Assembly (NCBI RefSeq): GCF_900215155.1
Contig: NZ_LT907980.1
Span: 1,860,001 to 1,924,000, forward strand
DNA from: Marinobacter sp. LV10R510-11A
GTDB lineage: Bacteria > Pseudomonadota > Gammaproteobacteria > Pseudomonadales > Oleiphilaceae
Direction: 5' to 3'
Length of the DNA stretch: 64,000 nucleotides
In this document: positions 1-64,000 of the stretch, one piece after another
Position numbering within the stretch: position 1 is the stretch's first letter
Layout of the letters: every line of letters starts with the position of its first letter
The notes under the pieces: model-generated
Seen by the model: the letters and a program-made list of their open reading frames with translations, nothing else
What the model was told of the DNA's origin: nothing
The model's database searches: none
Program-made: the position numbers and the translations under genes

Positions 1-2
1 CC

Positions 3-338
3 ACCGCCGCTCACAAATATCGTTACCACTGCAAAATGCTTTCACTGGAAACCATCCAGGCTGGCAAATGGGACGTGCAGACACTTCGAGACATGGTAGC
101 TGGCGGTGCTGAATTGCATGTTGCCATCGACTTCTATCCACCCGATCGCCGCCGGCGCGATGACAACAATCTGCCGGGTTTGTTCAAAAGCGGGCTGGAT
201 GGTGTTGCTGATGCTTTGGGCATCGATGACCACTTATTCCGCACACGTCCCTTCCTGCACCGCGATCAAATCGTCAACGGTGGCGAGGTGCGCGTGGTTA
301 TAACCGTGAAAGGCCCAACACCCGGAGATTCAGAATGA
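3..338 (+). CDS. rusA: RusA-family Holliday junction resolvase (5' end outside window)
   Basis: Phage resolvase that would cut Holliday junctions during prophage DNA replication and recombination. The frame is open to the left edge, so the start probably lies upstream; the first in-window ATG is at 36. After a beta segment (HVAIDFYPP) comes the RusA signature region, RRDDNNLPGLFKSGLDGV followed by LGIDDHLF. This matches the family pattern of an Asp-Asn pair, a Lys and a second Asp cluster that bind Mg2+ at the dimeric active site. The C-terminal GGEVRVVITV strand also fits. The stop overlaps the next ATG (ATGA). Family call is good; the catalytic assignment comes from motif spacing only. Confidence 0.8.
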   Translation, partial: TAAHKYRYHCKMLSLETIQAGKWDVQTLRDMVAGGAELHVAIDFYPPDRRRRDDNNLPGLFKSGLDGVADALGIDDHLFRTRPFLHRDQIVNGGEVRVVITVKGPTPGDSE

Positions 339-670
339 GCATGATCGTTAACCCAAAAACCCTGAGCTGGGCGGCTTCCACCACCAACGTGGACGGCACG
401 CCGATTACTTATGAGCTCGAGTACGAGGTTGGCTTGCAGGCTGGCAGTGGGCCTTTCGAGCGGATCATGACGATCCCGGGAAGCCTGCGCAGTGATGAGC
501 GTTACGAGGCGCCAATTGCGGACATACAGCTTCCGCCTGGCAAGTATGTGATGGCCTTGCGGTCATTCGCTAAGGAAGACCCAGAGCGTGTGTCTGAGTG
601 GTCTGAGCCAGTGACGTTTGCGATCAGCGATGAGATCCCGAACGCCCCTTTGGAATTGCGGGTTACCTGA
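335..670 (+). CDS. small protein with fibronectin type III-like fold
   Basis: A 111-residue protein starting inside the stop of the resolvase gene. The pattern of beta strands (TYELEYEVG near residues 25-33, YVMALRSFA near 69-77, VSEWSEPVTF near 84-93) resembles one fibronectin type III domain; the RVSEWSEPV stretch is typical of the last strands of such domains. There is no signal peptide or membrane segment. FN3 domains in phages usually decorate tail or head surface proteins, so its place among replication genes is odd. Function unknown; the fold assignment is by eye. Confidence 0.6.
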   Translation: MSMIVNPKTLSWAASTTNVDGTPITYELEYEVGLQAGSGPFERIMTIPGSLRSDERYEAPIADIQLPPGKYVMALRSFAKEDPERVSEWSEPVTFAISDEIPNAPLELRVT

Positions 671-730
671 AGCGCTTTTGGCGCTGGTTGGTGGCCCTGA
701 TTAAGAAGTGATGTTCCATAAACGAGAAAA

Positions 731-766
731 CCCGCCTTCAAACGGTGCAGCAAACACCTCGGCGGG
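731..766 (+). promoter_or_regulatory. compound hairpin in the leader of the HTH/HNH-like gene
   Basis: CCCGCC (731-736) pairs with GGCGGG (761-766), and inside it GGTG (744-747) pairs with CACC (755-758). A second small hairpin, AGCGC-TTTTG-GCGCT, lies at 671-685 just after the preceding stop. There is no T run, so this is not a typical intrinsic terminator. It sits only about 20 bases before the ATG at 786 and could act on translation or processing of that mRNA. The role is inference. Confidence 0.3.
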
Positions 767-785
767 TAATCAGAGAGAGATTTAT

Positions 786-1547
786 ATGAACGAAAAACAG
801 ATTAGCACAATAATTTCGAAATTTAAATCAGGTATGTCGCAGCGCAAAATTTCCAAAGAGGTTAGGCGCTCGGGGGCTCGCATTGGGCAAATATTAAGGG
901 CGCGAGGCATTCATGCAGCTGATGGCGGGCGGTCCATCAGCAAGAAGATTAGAGATAAGCGAGAAGCCGACCTGCTAGATCAGCGGTTTTTAGAGACTCG
1001 CGGCTGCACATTTGCGCAATACAGATCTGTCATCAATCTCGGTGACGGCAGCGGCTCCGTGATGGTTGCATACACCACGCAAATGAACCATGCCAACTCT
1101 CGTGGCGTGGAATGGAGGCTAAATTTTTGGGACTGGTGGAGTATCTGGCAAGACTCAGGCCGCTGGAATCAGCGCGGCAAGGGCGCTGGCAGGTATTGCA
1201 TGTGTCGGTTTGGCGATTCCGGCGCTTACGAAAATGGCAACGTCTACATAGATACCATCGTTAACAACTCTGTTTTAGGCAGGACTTTGGCACATAAGCG
1301 CGGAGTAAAAAACACTCTTATGTATCGCTTTGTTCGCTCTTGTGGCGGGCGAAAGATCGTCGCAGAGGTAGCGTCAGTATCTCCTGTATATGTATCCATA
1401 CTTTCTGGGCAGAACACGATCCCTGCCGCCTGGTTCAGAGATGGGAGAGTAGAGAAGTTAATTGAGATTTCCGGCAAGGAATTTTCCGCAACAGAGCTTC
1501 TGAGCTGCGTGAACGACAGTGCGCTTGCGCGGAGACTTTCCGCATGA
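786..1547 (+). CDS. HTH plus HNH-like endonuclease-type protein
   Basis: A 253-residue protein if started at the ATG at 786, which follows an AGAGAGA ribosome-binding stretch at 773-780; the frame is also open from a GTG at 708 with no such site. Residues about 4-45 look like a resolvase-type helix-turn-helix (SGMSQRKISKEV, then RIGQILRARGI). The centre has an aromatic WRLNFWDWWSIW segment followed by YCMCRFGDSGAYENGNVYI. I associate this arrangement (Arg-Phe-Gly-Asp, then Gly-Asn-Val) with small phage HNH-like nucleases and site-binding proteins. No complete HNH triad is obvious, so catalysis is uncertain. It overlaps rha by four bases and could be a free-standing homing-type gene. Confidence 0.5.
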   Translation: MNEKQISTIISKFKSGMSQRKISKEVRRSGARIGQILRARGIHAADGGRSISKKIRDKREADLLDQRFLETRGCTFAQYRSVINLGDGSGSVMVAYTTQMNHANSRGVEWRLNFWDWWSIWQDSGRWNQRGKGAGRYCMCRFGDSGAYENGNVYIDTIVNNSVLGRTLAHKRGVKNTLMYRFVRSCGGRKIVAEVASVSPVYVSILSGQNTIPAAWFRDGRVEKLIEISGKEFSATELLSCVNDSALARRLSA

Positions 1548-2296
1548 AGCGCCTCCTAACGATCAGCAACGACGAAATGACAATGAGCAGCCGCGAAATA
1601 GCGGAGCTCACAGGTAAGCAGCACAAGCACGTTATTCGCGACATCAAGACAATGCTTGATGCATTGGGGGATGGCTCAGATCTGGACCATGTCCGTGAAG
1701 AGAGGGATCGCCGGGACTACACCTCTTGCATCCACCTAAACAAAGAACTGACCGAGACTCTGGTTACTGGATACAGCATCCCGCTTCGGCACAAAGTTAT
1801 AAAGCGCCTGCACCAGCTTGAGAATGAGCTTAAGGGTAATCGTGGCTTGCCGGCGTGGATTCAGAATCTAAGCCCGCAAGCTCTGACAGTCATTGAGGAT
1901 CAGAGCAGCACTATCCAGCACCTGCAGTCTGAAACGAAGCGGCTGAACACTGTCTGCAATGATCTAGCCGCAAACCTGAAAGACGGCCTCACCCCGGTTG
2001 AGTTTTGCCGGATGCTCAACGGTGTGCATTTGAATCGCGTTCAGTCTGACCTGGTAGAGCGCAAGCGCCTTCTGAAAACCGAACATGGTTACCGAACCCC
2101 TGCGGCCTATCGCGGTGATCTTTTCATTGAGCGCCGCCACTTCAATAAAGAAGGCCGGCTCTGCGAGAAGGTTGTTCTGACCCAGAAGGGCGCTAAATGG
2201 CTTTATGCCGAATACGAGAAAGGTCGCCTGACCATGAGGAAAGACTGGGATGGCAGCTGCAGCCATCTGGCGTTTGAGAGCGGAGCGGCGGCATGA
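1544..2296 (+). CDS. rha: Rha-family regulator with KilAC-type C-terminus
   Basis: A 250-residue phage regulatory protein. Residues about 12-90 match the Rha (pRha) domain: MSSREIAELTGKQHKHVIRD, then the Tyr- and His-rich segment before NKELTETLVTGYS. Residues about 125-240 match the C-terminal antirepressor domain KilAC (LTPVEFCRMLNGV, LLKTEHGYRTP, VVLTQKGAKWLYAEY). Between them is a coiled-coil-like stretch (QSSTIQHLQSETKRLN). Rha proteins interfere with phage development in IHF-deficient hosts, and KilAC domains act as antirepressors. The start overlaps the previous gene by four bases. Confidence 0.85.
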   Translation: MKRLLTISNDEMTMSSREIAELTGKQHKHVIRDIKTMLDALGDGSDLDHVREERDRRDYTSCIHLNKELTETLVTGYSIPLRHKVIKRLHQLENELKGNRGLPAWIQNLSPQALTVIEDQSSTIQHLQSETKRLNTVCNDLAANLKDGLTPVEFCRMLNGVHLNRVQSDLVERKRLLKTEHGYRTPAAYRGDLFIERRHFNKEGRLCEKVVLTQKGAKWLYAEYEKGRLTMRKDWDGSCSHLAFESGAAA

Positions 2297-2682
2297 CCAT
2301 TCAGCATTCAAAGCCTCAATTCGAGAGATCCCAGCTCCTGCTGCAGCTGGCTGAAGAAGCCGCAGCGTTTATGGCGGCGAAAGAGCGTGTGCGCAAAGCC
2401 CGTGTTGACTACCAGGTCTGTCGTGACCAGTTCCTCCAGGACAACCCAGTTGGTGAGCGCAAGTGGCATGAGGTGACCGAGGCCAAGGCCTTCCAGTTCG
2501 CCACCGGCAAACCATACAGGGAGCTGCGTAACGCCCGCCAAGAGCAGTACAACGCCGAGAGACGCATGGGGCGGAGGTTCAACAAGCTGAATGCTGGCCC
2601 GACCAATTTAGACAACTTGCAGACTCAGCGCCGCTCCTGCAATTCAAAAAAGGGGGTGAGCGCGTGCAGTTCACATTGCTAG
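2293..2682 (+). CDS. phage protein of unknown function
   Basis: A 129-residue, charged and mostly helical protein (LLQLAEEAAAFMAAKERVRK, then RNARQEQYNAERRMGRRF), translationally coupled to rha by a four-base overlap. No membrane segment or recognised motif is visible. The C-terminal tail contains three cysteines (CNSKKGVSACSSHC) and overlaps the start of the replication gene by 19 bases. It is placed where small regulators of replication genes are often found, but no function can be assigned. Confidence 0.6.
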   Translation: MTIQHSKPQFERSQLLLQLAEEAAAFMAAKERVRKARVDYQVCRDQFLQDNPVGERKWHEVTEAKAFQFATGKPYRELRNARQEQYNAERRMGRRFNKLNAGPTNLDNLQTQRRSCNSKKGVSACSSHC

Positions 2683-3539
2683 TCGATCAGCAGGCGTCGC
2701 TGGAGTGGGAATTAAACACTCAGCAGGCGATTCTGTTTTCTTTTGTCCACCAGCTCCCGACCTGGGCCGGCCATGTAAATAAAAACGGAGATATCTTCTA
2801 TGCGATCAGCAAGCAGAAGATTGTCGACGAGCTGCCCATTCTTACAGACAAACCAGACACTGCTTACAGGCTGCTACGCCAGCTTCAGGAAAAGGGCGTT
2901 GTGGAGCTATCCAGCACATCAAAAATCACACTGGTGAGGATTACCAAAAAGGGTAAGCGCTGGAATATGAAGGAAGAGAAAGCGGCAGCTCATGCCCATA
3001 AGTCCGCCAGCACTACCTCGGAAAAATATCCGATCAAGGGCGGAGAAATATCCGACCAACCTCGGAAAAATATCCGACAGACCTCGGATAAATCTCCGAC
3101 AAATCAGTGTACCAGTAATCAAGTTACCAGAGATCCTAAAGACTCTGTCGGGCAACCCGACTTTGCGGCTGATGCAATTGCGTATCTGAATCTCAAAGCG
3201 GGTCGCAACTTCAAGTCCGTCCCCAGCAGCACAAAGCTGATCCACGCAAGATCGAAGGAAGGCGCCACGCTGGCGGACTTCAAAGCGGTGATCGATCGCA
3301 AGTGTGCGGAGTGGCTAGGCGACCAAAACCGCGAGCAGTACCTGCGGCCAGCCACTTTGTTCAACGCAGAGAAGTTTAATAATTACCTTGGCCAGCTAGG
3401 CGCTCCCATGCCAGCGGCAAACAGCAACGGACAGCGTAACGGTGACGGCAATGCAGAAAATTGGACAAGTAGTGGACATTCTGACAGCGAGCTCACGCGG
3501 CAGCTCACCGACCTTGAATACGCAAGGGACAATTTCTAA
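2664..3539 (+). CDS. phage replication initiator (winged helix plus TIGR02220-type C-terminal domain)
   Basis: A 291-residue protein that plays the role of lambda O. The GTG start is chosen because a strong site (GGGGGTGA, 2652-2659) precedes it. Residues about 10-95 form a winged-helix domain (ISKQKIVDELPILTDKPDTA, then LLRQLQEKGVVEL). A polar linker of about residues 105-155 is where the DNA carries the iterons. The C-terminal part (AYLNLKAGRNF, SKEGATLADFKAVIDRK, YLRPATLFNAEKFNNYLGQ) matches the conserved phage replisome-organiser C-terminal domain. It would bind the iterons and recruit the helicase through the next gene product. Confidence 0.8.
   Translation: MQFTLLVDQQASLEWELNTQQAILFSFVHQLPTWAGHVNKNGDIFYAISKQKIVDELPILTDKPDTAYRLLRQLQEKGVVELSSTSKITLVRITKKGKRWNMKEEKAAAHAHKSASTTSEKYPIKGGEISDQPRKNIRQTSDKSPTNQCTSNQVTRDPKDSVGQPDFAADAIAYLNLKAGRNFKSVPSSTKLIHARSKEGATLADFKAVIDRKCAEWLGDQNREQYLRPATLFNAEKFNNYLGQLGAPMPAANSNGQRNGDGNAENWTSSGHSDSELTRQLTDLEYARDNF
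3017..3099 (+). repeat. four 17-bp iterons, candidate phage replication origin
   Basis: Four copies of CTCGGAAAAATATCCGA or a close variant start at 3017, 3039, 3061 and 3083, an exact 22-bp period. Copies 1 and 3 are identical; copy 2 begins GGCGGAG; copy 4 is CTCGGATAAATCTCCGA. Each is a near-palindrome (TCGGA...TCCGA). The period is not a multiple of three, so the encoded residues differ (EKYPI, GEISD, RKNIR, DKSPT). Selection is therefore on DNA, not protein. Lambda places four palindromic iterons inside gene O in the same way. Confidence 0.8.
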
Positions 3540-3969
3540 TGCGCCAAAATTCACCCGCGAACAGCTCGACAAAACCAATGCGTTCTTTGCGCGCATCGTC
3601 ACGATCTACGGTCAGGGCCGAGCCAAAACACTCTGGGGCAACTCCAGCGAACAGCTTAAGGTTATGCGCCGTGAATGGGCCAGCACCATCAGCAAGCTCT
3701 CTCTCGATGACATGGAAGCCCTATTTGGAAAACTTAAGAAGCGCCTTGCTGCTGGCGATCCTGACTACAAGTGGCCCGAAATCCCTCGAATGCTCGCCTT
3801 GCTCAATGAGCAGAAGCGCAAAGCAGCGTACCAGGTGTTCCAACCCGGCCAGCCCGAACCGGCGTGGCGTAGCGCACAGCGCCGAGTCGTTGGCCGCATC
3901 GCCAGCCAGACCGCTATCGCCGTCCTGCATGGTGGCGCCTGTTTCATCGAAGACCGCCCGGGCCATTGA
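3451..3969 (+). CDS. lambda P-like replication protein (helicase loader candidate)
   Basis: A 172-residue protein overlapping the initiator gene by about 90 bases in another frame; ATG at 3451 is used, though GTG at 3442 is possible. The body (FARIVTIYG, LKVMRREWASTISKLSLDDM, EALFGKLKKRLAAGDPDYKW, PEIPRMLALLNE) resembles phage replication protein P, including its Trp-Pro landmark. Lambda P delivers the host DnaB helicase to O at the origin. The O-P order and overlap here support the same role. Similarity was judged by eye. Confidence 0.65.
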   Translation: MQKIGQVVDILTASSRGSSPTLNTQGTISNAPKFTREQLDKTNAFFARIVTIYGQGRAKTLWGNSSEQLKVMRREWASTISKLSLDDMEALFGKLKKRLAAGDPDYKWPEIPRMLALLNEQKRKAAYQVFQPGQPEPAWRSAQRRVVGRIASQTAIAVLHGGACFIEDRPGH

Positions 3970-3978
3970 GGAACCAGC

Positions 3979-4563
3979 ATGAGCATTAATATTGAGCGTT
4001 TAAAAATAGATCCAAGGTATTGGAAGTTGTGTGGCTCGCCAGATGATGCAACTCATTGCGCGGTTCACGAATTAGGGAAAACTTGGTTCAAGATCGATGA
4101 GGGCGGCCTTCCAATGCTTTGGCACATGAGGTTTTCGGAGTGGCGAGAGGGCTTTAAGGCTGATCCGCCGGTGCGACTTATTCCGCGCCCAGAGAAGTCC
4201 GCCCTTCGTGAATGGGATGCCCCCGGCGTGCCCCCGGTGGGGGTGGAGTGTGAGTTCCGCATAGGTGGTGGGAACACAAAGTGGTACTCATGCACAGTGA
4301 GATATGTGCTGACCGGGTTTAGTCACGAGGATGCAGACGGATGGAGAGCGGTAGTCTGGTGTCCGCACCTAGGAAAAGATCAGGTCGCACACTTGCCCCG
4401 CTTTGAATTCCGCCCAATCCGCATGCCAGAGCAGTGCGAGTGTGATGAGGTTGTTGAAGCGGCGCTGTCGATGGACTGCCGCCCGTCAGATGGGATGCTA
4501 AGTCGAACCGACTTCTGCCGGGCCCTATACGGCGCCGGCATGTTGCGGAGGCCAGAAAAGTGA
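3979..4563 (+). CDS. phage protein of unknown function
   Basis: A 194-residue protein starting ten bases after the P-like gene. It is rich in Trp, Cys and Pro, with pieces such as WDAPGVPPVGVECEFR and WYSCTVRYVLTGF. These look like a small beta-barrel domain often seen in early-region phage proteins (PPVG followed by W..C.V..). There is no signal peptide, no membrane helix and no catalytic motif that I recognise. It is translationally coupled to the following GTG start by GTGA. Confidence 0.55.
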   Translation: MSINIERLKIDPRYWKLCGSPDDATHCAVHELGKTWFKIDEGGLPMLWHMRFSEWREGFKADPPVRLIPRPEKSALREWDAPGVPPVGVECEFRIGGGNTKWYSCTVRYVLTGFSHEDADGWRAVVWCPHLGKDQVAHLPRFEFRPIRMPEQCECDEVVEAALSMDCRPSDGMLSRTDFCRALYGAGMLRRPEK

Positions 4564-4928
4564 CAGACCAGATGGCAAAACTGAGAGCCCGCGAAGCGGC
4601 CAAGGATTACATGCTTGGGGCAAAACTGCGCATCCAGGCCGAAGAGCTCTCTGATAAGTCGCTCGCCAAGAAGTTCACCCGCAATGAAGCGACGATCAAA
4701 AGAGTGAAGCTGAACATGCCTGTGCGCGTGCTGGACAAGGAAGATCAAGACCTTATCCGCCTGTGCATCAGGGAGAAGGACAGACTAGACCGCAGGTTGG
4801 GCAGCCTGACAAAGGCCTGCCTAGCCGTTCAGTACCAGGTAACCACGGACGCTATCAGCCTAGAGCTAGATTTTGCGGGTTTTGAGAGCCCGAAGGCCAA
4901 GCGCAAGAAGAAGGTTTCAGCTGCATGA
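4560..4928 (+). CDS. phage protein with HTH-like segment
   Basis: A 122-residue basic protein using a GTG start that overlaps the upstream stop (GTGA). The central part (LSDKSLAKKFTRNEATIKRV, residues about 31-50) reads like a helix-turn-helix, suggesting DNA binding. The C-terminus ends in a Lys/Arg cluster (KAKRKKKVSAA). It belongs to the tightly packed early operon and may be a small regulator. No family name can be given. Confidence 0.5.
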   Translation: MTDQMAKLRAREAAKDYMLGAKLRIQAEELSDKSLAKKFTRNEATIKRVKLNMPVRVLDKEDQDLIRLCIREKDRLDRRLGSLTKACLAVQYQVTTDAISLELDFAGFESPKAKRKKKVSAA

Positions 4929-5236
4929 GGAAGCGTTCAGGGCCATCACTCCGAAAAGAGAAGCGACCCCTGAAGCGCTGCCCCGAATGCAACGGCCGGG
5001 GTGTTGTGAAGCCGATGTTCTACGAACTGGACTGCGACCACTGCCATAGATCCGGGCTTGTCGACAAGGAAACCGGCGAGGGTATGCCAATGGATGTGCT
5101 GGTGCAGCAGTTGTGCTTACTCCTGAACGAACGTGAGCAGGAGCTGGCGGAGTTGAGAGCGAAGCTTATGAACCTGACAGGCAGAGAAAAGGCCAATAGT
5201 CGTGGCGCTGGCGGCTCACATTACCGGGGAGATTGA
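4925..5236 (+). CDS. small zinc-ribbon protein
   Basis: A 103-residue protein overlapping the preceding stop (ATGA). It carries two metal-binding knuckles, CPECNGRG at about residue 19 and CDHCHRSG at about residue 37, spaced as in DnaJ-type zinc ribbons. A helical segment follows (QLCLLLNEREQELAELRAKL). Zinc-ribbon proteins of this size are common in lambdoid nin-like regions. No enzymatic function is visible. Confidence 0.6.
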   Translation: MRKRSGPSLRKEKRPLKRCPECNGRGVVKPMFYELDCDHCHRSGLVDKETGEGMPMDVLVQQLCLLLNEREQELAELRAKLMNLTGREKANSRGAGGSHYRGD

Positions 5237-5238
5237 TA

Positions 5239-5580
5239 ATGCTTGCGCGCAAAACGCCGCTGAAAACCAGAACCCAGCTGAAGGCGAGGGCTCCTATGAA
5301 AAAGAGATCAAGCCGAAAGCCCCGTGCGGGTGACAATCGGAACTACCTGGACTGGGTTAAAACTCAGCCGTGCGCCATGTGCCAAAGGCCAGCAGATGAT
5401 CCACACCACATTATCGGCGTCGGTCTGGGTGGCATGGGCATGACAGCGCCCGACCTGTTAGCAATGCCGCTATGCCGGGAGCACCACAACGAGATCCACA
5501 TAAGCCCTGAACTCTGGCCTCAGCAGTTTGAGTGGGTAGTCAGAACGATCGCGAGAGCAGTAAGCGAGGGGGCGGTGTGA
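5239..5580 (+). CDS. HNH-type phage recombination protein (DUF968/Ref-like)
   Basis: A 113-residue protein. The ATG at 5239 is chosen because GGGGAG at 5226-5231 lies a good distance upstream, although a TTG at 5233 is in frame. A basic N-terminus (KTPLKTRTQLKARAPMKKRS) leads to an HNH-like metal site: CAMCQRP near residue 46, DDPHHIIG near 55 and PLCREHHNEIH near 79. This fits the DUF968/Ref group, whose best known member, phage P1 Ref, is a RecA-dependent HNH nuclease. A recombination or mosaic-repair role is an inference from family and position. Confidence 0.7.
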   Translation: MLARKTPLKTRTQLKARAPMKKRSSRKPRAGDNRNYLDWVKTQPCAMCQRPADDPHHIIGVGLGGMGMTAPDLLAMPLCREHHNEIHISPELWPQQFEWVVRTIARAVSEGAV

Positions 5581-5795
5581 AGACCCTTCCGTATGACGTA
5601 TCACGCTGCGCTGCCCGCTTCGCTTTTACCGATGAATTCGACGAGTGGCGCCTTGAGCGTCACACCTGCCAGCGTTTCTTAGCGCTCACCGAGTGGGACA
5701 GAGAGGCCGGCATTCCGGATTACCAGGGCATTCCTGTTTCCATGGGCAGCGCTGACTGCAAAAACAAGATTGAAATCGTAGAGGTATCGGCATGA
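5577..5795 (+). CDS. small phage protein of unknown function
   Basis: A 72-residue protein using a GTG that overlaps the previous stop (GTGA). The sequence is polar and aromatic (FAFTDEFDEWRLERHTCQRF) with three cysteines spread along it. There is no recognised motif. The spacing at both ends (four-base overlaps) shows it is a real member of the operon. Confidence 0.55.
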   Translation: MKTLPYDVSRCAARFAFTDEFDEWRLERHTCQRFLALTEWDREAGIPDYQGIPVSMGSADCKNKIEIVEVSA

Positions 5796-6268
5796 GCTTT
5801 GACGAGGATCGGATAGACGCGATAGGCCAGAACGGTAATGACGGAGAGCACTACAAGGGCGCGCGGTTCAATTGCGGCCACAATCGCCAAATGGCTCCCG
5901 GCCAACTGCTCGAAGACGAATGCATGGTGCCAAATTGTCTTGGACAGTACGTGGGGGTCGATCCTTCCCTCGACAGCCCGGGCGTCAAATACGACACCGA
6001 CAAGCCCATGATGGATCTGATACCCCCGGTGATGGAGTTGGAGATTGCTCACGTGCTGACGTTCGGGGCCGCAAAGTATGGCCCTGATAACTGGCGCCAT
6101 GTGCCAGATCTTAGGCGCCGGTACATAGCAGCAGCCAAACGGCACATCAACGCACTGCAGCAGGGCATCGAGCGAAACGAAGAAACCGGCCTGCATCATG
6201 CCGCACATGCCGCGTGCTGCTTGATGTTTTTGGGCGAGGTGGATCTGGTGAAGCCGGTTGAGGCCTGA
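5792..6268 (+). CDS. dATP/dGTP diphosphohydrolase-like phage protein
   Basis: A 158-residue protein. The region KYDTDKPMMDLIPPVMELEI, then FGAAKYGPDNWRHVPDLRRR, then YIAAAKRHINALQQG and HHAAHAACCLMFLGE matches a widespread phage domain annotated as a dATP/dGTP diphosphohydrolase N-terminal domain (also DUF5664). It is all-alpha and MazG-like, with acidic and His residues for metal binding. Such proteins would adjust the nucleotide pool during phage replication. The catalytic call is family knowledge and is not proven by the sequence. The N-terminal 55 residues contain CGHN and CMVPNC, perhaps a small metal site. Confidence 0.65.
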   Translation: MSFDEDRIDAIGQNGNDGEHYKGARFNCGHNRQMAPGQLLEDECMVPNCLGQYVGVDPSLDSPGVKYDTDKPMMDLIPPVMELEIAHVLTFGAAKYGPDNWRHVPDLRRRYIAAAKRHINALQQGIERNEETGLHHAAHAACCLMFLGEVDLVKPVEA

Positions 6269-6524
6269 GCACATAGCGGCAAACCAATTGATCGATATCG
6301 CCCTCACCGGTGACCGGGAGGCATATCGGGCAGAGTTGGACAGGATCGAGGCGCAGAACACACCGGTAGCTTATGACAACATCGTGCAGCTGGCGGCAAG
6401 ACAGTATCGAATGCAGATAGATGATTGCAGGTATACCGGCTGGCGGGCCGACTGGGTAAACGAGAGACGGGGTGAGAATGAGCGCAACCAAGGCGGTGTA
6501 TCTAATGGCAAGACTGACGACTAA
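6258..6524 (+). CDS. small phage protein of unknown function
   Basis: An 88-residue protein with a TTG start that overlaps the previous gene by eleven bases. It is helical and charged (LIDIALTGDREAYRAELDRI), with a Tyr/Trp-rich centre (QYRMQIDDCRYTGWRADWV). No domain is recognised. It overlaps the antiterminator candidate by 47 bases in another frame. Confidence 0.45.
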   Translation: MRPEHIAANQLIDIALTGDREAYRAELDRIEAQNTPVAYDNIVQLAARQYRMQIDDCRYTGWRADWVNERRGENERNQGGVSNGKTDD

Positions 6525-7023
6525 AGGCGTTCCACACGGCGCATCATTCGGCGGCATACCTGAGTTGAGCCGCACAGACATTGCAGCGGCCTGCACTCGC
6601 CTTCAGCCCCTACACTTCCATCTGATAATGGCAAAGTATTGCGACGACGTGCGCAGCGCTATACAGGCTCTCGGGGAGCTTCAGGAGGAAATGTGCTATC
6701 AGGATAGCTTGTGGGCAGATATGGAGCCGATGCGCAGGAGCTACGTTGCTGCGGCAATGATCGAAGAGTTCGTGGGCGCGAAGAAGTGCCGGAAGTGCAA
6801 AGGGAGCGGCGAGACGAAAGAAGCGGCAAAAATTGTTGAGTGCAGCTCGTGCGGCGGCAATGGTAATCGACTGGTATCAGAGGCCTCAAGGGCTAGGGCG
6901 TGCGAAATACCAAAATCTACCTTCCGGGATAATCGGATGATGCGTCCATACGAGGGCATGATGATTTGGCTTTCGGATATTGAGGCGAGAGCCCTTGAGC
7001 GGATAAGCCGGAAGGCGTCGTAA
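6478..7023 (+). CDS. zinc-finger Q-like late antiterminator
   Basis: A 181-residue protein; ATG at 6478 follows GGGGTGAG at 6469-6476. A helical N-terminal half is followed by a zinc finger at about residues 101-126 (CRKCKGSG, then CSSCGGNG), the arrangement seen in lambda-family Q proteins. The C-terminal part (ACEIPKSTFRDNRMMRPYEG) looks like a small DNA-binding helical unit. Position is the strongest support: it is the last early gene, directly before a strong promoter, a terminator and the lysis genes, exactly as Q precedes pR' and tR' in lambda. It would let RNA polymerase read through into the late genes. Confidence 0.65.
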   Translation: MSATKAVYLMARLTTKGVPHGASFGGIPELSRTDIAAACTRLQPLHFHLIMAKYCDDVRSAIQALGELQEEMCYQDSLWADMEPMRRSYVAAAMIEEFVGAKKCRKCKGSGETKEAAKIVECSSCGGNGNRLVSEASRARACEIPKSTFRDNRMMRPYEGMMIWLSDIEARALERISRKAS

Positions 7024-7042
7024 TTGTAAGGCAATTCGATTG

Positions 7043-7071
7043 TTGACTGTCCGTCCGGTAAATGGTCTAAT
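7043..7071 (+). promoter_or_regulatory. late promoter, pR'-like
   Basis: TTGACT (7043-7048), a 17-base spacer and TCTAAT (7066-7071) form a near-consensus sigma-70 promoter. Transcription would begin near 7078. It sits between the Q-like gene and the endolysin, with an intrinsic terminator about 25 bases after the expected start. That is the organisation Q proteins act on. Confidence 0.7.
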
Positions 7072-7100
7072 TTCCCCAGTATCGAAAACCACCTACAAAA

Positions 7101-7133
7101 ACCGCCCTCCCACCAGAGCTGGCGGTTTTTTTG
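7101..7133 (+). terminator. intrinsic terminator, tR'-like
   Basis: ACCGCC (7101-7106) pairs with GGCGGT (7121-7126), followed by a run of seven Ts (7126-7132) and preceded by AAAA that can extend the stem. It lies directly after the late promoter and before the first lysis gene. Without antitermination it would yield only a very short transcript of about 55 bases. Confidence 0.8.
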
Positions 7134-7155
7134 TGCCCGAAACTCAGGATTCCTC

Positions 7156-7536
7156 ATGAACTGGCAGAGCTTCCCGAACTTTAGTGCGACTGAATTTCAG
7201 TGCAAGCACACAGGGAAGCTGCGCATGGACGATATGTTCATGGCTCGACTGCAAGCGCTTCGCACCGACTACGGCAAGCCCATGGTTATCAGTAGCGGCT
7301 ACCGCGACGCCACACACCCCATTGAAGCAAAGAAGGTTGAGCCAGGCGCGCACAGCACCGGCCATGCCTGTGATGTTGCTGTACGTGGTGGTGATGCTAT
7401 TGAGTTGATCGCGCTAGCAGTCAAGCACGGCTTTACTGGCATTGGCGTTCAGCAGAAGGGCAGTGGGCGCTTCATTCACCTTGACGACCTCTCACACTCG
7501 CAAGGCCATTTGCGCCCGTGGGTGTGGAGTTACTAA
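7156..7536 (+). CDS. M15-family peptidase endolysin
   Basis: A 126-residue peptidoglycan peptidase of the VanY/M15 type (PF08291-like). Zinc ligands are visible as HSTGHACDV (residues about 71-79, giving His and Asp) and FIHLD near residue 107. The substrate-pocket landmark SSGYRD lies at about residues 46-51. It starts with the typical SPNFSATEF-like motif (FPNFSATEF). It has no signal peptide, so release to the periplasm would need the holin. It is the first gene after the late promoter. Confidence 0.85.
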   Translation: MNWQSFPNFSATEFQCKHTGKLRMDDMFMARLQALRTDYGKPMVISSGYRDATHPIEAKKVEPGAHSTGHACDVAVRGGDAIELIALAVKHGFTGIGVQQKGSGRFIHLDDLSHSQGHLRPWVWSY

Positions 7537-7808
7537 TGGCGGATGATGTGAACGACCGCCGGGGCTGGCATGTAGATAAAGGAATTGGTGTGGCGCACAT
7601 AATCACCACACTAATGCTAATTGTTACAGCGCTCTGGTATATCGCTGGGCAGGACAGGCGCATCGCTGTACTGGAGCTTGGAGTTAATTACCTTCAGCAG
7701 TCCCGCATCAACGACCAAAGCCGCACTGAAAAGAAGTTCGATGAGCTAAAGACAGACCTGCGCACGATCAACTCAAAGCTGGATCGGCTGATTGAAAGTG
7801 ACCGATAG
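7536..7808 (+). CDS. membrane protein of the lysis cassette (holin-associated)
   Basis: A 90-residue protein with its ATG overlapping the endolysin stop (TAATG). One membrane helix (GVAHIITTLMLIVTALWYIA, residues about 18-37) is followed by a coiled-coil tail (KKFDELKTDLRTINSKLDRL). This topology is common for small lysis-cassette proteins of the DUF2730 type or holin partners. Exact role not proven. Confidence 0.6.
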   Translation: MADDVNDRRGWHVDKGIGVAHIITTLMLIVTALWYIAGQDRRIAVLELGVNYLQQSRINDQSRTEKKFDELKTDLRTINSKLDRLIESDR

Positions 7809-8022
7809 CCACCCTAACCCCGGCCAATGGTGGTATCACAGGCGATTGATGGCTTATATCTGCCTGGCCTCGATCCTCGTAAGCCTGCTTTGTGCGCTAA
7901 CCGGAACCATCCCTGAGCCAATGTTGCCGTTGGTTGAGGGATTGTGCTGGATTCTCGGCTTCATCGTTGCGGCCTACTACACCAACAACGCGCTTGAGGC
8001 GTTCGCCAAGGTGCGCAAATGA
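7798..8022 (+). CDS. holin-like two-TM protein
   Basis: A 74-residue protein with two hydrophobic helices (LMAYICLASILVSLLCALTG and LVEGLCWILGFIVAAYYTN). GTG at 7798 is preferred; TTG at 7792 is in frame. A short hairpin membrane protein next to an endolysin and ahead of the spanins is most likely the holin that forms the lethal membrane lesion. It overlaps its neighbours by 11 and 4 bases, which indicates translational coupling. Confidence 0.6.
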   Translation: MTDSHPNPGQWWYHRRLMAYICLASILVSLLCALTGTIPEPMLPLVEGLCWILGFIVAAYYTNNALEAFAKVRK

Positions 8023-8393
8023 TCCCCTACGCCAAGCCAGCAATCGCACTTATCGCAGTAGCCGGCCTAACCGCAGGCGGCTGGATGGCGCGAGGCTGGT
8101 TTGAAGACAGCAAGGAGCTGATCGCAGTCACTGCCCAGCAAGCCCTTGCAGATGAGATAAGAGCAGGCCAGGCCGAAGTATCAAAGATGGTTGAGCGGCG
8201 ACTCAGTCAACTCACAGCAAGCGAGAGAGTTATAGACCGGGGGATTATCCGTGAGATCGAAAAGCCCGTTTATACAAACGTGTGCATTCCTCCCGATGAT
8301 CCTGCTTTCCGGCTGCTTAACGATATTGCCTCGGGAGCCTTTGCCCGCAAACCTGACTACCAAGTGCCCTCAAGCCCTGCCGAGCCTGACTGA
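8019..8393 (+). CDS. Rz-like inner-membrane spanin
   Basis: A 124-residue protein with one N-terminal membrane anchor (AIALIAVAGLTAGGWMARGWF) and a periplasmic coiled coil (LADEIRAGQAEVSKMVERRL). It ends with the motif VYTNVCIPPDDPAFRLLND, typical of Rz-family i-spanins. It would bridge to the outer-membrane lipoprotein encoded inside it to fuse the membranes at lysis. The overlap with the holin-like gene is four bases. Confidence 0.75.
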   Translation: MIPYAKPAIALIAVAGLTAGGWMARGWFEDSKELIAVTAQQALADEIRAGQAEVSKMVERRLSQLTASERVIDRGIIREIEKPVYTNVCIPPDDPAFRLLNDIASGAFARKPDYQVPSSPAEPD

Positions 8394-8499
8394 CGGAACT
8401 GGCAAGGATGTCGTGCTAACCATGCGCGAGTGGGGCTATCAATATCATCGTTGCGCAACCAGGCATAACGGCCTCGTTGACGCGCTAGGAATTAAATAA
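8251..8499 (+). CDS. Rz1-like outer-membrane spanin lipoprotein, nested in Rz
   Basis: An 82-residue lipoprotein whose GTG start lies inside the Rz-like gene in another frame and which extends about 106 bases past it. The N-terminus has a signal peptide ending in LLSGC (lipobox, Cys at about residue 22). The mature part is Pro-rich at its start (PREPLPANL), as in Rz1 proteins. The nested arrangement is the classic Rz/Rz1 layout and supports both calls. It ends in TAATG, shared with the DGR gene start. Confidence 0.75.
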   Translation: MRSKSPFIQTCAFLPMILLSGCLTILPREPLPANLTTKCPQALPSLTDGTGKDVVLTMREWGYQYHRCATRHNGLVDALGIK

Positions 8500-11132
8500 T
8501 GACAGCACTACTGGCAAACAACGCCACCTCAAAGTTAGCTACACCGTTAACGACTTCGGGCACGGTAGTTGCGCTTGAGAGCGGAGATGGCGTGATGTTC
8601 CCCGCCCCGTCGGGCGGTGACTGGCTTCCTCTCACACTGGAGGGAGATGGCACCTTGGAGGTGGTTAGGGTTACGGGGAGGTCTGGAGACTCCCTTACAG
8701 TAGAGCGGGCGCAGGAGGGCACTTCGGCGCAGGAGTTTTTGGCGGGCGATACAGCAGATCTCCGATTTACTGAAGCAGTGCATGCATCTTACATGCAGTC
8801 AGAGGAGCACCTTGCCGCAACTGACCCGCATACCCAATACCTCAAAGAGTCTGAGCTCCCTCACGCCCCTGCACTAATCGACGGCCTGCGCCGTTCAGTC
8901 GAAGCGGCAAGCGGCGGCCACATGACCGTATTTTACACGGCAAAGAATCAGCCTTCTTACTTTTTCAGACAACCAAAGTACCTTTGCGAAGACGTTGCGC
9001 CAGGCGGCGAACTCGGCACCGGCGTACACGAGGCCTTCAAATTCAGCGGAGTGGAAGATGCTGAAATATGGTTGGGCGCTTACGAAGGCGCAGCCCTAAA
9101 CGGCGAAGGGGTAAGCCAGCCAGGCATCCCCGCCGGTTACTCCATCAACTACGACAGCGCCCGCGCCGCGTGCCAAGCGTGCGGCCCCGGCTTTGACCTA
9201 CAAACCCATTGGGATTGGGCAGCCATAATGCATTGGTGCATGGCCAACGGCTTTGAGCCTCGCGGAAACACAAACTACGGCCGGCATCACGATGAGCGAT
9301 TTGAAACCGGCACACGACAAGATAACGGCGCGCCCGGCAATAGCAGCGGCATCGGCAATATATTGCTCGGATCAGGCCCTGCAAGCTGGCGTCATGATGG
9401 CACCATGTCGGGTATTTCGGATCTTGTTGGCAATGTGTGGGAGTGGATGTCTGGCTTTAAAGCGGTGGACGGCAGAATATTCCTGTCTTCTGACAACGAA
9501 ATTCCGGCAGAGTCTGCATACGTAGACAGCGGATTTGATATCTCTAGCAGCAACCCCTGGGCGTCGATGGATACAACGGGAGCAAGCGAACTTTTAAAGA
9601 GAGCAGGAATAGTTCCCAAGGGTATTAATGACCCGATAGGCCGACTCTACACTAACCTGTCAGGGGAACGGCTCCCGTTCCGTGGCGGCGCTCGCAGCAA
9701 TTCCGGCAATGCCGGGCTGGGCGCGTTGAACCTCAACAACGCCCGCACGAATTCGAACTCGAATATCGGGTTTCGCCCCCGCTCTCAGTTCTTGTTGGGC
9801 CAGAAGTTAAAGGGCCAAGGCTTTTCATCCAGCGCTCAACTGAAAGGACGCCAGATCCACGGCAGGAGCCGAAAAATATTTAGAGCGCTGCGCGTAGTAC
9901 CCGCAACGGGGAGGCCTGTAGCGCTCGCCCACTATTTAGAGCACGGCATGGCAAAAACCTTCACCGGTCTATTCGAAGAAATCACAACCTTTGAATCTCT
10001 ACACGCAGCCTACCTCAGGGCCCGAAAGGGTAAGCGCAAAAGCTGGCCATGCCGGCACTTTGAGCGCGACCTGGAGTGCAATCTAATCCAGTTACAAAAT
10101 GAGCTGATCTGGGATGAGTATCAGTGCGGCGGTTACATCATCTTTCATGTGACAGAGCCAAGGCGCCGCAAGATTACGGCGCTCATACTGTTCCGCGATC
10201 GCGTCGTCCAGAACGCCATCTTTGCTGCCATAGAGCCAATATGGGAAGCGCGATTCATTTCGGGCAGCTATGCCTGCCGCATAGGGAAAGGCACACACGC
10301 GGGCGCCAACAAGGCGCAAGAAATGCTGCGTCAATGCCTGAGAGAGCACGGCGAAGTGTTTGTTCTCAAGGCAGATATCAGCAAGTATTTCGCCAGCATT
10401 GACCACGAAATACTGCTTAATCTGCTGCGCCGCCGAATAGCCGATAAGCGCATAATGGCCGTGATTGAGGAAATCATCCGTAGCTACAGTGAGCCAGAAA
10501 CACCCGGCAAGGGCATTCCGATCGGAAACCTAACCAGCCAGATGTTCGCCAACATCTACCTGGACGCGTTAGACCAGTGGATGAAGTGCCGCCGCCAGGA
10601 GCGCTGGTACGTGCGGTATATGGATGACTGGATCGTAGTGCATCCTGACAAGCGCCACCTGCAGGCACTGCGCATCGACGCCGAAGCATGGCTGGCCGAC
10701 AACTTGGAGCTACAAACCAATCATAAAACTTTTGTTTTTCCTGTTCGGCACCACGGTGGGCGCGGCCTGGATTTCCTTGGCTACCACCTTTGGCCGAATG
10801 CCCGCAGGCTACGAAAGGCCAGCTTGCGGCGACTGTCTCGCCAGTTAAAAGAATGGCAGAGCGAGTACGCCAGAGGCCAGATTGACCTAGCCCATGTGCG
10901 CGAAAATTTACACAGCTGGACGAACCACGCCCGGCACGGCAACGCAGTACCAGCGGTTGCCGCCATGCTCAGAAAAGCAACATTCAGGAGACAGCACGGT
11001 GGATCCAATGCAACCGGAAGACGCAGTAGTCGAAACTCACGAAGAGTGGTCGCTAAGAAAGCGCAGGGAAAAGATGAAGGTCACGAGGTTTCAGGCGAAA
11101 GCAGCGTTGCTGCAGGCGGGCTTGCTGGATGA
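8499..11132 (+). CDS. DGR target protein (C-type-lectin/FGE fold) fused in frame to a DGR reverse transcriptase
   Basis: One uninterrupted 877-codon frame. Residues 1 to about 150 look like a phage fibre N-terminus (many Thr/Gly strands, then ATDPHTQYL near residue 108). Residues about 165-428 match the sulfatase-modifying-factor/FGE type of C-type-lectin fold used by DGR target proteins, with the hallmark GNVWEW near 311-316 and RGGAR at 395-399. Asn-rich residues 401-422 are the diversification region. A 55-residue linker leads to a reverse transcriptase from about Met484: motif A KADISKYF (Asp626), motif B IGNLTSQ (675-681), catalytic YMDD (707-710), then FLGY. The IGxxxSQ form of motif B is the DGR mark, unlike the SP form of group II introns. 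Separate target and RT genes are the norm, so fusion is the surprise. The last 45 residues read through the next gene out of frame. An independent RT start at ATG 9948 is possible but has a weak ribosome-binding site. Confidence 0.85.
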   Translation: MTALLANNATSKLATPLTTSGTVVALESGDGVMFPAPSGGDWLPLTLEGDGTLEVVRVTGRSGDSLTVERAQEGTSAQEFLAGDTADLRFTEAVHASYMQSEEHLAATDPHTQYLKESELPHAPALIDGLRRSVEAASGGHMTVFYTAKNQPSYFFRQPKYLCEDVAPGGELGTGVHEAFKFSGVEDAEIWLGAYEGAALNGEGVSQPGIPAGYSINYDSARAACQACGPGFDLQTHWDWAAIMHWCMANGFEPRGNTNYGRHHDERFETGTRQDNGAPGNSSGIGNILLGSGPASWRHDGTMSGISDLVGNVWEWMSGFKAVDGRIFLSSDNEIPAESAYVDSGFDISSSNPWASMDTTGASELLKRAGIVPKGINDPIGRLYTNLSGERLPFRGGARSNSGNAGLGALNLNNARTNSNSNIGFRPRSQFLLGQKLKGQGFSSSAQLKGRQIHGRSRKIFRALRVVPATGRPVALAHYLEHGMAKTFTGLFEEITTFESLHAAYLRARKGKRKSWPCRHFERDLECNLIQLQNELIWDEYQCGGYIIFHVTEPRRRKITALILFRDRVVQNAIFAAIEPIWEARFISGSYACRIGKGTHAGANKAQEMLRQCLREHGEVFVLKADISKYFASIDHEILLNLLRRRIADKRIMAVIEEIIRSYSEPETPGKGIPIGNLTSQMFANIYLDALDQWMKCRRQERWYVRYMDDWIVVHPDKRHLQALRIDAEAWLADNLELQTNHKTFVFPVRHHGGRGLDFLGYHLWPNARRLRKASLRRLSRQLKEWQSEYARGQIDLAHVRENLHSWTNHARHGNAVPAVAAMLRKATFRRQHGGSNATGRRSSRNSRRVVAKKAQGKDEGHEVSGESSVAAGGLAG
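9681..9780 (+). repeat. DGR variable/template-type repeat (single copy)
   Basis: This stretch encodes residues 395-427. Eight Asn codons are all AAT or AAC (9699, 9708, 9729, 9735, 9738, 9750, 9756, 9762), giving the pattern LNLNNARTNSNSNIGFR. DGRs mutate template adenines, so a template carries intact AAY codons while variable copies show scattered other residues there. This copy has the template-like state. No second copy was found by eye on either side of the RT. A weak hairpin follows it (TTGGGCC at 9795-9801 with GGCCAA at 9813-9818). Confidence 0.7.
9948..11132 (+). CDS. reverse transcriptase domain of the fused gene (possible internal start)
   Basis: If translated from the ATG at 9948 this gives a 394-residue protein beginning MAKTFTGLFEEITTFESL, which is a typical start for free-standing DGR-type RTs. 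All RT motifs lie within it: FRDRVVQNAI (fingers), KADISKYFASIDH, GIPIGNLTSQMFANIYL, VRYMDDWIVV and LDFLGYHLWP. There is no maturase domain X or endonuclease. It sits 168 bases after the repeat, the usual distance between a DGR template and its RT. It overlaps the next gene by 134 bases. Listed separately because the fusion may be processed or started internally. Confidence 0.6.
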   Translation: MAKTFTGLFEEITTFESLHAAYLRARKGKRKSWPCRHFERDLECNLIQLQNELIWDEYQCGGYIIFHVTEPRRRKITALILFRDRVVQNAIFAAIEPIWEARFISGSYACRIGKGTHAGANKAQEMLRQCLREHGEVFVLKADISKYFASIDHEILLNLLRRRIADKRIMAVIEEIIRSYSEPETPGKGIPIGNLTSQMFANIYLDALDQWMKCRRQERWYVRYMDDWIVVHPDKRHLQALRIDAEAWLADNLELQTNHKTFVFPVRHHGGRGLDFLGYHLWPNARRLRKASLRRLSRQLKEWQSEYARGQIDLAHVRENLHSWTNHARHGNAVPAVAAMLRKATFRRQHGGSNATGRRSSRNSRRVVAKKAQGKDEGHEVSGESSVAAGGLAG

Positions 11133-11298
11133 TATTCAGGTGGCTATCGATGCATCAGAAGACCCGCTGATTGGCCTGGCATGGAGCGAGGCCGGCTTCG
11201 AACGGTTGAACCCATTTGTTATGCAGATGCAAGCGGCTATAGAGCTGACAGACGACCAACTTGACAATTTGTTTGATGCGGCAACAGGGGTTGTATAA
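10999..11298 (+). CDS. small phage protein downstream of the RT
   Basis: A 99-residue protein. AGGAG at 10986-10990 sits eight bases before GTG 10999 and decides the start; ATG at 11008 is too far from it. The middle (VTRFQAKAALLQAGLLDDIQ, then LIGLAWSEAGFERLNP, then ELTDDQLDNLFDAA) matches a small helical protein family common near phage tail-fibre genes. It may assist fibre assembly; that is inferred from context only. The first 134 bases overlap the RT frame. Confidence 0.6.
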   Translation: MDPMQPEDAVVETHEEWSLRKRREKMKVTRFQAKAALLQAGLLDDIQVAIDASEDPLIGLAWSEAGFERLNPFVMQMQAAIELTDDQLDNLFDAATGVV

Positions 11299-11332
11299 AC
11301 CTACTAACCTCAAAGGATGAAGGCGCAACACT

Positions 11333-12241
11333 ATGCTCAATGCGGCGGTAAATGGCGGGGAAGTAAACACCAGGGCGGTAAATGGTTGGGCGGCTGGCCC
11401 AGACATTGACACGTTCAATCTATCTGCCGCATCCAGCTCAGACAACTGGTCAGCCGCGTGTGATTCAGTGGCTTCCATCGCCAGCTTCACGATTGCTTCC
11501 GATAATATGTACTCAATCGCAGCAGTCAACGCATCAGTAATCTCCGCTGCCAACGCTTCTGACACGACTGGAGATGGCCCGGTTGCCCTCGCTTCGCTTG
11601 AATCTGGCGCTACTGGTAGCACATCCGTTGACGCTCTGGCCTCGGCCTCTGGCGCACTGAATGCCGCCGCATCCGCTGGAGAGTCATGGTCTGCCCAGGC
11701 TCAGGTGTTGACTAATATGTTGTCCGGCGCGGAAAGCAGTGATGAAATCGCAAGGCAGACCGATTCTGCTATCAGTGCGGCGATTTCAGAAGGCTCGGCA
11801 GCATCCGATCAGTTTCTCGCAGCCCTTGAGTCAATCGCAAGCGTAATCGATGGAGCCTCTGCCGGTGACGCATACATAGCCGTTGTGACACAGCTGGCGG
11901 GCATTGCATCCGGTGCCATCGCCAGCGGCACCTTCAATGTTGATTTTGGATTCCAAGGCGCTATCCAGTCAGGCGCTATCAGCAGTGCAACTTGGCTGAT
12001 TCTTGCAACGCTCACCGCTGAACTGTCCGACACCGTTACCGCCAGCGACCTGATGACTGCGCGGGCTACCGTGTCCGCTGGCATCGTTTCTGGTGCCATT
12101 GCATCCGATTCATTCGCAATTGTTAACGCCGGCATCCGCTACCTCGTCATGGGTGCGATAGTCCTCCGGTCAGCCCTCAGCTATTCGATCAACACGAAAC
12201 CCGCTCTCTACCAAACTGTCACGATCAAGCCAGGACATTAA
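11333..12241 (+). CDS. Ala/Ser-rich repetitive phage protein
   Basis: A 302-residue low-complexity protein. It starts with LNAAVNGGEVNTRAVNG, a short repeated element typical of a family of phage virion-associated proteins. It continues with many imperfect units containing ASD, SGAIAS or SAAxSA (for example SGAIASGTF, QSGAISSATW, SGAIASDSF). The regular spacing of Ser-Asp and Ala suggests a beta-helical or rod structure. There are no Cys pairs and no clear signal peptide. Likely a virion or fibre component; function unknown. Confidence 0.6.
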   Translation: MLNAAVNGGEVNTRAVNGWAAGPDIDTFNLSAASSSDNWSAACDSVASIASFTIASDNMYSIAAVNASVISAANASDTTGDGPVALASLESGATGSTSVDALASASGALNAAASAGESWSAQAQVLTNMLSGAESSDEIARQTDSAISAAISEGSAASDQFLAALESIASVIDGASAGDAYIAVVTQLAGIASGAIASGTFNVDFGFQGAIQSGAISSATWLILATLTAELSDTVTASDLMTARATVSAGIVSGAIASDSFAIVNAGIRYLVMGAIVLRSALSYSINTKPALYQTVTIKPGH

Positions 12242-12243
12242 TC

Positions 12244-12801
12244 ATGAAAGACACCAGCAACGCACAAAACCACATGAAAGCAGTGGGAGCCGCCCCTACC
12301 TCCCTCCCCCTGGGTAACGCCGGGGCAATGGGTAACTGGAAGGCGGAGATCCGCGACCCTAACGGGGTGTTGATCGATGTTTGCGAGTGGCAAAACCTGA
12401 TTGTTAATGCAGGTCTGAACCAGTTGCTGAGTGGTGGTCTCATCGGTGCCGGCCCTTGGTATATCGGCTTGACGGATGGATCACCTACCGTGGCCGCTGC
12501 CGACACTATGGCGTCACATGCTGGTTGGACAGAAGTTGCCGGATATGACGAGGCAGTTCGCCAGACCTGGAGTCCGGGCGCCGTTGCAAGCCAGAAGGTT
12601 AACAACAATGCCGCCGCTGCCGTGTTCACCATTACCAGTAACAGCACCTCCATTGGCGGTGCATTCCTCGCAGATAACTCAACCAAGAGTGGATCTACCG
12701 GCCTGCTATTCGCTGCCGGCGCATTCACCCAGGGGGATGTCATGCTGCCCGCAGGTTCTACGATAACCGTCACTGCTGAGTTTACCCAGGCGGCTGTGTA
12801 A
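12244..12801 (+). CDS. phage structural protein of unknown function
   Basis: A 185-residue protein rich in Gly, Ala and Thr. The centre (EWQNLIVNAGLNQLLSGG, then WYIGLTDGSPTVAAADT) and the C-terminal strands (FTITSNSTSIGGAFLADN, STITVTAEFTQA) are typical of a small phage protein found near tail fibres and minor virion proteins. It starts two bases after the preceding stop. No enzyme motif is visible. Confidence 0.55.
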   Translation: MKDTSNAQNHMKAVGAAPTSLPLGNAGAMGNWKAEIRDPNGVLIDVCEWQNLIVNAGLNQLLSGGLIGAGPWYIGLTDGSPTVAAADTMASHAGWTEVAGYDEAVRQTWSPGAVASQKVNNNAAAAVFTITSNSTSIGGAFLADNSTKSGSTGLLFAAGAFTQGDVMLPAGSTITVTAEFTQAAV

Positions 12802-12804
12802 GCA

Positions 12805-13122
12805 ATGCGCATCTACTACCGGGAAAACAGCAGAGTCATCGAGCTGCCAGAACTGAAGGACCAGGATGGCAATGTCATCGCGGGTGCAACAGTCGAGGCA
12901 ACTCTTACGCTGGAGGATGGCACCGCTGCACCAGGTGTAACCAACCCGGTAATTCTCTCCCCCTCTGGCGCTGGCCGGTATATCGGAATGGTGCCGCCAA
13001 TCGATCTTCCGGATGGCACTCACATAATCGTTGAGGTTGTGTCTGTGTATTCAGGGATCAAAGCAACGAGCCGGGAGACGATGGTGGTTAAAGATCGGTC
13101 GTTCAATAAGGTGTCGCAGTGA
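12805..13122 (+). CDS. phage beta-sandwich protein of unknown function
   Basis: A 105-residue protein of alternating beta strands (IELPELKDQDGNVIAGATV, then GTHIIVEVVSVYSGI), resembling an Ig-like or transthyretin-like domain. Such domains in phage late regions are usually virion decorations. It overlaps the next small frame by one base (TGATG). No homologue can be named from sequence alone. Confidence 0.5.
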   Translation: MRIYYRENSRVIELPELKDQDGNVIAGATVEATLTLEDGTAAPGVTNPVILSPSGAGRYIGMVPPIDLPDGTHIIVEVVSVYSGIKATSRETMVVKDRSFNKVSQ

Positions 13123-13274
13123 TGATGAACATTCCGATCAAACTTCTAGTCGTGATGTGGAGCCCAGTAAATCCGGGGCCCCTGGCACTTCGGCCAGCCC
13201 GCGGGGCCGGGGCAACCACGCGGTTTTCGGCAAATTTTCGGCCCCCCTGGGCCAACAGCAGCACCTCTCTGTAA
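13122..13274 (+). CDS. possible 50-residue protein before the terminase genes
   Basis: An ATG overlapping the upstream stop opens a 50-codon frame beginning MMNIPIKLLVVMW and then turning Pro/Arg-rich. The coupled start favours translation. The Pro/Arg composition simply follows the very GC-rich DNA here, and the same DNA may hold the packaging site. Low confidence as a gene. Confidence 0.3.
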   Translation: MMNIPIKLLVVMWSPVNPGPLALRPARGAGATTRFSANFRPPWANSSTSL

Positions 13275-13330
13275 CCCTTACGGCCCCTGAAATACCCGCT
13301 GTTGACACTGTTGAAACCTGAGGTGACAAA
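13140..13330 (+). other. candidate packaging (cos) region
   Basis: In lambda-like phages that use a Nu1/gpA terminase, cos lies just before the small-subunit gene. Here the 190 bases before the terminase small subunit hold unusually GC-rich blocks (13176-13222 and 13241-13254), and the only frame across most of it is a doubtful 50-codon one. No nicking site can be defined by eye. The call rests on position and composition. Confidence 0.3.
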
Positions 13331-13332
13331 CC

Positions 13333-13821
13333 TTGGCTGAAATAAATCGGCTTGAAGATGCGTACAGCTGGAACCTGACGCGCCTGGCCGATGCCTTCGG
13401 CCTTCACCGGGATACGATCAGAAAGCGCTTGAACGCCGCCGGCGTCGTGCCATCTGGCACCCGAAATAACGCCAACGTCTACCGGTTAAAAGATGTGGGC
13501 CCGGCCCTGTTCGCGGACAGCTTTGCCGGTTCTGATGGTGATCCTGATGAGCTTTCGCCTCAGGATCGAAAGGCCTGGTACCAGTCCGAGAACGAGCGGA
13601 TCAAGTTGGAGGTAGAGCTTCGCCAGCTGCTGAGTGCTGACGAGGTTCATCTTGAAATGAGCCGGCTTGCGAAGGCGGTAACCACGACCCTCGATAGCTT
13701 ACCCGACATTCTTGAGCGGGATTGCAGCCTGACGCCAGAGGCGATTGAGCGAGTACAGGAAACAATGGATGCGCTGCGCGAACAGATGTACCTGCGAATC
13801 ATCCAGGAAGACGAAGAATGA
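13333..13821 (+). CDS. terminase small subunit (Nu1/DUF1441-like)
   Basis: A 162-residue protein with a TTG start supported by GAGGTG at 13320-13325. The N-terminal winged helix-turn-helix (RLADAFGLHRDTIRKRL, residues about 13-29) binds cos DNA in this family. The C-terminal helices (WYQSENERIKLEVELRQLL) assemble with the large subunit. It is directly followed, with a four-base overlap, by the GpA gene, which fixes the assignment. Confidence 0.8.
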   Translation: MAEINRLEDAYSWNLTRLADAFGLHRDTIRKRLNAAGVVPSGTRNNANVYRLKDVGPALFADSFAGSDGDPDELSPQDRKAWYQSENERIKLEVELRQLLSADEVHLEMSRLAKAVTTTLDSLPDILERDCSLTPEAIERVQETMDALREQMYLRIIQEDEE

Positions 13822-15866
13822 GTTCGCTTGCCAGTGCCTCCCAGATCAAGCGAGAGGTTGCTGAGCTTATAAAGCCCCCGCGCAGAATCCGGATCAGTGA
13901 TGCCGTATCGGATCACATGATGGTGGTTGACGGCGGCGGTAAGATTTCCCCGTTCAAGGACGACCTGACTCCTTACATGACCGAGGCAATGAACTGCCTT
14001 TCCAGCAGGCTATACGATGCGGTTGTTTTCATTGGCCCTGCCCGGTCCGGGAAAACGATTTCATTGCTGGATGGCTGGGTTGCCTACGTAATCAGTTGTG
14101 ACCCGGGCGATATGTTGATTGTTCAGGTCAGCGAAGAGAAGGCACGCGAGTACAGCAAAAAGCGGATAGACCGGATGCTCCGGAATTCGCCGAAGCTGGC
14201 TCCGCTCATGAGCCCGCACGGCCATGACAACAACGTTCACGACAAGACCTTTCGCGCCGGAAACTATCTCGGCATCAAGTGGCCCACGGTCAACGTGCTT
14301 TCTTCCTCTGATTACAGGTTCGTGGCGCTCACCGACTACGACCGGCTTGATGAAGACTTGAGCGGCGAAGGTGACCCATTCAGTCTCGCCTCGAAGCGGA
14401 CACAGACATTTATGTCCTCCGGCATGACGCTGGTTGAGACATCTCCGGGCTGGGAGGTTACGGATCCGGACTGGAAGCGTGATCCAGCGTTCCCGCACCA
14501 GGCGCCCCCAACCAAGGGAGCCCTCGCGCTGTACAACCTGGGCGATCGCCGCCGGCTGTATTGGCAGTGCCCAAGCTGCGCGGAATGGTTCCAGCCAATA
14601 CTTGAGAATTTCAACCTCGAAGCGGCGCACCCGTTCTGCCCCTCTTGCGGAACGATCATCGAGGGCGCGGACGCAAAAAGGAATCTGAACCGGGGCGGTA
14701 GATGGATTCAAGAAGGCTGCCACCTGAACGCCGAAGACGAATACAGCGGCCAGCCGCGAGCAAGCCGCATTGCATCGTTTTGGATGGAAGGCCCGGCCGC
14801 AAAGTTCCAGACCTGGGAGAACCTGGCATACAAACTACGCCAGGCCGAAGAGGTTTATGAGCAGACCGGCTCACAGGAAAAGCTGAAGGCCACCGTCAAC
14901 ACCGATTGGGGCCGCCCTTACCGGTACCGAAAACTTGAGAACGTGCGCAGCCTGGAGGTTATCCAGTCCCGCGCAGAAAAGCTCGGTGACCGCGAGGTGC
15001 CTGAGGGTGTGCGCTGCCTGTTCGCAGCCGTGGACGTCCAAGGAGGCAAGAAGCGCCGCTTTGTCATTCAGGTTGTTGGGTACGGCGAGCATGGCGAACG
15101 CTGGCTGATCGACCGCTACGCCCTGCGCAAATCTGACCGTGTTGATGAAGACGGCGAGAAGATGCGGATTGACCCGGGCGGGTACCCAGAAGACTGGGAT
15201 CTGCTGATCAACTTCGTCATCTCTCGGCGGTATCCGCTGGCGGATGGTAGTGGCCGGGAAATGCCGGTTCTGCTGTCGGGTATCGACACTGGCGGCGAGG
15301 ACGGGGTTACCGAAAACTCGTACCAGTTTTACCGGCGCTTGAAACGCCAGGGCCTGCACAGAAAGACCAAGCTGATCAAGGGCGGAAGTCGGCTGGGGGC
15401 TCCGAGGATTCGTGAATCATTCCCGGATAGCACCGGCCGTAAAGATCGGCACGCCAGCAGCCGTGGAGATATCCCCCTTTACATTCTGAACACTAATTTG
15501 ATCAAGGACACAATCGCCAACTGCTTGGAGCGAGAAACGCCCGGGCCGGGCTACATACATTTCCCGGACTGGCTTGGGGAGTGGTTCTTTGAAGAGCTCA
15601 CTTACGAGCAGCGAAACGTCCACGGAAAATGGGATAAGCCCGGCAAGGGCAACAACGAAGCCTTCGATCTCATGGGTTACTGCGATGCGGTGGCCACACT
15701 TCACGGTTACGACAAAATCAACTGGGAGTCTCCACCGCCCTGGGCCCGGCCATGGGATAGCAATTCAGAGATTCAATCTGACGGACGAGCGTCTGATTCG
15801 AAGAAGTCCACCGCACTGCCCGCGTCACGACAGCGCCGGCGGTCACGATTCAGGTTCCAAGGCTGA
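13818..15866 (+). CDS. terminase large subunit, GpA family
   Basis: A 682-residue packaging motor and nuclease. Walker A is GPARSGKT at residues 73-80. An acidic stretch (ALTDYDRLDED) near 170 fits the Walker B region. A zinc-binding pair, CPSCAEW near 252 and CPSCGTI near 274, is typical of GpA. The C-terminal nuclease part contains FAAVDVQ and GIDTGGEDG acidic motifs. It drives ATP-dependent DNA translocation into the prohead and cuts cos. The stop overlaps the gpW start. Confidence 0.9.
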   Translation: MSSLASASQIKREVAELIKPPRRIRISDAVSDHMMVVDGGGKISPFKDDLTPYMTEAMNCLSSRLYDAVVFIGPARSGKTISLLDGWVAYVISCDPGDMLIVQVSEEKAREYSKKRIDRMLRNSPKLAPLMSPHGHDNNVHDKTFRAGNYLGIKWPTVNVLSSSDYRFVALTDYDRLDEDLSGEGDPFSLASKRTQTFMSSGMTLVETSPGWEVTDPDWKRDPAFPHQAPPTKGALALYNLGDRRRLYWQCPSCAEWFQPILENFNLEAAHPFCPSCGTIIEGADAKRNLNRGGRWIQEGCHLNAEDEYSGQPRASRIASFWMEGPAAKFQTWENLAYKLRQAEEVYEQTGSQEKLKATVNTDWGRPYRYRKLENVRSLEVIQSRAEKLGDREVPEGVRCLFAAVDVQGGKKRRFVIQVVGYGEHGERWLIDRYALRKSDRVDEDGEKMRIDPGGYPEDWDLLINFVISRRYPLADGSGREMPVLLSGIDTGGEDGVTENSYQFYRRLKRQGLHRKTKLIKGGSRLGAPRIRESFPDSTGRKDRHASSRGDIPLYILNTNLIKDTIANCLERETPGPGYIHFPDWLGEWFFEELTYEQRNVHGKWDKPGKGNNEAFDLMGYCDAVATLHGYDKINWESPPPWARPWDSNSEIQSDGRASDSKKSTALPASRQRRRSRFRFQG

Positions 15867-16075
15867 TGGCATTTACTCAAGAAGACATCGAAGCGATCGA
15901 TGAGGCGATTGCCACCGGCGTTCTGGAAGTTCAGTTCGCGGATGGCAAGCGCACCAGGTACCGGTCAATTAGCGAACTCGAACGGGCCAAGTACCACATC
16001 GAGAGCGTGATCACCAAAGCGCTCGGCAAGCGTCCGCGCCGTGGCGTCCGTATGAATGTGACCAAGGGGCTCTGA
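15866..16075 (+). CDS. gpW-like head-tail joining protein
   Basis: A 69-residue protein between the terminase and portal genes, the lambda W position. The sequence FTQEDIEAIDEAIATGVLEV, then GKRTRYRSISELERAKYHI, matches the gpW/gp6-like fold: two helices around a short hairpin. It is needed to complete the head before tail joining. The length equals that of lambda gpW. Confidence 0.85.
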   Translation: MAFTQEDIEAIDEAIATGVLEVQFADGKRTRYRSISELERAKYHIESVITKALGKRPRRGVRMNVTKGL

Positions 16076-16076
16076 T

Positions 16077-17513
16077 ATGAGTAAGCCAAGAATCAGAGTT
16101 CAGTCCGGCCAGGTAATGACCACCCGAGCTCAGGCTTACGAAGGCGCTACCCATGGCCGCCGTGCCACAGGCTGGAACGCTCCCGCCAGTGGCCCCAATC
16201 GTGCGCTAAATGGCTCACTGAGCACGCTGAGAAATCGCGCCCGCCAGAGTTTCCGGAACAACGCATGGATCGAGCGGGCCATCACCCGCAACGTGGTCAA
16301 CGAAGTCGGTACCGGGATTACCCCGATATTCGAATCAAGCCAGACTGATTTCAACGACTCCATAGCAAAGCTCTGGCTCCCATGGACTGGAATGTCAGCC
16401 CCAGATGGTGCGCTGGATTTCTATGGGCAGCTTGCCCAAGCCGTTCGTTGCCGCCGCACCTCAGGCGAGGTGTTCATTCGATTGCGCTCACGCCCCGCCT
16501 CTTTCGGGATGACAGTTCCTGTGCAGCTGCAGATCATTGAGCCGGATCACGTACCTGAAACACTGAATCAGGATCTGAAGAACGGCAACCGAATTATTGC
16601 GGGCAAGGAGTTCAACAAGCGAGGCCAGTTCGTCGCGGTCTGGATGTATCCGGAGCATCCGCAAGATGCGGGCATGATGGCACTGAACCGGCTTATCCGG
16701 ATTCGGGCGAGCCAGATCATTCACCATTACTCGCCGCTTCGCCCAGGCCAGGTTCGGGGGGAGCCAGACATTGTTCAGTCACTACTGCGCGCCAAAACAT
16801 ACGACAGCTATGAAGACAGCGAACTTGTACGCAAAGAGACCCGCGCGCCCTTCACAGGGTTTCTGCAAAAAGACTACACCAACGACCAAGACTGGAACTT
16901 TGACCCCATCACCGGCGAGCCGGTAGCTGATGACGATCCACTGCCTGAGGTGAATGCCCAGCCCGGAACCATCCTAACCGGTGCGGCCGGCGAAAAGATG
17001 AACCTCTTTGATGGGGATAACACCGGCTCCGGATACAGCGACTTCCAGCGCCAACAGCTACTTTCCATCGCTGGCGGCGCGAAGTCACTATACGAACTGG
17101 TCACCGGTGACTGGTCGAACATCAACGACCGAACCTATCGGGCCATGATTACTGAATATCGCCGCGAGATCGAGACAGCTCAGGATCACCTGACCATCCA
17201 TCAGATCTGCGAAAGGGTCGGCTTCTGGTTTACAGATGCGGCCGTGCTCTCCGGAGCAATTCGCGCCCCTGGTTATGCCGACAAGTACGACGATTACAAC
17301 CGCCGTGATTGGCGCACCCAGCGCTGGCCGCACATTCACCCAACCCAAGACGTGGCCGCGACGGTTAAAGAGATTGAAAACGATCTTGAAAGCCTGGATG
17401 CAGCCGTGGCCAAGCGCGGATATCGCGCCGTTGATGTGCAGCAAGCCAACGTCACAGCCAAAAAACGCAAAGCCGACATGCTCAAAACAGCGGGCGTCAC
17501 CGAAGAGGAATAA
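16077..17513 (+). CDS. portal protein, lambda gpB-like
   Basis: A 478-residue portal (HK97/lambda family, PF05136). The N-terminus is basic and disordered, followed by NNAWIERAITRNVVNEVG, the DFYGQLAQAVRCRRTSGEVF wing-like region and the stem and crown helices (SDFQRQQLLSIAGGAKSLYE). Twelve copies would form the DNA channel at one head vertex. The gene lies one base after gpW. Confidence 0.9.
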   Translation: MSKPRIRVQSGQVMTTRAQAYEGATHGRRATGWNAPASGPNRALNGSLSTLRNRARQSFRNNAWIERAITRNVVNEVGTGITPIFESSQTDFNDSIAKLWLPWTGMSAPDGALDFYGQLAQAVRCRRTSGEVFIRLRSRPASFGMTVPVQLQIIEPDHVPETLNQDLKNGNRIIAGKEFNKRGQFVAVWMYPEHPQDAGMMALNRLIRIRASQIIHHYSPLRPGQVRGEPDIVQSLLRAKTYDSYEDSELVRKETRAPFTGFLQKDYTNDQDWNFDPITGEPVADDDPLPEVNAQPGTILTGAAGEKMNLFDGDNTGSGYSDFQRQQLLSIAGGAKSLYELVTGDWSNINDRTYRAMITEYRREIETAQDHLTIHQICERVGFWFTDAAVLSGAIRAPGYADKYDDYNRRDWRTQRWPHIHPTQDVAATVKEIENDLESLDAAVAKRGYRAVDVQQANVTAKKRKADMLKTAGVTEEE

Positions 17514-17516
17514 ACC

Positions 17517-18608
17517 ATGCAATGGTTCAAAGCACAGGCTTCCGGAGATCGGACGGCCAAGGTAATTATTGACCGAGCGATCGGCTCCGATTGGGCGCCA
17601 GATTGGATATCAGACTTTACCGGCGAAAAGCCCGCCCGGGAATTCATTGAGGCAGTGGAAGCGCTTGGCGAGCTGGATCGAATTGATCTGGAGATCAACA
17701 GCCCAGGTGGTGACGTAGCTTCTGGCGTGCGGATCATGAACTACCTCAAAAGCCATAACGCTGAGGTACACGTTAAGGTCACCGGCATGGCGGCCAGTAT
17801 CGCCACCATCATCATGCTGGCGGGAGACACCCGCACCATGGGTATCGGCACCAGTGTCATGACTCATCGTGCATCTACGCTGATGGTCGGCTTCTACAGT
17901 GCCAAGGAAATGGAAGAGCACTCCAAGGGAATCGGCGCCATCGATGCCTCCTTGGTTGAAGCCTATGTCGCCGGTACCGGGAAAACGGCAGACGAGATAA
18001 ACGCCCTGCTCGATCGCGGTGACGTTTACATGGGTGCTGACGAGGCCATCGAATGGGGCCTGGCTACCCACAAGGACGCCAAGCTGAAAGCCGTTGCCAG
18101 CGCCGACCCAGCCCAGTTCAAGCAACAGCTCGAAATGCAGGGCCAGATCCGCGCGGCCAAAGCTGAGGCAGAAGCCGCCACGGCTCTTGTCACCATTAAG
18201 GACGAGGCAATCACGGCGCTCGGCTCCCAGATTGACGACATCACCAGCCAGCTCGAAGCGCTCCGCAATCCGACAGCAGCAACAGCGGACCAGGTGATCG
18301 ATCTCTGCGCTACCGCTGGCTTGGAATCGCTGGCGGTTGCCATGTCAAAAGAGAAGCTTCCGATTGCGACCGTTGAGGCTCGAATCCGGATGGCGAAGGA
18401 CGTGGAGGACATCGCCAAGGCGTCAGGCGTTGACTCCGAAATTATGCTCAAGCACCTGAACGATCCAACCCAGATGATCCGGTCTGCTATCGCTGAGGCG
18501 AAAGCTTTGGCAGATAAAGACTTGGATCATCATCACGCGCCCGGCCCGGGCAACAGCAAGCAGCCTGACTTCAAAAAGGCTTATTCCCAACTGAATAATC
18601 AAGCATAA
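17517..18608 (+). CDS. ClpP-like prohead protease and scaffold, lambda gpC-like
   Basis: A 363-residue protein. Residues 1 to about 190 are a ClpP-fold serine protease: INSPGGDVASG at 60-70, nucleophile Ser94 in GMAASIAT, His117 in MTHRAS and a likely Asp near 146. Residues about 200-363 are helical and charged (AAKAEAEAATALVTIKDEAI), the scaffold part that in lambda is also made alone as Nu3. An internal Met near residue 207 could start such a product. It matures the prohead and is lost on packaging. Confidence 0.85.
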   Translation: MQWFKAQASGDRTAKVIIDRAIGSDWAPDWISDFTGEKPAREFIEAVEALGELDRIDLEINSPGGDVASGVRIMNYLKSHNAEVHVKVTGMAASIATIIMLAGDTRTMGIGTSVMTHRASTLMVGFYSAKEMEEHSKGIGAIDASLVEAYVAGTGKTADEINALLDRGDVYMGADEAIEWGLATHKDAKLKAVASADPAQFKQQLEMQGQIRAAKAEAEAATALVTIKDEAITALGSQIDDITSQLEALRNPTAATADQVIDLCATAGLESLAVAMSKEKLPIATVEARIRMAKDVEDIAKASGVDSEIMLKHLNDPTQMIRSAIAEAKALADKDLDHHHAPGPGNSKQPDFKKAYSQLNNQA

Positions 18609-18623
18609 CCCTGGAGGTTATAT

Positions 18624-18959
18624 ATGAGCACTGCAACAGTCCGTGCCGGTGAATTTCTGGTATCAGAAGCTAACGGCGAGCGTTCCCGCGAAAGCGTCAC
18701 CTTGACCGGCGGGCCTTACCTGCCAGGCCAGGTACTTGGCGTTGTCACCGCATCCGGCAAGCACACCGCCTACGCATCCGGCGCCACAAACGGCACCGAG
18801 ACAGCAGCAGTGGTTCTCTACGGCCCTGCTGATGGTTCTGCCGCTGACGTGTCCGCTGCGGTTATCGCCCGGGATGCAGAGGTTTCCGAAGTATTGCTGA
18901 CCGGCGCTGACGCCGACGCAATCGCCGATCTGGCCGCTGCCGGCATCATTTCCCGCTAA
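18624..18959 (+). CDS. head decoration protein, lambda gpD-like
   Basis: A 111-residue protein with the gpD pattern: an N-terminal GEFLVSEANGERSRE strand region, YLPGQVLGVVTASGK and a C-terminal Ala-rich end (IADLAAAGIISR). Trimers would stabilise the expanded head. A GGAGG-containing site lies just before the ATG. It sits between the protease and capsid genes as in lambda. Confidence 0.85.
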   Translation: MSTATVRAGEFLVSEANGERSRESVTLTGGPYLPGQVLGVVTASGKHTAYASGATNGTETAAVVLYGPADGSAADVSAAVIARDAEVSEVLLTGADADAIADLAAAGIISR

Positions 18960-19027
18960 CCAGACCTAACCGCTTAAACGGTTCAGCCCACAGCCGCTGA
19001 AACGAAACTGAAATCAGGAGTTCTACC

Positions 19028-20023
19028 ATGGCTACACTTGATATTTTCAATGATGACGCGTTCAGCCTGCAATCGCTGACCGCCGCCATCATGGAAACAC
19101 CACACGTTCCGGGCCGCCTTGGCGCCCTGGGCCTGTTCAACAACGAAGGCATTAACACCACCCATCTCAGCATCGAGAAGGATGGCGCAACCCTGGCACT
19201 GGTTCCTGCAGCGGATCGCGGCGCGCCCGGGCTGGTTGTGAATGAAGATCGCCGCAGCTTGATTCCGTTCAACACCTTGCACCTGCCACAGCGCTCTACG
19301 GTAATGGCTGACGAGATCCAGAGCCTGCGGGCGTTTGGTACCGAATCCGAGGTAGAAGCGGTTGCAAACTATGTCGCGAAGCGGCAGGCGAAGCATCGCC
19401 AACAGCTGGACGCCACCATGGAGCACCTGAAAATTGGCGCTGTGAAGGGCATCATCATGGACGCAGACGGATCAACCCCGCTGCTGAACACATTCACCTC
19501 GTTTGGTATCTCTCAGGTTACCCACTCTCTGGTGTTGGGTACCGCTGGCACCAAGGTACAGACAAAAGTTCTGGAGCTTCTCGATAAGATCGAGGATGAG
19601 CTTAAAGGTGTGTCGTTCACGGGCGTTCGCGTGGTTTGCGGCCGCACCTACTTCAAGAACCTGGTAGGCCACGACTCTGTGAAAGAGGCTTATGCCCGCT
19701 GGCAGGATGGCGCAGCTCTGCGCGACGATGTACGCGGAGGCTTCGAGTTTGGCGGCTGCACCTTTGAGCAGTATCGCGGACAAGTGGGCAGCACTAAGTT
19801 CGTGGCTGACGGAGAGGCGTATGCCATTCCCGAGGGCGTGCCCGATCTGTTCATTGGTCGCTTTGCTCCAGCCAACTACATGGAGACCGTTGGCACCAAT
19901 GGCCTGCCTTACTACACCAAAGCAGAGCCGCTGGCGATGAACAAAGGGATGGCGCTGGAATCTCAGTCCAACCCACTGTTCCTGTGCACCCGTCCCAACG
20001 CAGTTGTGAAGCTGACCGGCTGA
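19028..20023 (+). CDS. major capsid protein, lambda gpE-like
   Basis: A 331-residue capsid protein of PF03864. Landmarks are FNDDAFSLQSLTAAIMETPH at the start, the RSLIPFNTLHLPQRSTVMAD region and the C-terminal PNAVVKLTG. The length matches lambda gpE (341). It starts 68 bases after gpD, behind a CAGGAG ribosome-binding site, as expected for high expression. Confidence 0.9.
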   Translation: MATLDIFNDDAFSLQSLTAAIMETPHVPGRLGALGLFNNEGINTTHLSIEKDGATLALVPAADRGAPGLVVNEDRRSLIPFNTLHLPQRSTVMADEIQSLRAFGTESEVEAVANYVAKRQAKHRQQLDATMEHLKIGAVKGIIMDADGSTPLLNTFTSFGISQVTHSLVLGTAGTKVQTKVLELLDKIEDELKGVSFTGVRVVCGRTYFKNLVGHDSVKEAYARWQDGAALRDDVRGGFEFGGCTFEQYRGQVGSTKFVADGEAYAIPEGVPDLFIGRFAPANYMETVGTNGLPYYTKAEPLAMNKGMALESQSNPLFLCTRPNAVVKLTG

Positions 20024-20059
20024 TCTCTGTAAACCTGCAGACCTGTCTGCAAATCCAAG

Positions 20060-20083
20060 CAGCCCCTTCCGAGGGGCTGTTTC
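20060..20083 (+). terminator. hairpin after the capsid gene
   Basis: CAGCCCC (20060-20066) pairs with GGGGCTG (20073-20079) around a six-base loop, followed by TTTCAGTTT. The T tract is imperfect, so termination is probably partial. It may reduce expression of tail genes relative to capsid or protect the capsid mRNA 3' end. Confidence 0.5.
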
Positions 20084-20101
20084 AGTTTGCGGAGAACCAT
20101 T

Positions 20102-20410
20102 ATGAGCGATCGACAATTCAAGAAATCCGCCCGGAGGATACTGAAATCCATGGGCGTCCTGGCCGACCTTTACCGGTACGACGGCTCGACCGTTGCCAAC
20201 GTGCTGGTTCACATTTCCCGAGATGTACAGGCCGTTAGCGCTGGCGAGACTGAAACATTCGAGCTGCGTGACGAAGCAGAGCTTCTGACAGAAGACGTGG
20301 GCAATCTCAAAAAGCGCGATCAAATCCACATAGGCCCAACTGTCTGGCAAGTCGAGAGTAAAATTGCGAATGACGGCTATACAATTCAGGTGGTGGTGAG
20401 CGAGCAATGA
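20102..20410 (+). CDS. head-tail attachment protein, gpFII-like
   Basis: A 102-residue protein; ATG 20102 follows GGAG at 20091-20094. The sequence (SARRILKSMGVLADLYRYD, then LLTEDVGNLKKRDQIHIG) fits the small beta-barrel head-tail attachment proteins such as lambda FII, which connect the tail tube to the head. Its place right after the capsid gene supports this. The stop overlaps the next ATG. Confidence 0.65.
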   Translation: MSDRQFKKSARRILKSMGVLADLYRYDGSTVANVLVHISRDVQAVSAGETETFELRDEAELLTEDVGNLKKRDQIHIGPTVWQVESKIANDGYTIQVVVSEQ

Positions 20411-20982
20411 GCGATCCAACAGTAAGAATCGACCCGGCCAGCCTGCGCGATACGCTCAACTTGCTGGCGGCGTATCGGCAAGGCTCCCAGAAAGCCTTGT
20501 ACCGCTCGATAAATCTCGGCGCAAAGAAGGGCCGAAAGGCCGCAGTCGATGGAATGGCCCAAAAGGCCAACCTGACCAAGAAGCGCATTCGAGAGAAGAC
20601 TTCGGTTTACTTCACCAGCCTTAGCGGCATGTCCGCCAAGGTTGTAATTAAGGGTGGATCCACACCGCTAATTCATTTCGGCGCACGTCAGACTAAAAAA
20701 GGCGTCACGTTCAAGCTCTGGAAAGACGAAGGCCGCGAGCGCTACAGGCATTCGTTCATCGCTAAACTCGGTACAGGCGGCACCAAGGGTGTATACGAGC
20801 GTGACATAGGAAGCCCTCAGTATGATGGCCGAACTCCCCTCAGAGCCAAGAGCGGCCCAGCTGTTCCCGTTATTTACCAGAAAACACCAGGCCTCGCCCA
20901 GAAAGCCGAGGAGACCGCCGCCGAAGCCATGCTGAAAGAGCTAGACCGGCAAGTCGGACTTATTAACCGAGGGCTTTTGTAA
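20407..20982 (+). CDS. minor tail protein, gpZ-like
   Basis: A 191-residue protein resembling prophage minor tail protein Z (PF06763): an LNLLAAYRQGSQKALYRSIN helix, RKAAVDGMAQKANLTKKRI and a central strand region with STPLIHFGARQTKKGV. Z is needed for tails to join heads in lambda. It lies between the FII-like and U-like genes, the lambda order. Confidence 0.75.
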   Translation: MSDPTVRIDPASLRDTLNLLAAYRQGSQKALYRSINLGAKKGRKAAVDGMAQKANLTKKRIREKTSVYFTSLSGMSAKVVIKGGSTPLIHFGARQTKKGVTFKLWKDEGRERYRHSFIAKLGTGGTKGVYERDIGSPQYDGRTPLRAKSGPAVPVIYQKTPGLAQKAEETAAEAMLKELDRQVGLINRGLL

Positions 20983-21416
20983 TGCCGAAAACTATCCGAG
21001 AGCAGATCGTGCAGGAAGTCATGGCGCGGCTATCGCCCCTGATCTCCACGCCTGTACTTCGCCGGGAACAATACGCCGACGAGGACGAATTTATCTGCGT
21101 GTGGGACGGCGAACAGGAAACGGCCCGCACCAGGTATGGCAGCCTTCAGCACACCATGGAAGTAACCGTTGAGTTCGTGAAACTTAAAGTTGCTGGCCAT
21201 CCTGCGGAAGCGGCCGGCGCCATGTATGCCCAGGCGGTGACCAGCGTTTTCATGAAAAACGGCCAGTTTGAGCCAACACTGAACGGCCTCGCTCAATCAA
21301 TGAGTGAAGCATCCTTTCTGCCCCTGACCCCCGAGCCCGGCCTGAAAGTAACAGGGTGCGGGCTCAAGCTTGACCTGACCTTCGAAACCCAGAACGGCGA
21401 TCCGTTCACCCAATAA
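20982..21416 (+). CDS. tail terminator, gpU-like
   Basis: A 144-residue protein starting within the stop of gpZ (TAATG). The N-terminal helix (IREQIVQEVMARLSPLISTP), a central strand region (TRYGSLQHTMEVTVEFVKL) and the C-terminal GLKLDLTFETQNGDPF strands fit the gpU tail terminator, which caps the growing tail tube. It is followed by a strong terminator. Confidence 0.65.
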   Translation: MPKTIREQIVQEVMARLSPLISTPVLRREQYADEDEFICVWDGEQETARTRYGSLQHTMEVTVEFVKLKVAGHPAEAAGAMYAQAVTSVFMKNGQFEPTLNGLAQSMSEASFLPLTPEPGLKVTGCGLKLDLTFETQNGDPFTQ

Positions 21417-21435
21417 ACCAAAACCCTCAGATCAG

Positions 21436-21458
21436 GCCGCCCTCGAGCGGCTTTTTTT
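21436..21458 (+). terminator. intrinsic terminator after the gpU-like gene
   Basis: GCCGC (21436-21440) and GCGGC (21447-21451) form a stem with loop CCTCGA, followed by seven Ts (21452-21458). Antitermination by the Q-like protein would carry late transcription past it. Confidence 0.75.
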
Positions 21459-21517
21459 GTGCCTGAAATTCATCGTAAACCGCCCGCTAATGGGCATCAG
21501 CACCCGGAGAAAAGATC

Positions 21518-22495
21518 ATGGCAAACGCTGAAAATGCAAAGATCCAATATGAGGGCGGTCAGAACCAGTCGGCGCTTGCAGCCCTGTCCGATTCTGGAGA
21601 CGCCACAACCTTCGAATCAGGCGCAGAGCTCTGGTCGCGCCGCTCAGGCTTTGAGCCGGTCATCCGCCCTGACGGCCTGATCAATGGCGGCGCTGTTTCG
21701 CCCGGGTCAGCCGGCGCTAGCAACACCGTGGACGTTTCTGCGCTCACGGCTTACGTTGCTGGCGTAGCGGTTGCGGCATCGGCTGAATCCGCACTGATGT
21801 GCGCAAGAGCATCAACATCCACGCACATCGTGCACTCGATCACCGTGGACGCTACAGGCACCATCAGCACGACCGCAGGCACCGAAGGAAGCGCTTTCGG
21901 CGCCCGAGGATCTGCCGGTGGCCCGCCTTTGATTGCAGTCGGTAAGATTGAGGTTGGTCAGGTTCGCTACTCAGTCAAGGCCGCCGCCCCGGCCAAGGCA
22001 TCCGACATATTCCAAGTTGTGGGGCTTCACCAAGAGCGCTACGACTTCCCGATTTACGAAGTGGATTACCGAAACGGGAACGTGGTTTTCAACTCTGCCC
22101 TGCCGATCATCCACACTGGAACCAAGTCGAAGAGCGTCTACGCAAGCTTTGCCGAGCCGATCTTTGCGGATGTTCCAAAAGGCACCGATTACGTGCCTGC
22201 GGAAACCTCTCACTCCACAAGCTCAACCCAGATCTACGGCACAACTTTGGGCTCCACCAGTTCAACGCTGAACCAGGGCAGCTTTACCGCCTACCTGAAC
22301 GACGGCATCAGTGACGCGCTTGTGCGGCTGAAGAACGAAACCCTATGGTTCAAGTTCTTCCCGAACAAGTTTCAGAGCGCCTACCGTCTGGATCAGGGCA
22401 AGCTTGGCATCAGCCGCACCTTCCCGGCCGGTGATGAGATCCAGGCATCCTGCACCATCTCGCCTGAGTCTGACGGCTCTGATGTGGCTGCATAA
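21518..22495 (+). CDS. major tail tube protein
   Basis: A 325-residue protein placed between the tail terminator and the G/GT chaperones, where the tail tube gene (lambda V) sits. The N-terminus NAKIQYEGGQNQSALAALSD and the C-terminal ISRTFPAGDEIQASCTI match a siphovirus tail-tube type. The centre has Ig-like repeats rich in Thr and Ser. GGAG lies just before the ATG. Confidence 0.7.
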   Translation: MANAENAKIQYEGGQNQSALAALSDSGDATTFESGAELWSRRSGFEPVIRPDGLINGGAVSPGSAGASNTVDVSALTAYVAGVAVAASAESALMCARASTSTHIVHSITVDATGTISTTAGTEGSAFGARGSAGGPPLIAVGKIEVGQVRYSVKAAAPAKASDIFQVVGLHQERYDFPIYEVDYRNGNVVFNSALPIIHTGTKSKSVYASFAEPIFADVPKGTDYVPAETSHSTSSTQIYGTTLGSTSSTLNQGSFTAYLNDGISDALVRLKNETLWFKFFPNKFQSAYRLDQGKLGISRTFPAGDEIQASCTISPESDGSDVAA

Positions 22496-22959
22496 TGCTG
22501 GATCTCAAAGCCTTCCAGAAGGCGAGCTTTGTCCCGCGTGAAACGGAAGTCACGCTGGATGCTCTGGCCGAGTCTGGCTTTGGTGATGGCAAGGTAATCG
22601 TGCGTGGGCTGACTGCGCACGAGCTTGCCGAAGCTGAAGAATCTGCATCAAAGGGAAAGTTGCTATCCGATCTGGTTGAACGGCTGGCTGGCGCCGGCAA
22701 GGAAAAGGTCGGCGCCATCATGGACGGTATTGGCTACCACCAAGACGTTCCTGCAGCGCTTGCAAAGCGCCTTGAGCATGTGCGCCTTGCCACGGTTGAC
22801 CCAAAGCTGGAACTGGCGGACGTGGCCAAACTGGCCGAAGTGTTCCCGGTTGAGTTCAGCATTATGGCCAACAAGATCATGGAGCTGACTGGCAAGGGGC
22901 AACAGGCCCAGGTAAAGCAAAAGCCCTCTGGGAAAACCCAAGCATCCAAGCAAGCCTAG
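22495..22959 (+). CDS. tail assembly chaperone, gpG-like
   Basis: A 154-residue protein starting in the tail-tube stop (TAATG). The pattern LKAFQKASFVPRETEVTL, then VIVRGLTAHELAEAEE and FSIMANKIMELTGKGQ, matches phage tail assembly chaperones. A basic, low-complexity C-terminus (QKPSGKTQASKQA) is where ribosomes would shift into the -1 frame to make the longer GT form. These proteins wrap the tape measure protein and are not in the virion. Confidence 0.75.
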   Translation: MLDLKAFQKASFVPRETEVTLDALAESGFGDGKVIVRGLTAHELAEAEESASKGKLLSDLVERLAGAGKEKVGAIMDGIGYHQDVPAALAKRLEHVRLATVDPKLELADVAKLAEVFPVEFSIMANKIMELTGKGQQAQVKQKPSGKTQASKQA

Positions 22960-23063
22960 CCCTTGCGGACAGGAAGGGCCGGTATCTCTATGAGAGCCGG
23001 CCTGATGTATTTCCAGAGGGCTATCTCACGGACTGCGAAATCAACCTTTGGGGCATGTGGTAA
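22921..23063 (+). CDS. -1 frameshift extension of the tail chaperone (gpGT-like)
   Basis: The -1 frame is open across the end of the G-like gene and runs past its stop to TAA at 23061-23063. After the G stop it reads LALADRKGRYLYESRPDVF and then ends EGYLTDCEINLWGMW. That ending resembles the T part of siphovirus G/GT pairs and has no start codon of its own. The slip site is not settled: A-rich AAGCAAAAG at 22915-22923 and GGGAAAAC at 22930-22937 are candidates, but I saw no ideal X XXY YYZ heptamer in phase. Confidence 0.6.
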
Positions 23064-23080
23064 AAGAGCCAGAGGTGATT

Positions 23081-23093
23081 GCTGTGCTATCCT
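23081..23093 (+). promoter_or_regulatory. possible extended -10 promoter of the moron
   Basis: TGCTATCCT (TGn plus a -10-like TATCCT, 23085-23093) lies 28 bases before the ATG of the periplasmic cargo gene. No good -35 is visible. Cargo genes in prophages often carry their own promoter, which is why this is recorded; weak evidence. Confidence 0.25.
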
Positions 23094-23120
23094 CAGTCGA
23101 AACATGACACGGAGGCACTC

Positions 23121-23585
23121 ATGCGCCTGATTCTGGCTTTACTCATATCCCTTTCATTTCCCGCCATGGCTGGAGTCTATAAATGGACGGACGCCAGCGG
23201 CCAAGTTCATTTTGGCAGTCAACCGCCACCTGGAGAAAAGCAGCAAGTGGAGATCCGGGAGAGCAGCCCGGGCGCCATGGGCTCAGGCCGGCAATATGGA
23301 AACTCTGAATCCGACATTATCCGGCAGGCCCGCGACCTTGAAAGCCGCAAACAGGAACAGGCTTACGAGAGGGCCAAAGAGCGCTACAGGGATGCAGTCG
23401 ATGTAGCCCGCAGTAGCGATAAGGACAGCCCTGATTATGTGTGCACTGGGGTAAAAGACCGCCTAAAAAGCGCAAACGAGAGATTTCATAACGCAAAGAT
23501 GCAAGGTCTCACGATCAGCGAAAAGAACCACCACGAACAAAAAATAAAAGACTTGGAGCGGCACCGAGACAACATCTGCCGCTAA
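23121..23585 (+). CDS. periplasmic DUF4124-domain cargo protein (moron)
   Basis: A 154-residue protein. ATG 23121 is chosen because GGAGG (23111-23115) sits at the right distance and because it opens a clear signal peptide (LILALLISLSFPAMAG). The mature N-terminus YKWTDASGQVHFGSQPP is the DUF4124 domain, usual in bacterial envelope proteins. A charged coiled-coil tail follows. It lies between the tail chaperone and tape measure genes, where no lambda gene belongs, and has its own terminator. Most likely a lysogenic cargo gene altering the host envelope. Confidence 0.75.
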   Translation: MRLILALLISLSFPAMAGVYKWTDASGQVHFGSQPPPGEKQQVEIRESSPGAMGSGRQYGNSESDIIRQARDLESRKQEQAYERAKERYRDAVDVARSSDKDSPDYVCTGVKDRLKSANERFHNAKMQGLTISEKNHHEQKIKDLERHRDNICR

Positions 23586-23604
23586 AACCTCGAATCAAAC
23601 AGAA

Positions 23605-23626
23605 CCTCGCCACGGCGGGGTTTTTT
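23605..23626 (+). terminator. intrinsic terminator of the moron
   Basis: CCTCGC (23605-23610) pairs with GCGGGG (23615-23620), including one G-T pair, with loop CACG and six Ts (23621-23626). It directly follows the cargo gene and precedes the tape measure ribosome-binding site. Confidence 0.75.
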
Positions 23627-23642
23627 CATGCCCGGAGAAAAG

Positions 23643-26399
23643 ATGGCCACCGTATCAAGAACAGTCGAGATCATCTTTGGAGGTATCGATAACACGGGCG
23701 GTGCCATAAGCTCCGTGGGAAGGGGCCTGGGCAAGCTCGAAGGACAAGTTGGCAGCATTACCGGCCCACTCGCCAGCGTTACCGATTCAATATTAAAGCT
23801 TGATCTGGCGCTGGCGGCCCTGGGAGTCGCCGCGCTTGCGTTCGCAACGAAGGAAGCGGTTACATTCGAAGCTGCCTTGATTGACCTTCAGAAGGTCATG
23901 GATGAAAGCGAAGGCAGCGCGTCTGACTACAGTGATGTGTTCTCGGACATGTCCAGCAAGTTTGGCGTCAGTGCCTCGCTGGTCATACAGAGCGCTGCAG
24001 ATTATAGGCAGGCCGGCTACGACATAAAAGACTCGCTATTCCTAGTCGAGCAATCACTTCTGGCTGTTAACGCCGCTGATCTTTCGACTGTTGAGGCTAG
24101 CGAACTTCTGATCGGCACCCTGGCAGGGTTTCAGGCGCCAGCGTCGGAAGCGGCCCGCTTGCTGGACATTCTGAACGGAGTCTCCAACAAAGCAGGCGCG
24201 TCAGTATCTGAGCTTGGCGATGGCTTTAAAATACTAAGCCCCGTCGCGAAAGCCTTGGGCCTGTCATTTGAAGAAACTGCAGCGCTACTGACCCCGATGG
24301 TTGAAGTTACACGATCAGGCTCTGAGTCAGCCAACGCACTGAAGACAGCCATCAGCAACTTGATAAAACCGACCGGTGAACGGCTCGGCCTTCTGAAGGA
24401 TGAGTTGGGTATCCAGCTTGAAGTGGATGGCGTTCGCAGGAACACAAAGGATGTTCTTTACGACCTGATCGAAGCAACACAAGGACTGGATAACAACGAA
24501 AAGGCAAGGGTCGCCACAATAATTGCTGGCGCCGAGCAAATGAGCCGGTTTCTTGCGGTGCTAAATGGCACAAAAAGATCAGAGGAAATCCTAAAAGTAG
24601 CCATGGAGTCTAGTGGCTCGGCCATCGAAGAGTTTAATGTCAAAACTCAATCCGCTGATTTTGCTCTAAACCAGCTTAAAGCGTCCTTTACTACGACCGC
24701 TGCCACCATTGGCCTTGAGTACATTGACCAGACGAAAGAAGTAACCAAGGCCACGACCGGCCTGCTCGATTCTTTCCGCGAGGCTGCCCAGGGCGACAAC
24801 GCAGACGTATTGTTTGAAGCGCTCAGAAACGGCATGGAGTCATTTGCTCAGCAGGTTGAGGTAATAGCAAAGAACCTTCCGGAAGCTTTTGAGGGGCTGG
24901 ATTTCTCGAAGTTCCTGTCCTCCTTTGGCGATTTGGGCGATGAGCTTGGCGGTGCGTTTACTGCTGTTTTTGGTGACATTGACCTGGGCACGGTTGAGGG
25001 GCTTGAGTCTGCACTGCAGAGAGTCGTGGACGCATTTACCGCTCTAGTGACCATCTCTGCTGGCATAGTAGATGGTTTAAGCCCGTTGTTCGATGCAATC
25101 GGAAAGGGCATTACGGAGTTCGAGGATCTGGACGAAGCCACAAAACGCAGCGTTGGCGAATTGCTCGGCCTTTCCAAAACCGTTGATACGTTATTGCCGG
25201 TTATCGGCGGGCTTGGGACTGGCCTTGATTCCGTTGGCACCGGCCTCACTGCCCTCGCGGGGGCTCAGGGCTTCAGGGCTCTGATCGGCAACCTTGGCGC
25301 AGTACGTGCAATCGCGGGAGTGGCCGGAAAGGGCGGGCTCGTAGGGCTGGCACTGGCTGGCGGCTATGGCGTTGGTACGCTAATCAACGAATACATCATT
25401 GGCCCGATGGAAGAGGCGTTTGGCGGCACCATTGGCGGGTGGCTCTATGACCAATTCAACGCCGACGAAATCGCCAAAATCAACGCGCAGTTTGCACCGC
25501 TCACGGGCGAAGTTAAAAAGCTGGCGGATGAAACCGAAGAGCTGAGAGGTGTGTCCAAGCGTTACGACGAGATGAATAAGGCTCTCGGCGGAACCATGGG
25601 CTACACCACTGAGATGACGGAAGAGCAGCGCAAAGAGTTCAACCTTTACGCTGCGCAACTGGTCGAGAATTCAAAGAATACAGAAGAATTCACCAATTCT
25701 CAGCGCGAGACAACCGGTGCCGTTGAGGATCTTAACCGGCAAATCAGCGAGAGCGGTGGCGCCCTTGGCGAGATCTCGAAAACAACCAAAGAGCTATCCG
25801 ACAACAACAAATCTCTGCAGTTGGGCTATGACGAAACCACCGGGAAGATCAACAGCTTCTCCGGCACCATCGTTAAATCGAACAAGTCGCTGGATGATGC
25901 CGCAAAGAAAACTGAGAAGGTTGTAGAGGAAACTGAAGCCTACCGCCTCAAGCTTCTGGAACTGAACTCAGATGAGAAAATAAAACTCATTGAGGCCAAG
26001 GTATCTCTCAACATTGCCGAAGTCGAAGCCGGCGCAAAGCGCGTAGAGGCCATTGCAAAAACCATAGGCGAGACATTCGCCAGCACCGGCGACCTGATCG
26101 GAAAGCTGTTTGGCGGAATTGATGACGCATCCCGAATGACGCAGCTCGATATAGCCAGCCAGATCAAGAAAGAGAACGAACTCCGTAAGCAGGCGATGGA
26201 CGACCAAAGCAAACTGACACAGGCACAGGTTGACAATATTAAGCAGAAAACCGAAAACCTGAAACGGGGTGACGCGCTTATCAAAGTCGATGGCGCAGGG
26301 CTTCAGCCTCACCTGGAGGCCTTCATGTTCGAGATATTAAGAACGATTCAGCTTCGCGTGAACGCAGACGGCGAAGAGATGCTGCTGGGGCTTAACTGA
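23643..26399 (+). CDS. tail tape measure protein
   Basis: A 918-residue protein; ATG 23643 follows GGAG at 23633-23636, while an earlier ATG at 23628 has no site. Residues about 60-330 match the phage tail tape measure core (TKEAVTFEAALIDLQKVMDE, SAADYRQAGYD, LLDILNGVSNKAGASVSELG, GDGFKILSPVAKALG). Hydrophobic segments lie near 510-590 (LGTGLDSVGTGLTALAGAQG and a Gly-rich helix). A helical C-terminal third follows. It sets tail length and takes part in DNA entry. Its last 35 residues resemble the tiny protein encoded next. Confidence 0.85.
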   Translation: MATVSRTVEIIFGGIDNTGGAISSVGRGLGKLEGQVGSITGPLASVTDSILKLDLALAALGVAALAFATKEAVTFEAALIDLQKVMDESEGSASDYSDVFSDMSSKFGVSASLVIQSAADYRQAGYDIKDSLFLVEQSLLAVNAADLSTVEASELLIGTLAGFQAPASEAARLLDILNGVSNKAGASVSELGDGFKILSPVAKALGLSFEETAALLTPMVEVTRSGSESANALKTAISNLIKPTGERLGLLKDELGIQLEVDGVRRNTKDVLYDLIEATQGLDNNEKARVATIIAGAEQMSRFLAVLNGTKRSEEILKVAMESSGSAIEEFNVKTQSADFALNQLKASFTTTAATIGLEYIDQTKEVTKATTGLLDSFREAAQGDNADVLFEALRNGMESFAQQVEVIAKNLPEAFEGLDFSKFLSSFGDLGDELGGAFTAVFGDIDLGTVEGLESALQRVVDAFTALVTISAGIVDGLSPLFDAIGKGITEFEDLDEATKRSVGELLGLSKTVDTLLPVIGGLGTGLDSVGTGLTALAGAQGFRALIGNLGAVRAIAGVAGKGGLVGLALAGGYGVGTLINEYIIGPMEEAFGGTIGGWLYDQFNADEIAKINAQFAPLTGEVKKLADETEELRGVSKRYDEMNKALGGTMGYTTEMTEEQRKEFNLYAAQLVENSKNTEEFTNSQRETTGAVEDLNRQISESGGALGEISKTTKELSDNNKSLQLGYDETTGKINSFSGTIVKSNKSLDDAAKKTEKVVEETEAYRLKLLELNSDEKIKLIEAKVSLNIAEVEAGAKRVEAIAKTIGETFASTGDLIGKLFGGIDDASRMTQLDIASQIKKENELRKQAMDDQSKLTQAQVDNIKQKTENLKRGDALIKVDGAGLQPHLEAFMFEILRTIQLRVNADGEEMLLGLN

Positions 26400-26515
26400 T
26401 GAGCAGCACTATCGTTGTGAGTGGCGAGTCACTTAACCCAAAGCTGGAAGATTTCATGATTCAGCTTTTGAAAGAGATTCAGGCCCGGTTAGATGCCACT
26501 AAAGAGGAACAGTGA
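26399..26515 (+). CDS. 38-residue protein resembling the tape measure C-terminus
   Basis: ATG overlaps the tape measure stop (TGATG) and its own stop overlaps the next ATG (TGATG). It encodes SGESLNPKLEDFMIQLLKEI and then QARLDATKEEQ. The tape measure ends GAGLQPHLEAFMFEILRTIQ, then LRV. The shared pattern is G-x-L-x-P-x-L-E-x-F-M, then L-x-x-I-Q-x-R. This looks like a duplicated terminal segment kept as a separate coupled gene. Function unknown. Confidence 0.6.
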   Translation: MSSTIVVSGESLNPKLEDFMIQLLKEIQARLDATKEEQ

Positions 26516-26865
26516 TGCTGACAATCAATGCGCCTATTTTTGATATTGACGGAAGCGAAATAATAGATGATCCAGACCAATCCGGCCTGTCTCAATTTGG
26601 ACGGCGAAATTCTCGGGTAGCCACGCTGGACGGTGGGGCCTCTGTTAACGATTTCGGCTATTCAGATGCAGACAGAACGCTGGACATTGAGTGGCGGCCT
26701 GCCAGTCGCGGCCAGGCTGATAACGTTGCCCGCATGGTGAAAGCGTACAGCCGTCTGATCGTCTCCTGTCGGGAAGGCTGCTTTCTTGGGGCGCCCGACC
26801 AGTTCACGCCAGGCGAAAACACTGTTCATCTCAGAATCTTCGTGGAAAGGCGGCTAGACCAATGA
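26515..26865 (+). CDS. minor tail protein, lambda M/L-region position
   Basis: A 116-residue beta-rich protein (LTINAPIFDIDGSEIIDDPD, SRVATLDGGASVNDFGYSDA, TLDIEWRPASRGQADNVARM). It is placed right after the tape measure, where distal tail adaptor genes lie. The sequence suggests a tail-tip hub component; no exact family is recognised. It starts inside the stop of the 38-residue gene. Confidence 0.55.
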   Translation: MLTINAPIFDIDGSEIIDDPDQSGLSQFGRRNSRVATLDGGASVNDFGYSDADRTLDIEWRPASRGQADNVARMVKAYSRLIVSCREGCFLGAPDQFTPGENTVHLRIFVERRLDQ

Positions 26866-27266
26866 AACTGAGAACATCGGCTAGATCTGCGGCGGCGCAG
26901 GCACTGCTTACGGATCTAAGCACCGGGGGCGGAGCAAACCCAACCATCCAGCTATACGATGGAACCATTCCTGCGTCCATGGGCGAGGCCATCACAGACA
27001 CCTTACTGGCGACCTTTGAGCTTTCGCCCGGCATTGGAACCGAGGAGGCGGGAGTTATAGCCTTCGGCGCTATCGCAGGCGACAGCGGGACAGATGCAGC
27101 GGGGCTGGCGGGCTGGGCAAGAATGATCGACGGCGGCAATATTGAGTCTGCCTATCTGACCGCTGGTGGCCCTGGGTCTGGGGCGGATCTTATCATCACC
27201 GACCCGAATATTGCCGTGGGCGTACCCATGAACATATCGCTTGCATCCATCTCTGTGGGTGGTTAA
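26862..27266 (+). CDS. tail-region phage protein of unknown function
   Basis: A 134-residue protein starting in the previous stop (ATGA). It begins with a short basic helix (KLRTSARSAAAQALLTDL) and then has beta strands (TIQLYDGTIPASMGEAITD, ATFELSPGIGTEEAGVIAFG). This pattern is familiar from small phage tail-region proteins in Marinobacter- and Pseudomonas-type prophages. No function assigned. Confidence 0.5.
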   Translation: MKLRTSARSAAAQALLTDLSTGGGANPTIQLYDGTIPASMGEAITDTLLATFELSPGIGTEEAGVIAFGAIAGDSGTDAAGLAGWARMIDGGNIESAYLTAGGPGSGADLIITDPNIAVGVPMNISLASISVGG

Positions 27267-28756
27267 TGGCTACTTATAGCGGTTCAGCCGCCCCCACAGC
27301 GGCCCCAGAAAAGGACGGCACCCTTGCAGTAAAAGCGGACGGCACCCTGGTTGCCTGGGGCTCTGCTGGCTCTGGATTGCTGCCAGTGCCGTCGTTGACT
27401 GGTGTTATTCACGTTGCGACCGGTCGCGGCTACGGCTTGGCGCTTCAAGATGATGGAACTGTCACTGGCTGGGGTGCGCCAACCACCGGAAACGGTCAAG
27501 AGAGCGTTCCGGTCGGTCTTGCAGGCGTGGTCTATTTAGATGGTTCTTACAGCCATGCAGCAGCCGTTAAATCCGATGGGACAGTGGTTGCCTGGGGTGG
27601 GTCAAATGGCGTCATTGTTCCTGCCGGACTGAACAATGTAGTAATGGTTGCCTGCGGCACAGATGTTACATGGGCCTTGAAGTCGGATGGAACAACAGCG
27701 GAGTGGGGCGATACTAACAGCCCTATGCCGGGCGGACTTTCTGCCATCTATCAAATATCTGGATTCGCTCGCCATTGTCTCGCCCTCAAAAGTGATGGAA
27801 CGGTAATCGGCTGGGGACCCAATAGTGTTGGCGAACTCAGCATACCGGTGGGGCTGTCCGATGTTGTAATGGTTGCTGCCGGACGAAATGTTTCCTTGGC
27901 TCTCAAGTCTGATGGAACGGTTGTTCATTGGGGCAAAGAAGACGTATATGACGGGACAGGAACAATAAGCCTGGTTCCACCTGTCGGCCTGAGTAATGTT
28001 GCCGCTGTCTACGCTGGGGAAGATACCGGCATTGCGGTTAAATATGATGGCAGCGTGGTCATGTGGGGTTCAGATAGCGCTGGCCACTCAACCCCTCCGG
28101 CTGGATTAGAGGTTCTAATTCAAGATCAAATCGACCTACCGGAACCTATTGATGGCCAGATCAACGCTGCACTGCCGTTCATTTTCAGCGGCTTGGCATT
28201 TCAGGATTGGGTGGCTGCACTGCCCGTTGCCACGATTCAGGAAATCTATACACTAACGGTGACCGGCTCGGCAGATGGCCTTGACGACACAACCATTCCA
28301 ATCTCAAGTTGGCAAGCTACGAACCAGGCCGCCCCGCGCTCAGTATATGTTCAGGCGGTGATCCCAGAGGCGGGGCAATACCTGCAGGCGCTGCAGGATC
28401 GAAACAATGGTGACCTGGTGATCCGGCAAGGCTTTAAATTCAGCGACGGCACCACCAAGACAGAAGAGGTGGTTCGGGTCGGGTTCGATACGTCACGCTA
28501 CGACGAGGGGCCCACCAATGTCACCATGACTGTCTCCGGGTACAGACTTGGCGGGCCATTAAAAAACGGCGCTCGTACACTAATGGAAATCCGCTCAATC
28601 AGCCTGACCAATGGCAAATATCGCGTGCGATGCAAAACCGACCTTTTCTTGCAGCCGGGTATGACGGTGAATGCCCGAGGGCGCGCGTTCAGAGCCTCAT
28701 ACATAAACTATTACGCCAACGGCAGCGACCGATTCAGCGAGGTCAGTGACGAGTAA
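27266..28756 (+). CDS. tail protein with seven RCC1-like repeats and a DUF1833-like C-terminus
   Basis: A 496-residue protein. Residues about 15-290 hold seven repeats of about 40 residues, each with the landmark DGT-V/L-x-x-WG (for example ADGTLVAWG, SDGTVVAWG, SDGTVIGWG, SDGTVVHWG, YDGSVVMWG). This is the RCC1/BNR propeller pattern. Residues about 305-496 (FQDWVAALPVATIQEIYTL, then FKFSDGTTKTEEVVRVGF) match the DUF1833 type of tail protein. The propeller joined to a conserved tail domain suggests a surface- or receptor-binding decoration at the tail tip. Repeat units are also similar as DNA, so unit number could change by recombination. Confidence 0.7.
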   Translation: MATYSGSAAPTAAPEKDGTLAVKADGTLVAWGSAGSGLLPVPSLTGVIHVATGRGYGLALQDDGTVTGWGAPTTGNGQESVPVGLAGVVYLDGSYSHAAAVKSDGTVVAWGGSNGVIVPAGLNNVVMVACGTDVTWALKSDGTTAEWGDTNSPMPGGLSAIYQISGFARHCLALKSDGTVIGWGPNSVGELSIPVGLSDVVMVAAGRNVSLALKSDGTVVHWGKEDVYDGTGTISLVPPVGLSNVAAVYAGEDTGIAVKYDGSVVMWGSDSAGHSTPPAGLEVLIQDQIDLPEPIDGQINAALPFIFSGLAFQDWVAALPVATIQEIYTLTVTGSADGLDDTTIPISSWQATNQAAPRSVYVQAVIPEAGQYLQALQDRNNGDLVIRQGFKFSDGTTKTEEVVRVGFDTSRYDEGPTNVTMTVSGYRLGGPLKNGARTLMEIRSISLTNGKYRVRCKTDLFLQPGMTVNARGRAFRASYINYYANGSDRFSEVSDE

Positions 28757-31386
28757 TGTCTAAGGGCGAGATTGTCAGTCATAAAGGTGATGGGCTCTAC
28801 TCTGTAAAGCTTAAATACGCGGTAGATCGCGTAAAAGCCGAGCTGGAAAAAACCAATGTGCGCATAGCAGGGCTTGCGATAGCTGTGCCCGATCAGAAAC
28901 TGCTGGTAATTCAGGCCGAAGAAGTTGTCAGCGACTTGGCCCGCGCCATTGATCTGCTGATTCCGGCCTACCGAAATAACCGGGAAGGCAACGCCGATCA
29001 GATGATGGATCTGCAGACCAAGCTGATGACGCAGCGGGGGACTGTTGCCCGGCTGATTTATGCCCGAGATCTATTGATTGCCGAAAACCTCGGCCTACTC
29101 AAGCGCCGGGGTGTCCTTGCAAATATCCCGGAAGACAAGCTGATCGACGCCTGGTGCGCTGATTACAGTGACGCGCTGGCGGGCGATGTAGGCCTAGTTG
29201 ATATCAATGACGAGGGCCGTCAGGGCGTCGTTATACAGCCCGGCTATGTGGATCAGGCGGTCTACAGCCCGACACGAGACGGGGTTCTGATGCCAAGGGA
29301 AGCCCAAACCGGCCAGCAGGTGTATTTCAACGCGGCGATAATGCCAGGCGTGCAGAAGTGGCGCCCACGCTACCGTGTTGGAATCATCAGCAATATTGTT
29401 AACGATACCTGTGTCATTACTTTGCCCGAGGCGCTTTCATCCGAACAGGATCTGAATATCAATAAGTTCAACCTATACTCAGAGGTTCCAATTCAATATA
29501 TGGACTGCAACGGTGACGCCTTCGATGACGGCGACCGGGTGCTGGTTCGCTTCACGCAAAGCGGCCCCCTGGTGATTGGGTTTGAGCAGGAGCCAAGACC
29601 CTGCGGAATATTTGATTTTATTTTTCTGCCGTCACTAGGCCTCTCGTTCTTCTTGTCAAAAACCTACGGGAAACCGTTTGTCGATGGAGCAGGCGCCGAA
29701 ATCAACCCGCCGCTAGGCACGGAATCTGGAGCAGACCCCGCATGGATAGCAGACAAATCAGAAAACGGGTTCAGTTTTGAGCGCGGCAAAGATACACAGT
29801 ACGGCTTGTGGACGTGGATTGGTCGGAACAAGTCGGACATTCTCAGCTGGCATGGTCACGAAAGCAGAGTGTGCGACCCGCGCAAAGATGAGCGTCGTTA
29901 TGTTGGCGGCCCCGGCTCTCCTGTGCGCGGGCCTTGGGTGTTCTATAAGAACGCTAGAATCTATGACTCAAACGACTACAGGGAAGATTTACCGCCCGAT
30001 GCCTATTACGTGGAAGGCGCCGCTTTTAACGACAGAGATGGCCAGAGATACCTGCGCGTCACTTTATCCAATTATTCTGATTCGGTTGCTGAAAACTCGG
30101 CATATCAAATATGGGTTTATGAATTTACATTCGCCCGCGATACCTACGCCTTGGGCCCCCTGACGCTATTGGCTGAACACAAATTCCCCGCCACCCAGTG
30201 GCAGCCGCTTTCTGGAATGTATTTCAGCGGATCTGGCGAAAAGGGCGTGCAAACCGTAGTGTTCGGGAGCAGCCCTGCTAACGAGCGCTTGATTACCCGT
30301 TTTGCAAATAACGAGATCACCACAGAGAGCGTAGCTGCGACATATAGCGGAACCCGTATTGTTACGCCACTCAGCGTTAATCTTAGCTCTCCAGTTGACC
30401 GGGCCCCATATTGGGCAAACGGCACTACATCACGAACAGACACCTATCACACCCAGGCGGACGAGTCGCTACTCTATGTGGAGATGGTGGGCGAGGATGA
30501 AAAGCGTGTGACGTTGCTGAGCCCGGAATACACTGAGGTTAGAAGCTACAACACAAGCGAATCTGCATCAGCCTACATTGACGGCTACGACAATGATGGT
30601 GAGCCAGTGAGGCTAAACAAGCCCGACGGCGAGACTCGCGTGTGGTCTATTTCTGAAAATAGTGGGTCGTTCAAAATTTTATGCGAAGGCGAGGTGCTGG
30701 CTGCGATTAGTGAGGGCCATTCACGGGCTCTGGTGGCGACCGAGACCCTTTCTGGATCTGATAACAGTGGAGGATCACCTCGGACGTTCACCTTTAACTA
30801 CTCTGACACAGTTCAGTCGAAGTCCCTGACCCCGGAATATCTATACATTGATGCCCGCTCTGGTTTTGTAGCCGGCTGCCTGTTTGAAGATCGACTGGAA
30901 GATAGCGCGACAGCTTCGGGGCAATATGACGCTGACGATGATGGGTATACCAGAAGCGGAGTAGGTACCGTAATTTGGCATTTTGCGGTGTGGAAAGACG
31001 GGGTAAAAGTTCATGAGGAGGAAACTTACAATAACCCCGCAGCCTTCGGCCCGCAGACCGGAACCTACCCATCGCTAACGCGCAATATATTTGATAGCGG
31101 GGCGCCGGGCACGTATTTTTCGTATCGGATCGCCTTCCCCAAGGAAAAGCAGAATCCAACGATGACGCGATATCTTGGCCCCGCGCCGAGAGCTATCTAC
31201 CGACCAATCAGCTGGAACTCATCGGCGGGCGATGCCTCTATGTCAGCGTGTTCTTTCATATGGCGCCGAGAAAATGACGAGTACTCTGCGCTGACGATGT
31301 TCCCTGGTTACTCGGACCCTGTGCTTGAGATAGTCGGCCGCAACTCAGATGACCTGTATTTTTTCCGCGCACTTTCGCTGATTTAG
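28756..31386 (+). CDS. large tail-tip/fibre protein
   Basis: An 876-residue protein, the last phage gene. The N-terminal part (residues about 1-150) is helical (VDRVKAELEKTNVRIAGLAI, AEEVVSDLARAIDLLIPAYR). A beta-rich middle follows (GDRVLVRFTQSGPLVIGF). The long C-terminal half is aromatic and strand-rich, with unusual composition, like a host-contact domain. It ends the tail operon, where the central fibre or baseplate hub gene sits. Phage origin is sure; precise role is inferred from position. Confidence 0.6.
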   Translation: MSKGEIVSHKGDGLYSVKLKYAVDRVKAELEKTNVRIAGLAIAVPDQKLLVIQAEEVVSDLARAIDLLIPAYRNNREGNADQMMDLQTKLMTQRGTVARLIYARDLLIAENLGLLKRRGVLANIPEDKLIDAWCADYSDALAGDVGLVDINDEGRQGVVIQPGYVDQAVYSPTRDGVLMPREAQTGQQVYFNAAIMPGVQKWRPRYRVGIISNIVNDTCVITLPEALSSEQDLNINKFNLYSEVPIQYMDCNGDAFDDGDRVLVRFTQSGPLVIGFEQEPRPCGIFDFIFLPSLGLSFFLSKTYGKPFVDGAGAEINPPLGTESGADPAWIADKSENGFSFERGKDTQYGLWTWIGRNKSDILSWHGHESRVCDPRKDERRYVGGPGSPVRGPWVFYKNARIYDSNDYREDLPPDAYYVEGAAFNDRDGQRYLRVTLSNYSDSVAENSAYQIWVYEFTFARDTYALGPLTLLAEHKFPATQWQPLSGMYFSGSGEKGVQTVVFGSSPANERLITRFANNEITTESVAATYSGTRIVTPLSVNLSSPVDRAPYWANGTTSRTDTYHTQADESLLYVEMVGEDEKRVTLLSPEYTEVRSYNTSESASAYIDGYDNDGEPVRLNKPDGETRVWSISENSGSFKILCEGEVLAAISEGHSRALVATETLSGSDNSGGSPRTFTFNYSDTVQSKSLTPEYLYIDARSGFVAGCLFEDRLEDSATASGQYDADDDGYTRSGVGTVIWHFAVWKDGVKVHEEETYNNPAAFGPQTGTYPSLTRNIFDSGAPGTYFSYRIAFPKEKQNPTMTRYLGPAPRAIYRPISWNSSAGDASMSACSFIWRRENDEYSALTMFPGYSDPVLEIVGRNSDDLYFFRALSLI

Positions 31387-31399
31387 CAAAATTTGTATA

Positions 31400-31470
31400 T
31401 TGCCCCAAGCCCAGCCAGCAAAAACAGCGCCTTTAGTGTAAAAACGATTCTTGGGGCAAAATTGGGGCAA
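31400..31470 (+). repeat. arm-type repeats near the phage right end
   Basis: The element TTGGGGCAA occurs at 31451-31459 and 31462-31470 and inverted as TTGCCCCAA at 31400-31408. The first direct copy is CTTGGGGCAA and the inverted copy extends to TTGCCCCAAG. Clustered direct and inverted short repeats beside a prophage end are typical of integrase or excisionase arm-binding sites. Inference from position and pattern. Confidence 0.5.
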
Positions 31471-31554
31471 TCTTCCGACCTATACTGGCCGCTTCGGTCC
31501 ACTGACTACATCGGTCAGCCTAGCCGTTCCGCATCTGTCCGGTTCTGTCCAGTC

Positions 31555-31595
31555 GCGCTATAGGGTTCGAATCCCTCTATACACTCGGCACCCAG
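31555..31595 (+). other. T-arm-like tRNA fragment motif
   Basis: GGGTTCGAATCCC (31563-31575) is a perfect T-arm type hairpin, as in a tRNA 3' end. The surrounding bases do not give a full acceptor stem or CCA, and no D or anticodon arm precedes it. It may be a second, decayed attachment-site remnant. Not a functional tRNA. Confidence 0.35.
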
Positions 31596-31879
31596 ATCGC
31601 GCTGTAATATACAGGGCGCAACTCATTGATTGCGCACAGTTGCGGGGCCTGCGTTAACTGCGCGTGATTTTAGCCTATGAGGCTGATTGCTAGGGGCTTT
31701 CCTGAATTAGCGGGTCACATTGACATGGTAGATGCCGAAGGGTGAAACCAAGATAATCCCAATCCAATACAGTAATGTAACCCTTTGATCTGTAAAGGCC
31801 GAAATTCCCTATTTTACACCCCACCAAAACACCCTGTTTCCCTGAGAAATCATAAGGCTGCTCGCGCTGCTGTCCTTAT

Positions 31880-31924
31880 ATGGGGTGCAAGGGGTCGAAG
31901 GTTCAAATCCTTCCGTCCCGACCA
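31880..31924 (+). other. 3' half of tRNA-Pro(GGG), attR-type remnant
   Basis: From the anticodon loop ATGGGGT (31880-31886) the DNA follows tRNA-Pro: anticodon-stem 3' strand GCAAG, T-arm GAAGGTTCAAATCCTTC and CGTCCCGACCA with encoded CCA. The expected 5' strand of the anticodon stem (CTTGC) and the whole 5' half are absent; CCTTAT stands in their place. This is what integration into a tRNA gene leaves at the distal end. The intact gene should lie at the other end of the element, outside the window. Confidence 0.75.
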
Positions 31925-31932
31925 TATTTCAA

Positions 31933-31968
31933 CGAAAAAGGGCACATCTTCGGGTGTGCCCTTTTTCG
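31933..31968 (+). terminator. intrinsic terminator of the tRNA-Pro locus
   Basis: CGAAAAAGGGCACA (31933-31946) pairs perfectly with TGTGCCCTTTTTCG (31955-31968). The loop is TCTTCGGG. It follows the tRNA 3' end by eight bases and marks the start of undisturbed host sequence. Confidence 0.8.
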
Positions 31969-32033
31969 TTTGTGGTCAGTTTATGACTGGGTATAGGTTG
32001 AGCGTATAAACCCGGCTCTATTATATTCTGTAA

Positions 32034-32933
32034 TTACCCTCCAAACTCCCGTACCAGCCAGTCGACCACCGGGGCAATTATTGCACTACTAGGGTTCCGC
32101 ACGCTAAGGCGGTAACCGTGGCTTTTGCGCGTTACATGTGGCCCTAGTGCCACCAGTTGACCGCTGGCCAGCATGTCCTGGATCACGTGGCTCCAGCCCA
32201 AGGCAACGCCTTGGTGGCTGATCACCGCATTGAGCAACAGAGGAAAGTTGTTGTAGGGGAAAGCCTTTTCCAGCGGAGGTGGCGGCAAGTGTGCCAGCTT
32301 GCACCAGCTAGCCCAATCCAGCCAGCGTGGATCACGCATGTCCAGGTGCAGCAGAGTAATGCGCTTCAGTGCTTCGGCATCCAGCTCGGCGCCCAGATTG
32401 TGCTCGCGCGCGTATTCCGGGCTGCAGACCGGGAACGCGTTTTCCGGAACCACTAGCGTATCGGCAAGATCATCCCGTTGAGGTGGCCCGAAACGCAGCG
32501 CGATGTCGGCCTTTTGCATCTCAGGGGCTTCGTCCCTGTCGATGGGCAGCAGGCGAAACGAACGATCGGGGAAGGTCTGTTCGAGGCGCTTCAGTCGCGG
32601 CCGCAACCACATGTGAGTAAAACCGGCACCCGCAGCGATGCTGACAACCGGAGACGGCTCTCGGGTTCGCCGACGGAGGTCAACGACAGCACCACAAAGG
32701 CGCGCCAACCCGGGTACCAGTTCTTCGTAGAAGGCTTCACCTCGGGCATTGAGAGATAGCCGACCGCCCCTGCGGTCAAACAGCGGACACCCTACATTCT
32801 CTTCCAACGCGCGAATACGCTGAGAGATGGTGGGCTGTGTGGTGTGCATTTCGCTCGCAGCGGCGGTCATCGAACCCAGCCTGACCGTGGCTTCAAATGC
32901 AATCAAACCGCGTAATGATGGGAGAGCCCCCAT
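32034..32933 (-). CDS. LysR-family regulator
   Basis: About 299 residues from the ATG at 32933 (MGALPSLRGLIAFEA); the frame runs further upstream to 33038 but that part is Arg-rich and not LysR-like. The HTH spans about residues 18-40 (GSMTAAASEMHTTQPTISQR). The rest is a GcvA-type ligand-binding domain with AAGAGFTHMWLRPRL. It lies on the same strand, about 165 bases after the tmpAB-like pair, and probably regulates them. The inducer would be the phosphonate or glycine betaine; that is inference. Confidence 0.8.
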   Translation of the reverse strand: MGALPSLRGLIAFEATVRLGSMTAAASEMHTTQPTISQRIRALEENVGCPLFDRRGGRLSLNARGEAFYEELVPGLARLCGAVVDLRRRTREPSPVVSIAAGAGFTHMWLRPRLKRLEQTFPDRSFRLLPIDRDEAPEMQKADIALRFGPPQRDDLADTLVVPENAFPVCSPEYAREHNLGAELDAEALKRITLLHLDMRDPRWLDWASWCKLAHLPPPPLEKAFPYNNFPLLLNAVISHQGVALGWSHVIQDMLASGQLVALGPHVTRKSHGYRLSVRNPSSAIIAPVVDWLVREFGG

Positions 32934-33098
32934 ATCGGGAGGCAACAGGGTGGAAGCTCGTCGGGCGGGCACGTATATCCTCGATACTGATCCGGCCCGG
33001 CGGCTAAGGCCCAGGGACAGAAGAGCCGCCTCTATCACGAGGATTTATACGCCACTCGATGGGCGAAATCAATTGCCTGGTCTACTCCCACCCCGGCG

Positions 33099-33698
33099 TC
33101 AGCCTCGGCTATCGAAACCTCCAGCAGGCTCCTCGCCGACTACCTCAGGGTCGAAGGGCCTGCGTGAAAACACTCGGCGCAGCACGGGTTCGAAATGCCC
33201 CAGTGGCGGCGTCGGATAGCCCGGGTCGAAGGCCGCCTGATCGTAGCGCTCGCAGAAATCGACGCATTTCTGGTACCAGGGGTGATCACGATAGCGTTCA
33301 CGCTCATTCGGATCTTCGCCAAAGTGGTGCGCGTAGTAGACCTTCTGAAATAACCCGTGATGGTGAACTATCCAGGTGACCTCAGCACTCACGTAGGGGC
33401 GAATGATGCTTGCGGCCAGTTGCGAGTGATTGCAGGGCGCCAGCTCATCACCCAGGTCATGCAGTAATGCGCCGACTACCAGGTCATCGTCACCGCCGTC
33501 TGCCTCGGCACGGGCAGCGGTTTGCAACGAGTGTTCCAGGCGGCTTACCTGGTAGCCACTCAGACCGTGCTCCAGGTTTTGCAGGGCCTGCATGAGGCGA
33601 TCGACCAGCCCGGCATTGAACTGTTCTTCGAGCCTCTCTAGAAACCGGTACTCCTCGGCGGTACCGTCTTTCATTTGGGTGAATGCCACCTGATTCAT
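33099..33698 (-). CDS. tmpB: HD-domain phosphonate oxygenase, TmpB-like
   Basis: A 199-residue protein of the HD-domain mixed-valent diiron oxygenase group (PhnZ/TmpB). Metal ligands are visible as LEHSLQTA (His56), HDLGDE (His80-Asp81), NHSQ (His91) and VHHHG (112-114). TmpB oxidises (R)-1-hydroxy-2-(trimethylammonio)ethylphosphonate to glycine betaine and phosphate. The gene overlaps the dioxygenase gene by four bases and follows it, the known tmpA-tmpB order. PhnZ is the alternative, but the partner here resembles gamma-butyrobetaine hydroxylase, which favours TmpB. Confidence 0.7.
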   Translation of the reverse strand: MNQVAFTQMKDGTAEEYRFLERLEEQFNAGLVDRLMQALQNLEHGLSGYQVSRLEHSLQTAARAEADGGDDDLVVGALLHDLGDELAPCNHSQLAASIIRPYVSAEVTWIVHHHGLFQKVYYAHHFGEDPNERERYRDHPWYQKCVDFCERYDQAAFDPGYPTPPLGHFEPVLRRVFSRRPFDPEVVGEEPAGGFDSRG

Positions 33699-34867
33699 GC
33701 GTAACTTTCCTCTGTTTTCTCAGCCCATGTTCGCTCGTGGACGCCGTGGCGAGCCTTAATCAATGTCGTTGCGAAGCGCTCCCGTGGCCCATCGCTGTCT
33801 AGATAACAGCCCTGAATGTGTCGCCTGCCCTCTTGCGTATCGAAGGCGGTTCGACCATGCAAGACTCGGCTGTTGTCGAACAGCATAAGTTCGCCAGCGT
33901 TGAGTTGAAAGCGGATTTCAAAGGCGGGATCTGCAAACAATTCGCCAAGGCGCTGACGGGTCAGGTGAAACAGCCGCGTTTTTTCCGGGGACAGGTGTGG
34001 CAGGCGGTCAAGACGTGGGCTGTAGTGAACCCCAATAGGATTCCCATCAGCGTCGGTGCGAATCATACAGCGGCGGGCCGTCAGCTCGGTACCCGCATCG
34101 ATGAAACGATACCCCACTGGGATGGTACGCAACAGCTCGTAGCCTTCAGGCAGTTCGTGTTTCAGCACTTCAAGCACCTTGAGGCTGTCGGCCAGTGTGG
34201 AAAGGCCGCCACGGGTTTCGTTGATCAGACAGTGCAGCATCTGAATACCCGGCACTGGGCTGCGATATGGGTTGTCGGTATGCGGGCCCAGCGCCACACT
34301 GCGATAGGCAAGATCATTACCGGCAGGTCGTGAATAAACTTCAAAGTAGCGACCGAAATTGGTTTCCTTCACGTAGCCAAAATGGCTCCCGACTTCCAGA
34401 ATTCGCTCACGATCGGTTGGCACCCCGGTGAGAATGATGTAGCCAAACTGAAGATAGGCAGTCAGCGCCTTGTGAAATGCCTCGTTGTCGCCCTGTTTAT
34501 GCCAATCGAATCGTTGGGCCGTCTGATTGATGCCGCTGTCCCAGGCAATGGCTTCAGGAAAGTTGCTGTCGCCTTCAATTTCGGAAGCCAAGGCCCCGAG
34601 GTCGTAGACCTCAACGTGGCCATCGCTGAAAGAAAACTCGGTTTGCGTGTCGCTCAAGGGCCGCGCTCCGACCAGCGTTAGGTCCGGATCGGTTCGGTGA
34701 GAATCGAATAGCCGTTGGCAGGTCAAGGCATCCAGCTGCTGCGGATCCTGGGTTCGCTCGCGCAGCCATAGAGGGCTGATGGGCTCAAGGCCAGAGGGCG
34801 TCACGCAGTTGAGGCTAAGGGGCGAATTGGTGAGGGTCAGTGACGTGATTGGCATGTCCAAGCTCAT
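33695..34867 (-). CDS. tmpA: Fe(II)/2-oxoglutarate dioxygenase, TmpA-like
   Basis: A 390-residue protein of the gamma-butyrobetaine hydroxylase/TauD fold. It has the short N-terminal domain of that family (residues 1-100, with SPLWLRERTQD). The iron triad is His196 and Asp198 in GPHTDNPY and His337 in VLHGRT; Arg349 or a neighbour would hold 2-oxoglutarate. TmpA hydroxylates 2-(trimethylammonio)ethylphosphonate. Gamma-butyrobetaine hydroxylase itself is possible, but the coupled HD-oxygenase gene points to phosphonate breakdown. Confidence 0.7.
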   Translation of the reverse strand: MSLDMPITSLTLTNSPLSLNCVTPSGLEPISPLWLRERTQDPQQLDALTCQRLFDSHRTDPDLTLVGARPLSDTQTEFSFSDGHVEVYDLGALASEIEGDSNFPEAIAWDSGINQTAQRFDWHKQGDNEAFHKALTAYLQFGYIILTGVPTDRERILEVGSHFGYVKETNFGRYFEVYSRPAGNDLAYRSVALGPHTDNPYRSPVPGIQMLHCLINETRGGLSTLADSLKVLEVLKHELPEGYELLRTIPVGYRFIDAGTELTARRCMIRTDADGNPIGVHYSPRLDRLPHLSPEKTRLFHLTRQRLGELFADPAFEIRFQLNAGELMLFDNSRVLHGRTAFDTQEGRRHIQGCYLDSDGPRERFATTLIKARHGVHERTWAEKTEESYA

Positions 34868-35130
34868 TTAGATGATGGCATTTTAATTATCCCTTTGTAT
34901 CGCACCTTCGAGATGGACAGTAGGGGCGTGGTGTTATCATCACCATGCACTTTTCTTATGGCAGTGTTCCGGGACACATGACAGGTTGGATTTACTTCGC
35001 ATCTTGCACCACAGGCTCAAGGGTAACCGATGCTCCTGCTATCCTTACAGATATTGAGACGCTGGCCCTGAGTAGAATTAGGGTTCATCCTGCCTCTGTG
35101 CGTTGCTTTTAAAAATAAGGAGTTCAACGT

Positions 35131-36568
<1,438 letters not shown>

Positions 36569-36626
36569 CTGTTAGCAGTGATCAAACCATGCCCTGGTTC
36601 TGCGCCAGAGCTTTAAGGAACGTCCG

Positions 36627-37469
36627 ATGTCCGTTACAGACTACCTGACACCGTATGATTTTTCGCCAGCGACGATATTGGGCTGCGTGCTTGTGTTGGG
36701 GTTCTATGGCTACGGGCTGTTGAAAATGCCTGAAGACAATCGGCCAGGCAGCGGTCGGATACTGGTGTTCGTGGTGGGCGTGATGATTTGCTACGGCGTT
36801 ATGCAAACCCGGTTTGATTACTACTCTCAATACATGTTCTTCGTTCACCGGGGCCAGCACCTGATTCTTCACCACCTGGGGCCGTTCTTGATCGCACTCT
36901 CCAATCCCCTGCCGGTGATGCGCTTTCTCTTCAGCCGGATCAAGCCAGGGATCAGGCAGGCACTGTGCCCTCTGGGCTGGATATACCGGTTCCTGCAGCA
37001 CCCTGCTATTGCATCTTTCCTGTTCGTAGGGCTGATTTACTTCTGGCTATGGCCGCCCATCCATTTTAATGCCATGCTCAGCCGCAATCTGTACTGGGTC
37101 ATGAACTGGAGCATGCTGCTGGATGGCCTGCTGTTCTGGTGGCTTATCTTGGACCCGCGCTCGCCGGTATCCGGTGATGCCCTAGGGTATGGCAAGCGGA
37201 TCCTGCTGCTGGCCATGGTGGCGATTCCGCAGATAATCCTGGGCGCCACCATCGTTTTCTCCCGAAGCATGGTTTATGACGTCTACGAAGTGTGCGGCCG
37301 TGCCTGGCCGATGGCACCGGAGACGGACCAGATCCTGGGCGGGCTGCTCACCTGGATCCCTCCTGCCATGATGAGCATTCTCGGCATACTGATCATCCTT
37401 CGCCGCGCCATGCGAGAAGACGGTAAGGTATCCCCCTATTCCGAAAAGCTGAAGGCAACCCATTCATGA
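36627..37469 (+). CDS. ctaG: CtaG-like (caa3-type) cytochrome oxidase assembly membrane protein
   Basis: A 280-residue protein with about seven membrane helices. The pattern (YYSQYMFFVHRGQHLILHHL, PLPVMRFLF, WPPIHFNAMLSRNLYWVMNW, MLLDGLLFWW) matches caa3_CtaG (PF09678). This family helps copper insertion into cytochrome c oxidase. Conserved His residues sit in the HLILHHLGP segment. The next gene, overlapping by four bases, encodes SCO1, another CuA-site factor, which supports the role. Confidence 0.8.
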   Translation: MSVTDYLTPYDFSPATILGCVLVLGFYGYGLLKMPEDNRPGSGRILVFVVGVMICYGVMQTRFDYYSQYMFFVHRGQHLILHHLGPFLIALSNPLPVMRFLFSRIKPGIRQALCPLGWIYRFLQHPAIASFLFVGLIYFWLWPPIHFNAMLSRNLYWVMNWSMLLDGLLFWWLILDPRSPVSGDALGYGKRILLLAMVAIPQIILGATIVFSRSMVYDVYEVCGRAWPMAPETDQILGGLLTWIPPAMMSILGILIILRRAMREDGKVSPYSEKLKATHS

Positions 37470-38089
37470 GTATTCAGTTCCGTTCACGCCTGCCAAGAAT
37501 GCTGTCGATCACTGTCGTAGTCATTGCAGCGGTAATCCTGGCCGGCTGTTTCGGCGACGACAAGTCCTGGCGCGGCAAGGACATCAGCGGCCTGATGCCG
37601 GAACTGGCCTTCGAGCTGACAGACACATCCGGCGATACCGTGACTGCTAAGAAAACCGACGGTGAGATCCGGATGCTGTTCTTCGGCTTCACCTCCTGCC
37701 CCGACGTCTGCCCCGCTACCCTCCAGAAATTGTCCCGCGCCGTGAAGGACATGCCTGACCAATGGCAGGACGACACCCGGATTGTCTTCGTCAGCGTTGA
37801 CCCTCAAAGGGACACGCCGGAACGGCTCAAAAGCTATGTGGATTTCTTCAGCGAGAGAGCCATCGGCCTCACCGGTGAAGAAAAAGCGCTGCGGGAGCTG
37901 AGTAAACGCTACCGCACCACCTTTGGCTACGACGATCCGGATGCGGAGGGCAACTACAACGTGTCGCACAGTGGCGCCGTCTATGTATTCGACCGCAACG
38001 GAAATGCTCGCCTTCTGTTCAAACCTGACCTGAGTGTCGAAGACATCCGGACAGACCTGATTGCATTGGCTCAGGAAAACAGAATTTGA
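37466..38089 (+). CDS. SCO1/SenC copper chaperone lipoprotein
   Basis: A 207-residue protein. The signal ends in a lipobox LAGC (Cys28). The thioredoxin fold carries the copper site: Cys78 and Cys82 in TSCPDVCPATL and His168 in VSHSGAVYV. SCO1 loads copper into the CuA centre of cytochrome oxidase or keeps its cysteines reduced. It is coupled to the CtaG-like gene. Confidence 0.85.
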   Translation: MSIQFRSRLPRMLSITVVVIAAVILAGCFGDDKSWRGKDISGLMPELAFELTDTSGDTVTAKKTDGEIRMLFFGFTSCPDVCPATLQKLSRAVKDMPDQWQDDTRIVFVSVDPQRDTPERLKSYVDFFSERAIGLTGEEKALRELSKRYRTTFGYDDPDAEGNYNVSHSGAVYVFDRNGNARLLFKPDLSVEDIRTDLIALAQENRI

Positions 38090-38165
38090 CATTGAGATCC
38101 TGCAATCCGAGTCACCCTTCGTCTGATAGTTGGCGCTTCAGGATCGGCAACTGCAGGTCGGCTCC

Positions 38166-38921
38166 TTAGCTCAGAAGACGCTCTTTGGCTTCATTAACAC
38201 GCGCAGCCAGGTAGTTACTCCCGCCACGGTCTGGGTGTATTTTCTGCATCACTCGACGGTGGGCTTTGATAATCTCATCCCGGTTGGCACCAGCCTCCAG
38301 CCCCAGAACATCCAGGGCTTCGCTCTCGGTCAAAGCGCCGCCACTGCCCGAATTTTCAGGCTCCCCTTCCCGCGCGCTGTCATTGCCGGCCAGGTCGTCA
38401 GTGCGCCAGGAATCCCCGAAGCGGCGGTCCAGATAGGTTTCCAGAAGCCGGGCGGAATCCTCGTCGTGGTCCCGGCAATACTGCAATAACTCGATGAATT
38501 CACTCTCGCCCAGATCCGCCAGCGCGCGCCCGGCCATGGGGCCTTTCAATATCTCACCGCTCATGGTTCCGGAGTCGTGATCCAGAGTCATGTCGAGGAT
38601 ATCGCTGGAAACATGGGATTGGTTGCCGGGCTTGGCCTCTGCTTCGCCCTGTCCAGAGCCCCGCATCCGACCCGTCAGCAAAGATGGCAACACGCGGCGT
38701 AGCAAGGGAAACAGGAAAACCAGCAAGCCTAACAAGATTTGCAAACGGCCGGTAACGGCCAGAAGAACCGCCATCAGGACACCGGCAATCAACACCAATT
38801 TTAGGATAGCCGGTTTTCGTTGGCTGGGCGGTTGGCTGCGTAGCCATACCCACGCAAAAACTGTCATTACGATAACCAGAAGCGTCAGTGGCACTCGGAT
38901 ACTCCAGGCCAATTGGCCCAC
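38166..38921 (-). CDS. membrane-anchored protein with C-terminal J domain
   Basis: A 251-residue protein with two or three N-terminal membrane helices (VPLTLLVIVMTVFAWVWL, KLVLIAGVLMAVLLAV, ILLGLLVFLFPLL), an acidic middle (ESEFIELLQYCRDHDEDS) and a C-terminal J domain. The HPD motif lies in HRRVMQKIHPDRGGS near residue 230. It would recruit DnaK to the inner membrane. It follows the VWA gene on the same strand and is probably co-transcribed. Confidence 0.75.
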   Translation of the reverse strand: MGQLAWSIRVPLTLLVIVMTVFAWVWLRSQPPSQRKPAILKLVLIAGVLMAVLLAVTGRLQILLGLLVFLFPLLRRVLPSLLTGRMRGSGQGEAEAKPGNQSHVSSDILDMTLDHDSGTMSGEILKGPMAGRALADLGESEFIELLQYCRDHDEDSARLLETYLDRRFGDSWRTDDLAGNDSAREGEPENSGSGGALTESEALDVLGLEAGANRDEIIKAHRRVMQKIHPDRGGSNYLAARVNEAKERLLS

Positions 38922-38940
38922 CGGTTGATTGGAAGAAGTG

Positions 38941-39648
38941 CTATCTAAGCTGTTGAGTTAAACGCTTAACCTCGGAGGAGCTGCGGTTAGAATAGTCCTG
39001 CAAGGCCTTGGCTCCCCCGGAAGCGTAGACCGCAACAGCGGCCATAAGATCCTTAAGCACCTGAGGGCTGTTGCGATCAAAAGGCGCATAAGCGCCCCCC
39101 GACAGCTTACTTACCTGCTGGAACACGGCCTTGGCGTGTGCATCGGCGCCCTCATGGAACATGAATACCGGGGTTCGCAGCATGCCTAACTCCCCGGCAA
39201 TATGGCAAAGTTCGTCCACAGGCTCCTCACAGAAATCCCCGATAAACACCACGGCCTTGACTGTCTTTGCCCGGGTTTCTTTCCTGGCGTGCGCTAACAC
39301 CCGGCTAATCTGGGTACGTCCGCCCAAGCAGGAAACGCCGTTCATCAGGTTAAGCAGCTGGCCGGTCTCGCTGACAAACCCCGTAGCTTTGAACTCCCTA
39401 AAACCGCGGTAGTAGCATAGCTGGATCGCCAAGCCGCCCAAATCCTTGGTCGCCATGAAAAGCTCACTCTGCAAGTGGCAAGCCTGATCCCAGGTAGCCT
39501 CCCGGCTGGCCGTGGCATCCAGAGCGAAAATTAGTCGGCCCTGTCCACCAGACTCTCCGCCACCCTGCTTAGGCATTGTGCGAACCTGATGGATAAACTG
39601 GTCGACCGATTGTTTATCGGATTTTTTACGCAGCTCTTTATCGGACAT
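38941..39648 (-). CDS. von Willebrand factor A-like protein
   Basis: A 235-residue soluble protein. GRLIFALDATASREATWD near residues 37-54 is a VWA-type first strand with a modified metal site (D-x-T-x-S). LGGRTQISRVLAHARKET and VKAVVFIGDFCEEPVDEL supply the Thr and Asp regions of the domain. No membrane segments are visible. The target is unknown; adjacency to the J-domain gene is the only functional hint. Confidence 0.7.
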   Translation of the reverse strand: MSDKELRKKSDKQSVDQFIHQVRTMPKQGGGESGGQGRLIFALDATASREATWDQACHLQSELFMATKDLGGLAIQLCYYRGFREFKATGFVSETGQLLNLMNGVSCLGGRTQISRVLAHARKETRAKTVKAVVFIGDFCEEPVDELCHIAGELGMLRTPVFMFHEGADAHAKAVFQQVSKLSGGAYAPFDRNSPQVLKDLMAAVAVYASGGAKALQDYSNRSSSEVKRLTQQLR

Positions 39649-39755
39649 ATGCTTTTACAAACCGCCTCGCCCTGCCAATGTATTACTTCAAGCTTAGGGG
39701 AAAGGCGGCGCAATTCACAGGCCCGGCGGCGCGATACCTGCGGGCCTTTTGAACG

Positions 39756-40394
39756 TTAAAGTTTTGCCAGTGCTTCAGCCACTGGCGTGTCACCAGACGC
39801 CACCTCAAAAACCCGATTAATAGTGGTATCCGTATCCAGCACCGCCAGCAGAACGCGAGCGACATCCTGCCGTGGAATTTTGCCAAAGTCCCCTTGCCCC
39901 GCACTGACCGCGAGCTTGCCCGTACCCTCGTCATCAATCAATTGGCCCGGGCGAACAATGGTGTAATTCAGGCCGCTGTTTTTCAGATGCTCATCGGCGT
40001 TGTGCTTGGCTTGCAGGTAATGGCGGAGTTTTTCTGGCCCATTCTCCGGATCCTCGGCACCCATACTGCTCACGATGACAAAGCGTTTTATGCCCACGGC
40101 CTTGGCGCTATCGATCAGCCGGATAGCGCCGTCTTGATCCACATCTGTGGTTTTATCCGGCCCCGTATGAGGGCCGGAACCAGCGGCGAAAATAACCGCA
40201 TCGCAGCCCTTCATAGCTTCACTACAATCTTGTTCCAGATCTCCCACCACGGTTTCGGTGGCGCCCAGTTGCTGCAATTCCGGCCCCTGCTCAGGGTGCC
40301 GAACCATGGCCCTAGCTTCGTGATCGCTGTTTGCTATTTCCCGCAACAGGTGCTGCCCTATCTGCCCGTTAGCTCCTGCAATGAACACATGCAT
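39756..40394 (-). CDS. atypical SDR / NAD(P)-binding protein
   Basis: A 212-residue Rossmann protein with the glycine motif GANGQIGQHL at residues 7-16, then GDLEQDC, VIFAAGSGPHTG and the RFVIVSSMGAEDPENG region. This fits the NAD(P)H-binding atypical SDR5 family (YwnB/BVR-B-like). The catalytic Tyr-Lys pair of classical SDRs is not obvious. Substrate unknown. Confidence 0.8.
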   Translation of the reverse strand: MHVFIAGANGQIGQHLLREIANSDHEARAMVRHPEQGPELQQLGATETVVGDLEQDCSEAMKGCDAVIFAAGSGPHTGPDKTTDVDQDGAIRLIDSAKAVGIKRFVIVSSMGAEDPENGPEKLRHYLQAKHNADEHLKNSGLNYTIVRPGQLIDDEGTGKLAVSAGQGDFGKIPRQDVARVLLAVLDTDTTINRVFEVASGDTPVAEALAKL

Positions 40395-40460
40395 GGTGAA
40401 TCTCCTGATTGGCTATTTCTGATGGCTACAGTCTATAGATCAGTGCAACACACGCTCAAT

Positions 40461-41044
40461 TCAACCCGTGCGCTCCTGTTTCGCAATCTCAGCCGCCGTT
40501 AAGCCACGTTTTTTCGCCTTCAAATACCGCAGATAAGCAGGAATATGAGTTTTGCCCAGGTATTACGAACCCGGTGGTGCACGCTGTGAATATTCCTCAG
40601 TAACCATTTGTTCTCATGCATGTATCGGTGCATGCCGTAATACAAAAAATCGTCCAGCAGCACGAAAAACACCAATTGCGCCACAATCACATACCATACC
40701 GGCAGCTCGTTGCTATGCACCGCTGTGAGCTTTAACAATGGCCAGCTCAGCACCAGAAGTGTGGCTAAAATAATGTTATTTACAAGAATGCGCCCAAGGG
40801 ACGGCAGGAAAAACTTTTTAACCTCAAACGGCTTTTGCTGGATTTTATACTTTCTCAGCGGGATCGGGTCTAGCCAGGCAACAACGGTCCAGGGCAATGC
40901 GACGATCAGAAACGCCGCCATGCTGATAGCGAGGGTCGCCATGGGAAACTGCCAGAACCAAGGGTCGTTATAAAACTCACCCCAATATGCAAATACATCC
41001 ATGCCGGCACCTTCAACGGTCGTGCTTGTTAGAATGCTGCTCAT
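40461..41044 (-). pseudogene. sterol desaturase/fatty acid hydroxylase remnant with internal deletion
   Basis: The N-terminal 165 residues look normal: three membrane helices and the His motifs GMHRYMH and HSVHHRV. Right after NTWA the frame changes and stops at 40520. In another frame the DNA encodes PAYLRYLKAKKRGLTAAEIA and then KQERTG before TGA (40463-40461), which reads like the authentic C-terminus of this family. The central part with the remaining His cluster, about 80-100 residues in full-length relatives, is missing. An internal deletion with frameshift has inactivated the gene. Confidence 0.7.
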
Positions 41045-41166
41045 ACGCCATCTCTTTTTATCTTTATTTTCAGCTACTGATAAAGCTGTTTGAAAAATAT
41101 ACTAGCCTGCTTTACGCTGCCTTAATTGCTCGTTCCCGTATAAAATTTACTAGAAGGCGACACTGA

Positions 41167-42024
41167 TTGGGCGATAGCGAATACCTCCCCTACTTGGCTG
41201 GCAGCTCAGTTGATCAGCCCACCAACTCTCCGGCTCACTATGTGGTGGGGCCATACATTCAGCCGGTGTTGTTAGCATATCTGTATGCGGGTGGACGGCT
41301 TTCAACGCTTGCTGACGCAATGGCTGTCAGTGATCTCTGGATCATTAACCCACCGGAAAAAATAGCGATAGAGGAGTATTTCCGGCTAGTGCTCAGTGCG
41401 AGCCATCTGTTACAGGATGCGCACCTGGGGATAAAGATCGGGCAACATGCGGGGCTGGTGTGCGAGAGCGTGCTTGCCGGCATTATTCATCTGGCCGAGC
41501 AGCTGACAGGGCGTTTGATTCCAATGATGGAGGTTTGTTTTGTGCACCCAAGGCCGTCGGATTACCGGGCCTTAGAGTACCAACAGGGGTTCCGAGCTCA
41601 GTGCAAATTCAGCCAAAGCTATAACAGCATCATGATAGCGGCAGATGTACTGTCGTGGCCGCTGCAGCACATAGCCCGCCCATCGGTCACGGCAATGGAC
41701 TCCCGACACGTCGTTGAGCAGGTGAAAAATGAGCTTAAAAGAAGCCTGACGAACAGCCCAAAACTGGCACAGATCGCATCCATATTGGGGCAAAGCGAGC
41801 GCGGTTTACAGCGGCAACTGAAGCAACATGGCACAAGTTATCAACATCTGCTGGCCGAGGTTCGATTGGGTCATGCGCAGGATTATTTAAAGTATTCAAA
41901 CTTGAGCATTTTGCAGATCAGTCAGTTACTCGGTTTCAAAGAGCAAAGCTCCTTTAATCACTTTTTTTTGCAGGAAGCCGGAGCATCCCCGAAAAAGTGG
42001 CAGGAAACCAAAAAACACTCGTAA
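41167..42024 (+). CDS. AraC-family regulator (PF12625-type)
   Basis: A 285-residue protein with a TTG start. Residues about 15-180 match the arabinose-binding-like N-terminal domain seen in OruR/ArgR-type AraC members (EEYFRLVLSASHLLQDAHLG). Residues about 190-280 contain the double HTH: LAQIASILGQSERGLQRQLK and ILQISQLLGFKEQSSFNHFF. It is divergent from the sterol desaturase remnant and precedes an aldehyde dehydrogenase gene, its likely target. Confidence 0.8.
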   Translation: MGDSEYLPYLAGSSVDQPTNSPAHYVVGPYIQPVLLAYLYAGGRLSTLADAMAVSDLWIINPPEKIAIEEYFRLVLSASHLLQDAHLGIKIGQHAGLVCESVLAGIIHLAEQLTGRLIPMMEVCFVHPRPSDYRALEYQQGFRAQCKFSQSYNSIMIAADVLSWPLQHIARPSVTAMDSRHVVEQVKNELKRSLTNSPKLAQIASILGQSERGLQRQLKQHGTSYQHLLAEVRLGHAQDYLKYSNLSILQISQLLGFKEQSSFNHFFLQEAGASPKKWQETKKHS

Positions 42025-42119
42025 CCGCCAACACTCCGTATCCAGACAACGACACTCGCAGATAGAGCGCCAACGACTCTGTTATCATGATTCAAATTCC
42101 TAAAAAGAGCGGAGCCGCA

Positions 42120-43550
42120 ATGGATTCAACCAAGTTTTACATCAATGGGAAGTGGGTCACGCCTGTGGGAGCCCAGACGCTTGAGGTTATCAACCCCTCT
42201 GATGAGAAGGGCTTTTCCACGATTACCCTAGGCGCACAGGCCGATACGGACAACGCTGTCGGGGCTGCAAAAAAAGCACTCCCGGCTTGGGCGGCATCGA
42301 CCAAAGAGCAACGTATTGAGCTGCTGGAGCGCTTGCTCGAAACCTACAAAGCGCGTGCAGAAGAAATGGCTCAAACCATCAGCCGAGAAATGGGCGCCCC
42401 CATTGATCTTGCGAGAAGCGCACAGGTTGGTGCCGGCGCGGCCCATCTAAAAAACACCATCCGCGCGCTAAAATCTTTCAACTTTGAGCATCCGCTTGGC
42501 GATCACGCGCCAGATAACATCATTGTGCACGAGCCAGTGGGCGTCTGTGCGCTGATAACACCTTGGAACTGGCCGATGAACCAGGTGATGCTGAAGGTAG
42601 CCCCTGCGCTTGCCACGGGATGCACAGTGGTTCTCAAGCCATCTGAGATTTCGCCGTTATCCGCCATGCTTTTAACAGAGATGATCGATAGCTCGGGCTT
42701 CCCGGATGGCGTTTTCAACTTGATTAACGGCGACGGTGCAGGCGTGGGCTCGCAACTCTCCGAGCATCCGGACATTGATCTGGTCAGTTTTACCGGCTCA
42801 ACCCGTGCCGGCAAAGCAATTACAATTGCAGCGGCGGATACCATGAAGCGGGTTGGTCTGGAGTTAGGCGGCAAAGGCGCTAATATCATCTTTGCAGATG
42901 CCGATGAAAAAGCCGTGACCCGGGGCGTTCGCCACTGCTTCGTTAACTCGGGCCAGTCCTGTAACGCACCCACGCGAATGCTGGTGGAAAAGTCTATTTA
43001 TAAGCAGGCCGTTGAAACCGCAGCGATGATTGCCAGCAAAACCGACGTGGGCCACGCAGGTACCGAAGGCCGGCATATTGGGCCGGTGGTCTCCGAGCAA
43101 CAGTTCCTGAAGGTTCAGGCGCTGATTAAAAAGGGCATAGAGGAAGGTGCCACGCTGGTTGCCGGCGGTGAAGGGCGACCAGAAGGTTTTGAAAAGGGCT
43201 ATTTCGTGAAACCAACGGTTTTTGCTGATGTTACACCCGGCATGACAATCTGGAGCGAAGAGATCTTCGGCCCGGTTTTGGCCATCACACCTTTTGAAAC
43301 CGAAGAGGAGGCTGTGGAACTGGCTAACGACACTCTCTATGGGTTAACCAACTTCATCCAGACCGCTGACAAAGAAAGAGCACGAAGGCTCGCTAGGCAG
43401 GTCAGGTCTGGCATGGTGGAAGTCAACGGCAAGTCTGGATCGGCCGGCTTCCCATTCGGCGGCATGAAACAATCGGGTAATGGCAGTCGTGAAGGCGGCG
43501 TCTGGGGCCTGGAAGAATTCTTGGAGGTAAAGTCCGTCACTGACTGGTAA
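42120..43550 (+). CDS. NAD(P)-dependent aldehyde dehydrogenase
   Basis: 476 residues from ATG 42120, which follows GCGGAG; an ATG at 42087 is in frame but lacks a site. Catalytic Cys281 lies in NSGQSCNAPT and the general base Glu248 in LELGGKG. The cofactor loop GSTRAGKAI is near residue 225, and the C-terminal FGGMKQSGNGSREGG is family typical. It oxidises an aldehyde to the acid. The substrate is not readable from the sequence; the AraC neighbour may control it. Confidence 0.9.
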   Translation: MDSTKFYINGKWVTPVGAQTLEVINPSDEKGFSTITLGAQADTDNAVGAAKKALPAWAASTKEQRIELLERLLETYKARAEEMAQTISREMGAPIDLARSAQVGAGAAHLKNTIRALKSFNFEHPLGDHAPDNIIVHEPVGVCALITPWNWPMNQVMLKVAPALATGCTVVLKPSEISPLSAMLLTEMIDSSGFPDGVFNLINGDGAGVGSQLSEHPDIDLVSFTGSTRAGKAITIAAADTMKRVGLELGGKGANIIFADADEKAVTRGVRHCFVNSGQSCNAPTRMLVEKSIYKQAVETAAMIASKTDVGHAGTEGRHIGPVVSEQQFLKVQALIKKGIEEGATLVAGGEGRPEGFEKGYFVKPTVFADVTPGMTIWSEEIFGPVLAITPFETEEEAVELANDTLYGLTNFIQTADKERARRLARQVRSGMVEVNGKSGSAGFPFGGMKQSGNGSREGGVWGLEEFLEVKSVTDW

Positions 43551-43681
43551 GCCGCATACCTTACTCGCAATACCCAAAAGCCGGGGGCACTAGTCTGTTT
43601 GCCTCCGGCGCTGCATACCAGCGCCGGAGCGCCCTACGAATTCATGGTAGAATCCACCTTTAAAATTTACACTGCGTGCCA

Positions 43682-43722
43682 TTAGAAACTCTCCAGCAAA
43701 TAGTTAGAAACTCTCCAGCAAA
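43682..43722 (+). repeat. two perfect 19-bp direct repeats upstream of the DUF6172 gene
   Basis: TTAGAAACTCTCCAGCAAA occurs at 43682-43700 and again at 43704-43722, a period of 22 bases with spacer TAG. The pair ends 30 bases before the ATG at 43752. It may be a regulator binding array or a simple local duplication. Confidence 0.6.
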
Positions 43723-43751
43723 CAGTGGTAGCCCATCCCAGTAGGATCCCA

Positions 43752-44036
43752 ATGAAAAAGACCTTTAAGCTAGACCATCCGAAAATAAAAGTGCCTCGCG
43801 TCGTCGACTCGGTGAAGCACGACATCAGAAAATTCCTGAAAAAAGAACGTAAAAAACCCCTACCTTCCGATGCAATATATTGGGGCTTCGATTGCAAATT
43901 TGGCCAATCGGAAGAGGCAGCGGCTGAGGTGCACCTATCATCGCTGATGAAACATATCGATGAGCTTGTTGAAAACAACATTATGACGCTTTATGTAGAA
44001 ATTACGCCGAAAGCGATTACGGCCGGTGAAAAGTAA
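43752..44036 (+). CDS. DUF6172-family protein
   Basis: A 94-residue protein; ATG 43752 is used. The sequence MKKTFKLDHPKIKVPRVVDS, then RKFLKKERKKPLPSDAIYWG and FDCKFGQSEEAA, matches DUF6172, a small basic protein family in gammaproteobacteria with no known function. No membrane or signal segment. Confidence 0.65.
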   Translation: MKKTFKLDHPKIKVPRVVDSVKHDIRKFLKKERKKPLPSDAIYWGFDCKFGQSEEAAAEVHLSSLMKHIDELVENNIMTLYVEITPKAITAGEK

Positions 44037-44108
44037 CCGGCTAACCACTTCTCTGGCAGCTCCAAGCGCAACACCGAGCCTCTGATGAGAGTAGGTTAAT
44101 TCAGACAC

Positions 44109-44147
44109 AAAAAAGCCGAAGTGACGGGGAATCGCTTCGGTTTTTTT
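44109..44147. terminator. bidirectional intrinsic terminator
   Basis: CCGAAG (44116-44121) pairs with CTTCGG (44135-44140). An A tract before and seven Ts after allow termination in both directions. It separates the DUF6172 gene (+) from the merR-ihfA-pheT operon (-), which converge here. Confidence 0.75.
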
Positions 44148-44162
44148 GTTTGAAGAGGCTGC

Positions 44163-44528
44163 TTATTTTGCTGGCGCGTTAAGTACGTCCAGAACCTCTT
44201 CGAGTTCACTGATCATCTGTCGGATAAGCTGCTTGTACTGAGTCGTGTCATCTTTTATTTCATGGCTGCTCAGCTTTTGCTTGGCACCGCCAATGGTATA
44301 ACCTTGCTCGTACAGCAAACTGCGTATCTGGCGGATGGTAATCACATCAGCACGCTGGTAATAGCGGCGGTTACCCCGGCGTTTTACCGGTGATAGCTGC
44401 GAAAACTCCTGCTCCCAATAGCGCAGAACGTGAGCCTTAACTGCGCACAGCTCCGCAACCTCACCTATCGTGAAGTAGCGCTTCCCGGGAATAGCGGGGA
44501 GTTCGTTGTTATGACTGGGTTCCAACAT
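44163..44528 (-). CDS. MerR-family regulator
   Basis: A 121-residue protein. The winged HTH ([20 protein letters not shown], then WEQEF) is followed by [20 protein letters not shown] and a dimerisation helix at the C-terminus ([15 protein letters not shown]). It lacks the Cys ligands of metal sensors. A gene like this downstream of ihfA is conserved in pseudomonads and relatives. It overlaps ihfA by 20 bases. Confidence 0.85.
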
Positions 44529-44811
44529 ACGTTTCTACTTTCTGTTTCAGTTTCTGTCCCGGGCGAAATGTAACAACACGTCGTGCACTTATCGGAATCT
44601 CTTCACCGGTTTTTGGGTTTCGCCCCGGACGCTGCTTTTTATCACGCAGATCGAAGTTGCCGAAACCCGACAATTTCACTTGCTCGTTGTGGCTGAGTGC
44701 GCCTCTGATCTCGTCGAAGAAAGCTTCCACCATTTCCTTGGCTTCGCGTTTGTTCAGGCCCAATTCCTCGTACAAGCGCTCCGCCATTTCCGCTTTCGTC
44801 AAAGCCGCCAT
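44509..44811 (-). CDS. ihfA: integration host factor subunit alpha
   Basis: A 100-residue HU/IHF protein. [20 protein letters not shown] and [20 protein letters not shown] (DNA-bending arm with the conserved Pro) identify IHF alpha. Its position directly after pheT, three bases away, is the standard gammaproteobacterial layout. IHF bends DNA for recombination and promoter control; the resident prophage encodes a Rha protein, whose family acts in an IHF-dependent way. Confidence 0.95.
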
Positions 44812-44814
44812 CTC

Positions 44815-47187
44815 TCAACTCCTTAGTGTTGCCCCCAACTCGTCCTTCAGTGCATCGATAACACCGTTGAAGAGCGAATGCACTTCATCTTCATTCAACG
44901 TACGTTCAGGATGCTGCCAGAACAGGCTAAGCGCTAGGCTTCGGTTACCCTCGCCAAGACTCTCTCCTTCATAGACATCGAACGCACGCAACGCGGTCAG
45001 GCGCTCGCCAGCATGTTTTCGGGCTATACGCTCTACGTCGGCAAACGCGACATCGCCACCAATAATAATTGCCAAATCTCGACGAACTTCGGGGAATTTC
45101 GAAATTTCTTTGAAATTAGGCACATATCCAGTAACGATCGAATTCAAGGATAGCTCAAACATCAGGATAGTGCCATTAAGTTCAAGATTTTTCTGAACTT
45201 GTGGGTGCAGCGTACCCAGCCATCCAACATGTTCGCCATCCCGCAGCAGCTCTGCGGTTTGGCCTGGATGCAGCGCCGGATGTCGGCTGCCAATAAACCC
45301 GATTTCAATGCCCAGCAAACTGAAGAGCCCTTCCAACTCCCCTTTTACGTCAAAGAAATCCGCATTTCTGCGACCGTTCACCCAGTTTTCAGAATATTGT
45401 GGACCTACAACCACGCCTGCCAACATGGGTTGCTGATCAATACGCTGATCGTCCTGCAGAAAGCGCAAACCTGTTTCGAACAGGCGAATGCGCGGCTGCT
45501 GTCGATTTTGGTTGTGGGCGACCGTTTTCAGCAGGCCACTCCAAAGGCTCGTCCGCATAACGGACAGGTCTGACGAGATCGGGTTTGCCAATGCAATCCC
45601 TTCACGCTCTGGGTCTACCTGGGTTTGCACCTTCGGATCCACAAAGCTGTAAGTGATTGCTTCTTGGTAGCCATGAGACACAAAATAATTCTGTATAGCC
45701 GACAATGGACGAGTCGCTTCGTCATTTAGCCTGAGGCCCAAGGCACCAGTCGGTTCAGTAATCGGCAAGTTGTTGTAACCATAGATGCGACCCACCTCTT
45801 CTATCAGATCCTCTTCGATCGAAATATCAGGGCGAAAGCTGGGTACAAGAATGCGCCAACCATCCTTAAGCAATTTATCGACGCGCAAGCCTAGCCGGGT
45901 CAGAATTTCCTCAACCGTGGTGCGATCAATTTCTAGGCCCAACACATCGGCAAGTCGCTGCGAGCGAAAATTAATTGTGCGCTCTTTCGGCAGATGCTCT
46001 GCACTGGCCACTTCAACAATTTCGCCTGGCTCGCCGCCTACGATCTCCATCAACAATCCTGTGGCGCGCTCCATAGCGTCGCGGGAAAGCTCATAGTCCA
46101 CGCCGCGCTCGAAGCGATGGGAGGCATCTGTGTGCAAGCCATAATGGCGGGCTTGGCCTGCGAGAGAAATCGGCTCAAAATAGGCAGACTCGAGCACCAA
46201 GTCGCGGGTTTTTTCGCTAACGCCTGAATGCTCGCCACCCATAATGCCGGCGATCGCAATGGGCTTTTCATGATCGGCAATCACCAACGTTTTTTCAGTC
46301 AACTCAACTTCCTGGCCATCCAGTAGCACCAGCTTTTCCGCCGGCTTTGCCATGCGCACCACAATACCCGTGGTGATCTCATCACGATCAAACGCATGCA
46401 TGGGCTGACCCAGTTCCAACATTACGTAGTTGGTCACATCCACCGCCGCATCAATCGACCGAATCCCAGAACGGCGAAGTTTTTCCTGCATCCACAGAGG
46501 CGTCTCAGCTTGCAGGTTTACGTTGCGAAGTATGCGGGCCAGATATCGCGGGCAGCCCTCGGGCGCATCAACACGAATATCAGGTACTTCTGAGTGTACG
46601 GCTTCAACGGGATCAATCTGCGGCCCCTCGGGAACCAGGCTATTCAGAACAGCGACTTCGCGGGCAATACCTTTAAGGGAGAGGCAGTCACTCCGATTGG
46701 GGGTTAGGTCCACATCAATGGCGACATCGTTAAGCTTAAGATAATCAGTTAGCGCGGCACCCACCGGAGCATCAGCAGGCAATTCCATGAGGCCTTCGTG
46801 GCTATCAGACAACCCCAACTCGGATTCAGAGCACAGCATGCCTTCAGAAGGCTGGCCACGAAGTTCGGCTTTGCGAATTTTGAAATCGCCGGGCAGCACA
46901 GCGCCAACCACGGCAAAAGGCACCTTCAGCCCCTCACGAACGTTGGGGGCCCCGCACACAATCTGAACCGTCTGGCTGCCATCACTAACCTGACATACAC
47001 GCAGCTTGTCGGCGTCTGGGTGAGGCTCAACCGATTGAACCTCGCCAACCACCACGCCTTGAAACTTACCGGCCACAGGCTCGAAGCCATCTACTTCCAG
47101 CCCTGCCATCGTAATCTGATCCATCAACTCCTGAGAGGTGATTTTCGGGTTAACCCACTCGCGCAGCCACTGCTCACTGAATTTCAT
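44815..47187 (-). CDS. pheT: phenylalanyl-tRNA synthetase beta subunit
   Basis: A 790-residue subunit of normal length. It contains the EMAP-like tRNA-binding domain (residues about 40-150, VVVGEVQSVEPHPDADKLRV), B3/4 editing and B5 domains (DVDLTPNRSDCLSLKGIARE, ASHRFERGVDYEL) and the C-terminal ferredoxin-fold anticodon-binding domain (SKFPEVRRDLAIIIG). With PheS it forms the alpha2-beta2 enzyme that charges tRNA-Phe. Confidence 0.95.
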   Translation of the reverse strand: MKFSEQWLREWVNPKITSQELMDQITMAGLEVDGFEPVAGKFQGVVVGEVQSVEPHPDADKLRVCQVSDGSQTVQIVCGAPNVREGLKVPFAVVGAVLPGDFKIRKAELRGQPSEGMLCSESELGLSDSHEGLMELPADAPVGAALTDYLKLNDVAIDVDLTPNRSDCLSLKGIAREVAVLNSLVPEGPQIDPVEAVHSEVPDIRVDAPEGCPRYLARILRNVNLQAETPLWMQEKLRRSGIRSIDAAVDVTNYVMLELGQPMHAFDRDEITTGIVVRMAKPAEKLVLLDGQEVELTEKTLVIADHEKPIAIAGIMGGEHSGVSEKTRDLVLESAYFEPISLAGQARHYGLHTDASHRFERGVDYELSRDAMERATGLLMEIVGGEPGEIVEVASAEHLPKERTINFRSQRLADVLGLEIDRTTVEEILTRLGLRVDKLLKDGWRILVPSFRPDISIEEDLIEEVGRIYGYNNLPITEPTGALGLRLNDEATRPLSAIQNYFVSHGYQEAITYSFVDPKVQTQVDPEREGIALANPISSDLSVMRTSLWSGLLKTVAHNQNRQQPRIRLFETGLRFLQDDQRIDQQPMLAGVVVGPQYSENWVNGRRNADFFDVKGELEGLFSLLGIEIGFIGSRHPALHPGQTAELLRDGEHVGWLGTLHPQVQKNLELNGTILMFELSLNSIVTGYVPNFKEISKFPEVRRDLAIIIGGDVAFADVERIARKHAGERLTALRAFDVYEGESLGEGNRSLALSLFWQHPERTLNEDEVHSLFNGVIDALKDELGATLRS

Positions 47188-47247
47188 GGTTATTGCCTTG
47201 TCCTGATGCGGTTTCGACTATCGATTTGGATGCCGTGAAACGTCGTA

Positions 47248-48276
<1,029 letters not shown>

Positions 48277-48301
48277 TCAAAAATTGAAATTTTGAAACAA
48301 A

Positions 48302-48331
48302 AATAGGGGAAGAGCGTGCCCTTCCCCTATT
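48302..48331 (-). terminator. terminator/attenuator between rplT and pheS
   Basis: On the minus strand AATAGGGGAAG (48331-48321) pairs with CTTCCCCTATT (48312-48302), followed by TTTTTGTTT. It sits about 55 bases before the pheS start. It could end the ribosomal transcript or attenuate pheST; no Phe-rich leader peptide was found upstream. Confidence 0.7.
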
Positions 48332-48405
48332 AAACGGTGCCTATTGCGCTATGTGATCAGCACCTGGCACCGGATCGATTCGTAATCGATGAAAGAACTA
48401 AGCGA

Positions 48406-48759
48406 TCAAAGAGATGCTTTGGCTGTCTCAACAACAGCAGCAAATGCCTGCCTCTCGTTCATGGCCAGATCTGCCAGAACCTTACGATCGATTTCAACAT
48501 TTGCCTTTTTCATACCAGCGATCAAACGGCTGTATGACAGACCGTTAAGACGCGCACCAGCGTTGATACGGGCAATCCACAATGCGCGGAATGTACGCTT
48601 ACGGTTACGACGGTCGCGATACGCATACTGACCGGCTTTGATAACCGCTTGCTTGGCAACGCGGTATACACGGCTACGAGCACCGTAGTAACCCTTGGCC
48701 TGCTTTAAAATCTTCTTGTGACGACGACGTGCAACCACGCCACGCTTAACACGAGCCAT
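48406..48759 (-). CDS. rplT: 50S ribosomal protein L20
   Basis: A 117-residue basic protein with full L20 length. [20 protein letters not shown] and [17 protein letters not shown] are the conserved rRNA-binding N-terminal extension; the globular part ends [15 protein letters not shown]. In many bacteria L20 represses its own operon by binding the rpmI leader. It is co-transcribed with rpmI. Confidence 0.97.
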
Positions 48760-48803
48760 ACTATAATCCTTCTACCTTTAAACCGTTGTGTGTGCAGTAC
48801 TCG

Positions 48804-48995
48804 TTATTTTCCGAGCATACGCTTTACGGATGCCACATCAGACTTGGCAACCAATGAAGTACCACGCAGCTGACGCTTACGCTTAGGGCTCTTCTTGGTC
48901 AGGATGTGACTGGTGAAGGCTGACTTGTGCTTGAAGCCGGTAGCGGTTTTCTTGAACCGCTTGGCCGCTCCACTTTTCGTTTTCATCTTAGGCAT
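48804..48995 (-). CDS. rpmI: 50S ribosomal protein L35
   Basis: A 63-residue very basic protein. [20 protein letters not shown] and [20 protein letters not shown] are the L35 signature. It sits between infC and rplT as in nearly all bacteria. Confidence 0.96.
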
Positions 48996-49088
48996 TTTTA
49001 AAACTCCGCATTCGTTTTTAATGACATCAATATGAACTTGAACGACAAAACCCCCGCTTATGGCAGGGGATTCATCACTGAATCAAAT

Positions 49089-49628
49089 TCACTTCTTTTT
49101 GCGGGGAGCCACGATCATGGTCATTTGACGGCCTTCCATTTTCGGCCGCATTTCAACCTGAGCCAGCGCGTCAATATCTACTTCAATTCGCTCCATGAGC
49201 TTCATACCAATTTCTTGGTGCGCCATCTCACGGCCACGGAAGCGGATAGTGATTTTGCCGCGATCCCCGCCTTCAAGGAAACGTACCAGGTTGCGTAGTT
49301 TTACCTGATAATCCCCTTCTTCAGTTCCTGGTCGGAACTTAAGCTCTTTAACTTGCGTTTGTTTCTGCTTCTTCTTGGCAGCTGCCTTCGCCTTTTTCTC
49401 ATCGAAGACTTTTTTGCCATAGTCCATTATTTTACAGACGATCGGATCGGAATCTGTAACCTGAACTAGATCCAGGGTCGCCTCCTCTGCCATCTTGAGG
49501 GCGTCTTCCATCGAAACCACCCCAACCTGATTGCCTTCGGCATCGATCAGGCGGACTTCAGTTGCATCAATATTCTCATTAATCGGTGCCTTTGGAGTAC
49601 GCCCACCCCGATTCGCTCGCTGTTTAAT
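49089..49628 (-). CDS. infC: translation initiation factor IF-3 with AUU start
   Basis: 179 residues when started at the ATT codon at 49628-49626, giving [20 protein letters not shown], the expected IF-3 N-terminus. The first ATG in frame would cut off the N-terminal domain. GGAG precedes the ATT and the thrS stop is two bases upstream. A non-canonical AUU start is the known device by which IF-3 limits its own synthesis. Both domains are present ([20 protein letters not shown] in the C-terminal part). IF-3 binds the 30S subunit and proofreads initiation. Confidence 0.93.
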
Positions 49629-49630
49629 AG

Positions 49631-51556
49631 TTAATTCTCCATCTTGGTTCTGCCCTTGCGCTCAACATCTTCCTGTAGAAGCTGCTCAAACGCTTCGAGC
49701 GATAAGGTTCCCAAATCTTTACCTTTGCGGGTTCTCACCGCAACGGTGTTGTTCTCGACTTCTTTATCACCGACAACGACAAGGTAGGGAACTTTGTTAA
49801 TAGTATGCTCGCGGATTTTAAAGCCGATCTTCTCGTTTCTCAAGTCAGCATTAACCCTAAAGCCTAAAGAATCCAACTTTTTCGCCAGATTCTGACAATA
49901 ATCACGCTGATTATCGGTAATATTGAGAATTGCCACCTGGGTTGGAGCCAGCCAAGTCGGGAACGCGCCTTCGTACTCCTCAATCAGGATACCAATAAAC
50001 CGCTCAAACGAGCCAAGTACGGCTCGATGCAGCATCACCGGTGTTTTACGTTCGGAGTTATCCGCGACGTATTGCGCACCAAGGCGGCCAGGCATGGAGA
50101 AGTCTACCTGAATAGTGCCACACTGCCATACCCGCCCGATACAGTCCTTCAAAGAAAACTCGATTTTCGGGCCATAAAACGCGCCTTCGCCCGGTAAAAG
50201 CTCCCAATCGACACCTTCGCGGTTCAGAGCCTCTTCAAGTGCAGCTTCGGATTTGTCCCAAACTTCATCAGAGCCCACGCGCTGTTCCGGACGAGTGGAC
50301 AGCTTGTACAGAATCTCGGTAAAGCCAAAATCTTTGTACACCTCGTGCAGCAGGTCAATAAACTTGGACACTTCCTGCTGAACGGCATCTTCTTCACAGA
50401 AGATGTGGGCGTCGTCTTGGGTAAAACCACGCACGCGCATCAATCCGTGCAGCGCACCAGAGGCTTCGTTTCGGTGACAGGAACCGAATTCCGCCAAGCG
50501 CAGCGGCAGGTCCTTATAGCTTTTCAGGCCTTGGTTGAATACCTGGATGTGACACGGACAATTCATCGGCTTGATAGCAAAGTCGTGTTTTTCCGACTCG
50601 GTGGTAAACATGCTTTCTTTGAACTTGTCCCAGTGGCCGGACTTTTCCCACAGTTCGCGGGACACTATCTGGGGTGTCTTGATTTCCTGATAGTCGTGTC
50701 GGTGCAGGATATCTCGCATGTACTGCTCTATTTTCTGATACACGGTCCAGCCCGCCGGATGCCAGAACACCATGCCCGGAGCTTCTTCCTGCATGTGGAA
50801 CAAGCCCAGCTTTTTGCCCACTTTGCGGTGATCACGCTTTTCGGCTTCTTCAATGCGGTGCAGATGCGCTTTCAAGTCTTTTTTGTTAGCCCAAGCGGTG
50901 CCGTACACGCGCTGCAACTGTTCGTTATCCGTATCGCCACGCCAGAAAGCGCCGGACACCTTAGTCAGCTTGAAGGCTTTCATTTTGCCGGTGCTAGGCA
51001 CATGAGGGCCACGGCACAGGTCGATAAAATCACCTTGGCGATAAAAAGACAGATCTTCTTCCCCGGGAATGTCTTCGATAATGCGAACTTTGTACTCTTC
51101 ACCCATCTCGGTGAACAACGCAACGGCTTCGCTGCGCGACAGCACCGAGCGCGACACTGGAATGTCCTGCTTGGTCAGCTCCGTCATGCGCTTTTCAATA
51201 CGCGCCAGATCTTCGTTCGTGAAGGGACGGTCGTACTTGAAATCGTAGTAAAAACCGCCGTCTATAACCGGCCCGATAGTCACTTGGGCCTCCGGAAACA
51301 GCTCTTTTACCGCCATGGCCAACAGGTGGGCCGTGGAGTGGCGGATAACCTCAAGGCCGTCGGCGTCGCGCTCGGTGATGATGGCCAGTTCGGCGTCGTG
51401 TTCAATCAGGTAACTGGTGTCGACCAGGCTGCCATCGACTTTACCCGCCAGTGCCGCCTTTGCCAGACCGGCGCCAATATCGGCCGCCACATCGTGTACG
51501 CTGACGGGTTGGGCAAAACTGCGATGACTGCCGTCAGGCAGGGTAACTACGGGCAT
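49631..51556 (-). CDS. thrS: threonyl-tRNA synthetase
   Basis: 641 residues from ATG 51556, preceded by AGGAG; the frame runs to 51634 but the extra part is not conserved. Domains in order: TGS ([20 protein letters not shown]), editing domain with [10 protein letters not shown] near 75, class II core ([20 protein letters not shown], with the zinc-binding [10 protein letters not shown] near 335) and the anticodon-binding domain ([20 protein letters not shown]). It charges tRNA-Thr and edits Ser-tRNA. First gene of the operon. Confidence 0.95.
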
Positions 51557-51663
51557 GGAATGCTCCTGGGAGATGCTCAGCGGTGATCTATACCAAAGAC
51601 CACTTGTGTGAATGGCCGCCGCGATACAAACCACGGTGCCAAGAGTGGGGCGGAGTTTAACAG

Positions 51664-51694
51664 AAAAATCCCCGGCAGGTTAATGCCGGGGATT
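51664..51694 (-). terminator. intrinsic terminator after the TRAP permease gene
   Basis: On the minus strand AATCCCCGGCA (51694-51684) pairs with TGCCGGGGATT (51677-51667) around a six-base loop, followed by TTT. It lies about 30 bases after the TRAP permease stop and about 110 bases before the thrS start. Confidence 0.75.
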
Positions 51695-51725
51695 GCTTAG
51701 GGGCTTGCACATTGTGCCCGCCAGA

Positions 51726-54335
51726 TTAGCGCGAGGGGACAAAGGCCGGTCGTTCGCCCTCACCGGCCCTGCGCCGCAACTGTGCGAAGGCCAACAGCCC
51801 GAGCAAGAGCAACGCCGGAATAAACATCAGCTCTTTTGGCGGGCGTGGATTTTCCACCTGCACGATGTCGATAGTCCAGCCAAAACTGAGCCCAGCTTTT
51901 TCTGCATCGCTGCCAAAGTTAACGAACTCGACGCTCATCACCTCACCCGCCGCTGACACTTCCAGCCCAGCTGCCGCCAGCCGTTTCTCGGGCGTGTCGC
52001 CCGCAGGCAATGGCAGCTTCAGGTACTTGGATACATCATCACCCGACAGCGACATACCAGAAGCCTGGAGAATGATGGGCTGATCTGCAGCCACTTCGTC
52101 TACGTGCTGCAACAGCTCTGCACCGGGGCGATCGTTGGTGGGCGGGTATATTTCGTCCCACCAGAAGCCCGGACGGAACAGGGTGAAGGTAATCAGCAGC
52201 AGGCCAATGGTTTCCCACCAACGGGTTTTGGTAAACCAGAAACCCTGGGTGGCTGCTGAGAATACCAACATGGCGGTCACCGCGCTGAACACCGTCACTA
52301 ACAAGTCAAACCAACCGGTCAACCCTATCAGCAATAACTGAGTATTGAAGATGAACATGAACGGCAGAATGGCGGTTCGGATGTCATAGGTGAAGCCCTG
52401 TATACCCGTTCGTATCGGGTCCGCCCCCGAAATAGCAGCGGCGGCGTAGGCCGCGAGCCCCACCGGCGGCGTATCATCCGCGAGTATGCCGAAATAGAAC
52501 ACGAACAGATGCACTGCGATCAAGGGCACCAACAGGCCATTTTCCGCGCCCAAGCTAACAATGACCGGCGCCATCAGGGTAGACACTACAATGTAGTTGG
52601 CCGTGGTGGGTAGCCCCATACCCAGGATCAGGCTGATAACGGCCGTAAACCCTAGCATCAACAGCAGATTGCCACCGGAGATGAACTCCACAAATTGAGT
52701 CATCACCAGGCCAATGCCGGTGAGAGTTACAGTACCCACCACAATACCTGCAGTTGCCGTGGCCACACCAATGCCCACCATGTTGCGGGCGCCGGTGACC
52801 AGTGACTGGGTAAGGTCTAGCCCGCCCTGTTTCAGACCGCTCAGGTAATTACCTCGGTCGTTAAAAAACGCTTTCAGAGGGCGCTGGGTGATGATGATAA
52901 ATACCATGAACACCGTGGCCCAGAAAGCCGACAGCTGCGGCGAGAAGCGCTCAACCGTAAGGCACCACACAAGCACTACCACCGGCAACAGGAAATAGAG
53001 ACCGGTTTTTACCGTTGGCCCCACCGGTGGCAGCTCGTCCATTACAGAATCTGGGCCGTCTTCTTCCAGTTCTGGGAAGCGCGACCCGTAACCGACAAGC
53101 CCAACATAGGCCGCCAGCAACAACGGCGTGAGTACCCACATAGCCGCGCTGCCAAACACGTCTTTCATCCAGCCTACACCGTAATAAACCGCTAAGGTCA
53201 CTGCGCTCAACCCCAGAAGCACCATTACCCAAACAAGCATGCGCTGGGCCAGAGTCGGCTTGTTCAGCCGCTCAACGCCCTTCATATTCATCTTGCAGGC
53301 TTCTAGGTGCACGATGTAGATAAGTGCCACATAAGAAATCATCGCGGGCAGAATCGCGTGCTTGATCACTTCTAGATAAGAAATGCCCACGTATTCGACC
53401 ATCAGAAACGCTGCGGCGCCCATGATCGGTGGTGTCAGCTGGCCATTGGTAGAGGCCGCCACTTCCACGGCACCGGCTTTGGTGGCCGGAAAACCGACCC
53501 GCTTCATCAACGGGATGGTGAAGGTGCCGGTGGTAACCACGTTGGCGATGGAAGAGCCGGAAATAATGCCGCTAAGACCGCTAGCAACCACTGCCGCTTT
53601 GGCCGGGCCGCCGCGCATGTGGCCAAGCATTGCGTAAGCTACCTTAATGAAGTAATTGCCGGCACCGGCACGCTCGAGTAAGGCACCAAAAAGTACGAAC
53701 AGGAAAACAAAGCTGGTTGATACGCCCAGGGCGACACCAAACACACCCTCAGTGCCAAGCCACTGGTGCGAAGCCAGTTTGCTCAGGCTCGCTCCCTTGT
53801 GAGAAATAACGGCTGGCATATAAGGGCCGGCCAAGGAGTAAATAATGAATACGCCTGCAACAATCGTTAGAGGGAGCCCCAGCGCACGACGCGTTGCCTC
53901 CAACAGCAACACCAACCCGGCCATTGCGATAATAATGTCTTGGAGATTAGGCGCGCCAGGACGAGTGGCCAGCTGGTCATAAAAAACGTATAGATACGAC
54001 GCTGTAAACGCGGCAGCCAACGCTAAAACCCAATCGTAGATAGGCACCTTGTTCGCGTGCTTACCCCGAATCATGGGGAACGCTGAAAATGCCAAAAATG
54101 AGGCGAAAGCAAGGTGAATCGAGCGTGACTCTGTAGAGTTAAGCAAGCCAAAATCAAAAATGTACGGTAGTGGGGATGCTATCCAAAGCTGGAAAAGAGA
54201 CCAGAGTAAAGGAACAACAAAAAGAATGATCGCGGCAGACCCAGTTGCAGCCCTTCCACCGGATTCGGTCTGAAGAAACGCCTCAACCTTCTGCTTATCG
54301 ATACGATCCCCGGCGCTCGGGTCGCTATTGGTCAT
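51726..54335 (-). CDS. TRAP transporter fused permease (TAXI type)
   Basis: An 869-residue protein fusing the small (DctQ) and large (DctM) TRAP membrane subunits, as usual for TAXI-type systems. About 17-19 membrane helices are visible. Conserved pieces include GALLERAGAGNYFIKVAYAM, VVASGLSGIISGSSIANVVT and MGLPTTANYIVVSTLMAPV. A soluble C-terminal part (DEVAADQPIILQASG, SGDDVSKYLKLPLPAG) matches the DUF3394-type extension. It works with the binding protein encoded next upstream, driven by an ion gradient. Substrate unknown. Confidence 0.9.
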   Translation of the reverse strand: MTNSDPSAGDRIDKQKVEAFLQTESGGRAATGSAAIILFVVPLLWSLFQLWIASPLPYIFDFGLLNSTESRSIHLAFASFLAFSAFPMIRGKHANKVPIYDWVLALAAAFTASYLYVFYDQLATRPGAPNLQDIIIAMAGLVLLLEATRRALGLPLTIVAGVFIIYSLAGPYMPAVISHKGASLSKLASHQWLGTEGVFGVALGVSTSFVFLFVLFGALLERAGAGNYFIKVAYAMLGHMRGGPAKAAVVASGLSGIISGSSIANVVTTGTFTIPLMKRVGFPATKAGAVEVAASTNGQLTPPIMGAAAFLMVEYVGISYLEVIKHAILPAMISYVALIYIVHLEACKMNMKGVERLNKPTLAQRMLVWVMVLLGLSAVTLAVYYGVGWMKDVFGSAAMWVLTPLLLAAYVGLVGYGSRFPELEEDGPDSVMDELPPVGPTVKTGLYFLLPVVVLVWCLTVERFSPQLSAFWATVFMVFIIITQRPLKAFFNDRGNYLSGLKQGGLDLTQSLVTGARNMVGIGVATATAGIVVGTVTLTGIGLVMTQFVEFISGGNLLLMLGFTAVISLILGMGLPTTANYIVVSTLMAPVIVSLGAENGLLVPLIAVHLFVFYFGILADDTPPVGLAAYAAAAISGADPIRTGIQGFTYDIRTAILPFMFIFNTQLLLIGLTGWFDLLVTVFSAVTAMLVFSAATQGFWFTKTRWWETIGLLLITFTLFRPGFWWDEIYPPTNDRPGAELLQHVDEVAADQPIILQASGMSLSGDDVSKYLKLPLPAGDTPEKRLAAAGLEVSAAGEVMSVEFVNFGSDAEKAGLSFGWTIDIVQVENPRPPKELMFIPALLLLGLLAFAQLRRRAGEGERPAFVPSR

Positions 54336-54423
54336 AGCAGAGTCCTGTCAGAGGAAAAGGGTAAGATAAATTAAAACTGCGGGCAGAGGTTGCCCGCAGT
54401 TGCTCTACTCGCCGGTAACCGAA

Positions 54424-55407
54424 TTAATCGATCAGGCCAGCTTCTTTGTAGTACTTGGCAGCGCCCGGGTGCAGCGGGGCACTCAAGGCGTCAGACACCA
54501 TTTCTTCCTTCTTCAGGTTGGCGAAAGCAGGGTGCAAGCGCTTGAAGCTGTCAAAGTTTTCAAACACCGCCTTGACCACTTCGTACACTACTTCGTTTGG
54601 TACGTTGGTAGAAGATACAAACGTCGCTGCCACACCAAAGGTGGTCACGTCGTTATCAGAGCCACGGTACATGCCGCCAGGAATAACAGCTTTGCGGTAG
54701 TACGGGTTGTCTTCAATCAGCTTTTTGGCCGCCTTATTATTGACGTTAACCAGCACACTATCACAGGAGGTGGTTGCCTCTTTGATAGAGCCGGATGGAT
54801 GGCCCACGGTGTAGAAGAACGCATCAATGTTGCCATCGCACAGGGCTTGGGATTGCTCCGCAGCCTTAAGCTCGGCAGCCAAAGAGAACTTATCCAAGGT
54901 CCAGCCCATTTCGTCCATCAGCACTTCGGCTGTCGCACGCTGGCCAGACCCCGGGTTACCTACAGAGACCCGCTTGCCTGCTAGATCGTCAAAGTTCTTG
55001 ATGCCCGAGCCTTTGCTGGCCACCACGGTGAACGGTTCTGGGTGCAGTGAAAATACGGCACGCAGATCTTTGTTAGGGCCGTCTTCTTTGAACTGACTTG
55101 TGCCGTTATAGGCGTGGTACTGCCAGTCGGATTGCGCAACCGCCAGATCCAGCTCGTTTTGGCGAATGGCGTTCAGGTTGTAAACAGAACCACCGGTGCT
55201 TTCGACAGAGCAGCGGATTCCGTGCTCTTTGCGATCCATATTAACCAGGCGGCAAATAGCACCACCAGCCGGATAATAAACGCCGGTTACACCACCAGTT
55301 CCGATGGTAACAAAGCGTTGTTCCTGTGCAGAAACAGCTGTTGAGGCCGCACCCAAGCTGAAAGCTGCTGCTACAGCGAATGCGGAGGCTTTAAGTTTCA
55401 GTGTCAT
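54424..55407 (-). CDS. TAXI-family TRAP solute-binding protein
   Basis: 327 residues from ATG 55407, which follows AAGGAAAA and opens a signal peptide ([20 protein letters not shown]). [20 protein letters not shown] is the TAXI hallmark. [11 protein letters not shown] and [20 protein letters not shown] are conserved ligand regions. It captures the substrate in the periplasm for the fused permease. The ligand may be glutamate, an organic acid or another solute; the sequence does not say. Confidence 0.9.
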
Positions 55408-55547
55408 GTGAATTTTCCTTATTTTGATCGTTGTTATCAACTGCCCGCCTGAGCTCGCGGGCAAGCATCGCGCTCGTTATAGAACATAGACCACTTCACA
55501 CTATAAATAAAGTATGGATTAGCTCGCTAACCAGTTGAGAAAACAAC

Positions 55548-55574
55548 AAAAAAGCCCGCGCGGCGGGCTTTTTT
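55548..55574. terminator. terminator between the RND and TRAP operons
   Basis: An A tract and GCCCGC (55554-55559) face GCGGGC (55563-55568) and six Ts (55569-55574). It functions on either strand, but here it ends the minus-strand RND cluster upstream of the TAXI gene. The rest of 55408-55591 would contain the TAXI promoter; none is clear. Confidence 0.75.
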
Positions 55575-55591
55575 GTGCTTGACTGCAAGTT

Positions 55592-57976
55592 CTATTTTGC
55601 AGCGCGGGCTTTGGCGATCATCTGATCCGGCCGCAGCAGGAACCGCGCCAGTGCCGGTAGTAGCCAGATTGCTCCAACCATATTCCAAAGGAACATGAAG
55701 AACAGTAAGAAGCCCATATCCGCCTGGAACTTGATTGGCGAAAAGATCCAAGTTACCACACCAAGCCCAAGCGTTACGCCGGTAAACATAACCGCCTTAC
55801 CGGTCGAGCGCAGAGTCTCAAAATAGGCATCCTGAAGCGTTTTCCCTTCTAGTAGGTAATGCTCGAGCTTGCTGTAAATATAGATGCCGTAGTCCACACC
55901 AATACCTACACCAAGCGCGATGACTGGCAGGGTAGCTACCTTAATGCCGATCCCCGACACCGCCATGATCGCTTCACATAAAACCGAGGTCAGGCCCAGT
56001 GGAACCACAATGCAAAGCACTGCCCTTATGGAGCGGAAGGTAGCAAAACAAAGCAGGCTCACCACGCTATAGACCAGGATAAGCATCATATCCTTGGCAT
56101 TGGCGATAACCTCATTTGTAGCCGCCTCAACACCGGCATTACCAGCCGCCAGCAAGAAGGTATGCTCCTCGTTGCTGTTCGCCTTAGCAAACACCTCAAC
56201 CCTCTCAATCACCGTTTCAAGCGTTTCTGCCTTGTGGTCTTCAAGGAACACCAAAACCGGCGTTAGGCTGCAGTTGGTGTTGATAAGCCCAGATGGCGCC
56301 TCACGGATAGACGCATTAATGATGGTCTGGTTGCGGGAGATCTCGTACCACTTCCAGTTACCTTCATTCAGAGCCTTGGTCACGATTTTGGAAACGTCGG
56401 CAAGGGAAGCTGAGGACTGAACGCCTGGCGTGTTCTGTAGCTCCCATTGCAGTGAGTCCATGGCTCGCAAAACGTTGTACTGGGTACATTGCTCTACCGG
56501 TGTTTTAACCATCACAACCAGTACGTCGGCGCTGGTGGAATAATTATCGATGATGTACGCGTTGTCTAGGTTATAACGCGAGTCCGCACGAAGCTCGGGC
56601 GCTCCCTGGTCGAGATCACCTACCTTCAGATCCTGCTTGTAGTAAAGGCCAAGCCCCAGACCAATCACAGCAATAAGCAGTGAAATCGGTGCAACGCCTG
56701 GGTGAGCGAAGTACGACATCAAACGCCATTTACGATCCTGCTTTTCGCCCTGATTCTGAACGTGACGAATACCACCCTTGGAAATACCAAGGTAGGACAT
56801 GATCAGTACATGCAGCACCAGATTGGTAAGGATAACGAAGGCCACACCCAAGCCCGCCGCTACGGCCAAATCGCGGATAACGTCGATCTCGATAAAGAAC
56901 AGCGTAAGAAAGCCAAATGCATCAGAAATCAACGCCAACATGCCCGGAATATAGAGCGCACGGAATGCCAGGCGGGCCGCGGTTTCAGCATCGAAACCTT
57001 TGCTGGCTTCGACAGCCATGGCGTTTACGATCTGAACACCGTGGCTGATGCCAATGGCAAAAACCAAGAAAGGCACAAGAACCGAGTACGGATCCAAGCC
57101 GTAGCCCAAAATCCTGAGGGCACCTAGCTGTAAGAACACCGCAACAATCGACGTGAATACCGGCACCAGCGTGCCGGTGATGCTGCGGGAGTACCAGAAC
57201 AGCAAAAGTGTGGTCAACAGAATCGTAATGCCCGCAAACCAGGCGATGGAGCCAATACCTTCAATAAGGTCACCGACTTTTTTGGCAAAACCGACAATAT
57301 GAATGTCGATATTGGGATTCTGTGTTTCGTACTTATCGCGGATCTTTTCTTCGAGCTGACGGGAGAACGTGGCGTAATCCAATGGCTCGCCCGTTTCCGG
57401 GTTCTTTTCATACAGCGGTGCGTACACAATCGTGGACTTGAAATTATCCGATACCAGGCGCCCTACTTCGTTGGAACGAAGGATATTCTGGCGCAGCTGC
57501 TCTAAGCTTGCAGGCGAGCCATCATAGCCATCTGGAATGACTGTGCCACCCTGGAAGCCTTGTTCCGTTACTTCCACCCACCGAACGTTTGATGTCCACA
57601 GGGTTTTCAGGCCTGAGCGATCAACACCATCAAGATAGAAAACCTCATCGGTGATCTGCTTAAGAGTCTCCATGTACTCCGCAGAAAAAATATCACCCGT
57701 TTTGGTTTCCACGGCAATTCGTACAAAGTTGCCAAGGTTTTCTAAGTCATTCCGGTGGTCCAGCATATTGATAACATAAGGATGCTCAAGCGGGATCATT
57801 CGCTCAAAACTTGCATCTGGCTGGATCTTTATCGCGTTGTAGCCCAAAAACACCGTCAACAGCAGAAAGCCGATAAGAATCACGGCCCGGTTGTTGAAAA
57901 TCAGGCGCTCCAGAAACGGCTCTGCCTTAGGCGTTGTTAGGTAGTGCTCACCCTTGTCATGGTTCGGGTTGGACAT
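55592..57976 (-). CDS. RND superfamily transporter (MMPL/HpnN-like)
   Basis: A 794-residue membrane protein with the 12-helix RND plan: one N-terminal helix (NNRAVILIGFLLLTVFLGYN), a large periplasmic loop (about 40-220), helices 2-6, a second loop (about 430-610) and helices 7-12. GVGIGVDYGIYIYSK holds the conserved Asp of the proton relay. It belongs to the lipid/hydrophobic-compound MMPL branch rather than AcrB drug pumps. It is encoded with the YCF48-like and DUF1329 genes, a set thought to handle hydrophobic molecules. Confidence 0.85.
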   Translation of the reverse strand: MSNPNHDKGEHYLTTPKAEPFLERLIFNNRAVILIGFLLLTVFLGYNAIKIQPDASFERMIPLEHPYVINMLDHRNDLENLGNFVRIAVETKTGDIFSAEYMETLKQITDEVFYLDGVDRSGLKTLWTSNVRWVEVTEQGFQGGTVIPDGYDGSPASLEQLRQNILRSNEVGRLVSDNFKSTIVYAPLYEKNPETGEPLDYATFSRQLEEKIRDKYETQNPNIDIHIVGFAKKVGDLIEGIGSIAWFAGITILLTTLLLFWYSRSITGTLVPVFTSIVAVFLQLGALRILGYGLDPYSVLVPFLVFAIGISHGVQIVNAMAVEASKGFDAETAARLAFRALYIPGMLALISDAFGFLTLFFIEIDVIRDLAVAAGLGVAFVILTNLVLHVLIMSYLGISKGGIRHVQNQGEKQDRKWRLMSYFAHPGVAPISLLIAVIGLGLGLYYKQDLKVGDLDQGAPELRADSRYNLDNAYIIDNYSTSADVLVVMVKTPVEQCTQYNVLRAMDSLQWELQNTPGVQSSASLADVSKIVTKALNEGNWKWYEISRNQTIINASIREAPSGLINTNCSLTPVLVFLEDHKAETLETVIERVEVFAKANSNEEHTFLLAAGNAGVEAATNEVIANAKDMMLILVYSVVSLLCFATFRSIRAVLCIVVPLGLTSVLCEAIMAVSGIGIKVATLPVIALGVGIGVDYGIYIYSKLEHYLLEGKTLQDAYFETLRSTGKAVMFTGVTLGLGVVTWIFSPIKFQADMGFLLFFMFLWNMVGAIWLLPALARFLLRPDQMIAKARAAK

Positions 57977-58023
57977 TCAAAAAGCCCCTCTATTATTTTT
58001 TCAGTTGTTGCCACATCAGGGCG

Positions 58024-59172
58024 TTATTGAAGGTTTTTCCCGCGCGCGTCAGTAACTTTTACGCCGCTTTCACCCACGATAAGAAGATTGGTTCCCGAAA
58101 CCGGAACCACACTCATGATGCCAGACCGGCCACTACGAAAGTGCTCACGGAATGAATCTGCACCATTGCTACTCATAAGCACCGTGCCACCATTACCTAC
58201 CAATGTTATCCGGCCGTCTTCGGCTACGGCCCCATCGTTAAGTGTTGCACCGGCACTGTTTGGAACCATGCGCCAGCTCTTTCCAAGATCCGTCGAAAAT
58301 AGCATGGTGCCACGCAACCCAAAGGCCAAAATCTCATTAACCTGGCCGGTTCCAATCACACCAAACAGAGAACCTTCGTAAGGGCTTTCCCGTTGCTCCC
58401 AGGTGTCCCCACCATTCACAGAAACGTAGATCTGCCCCACCTCACCAACGATGGCAAGCGCGCCGCCAGCTATGCGAGCAATACTGTTAAGGTGAAAGTT
58501 CCGGGCATTATCAATCTGCCCCGCCCAATCATTCCAGGTATTACCGCCGTCTTCCGTACGCAGGATCATGCCGTAGGCACCCACAACAAATCCGTGCTGA
58601 TCATTCTCGAACCAAACACCCAGAAGCGGGTTTACCGGGCCTATATCCAGATCTGACTGCATGTTTTCCATGGTGAAAATCAGATCGTCCAGAGCCCATT
58701 CCAGATCACCCTTCTCCGATTCAGGCGCCTCTTCAATGTGCTCTTCCATGGCAGCAACCTGTTTTTCCTTACCGGCAATGGCCAGTTCGGCTGCACCTAC
58801 GCCGGTTAGCTGCAGGCTCCAACTCTCGCCAGCGTTCTCGGTATGAAGCACCACACCGCTGTGACCCACGGCCCAGCCGTGGGTGTCGGATCCAAAATCC
58901 ACGGCGGTCAGCGTCACAGAGACAGGAACATTGCCCTGCGTCCAAGTTTGCCCGTCATCATCGGAGTAGATGATGTGCCCTCTCTCCCCGACAGCCACTA
59001 TGCGATCACCCGCAAGCACAGCGTCATTAAGCAGGTGTGTGGGAGCCAGGTCGGTTTGCCGAGCCGGAGTTTCGATGATATCCGCAAGCGCAAACGCCGC
59101 TGGCGCGAACCAAACCATGGAAAGCCCGAGGCAGGCTGCCCCCAGAGTCTTGCACGTCAACCTTTTAGCCAT
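58024..59172 (-). CDS. YCF48-like beta-propeller protein, exported
   Basis: A 382-residue protein. A signal peptide (LGAACLGLSMVWFAPAAFAL) precedes repeated propeller blades with sialidase-type motifs: SDDDGQTWTQG, NAGESWSLQLTG, EDGGNTWNDW, VNGGDTWEQRE, DLGKSWRMVP. A helical insert lies near 140-180 (EEHIEEAPESEKGDLEWALD). It resembles the YCF48/photosystem II stability factor family. In proteobacteria such genes accompany RND permeases and DUF1329 proteins; probably an extracytoplasmic partner of that transporter. Confidence 0.8.
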   Translation of the reverse strand: MAKRLTCKTLGAACLGLSMVWFAPAAFALADIIETPARQTDLAPTHLLNDAVLAGDRIVAVGERGHIIYSDDDGQTWTQGNVPVSVTLTAVDFGSDTHGWAVGHSGVVLHTENAGESWSLQLTGVGAAELAIAGKEKQVAAMEEHIEEAPESEKGDLEWALDDLIFTMENMQSDLDIGPVNPLLGVWFENDQHGFVVGAYGMILRTEDGGNTWNDWAGQIDNARNFHLNSIARIAGGALAIVGEVGQIYVSVNGGDTWEQRESPYEGSLFGVIGTGQVNEILAFGLRGTMLFSTDLGKSWRMVPNSAGATLNDGAVAEDGRITLVGNGGTVLMSSNGADSFREHFRSGRSGIMSVVPVSGTNLLIVGESGVKVTDARGKNLQ

Positions 59173-59268
59173 TCAAATTGCCTATTATGTTGTTTAACTG
59201 TACGTCTCTGGCCGGCAGTGCCGGCAATAACGGGAAACATACCGGCACCAACGGTGAAAATGCCCAGC

Positions 59269-60657
59269 TTAGCGGACACTCCTGCGGCGCAGGGAAGATG
59301 GAGAAAAATAGCGCTTGTTCGGTATATCTTCATTGAAGACCCGTGTATTGGGTTCTTCCGTATCCAGGCCGAGTACGTGATAACGGCGGGCCTGTAGATC
59401 ATGATAGACGTCCAGAACCGTCCACACACCCGGAAGTTCATAATAATTTTTGGCGAGCCCCATGGTCACACGCCACAACTCACCACGGCCATCATACTGA
59501 TCCACCAAAAGCGTATTCCAACTGTCCGCGTCTACATAGAAACGGCGCTTCTGATAAATATGGCGCGCATCGTCTTTCAACGTCGCCTCAACCACGTGAA
59601 CACGCTGCAGTTCCCAGCGGGTAAGATCGGGGTTTAGGTGAGAAATGCCGAGTATTTCGGAATAAGGTGTGCCTTTTTCGCCGATGCGGTAGTTGTTGTA
59701 AGGAATGTAGATTTCCTTCAACCCCTCGTAATTCCAGTTATAACGATCCAGTGCACCGTTGAAAATATCACTATCATCCGCCGTGCGGAGGTTTTCAGCG
59801 GCTGCAATTGGCGAATCGTAACCCAGGTTCGGAGCACGGCGTACGCGGCGCTGCCCTGCGTTATAACCCCAGCCATTTCTCGGGTTAACGATCTGGTTCA
59901 GGGTTTCATGGATAAGAATAGCGCCACCTGCAAGGCGGGGCGGAGACTGGGTAAACGAGAGATAATAGAACATGATGTTGTCCAGATCATCTTCATTACC
60001 CTCAGGGTTGTAAAAGTTGAAAAAGACTTCCTGCTGAGAGGTGACCAACGCATAGTCGCCATCACTCTGAACCGCCACCTCGCTGGATCGACGGGTAATA
60101 GAAACGCCGCGCCAGCGCGCCAAATGATTCCAAATCACCTGCCAGGCTTTCTGCTCGTTATTTCCGTGAAGGATCGGGAAAGGATAGCCACCATAGGCAC
60201 CTTCGAGGCCTGCGCCCTTGCCGACAATCTCTGCGTCTACCGCATTTTCCTTGGTGTTCTCTGCAACCCAGTCAGGTACCGCGTGAGTGCGTCGGGATTT
60301 GTACACCGGCACACGGAAGGTGGTGGGATAGGTTTCAAGCATTGCAAGAACGCCATCAGAAAGGTGCTCGGCGTAGCGATCCTTATTAGACGCATTAATG
60401 GTGAAGAGTACTTCGTCGGTTGGGAACGGATCGATATGGTGCTGCCCCGTACCCTCATAACCAGCAGGAGGCTCTGTTAAACCCCCAGTCCAGGTGGGGA
60501 TAGTCCCCGCTTTGTTTCCGGCCTTAATCGAACCGAACGGTGTGAGATCTTGGCCTAGGCGTGATGCTTCATTTGAGGACACTCCGGCCAAGGAATAAGA
60601 GGATGCTATCGAGAGGGCGAGCAGGCCCCCGAGTATCGCACTCTTTTTATAGTTCAT
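59269..60657 (-). CDS. DUF1329 outer-membrane-associated protein
   Basis: A 462-residue exported protein with signal peptide KKSAILGGLLALSIASSYSL. The mature part matches DUF1329 (LGQDLTPFGSIKAGNKAGTI at the start, AGQRRVRRAPNLGYDSPIAA, WELQRVHVVEATLKDDARHI). The fold is related to LolB/LppX-type lipid-binding proteins. It is the first gene of the minus-strand cluster with the YCF48-like and RND genes. In many relatives a DUF1302 gene precedes it; none is present here. Confidence 0.85.
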   Translation of the reverse strand: MNYKKSAILGGLLALSIASSYSLAGVSSNEASRLGQDLTPFGSIKAGNKAGTIPTWTGGLTEPPAGYEGTGQHHIDPFPTDEVLFTINASNKDRYAEHLSDGVLAMLETYPTTFRVPVYKSRRTHAVPDWVAENTKENAVDAEIVGKGAGLEGAYGGYPFPILHGNNEQKAWQVIWNHLARWRGVSITRRSSEVAVQSDGDYALVTSQQEVFFNFYNPEGNEDDLDNIMFYYLSFTQSPPRLAGGAILIHETLNQIVNPRNGWGYNAGQRRVRRAPNLGYDSPIAAAENLRTADDSDIFNGALDRYNWNYEGLKEIYIPYNNYRIGEKGTPYSEILGISHLNPDLTRWELQRVHVVEATLKDDARHIYQKRRFYVDADSWNTLLVDQYDGRGELWRVTMGLAKNYYELPGVWTVLDVYHDLQARRYHVLGLDTEEPNTRVFNEDIPNKRYFSPSSLRRRSVR

Positions 60658-60786
60658 TATATAACCCTGAATTCGACTGGAAGCCTGTGAGAAGGCTTTT
60701 TATTGTTGCCTGATAGAAATACAAGCTTTTACACAGGTTAGCCGATTCGTCAAGGTTGTCTATCGACCGAAAGTGCGATTTTGTAT

Positions 60787-60820
60787 CCGGCCGTAATCAA
60801 CGACTTACAATTACGGCCGG
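60787..60820 (-). terminator. hairpin after pepN
   Basis: CCGGCCGTAAT (60787-60797) and ATTACGGCCGG (60810-60820) form a perfect 11-bp stem 17 bases past the pepN stop. Only a poor T tract follows on the minus strand (ATACAAAATC), so it may be a weak terminator or an mRNA-stabilising hairpin. Confidence 0.45.
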
Positions 60821-60836
60821 TCCCCCTTGCCTGCCC

Positions 60837-63485
60837 TCAGGCCTCAAGGCTCTTGTGTACCACTTCGTACAGATCAGCAGACAACCCAGACTTGTCCCGG
60901 ATGCGCTCCAGAGCTGAGCGCATCAGTGAACTGTACGCTGGAGCAAACTTTTTCCAACGCGTAAGCGGTGTTACCAAGCGAGCCGCGATCTGCGGGTTAC
61001 TGTCATCCAGGCGATACACTTGGTCAGCCAGGAATTCATAGCCGGAACCATCCGGGTTATGGAAGGCCGCTAGGTTCTGACCGGCGAACACACCAACCAC
61101 AGAACGTATTTTGTTGGGGTTTTTCCAATCGAAGGCAGGGTGCTCCAACAGTGTGTGAATTTGTGGTAACTGGCCTGCGCGGTCGCTGGATGTTTGCACC
61201 GAGAACCACTGCTCCACCACCTGAGGATCATCCTGGAACCGTTCATAGAAGTCGGCCAGAGCCTGGCTTCGTTCGGCCGCATAATCTGAGTTTACCAGGG
61301 CTCGCAGTGCGCCCATGCGATCGGTCATGTTATCGGCGTTGCCGAGCTGAGTAAGAGCCAGGTCGCGGCCGGTTTCATCATTGATCATCAACAACCAGGC
61401 CAACGCGGTATTTCTCAGGCTTCGGCGGGCAACGGATTCCGGGGTAACTTCGTAGGCGCCAACTTCGGCATTGCGGTGATAACAGGCGATAAGCTCCTCA
61501 CGCAACGACGTTGCGAGATGGTTTAACACTTGCTCGCGGGCACGGTGAATGGCCGCAACGTCGGGGCTATCCGCCAGCTCAAGCAGATAGGCTTCAGAGG
61601 GCAGTTGCAGCATTTTTGCCACCAGCGCCTGATCAAGCTTCGGGTCAGCAAGTAAAGTGCGGTAAGCCTCCACCAAGCGGGGCTCTACCTCGGCGGCATC
61701 GGGAGAGCCAACCAGTGACTGAATCACATCAACGGCGAGGCGCTGTCCCGCATCCCAACGGTTGAAGCCATCCGGATCATGACTCATCAAAAACACCAGC
61801 TGCTCGCGACTCCAGGGGTAAGCCACACGAACCGGCGCAGAAAAGTGGCGCAACAGTGATGGAACCGGCTTCTGGGCCAGCCCGTGAAACTCGAACGCAT
61901 GACTTGCTTCGGTCAACTCAAGAACGCGCTCGGTTGGCGCACTCGCAGCATCGTCAGTGCTTCCAAGACTGAGCGGCAGAGCCTCGCCATCTGCGCCCAG
62001 CAGGCCTAGGGCAAAAGGAATATGCTGCGGTTTCTTGTCAGTCTGGCCCGGGGTATCCGGAATGGTCTGCTGAATCGTTAAGCGGTAAATACCCTGCTCT
62101 GCATCGTACTCATCCGATACCTTCAGCACTGGGGTGCCCGCCTGCTCATACCACAACCGGAATTGCGTGAGATCCCGACCGGAGGCGTCTTCCATCGCTT
62201 TTACAAAGTCGTCAGTGGTAACTGCCTGCCCGTCGTGGCGCTCAAAGTACACATCACTGCCTTTGCGGAACAGATCCGGGCCCAGCAATGTGTGGATCAT
62301 GCGAACGACTTCTGCACCTTTCTCATAAATGGTCAGGGTGTAGAAGTTGGAAATCTCCATATAAGACGTTGGGCGCACGGGGTGCGCCATAGGGCCTGCA
62401 TCTTCGGCAAATTGCGCCGTTCTCAGCAGGGTTACATCTTCCATACGCTTCACGGTTGATGAGCCCATGTCTGCCGAGAAGGTGGAATCGCGGAATACGG
62501 TGAAGCCTTCCTTCAGGCTTAGCTGAAACCAGTCACGGCAGGTTACGCGGTTGCCAGACCAGTTATGGAAGTACTCGTGGGCAACAATGGATTCAATGCG
62601 CTGAAACGCGAGATCGGTTGCAGTCTCCTGACTGGCCAGTACGCAGGACGAGTTGAAGATATTCAGGCCCTTGTTCTCCATGGCCCCCATGTTGAAGTCG
62701 TCGACAGCCACAATCATGAAGATGTCGAGATCGTACTCGCGGCCGTAGGTTTCTTCATCCCAACGCATGGAGCGCTTGAGAGAATCCATGGCATGCTGAG
62801 TTTTTGCCGCATTGCGCGGCTCAACGTAGATGCGCAAATCGATGTCTCGACCGGAACAGGTTGTGAAGGCATCCTTTTTTTCAACCAGATCACCCGCCAC
62901 CAAGGCGAAAAGATAGCTGGGCTTGGGGAACGGATCTTCCCAGGTAACAAAGTGGCGTCCATTCTCTAGGTCGCCTTTTTCTACATCGTTGCCGTTGGAC
63001 AACAACACCGGGCAGGCGTTTTTGTCAGCCTCAATGCGGGTACGGTAACGAGCCATCACATCCGGCCGATCCGGAAAATAGGTAATGCAGCGGAAACCTT
63101 CAGCCTCACACTGGGTACAAAACATGCCCGACGATTTATACAGGCCCTCAAGGCGGGTATTGTTCTGCGGCTCAACCCATGTCACAACCTTCAACTCGAA
63201 CTGGGCCGGCACCTTGGCAATAACCAGTTGTTCACTGGTTTCTTCGTAGGCGTCCGCAGCGAGCTTCTCGCCATTCAGTGCGACACTCTCCAGTTTCAGG
63301 CTATCGCCGTCCAGCGCGAGCGGGGCAGACACCTCGGCCGATTCTGGGTTACGGCGCACAGACAGCGTGCTATGCACCCTTGCGCCATCGTCAAAGAGTT
63401 CGAAGCGAAGATCCACCGTGTCCACCAGGTATGTGGGTACTTTGTATTCGCTCAGGCGGGTGGTTTTTGGCTGATTGGTGCGCAT
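60837..63485 (-). CDS. pepN: aminopeptidase N (M1 family)
   Basis: An 882-residue cytosolic zinc aminopeptidase, full length. The exopeptidase motif GAMENKGLNIF lies near residues 265-275. The zinc site is HEYFHNWSGN with the third ligand in LSLKEGFTVF. The N-terminus (MRTNQPKTTRLSEYKVPTYL) is that of gammaproteobacterial PepN. It removes N-terminal residues from peptides during protein turnover. Confidence 0.95.
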   Translation of the reverse strand: MRTNQPKTTRLSEYKVPTYLVDTVDLRFELFDDGARVHSTLSVRRNPESAEVSAPLALDGDSLKLESVALNGEKLAADAYEETSEQLVIAKVPAQFELKVVTWVEPQNNTRLEGLYKSSGMFCTQCEAEGFRCITYFPDRPDVMARYRTRIEADKNACPVLLSNGNDVEKGDLENGRHFVTWEDPFPKPSYLFALVAGDLVEKKDAFTTCSGRDIDLRIYVEPRNAAKTQHAMDSLKRSMRWDEETYGREYDLDIFMIVAVDDFNMGAMENKGLNIFNSSCVLASQETATDLAFQRIESIVAHEYFHNWSGNRVTCRDWFQLSLKEGFTVFRDSTFSADMGSSTVKRMEDVTLLRTAQFAEDAGPMAHPVRPTSYMEISNFYTLTIYEKGAEVVRMIHTLLGPDLFRKGSDVYFERHDGQAVTTDDFVKAMEDASGRDLTQFRLWYEQAGTPVLKVSDEYDAEQGIYRLTIQQTIPDTPGQTDKKPQHIPFALGLLGADGEALPLSLGSTDDAASAPTERVLELTEASHAFEFHGLAQKPVPSLLRHFSAPVRVAYPWSREQLVFLMSHDPDGFNRWDAGQRLAVDVIQSLVGSPDAAEVEPRLVEAYRTLLADPKLDQALVAKMLQLPSEAYLLELADSPDVAAIHRAREQVLNHLATSLREELIACYHRNAEVGAYEVTPESVARRSLRNTALAWLLMINDETGRDLALTQLGNADNMTDRMGALRALVNSDYAAERSQALADFYERFQDDPQVVEQWFSVQTSSDRAGQLPQIHTLLEHPAFDWKNPNKIRSVVGVFAGQNLAAFHNPDGSGYEFLADQVYRLDDSNPQIAARLVTPLTRWKKFAPAYSSLMRSALERIRDKSGLSADLYEVVHKSLEA

Positions 63486-63569
63486 TGATTGCCTCCAGAT
63501 TTCTCAGCCTGCAACTGACCCCAAGCGGGCCAGGCAGGCATTATTAGAACGGGCGGGTAGAAGGTCGCG

Positions 63570-64000
63570 TTAAGCGCCCATCACCCGGAAACGGACTTCA
63601 TAACCGGTGAATTTACGAATATTGATCACACCGGTGTCGAGAATCAGGTACTGGCCCTTGATACCTTCAAGAACCCCTTCCACTTCTGGTGTTTTATCCA
63701 GATTGTGGGTTTTAATCTTTTCTGGCCATACTTGTACGGGATAGCTCAGGCCTAGCCCCTGCTCATCCACTTCACGGATAGCATCCTGCCCATGCTCTTC
63801 CCGCAGGGCGGCAATATCGTCTGCGATCAGCGCCAGTATCCGCTGGCGCTCTTGCGCGAGATCCAGCTCCGGAACATCACCCTTGAGCATCGCACGCCAG
63901 TTTGTGCGGTCAGCAACATGCGCCTTGCAGGCCACTTCAACCAGGCCAGAAAGATAGCGGGTAGCCACTCTAAACATGGGAATTGCATCAACCGCTCCCT
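63570..64000 (-). CDS. DUF2797-family protein (5' end outside window)
   Basis: The C-terminal about 140 residues of a protein whose frame is open to the window edge. The ATG at 63977 is probably internal, because AIPMFRVATRYLSGLVEVAC reads like the middle of DUF2797. It continues with DRTNWRAMLKG and ends EGIKGQYLILDTGVINIRKF, then TGYEVRF, the conserved family end. It lies upstream of pepN on the same strand. Function unknown. Confidence 0.75.
   Translation of the reverse strand, partial: GAVDAIPMFRVATRYLSGLVEVACKAHVADRTNWRAMLKGDVPELDLAQERQRILALIADDIAALREEHGQDAIREVDEQGLGLSYPVQVWPEKIKTHNLDKTPEVEGVLEGIKGQYLILDTGVINIRKFTGYEVRFRVMGA

What the first reader, a model, noticed from the sequence alone, without database searches (positions are those of the whole stretch)
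8499..11132. DGR target protein and reverse transcriptase joined in one reading frame
Seen: an unbroken 877-codon frame runs from a fibre-like N-terminus through an FGE/C-type-lectin domain (GNVWEW, RGGAR) and an Asn-rich repeat into a reverse transcriptase with IGNLTSQ and YMDD motifs. Established: in described DGRs the target and RT are separate genes, with the template between them or near the RT. Inference: either a real fusion, which would tie the mutator enzyme to the virion fibre, or a gene rearranged by recombination. The 168 bases between repeat and RT Met484 look like a normal template-to-RT spacer, not a normal target C-terminus.
Basis: partly seen in the sequence, partly recalled or inferred. 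Interest (0 to 1): 0.9.

Follow-up and report, generated by a model that had tools for sequence, protein, structure and literature searches.

The report
Phage fibre–mutator fusion by repeat recombination
In this prophage a diversity-generating cassette has lost its middle by recombination between its two repeats, which joined the tail-fibre gene to the mutator enzyme gene in one reading frame and very probably switched the mutator off.

Summary
The 877-codon frame is real: fibre N-terminus, TaqVP-like lectin domain, repeat, spacer and a full-length DGR reverse transcriptase, with no stop. It is not a designed fusion. The nearest intact relatives (eight viral contigs and a same-genus genome) read target–VR–stop–hairpin–avd–TR–spacer–RT. 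In the window everything between VR and TR is missing. Its one repeat has VR-type flank and adenine changes on its left, no changed template adenine in its right part, and the TR's right flank. This is the footprint of a VR×TR crossover that deleted about 590 bases including avd. The fusion is in frame because in many of these DGRs (19 of 42 loci; 10 of 29 sequence clusters plus one mixed) TR, spacer and RT are already one open frame in the VR's phase; in Vhmlvirus VP58.5 the annotated RT gene starts upstream of the TR. No second repeat copy and no avd was found in the genome, while the same-genus control shows both. None of 240 relative proteins inspected carries target and RT together. Best reading: self-inactivation of a DGR that fixes the fibre's binding site and appends an RT passenger. 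Whether the fused protein is made, tolerated in virions, or active is untested.

The parts
8499..11132 (+). Fused target–RT open reading frame, 877 codons plus stop
8499..8822 (+). Tail-fibre-like N-terminus (residues 1-108)
   Evidence: phrog_8469 1e-32; 8jov_1 to residues 5-93
8877..9669 (+). DGR target body, TaqVP-like FGE/C-type-lectin domain up to the repeat (from residue 127)
   Evidence: 5vf4 3.7e-66, best stretch residues 127-356, Foldseek 1.6e-17; phrog_2889
9670..9783 (+). Single chimeric VR/TR repeat core, 114 nt
   Evidence: alignment with 9 TR/VR pairs plus the VRs of L007 and L054
9670..9702 (+). VR-derived left part: A-site changes at 9690, 9691, 9697 against L006 TR (plus one non-A difference at 9702); preceded by a VR-type flank
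9715..9783 (+). TR-derived right part: 0 of 14 template adenines changed (one non-A difference, 9716, shared with the VR of L007); the crossover lies most likely between about 9698 and here
9784..9947 (+). TR-side spacer (lies between TR and RT in intact relatives), here an in-frame linker
   Evidence: pLDDT below 50 at residues 433-484
9948..11129 (+). Full-length DGR reverse transcriptase (394 aa) with its own ATG and a weak AGAG upstream; YMDD at 10617-10628

Best explanation
This is a prophage DGR cassette (target–VR–hairpin–avd–TR–spacer–RT) that suffered one homologous crossover between its direct repeats VR and TR. The crossover deleted the VR's right end, the target stop codon, the hairpin, avd and the TR's left end (586-592 bases between matching points in L004, L006, L030 and L044), leaving one chimeric repeat. 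Shown by sequence: the chimeric flanks, the missing parts, and the single repeat place found in the genome. Because TR, spacer and RT are often already one open frame in the VR's phase in this group, the crossover put the target directly in frame with the RT. Inferred: the main product is a fibre–RT protein of roughly 96 kDa (rule-of-thumb mass), with possible internal initiation of RT at 9948. Inferred: mutagenic retrohoming is off, since Avd, the recipient's right end with its hairpin, and a separate recipient are gone; the fibre's binding site is frozen as a VR/TR hybrid, and the RT is an unneeded passenger.
For: Intact order in relatives: the two BLAST blocks overlap on the window's one repeat and the relatives hold avd between. 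Left 20 bases: 11-17 of 20 match the VRs and 4-7 of 20 the TRs of 9 loci; right 25 bases: 20-25 match the TRs and 6-7 the VRs. 0 of 14 template adenines changed in the right part against 67 of 121 in eight relatives' VRs; chance about 1e-5 if sites were independent (L002 left out because its own TR looks mutated). Own genome: 1 repeat place and no Avd match; same-genus G086 as control: 2 repeat places and Avd at 108.9 bits. The best hairpin after the VR has a GRNA loop in 38 of 42 intact loci (one of them, L050, with a 4-bp stem only) and the window's best does not (no shuffled control; loop rule from passages of PMC3240598). In-frame outcome follows by phase arithmetic for L004, L006, L030, L044. 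RT, Avd and TR are each needed in the reconstituted BPP-1 DGR (passages of PMC12875486).
Against: The exact parent cassette is not in hand: the closest TR (L006) differs from the window at two non-adenine bases (9702, 9716), so the crossover is placed in a zone. Five of the nine nearest pairs (L001, L002, L005, L040, L041) would give a frameshift on the same crossover, so the in-frame result is not universal. RT has no inactivating mutation, and the excess of amino-acid changes in its lineage is weak (4 silent, 8 replacement; p 0.024 against the L001 group, 0.056 against L001 group plus L003). PMC12875486 reports TR–VR recombination as rare in its assay. Loss of activity is inferred and not measured.
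Confidence: 0.92

Rival explanations
1. Functional fusion: the RT is carried on the tail fibre (or the fibre on the RT) and the joined protein has a selected role, for example delivery of RT with the virion or self-templated mutation of the single repeat.
For: The frame is open, the RT and lectin core are recognisable and largely confident in the model, with a low-confidence linker at 433-484, and RT frames that begin before the TR exist naturally.
Against: 0 of 240 inspected relatives carry both parts (only the best 120 of 547 and of 186 hits were listed); 0 junction-spanning proteins; no other genome match covers both parts in one frame. Avd, hairpin and second repeat are gone. The RT lineage shows, if anything, relaxed constraint.
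Confidence: 0.04
2. Assembly collapse: the repeats were merged by the assembler and the real locus is intact.
For: Repeats of about 114 bp can be collapsed by short-read assembly, and a collapse could also leave mixed halves; the reads and the sequencing method are not available here.
Against: The genome is one 4.44-Mb contig given as 100% complete, and no avd was found anywhere in it.
Confidence: 0.04

Closest known systems
BPP-1-type DGR (target–VR–avd–TR–RT)
   Same: Same gene order in the relatives, DGR RT (8ub7 is the best solved match; it is the BPP-1 RT by recall), lectin-fold target, adenine-centred VR changes
   Different: avd, the VR right end with its hairpin, and the second repeat are deleted; target and RT are one frame
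[quoted passage not shown] PMC3521204, passages)
   Same: The repeat and spacer are in frame with RT, as in the annotated RT of VP58.5 (13317-14594; its TR match is at 13371-13447) and phiARM81mr (37318-38604; TR match 37336-37446)
   Different: There the target is a separate gene; here the target's body supplies the start
Inactivated DGRs of DiGReF Figure 4 and partial losses in Treponema (passages of PMC3521204, and PMC4891356)
   Same: Loss of DGR parts with the target retained
   Different: Those are stop codons, frameshifts, insertions or absence of RT/TR; a VR×TR deletion joining target and RT was not in the passages seen
L007 (IMG/VR contig), a second loss in the same clade
   Same: Target 84-86% identical, avd and TR missing
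   Different: There the deletion starts after the target stop and removes most of RT, so the target keeps its normal end

Membership tests
Diversity-generating retroelement (active) | DGR-clade reverse transcriptase | tested here: met
   8ub7 6e-53, Foldseek 9.9e-24, phrog_1423; meaning of the IGNLTSQ and YMDD motifs recalled
Diversity-generating retroelement (active) | Target gene with C-type-lectin variable domain | tested here: met
   TaqVP 5vf4
Diversity-generating retroelement (active) | Separate TR and VR copies | tested here: not met
   One place in the own genome against two in control G086
Diversity-generating retroelement (active) | Accessory protein Avd | tested here: not met
   NF033474: no match in G000, 108.9 bits in G086; one search also empty
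Diversity-generating retroelement (active) | Hairpin with GRNA loop after VR | tested here: not met
   38 of 42 intact loci have such a loop, the window does not; rule from PMC3240598
Diversity-generating retroelement (active) | Ongoing adenine mutagenesis | not testable with these tools
   Needs population reads
DiGReF group 3 (TR overlapping RT ORF) | Template-type repeat in frame with RT | tested here: met
   Window; relatives L004, L030, L044 and the L057-L087 set; annotated cases
Selected target–RT fusion family | Recurrence in independent genomes | tested here: not met

The most novel reading that the evidence does not exclude
A one-repeat DGR: the chimeric repeat serves at once as template and recipient inside the same fibre–RT gene, so the virion carries a fibre tethered to its own mutator and the gene could write changes into itself.
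Probability: 0.03. Interest if true: 0.85.

Novelty: new variant of a known kind. Interest (0 to 1): 0.38.

Why it matters
It points to a built-in failure mode of DGRs: the two repeats they need are also a direct-repeat pair that can delete avd in one step, which would freeze the receptor-binding protein. In cassettes whose TR already lies in the RT frame and in the VR's phase (19 of 42 loci) the same event is predicted to leave a target–RT fusion, so such fusions in annotation should be read first as likely dead DGRs. It also draws attention to DGRs whose RT appears to be translated through its own template.

Tried and rejected
Second repeat or avd elsewhere: searched in the window and the own genome, none found. 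PF05635 as Avd probe was uninformative because its controls were silent; NF033474 with G086 as positive control replaced it. The genome-contig scan with the RT found no relative, so the organism is named only by inference: P0127, recorded as Marinobacter bryozoorum, is contained in the G086 target ORF, and G086 is listed as same genus. Exact-pattern scans of viral contigs for further VR-left/TR-right hybrids gave 0 stretches for the Marinobacter-type pattern against 7 with the intact VR pattern, and 0 against 8 for the L059-type (the first hybrid pattern does find the window; the second has no such positive control). A tblastn of phages found no record covering 80% of the fused protein in one place (0 of 242 records). 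E. coli genomes had no near match to the L059 cassette. The selection test on RT was suggestive only. The AlphaFold model has mean pLDDT 64 from a 24-row alignment and its fibre N-terminus is not interpretable. A promoter/terminator scan gave no more sites than shuffles.

Rows dropped before the 42-locus count: of 57 relative loci, 15 were left out (L003, L083 no target match; L007/L039 DGR deleted; L042, L043, L045, L046 same contigs as L005, L006, L001, L004; L047, L054, L071 no RT match; L051, L053 same features as L050; L052, L078 repeat not located).

Literature: nine searches listed no paper whose title or abstract start reports a target–RT fusion or a VR×TR deletion. Only passages found by term were seen in PMC12875486, PMC4891356, PMC10907252, PMC3240598, PMC6642488, PMC8144416 and PMC3521204; no paper was read whole, and subscription papers are not held.

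Full report
Observation. The frame 8499-11132 is open for 877 codons. It carries a tail-fibre N-terminus, a TaqVP-like lectin domain and a full-length DGR reverse transcriptase. The region is a prophage: endolysin and Rz-like spanin genes lie before it, and terminase, portal, head protease, major head protein and tape measure genes after it; genes sampled from 36.6 kb on look like host chromosome. The genome is a single 4.44-Mb contig.

What relatives look like. Viral contigs L001, L002, L005 and L006 (RT 89-92% identical) and L004 (75%) give two BLAST blocks against the window, target-to-repeat and repeat-to-RT, which overlap on the window's single repeat but are apart in the relatives. Between them lie the target stop, a short hairpin and avd. 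The same order is in L040, L041 and L044 and in G086, a genome of the same genus (Avd 108.9 bits). L054, whose target is 85% identical over the stretch matched, also runs into avd before its contig ends. Of 57 relative loci (52 distinct contigs) 53 have an avd match; the four without are L003 (contig ends in the spacer), L047 (contig ends in the target) and L007/L039, one contig in which avd, TR and most of RT are gone.

The junction. Aligned with nine TR/VR pairs, the window's left flank is VR-type and its right flank TR-type. Against L006 TR, adenine changes stand at 9690, 9691 and 9697, plus two non-adenine differences at 9702 and 9716, the latter shared with the VR of L007. From 9715 to 9783 none of 14 template adenines is changed, whereas eight relatives' VRs have 67 of 121 changed in that part. 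The crossover therefore lies most likely between about 9698 and 9715, and less surely anywhere up to the right flank. The distance between matching VR and TR points is 586-592 bases in seven of the nine nearest loci and 568-569 in L040 and L041, which is the expected deletion.

Why in frame. In 19 of 42 intact loci (10 of 29 clusters at 85% identity, plus one mixed cluster) the frame from TR to RT is open and has the VR's phase; frames from TR to RT are open in 23 of 42 for the RT frame against 3 and 7 for the other two. Loci are related, so these counts are not independent. L001, L002 and L005 lack one base of a C run and, like L040 and L041, would give a frameshift. In L004, L030 and L044 an ATG directly follows the avd stop in that frame. 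In 14 further loci of the L057-L087 set (L059 is 92-95% identical to Vhmlviruses VHML and VP58.5) an ATGA overlap with the avd stop does, and 12 of these 14 have no in-frame ATG between the TR and the RT core (other start codons not assessed); L056 has neither. The VP58.5, ACA1, ACA2 and phiARM81mr records annotate RT over the TR match, while the VHML and proACA1-A records annotate nothing there. Across seven of those sequences the only internal indel in the spacer is six bases, and codon positions vary in 20, 20 and 29 of 42 columns, a modest third-position excess. So an RT frame that begins before its template repeat is natural in this group, and matches DiGReF group 3.

Is it functional? 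Own genome: one repeat place, no Avd; control genome: two and one. The VR-side hairpin is gone. Work on BPP-1 requires RT, Avd and TR and, for efficient homing, the hairpin (PMC12875486 and PMC3240598, passages). No fused protein was found: of 547 RT-side and 186 target-side hits the 120 best of each were listed and compared, and 0 of 240 had both; a junction query gave three proteins covering 27% of it, all from the target list; among genomes no match other than the own one covers both parts in one frame (matches in 15 of 195, 13 of 369 and 2 of 124 genomes, own included). RT changes on the window lineage are 4 silent and 8 replacement, against 18/5 in the L001 group and 14/12 in L003, which hints at relaxed constraint but rests on 12 changes. 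The model folds RT (Foldseek to 8ub7, TM by target 0.89) and part of the lectin core, with residues 433-484 below pLDDT 50, so nothing in the fold forbids a joined product.

Verdict. A VR×TR deletion is well supported (0.92). The consequence, an inactive DGR with a frozen fibre and an RT passenger, is inferred. The finding is a new variant of a known kind of event (DGR inactivation) and not a new kind of system.

Noticed in passing
L057-L061, L063, L065-L067, L072, L074, L080, L081, L087; L120 1959-3236 (VP58.5 RT): In these 14 DGR loci the RT frame starts at an ATGA overlap with the avd stop, before the TR, and 12 of 14 have no in-frame ATG between TR and the RT core; the template repeat seems to encode the N-terminus of the RT.
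   Followed up: partly
L002 5726-5840: The TR of L002 has TR flanks on both sides but only 9 template adenines where its sister L005 has 22, as if the template itself had been mutated or converted (or misassembled).
   Followed up: no
L007 4735-6402: A different DGR loss: target and VR intact, avd, TR and most of RT deleted, no GRNA hairpin after the VR.
   Followed up: partly
P0012 (protein): A 633-aa protein with Avd, TR peptide and RT in one frame: another kind of DGR gene joining.
   Followed up: no
P0004, P0005 (proteins): DGR-like RTs listed with amidase domains in the same protein, perhaps RT–endolysin joins.
   Followed up: no
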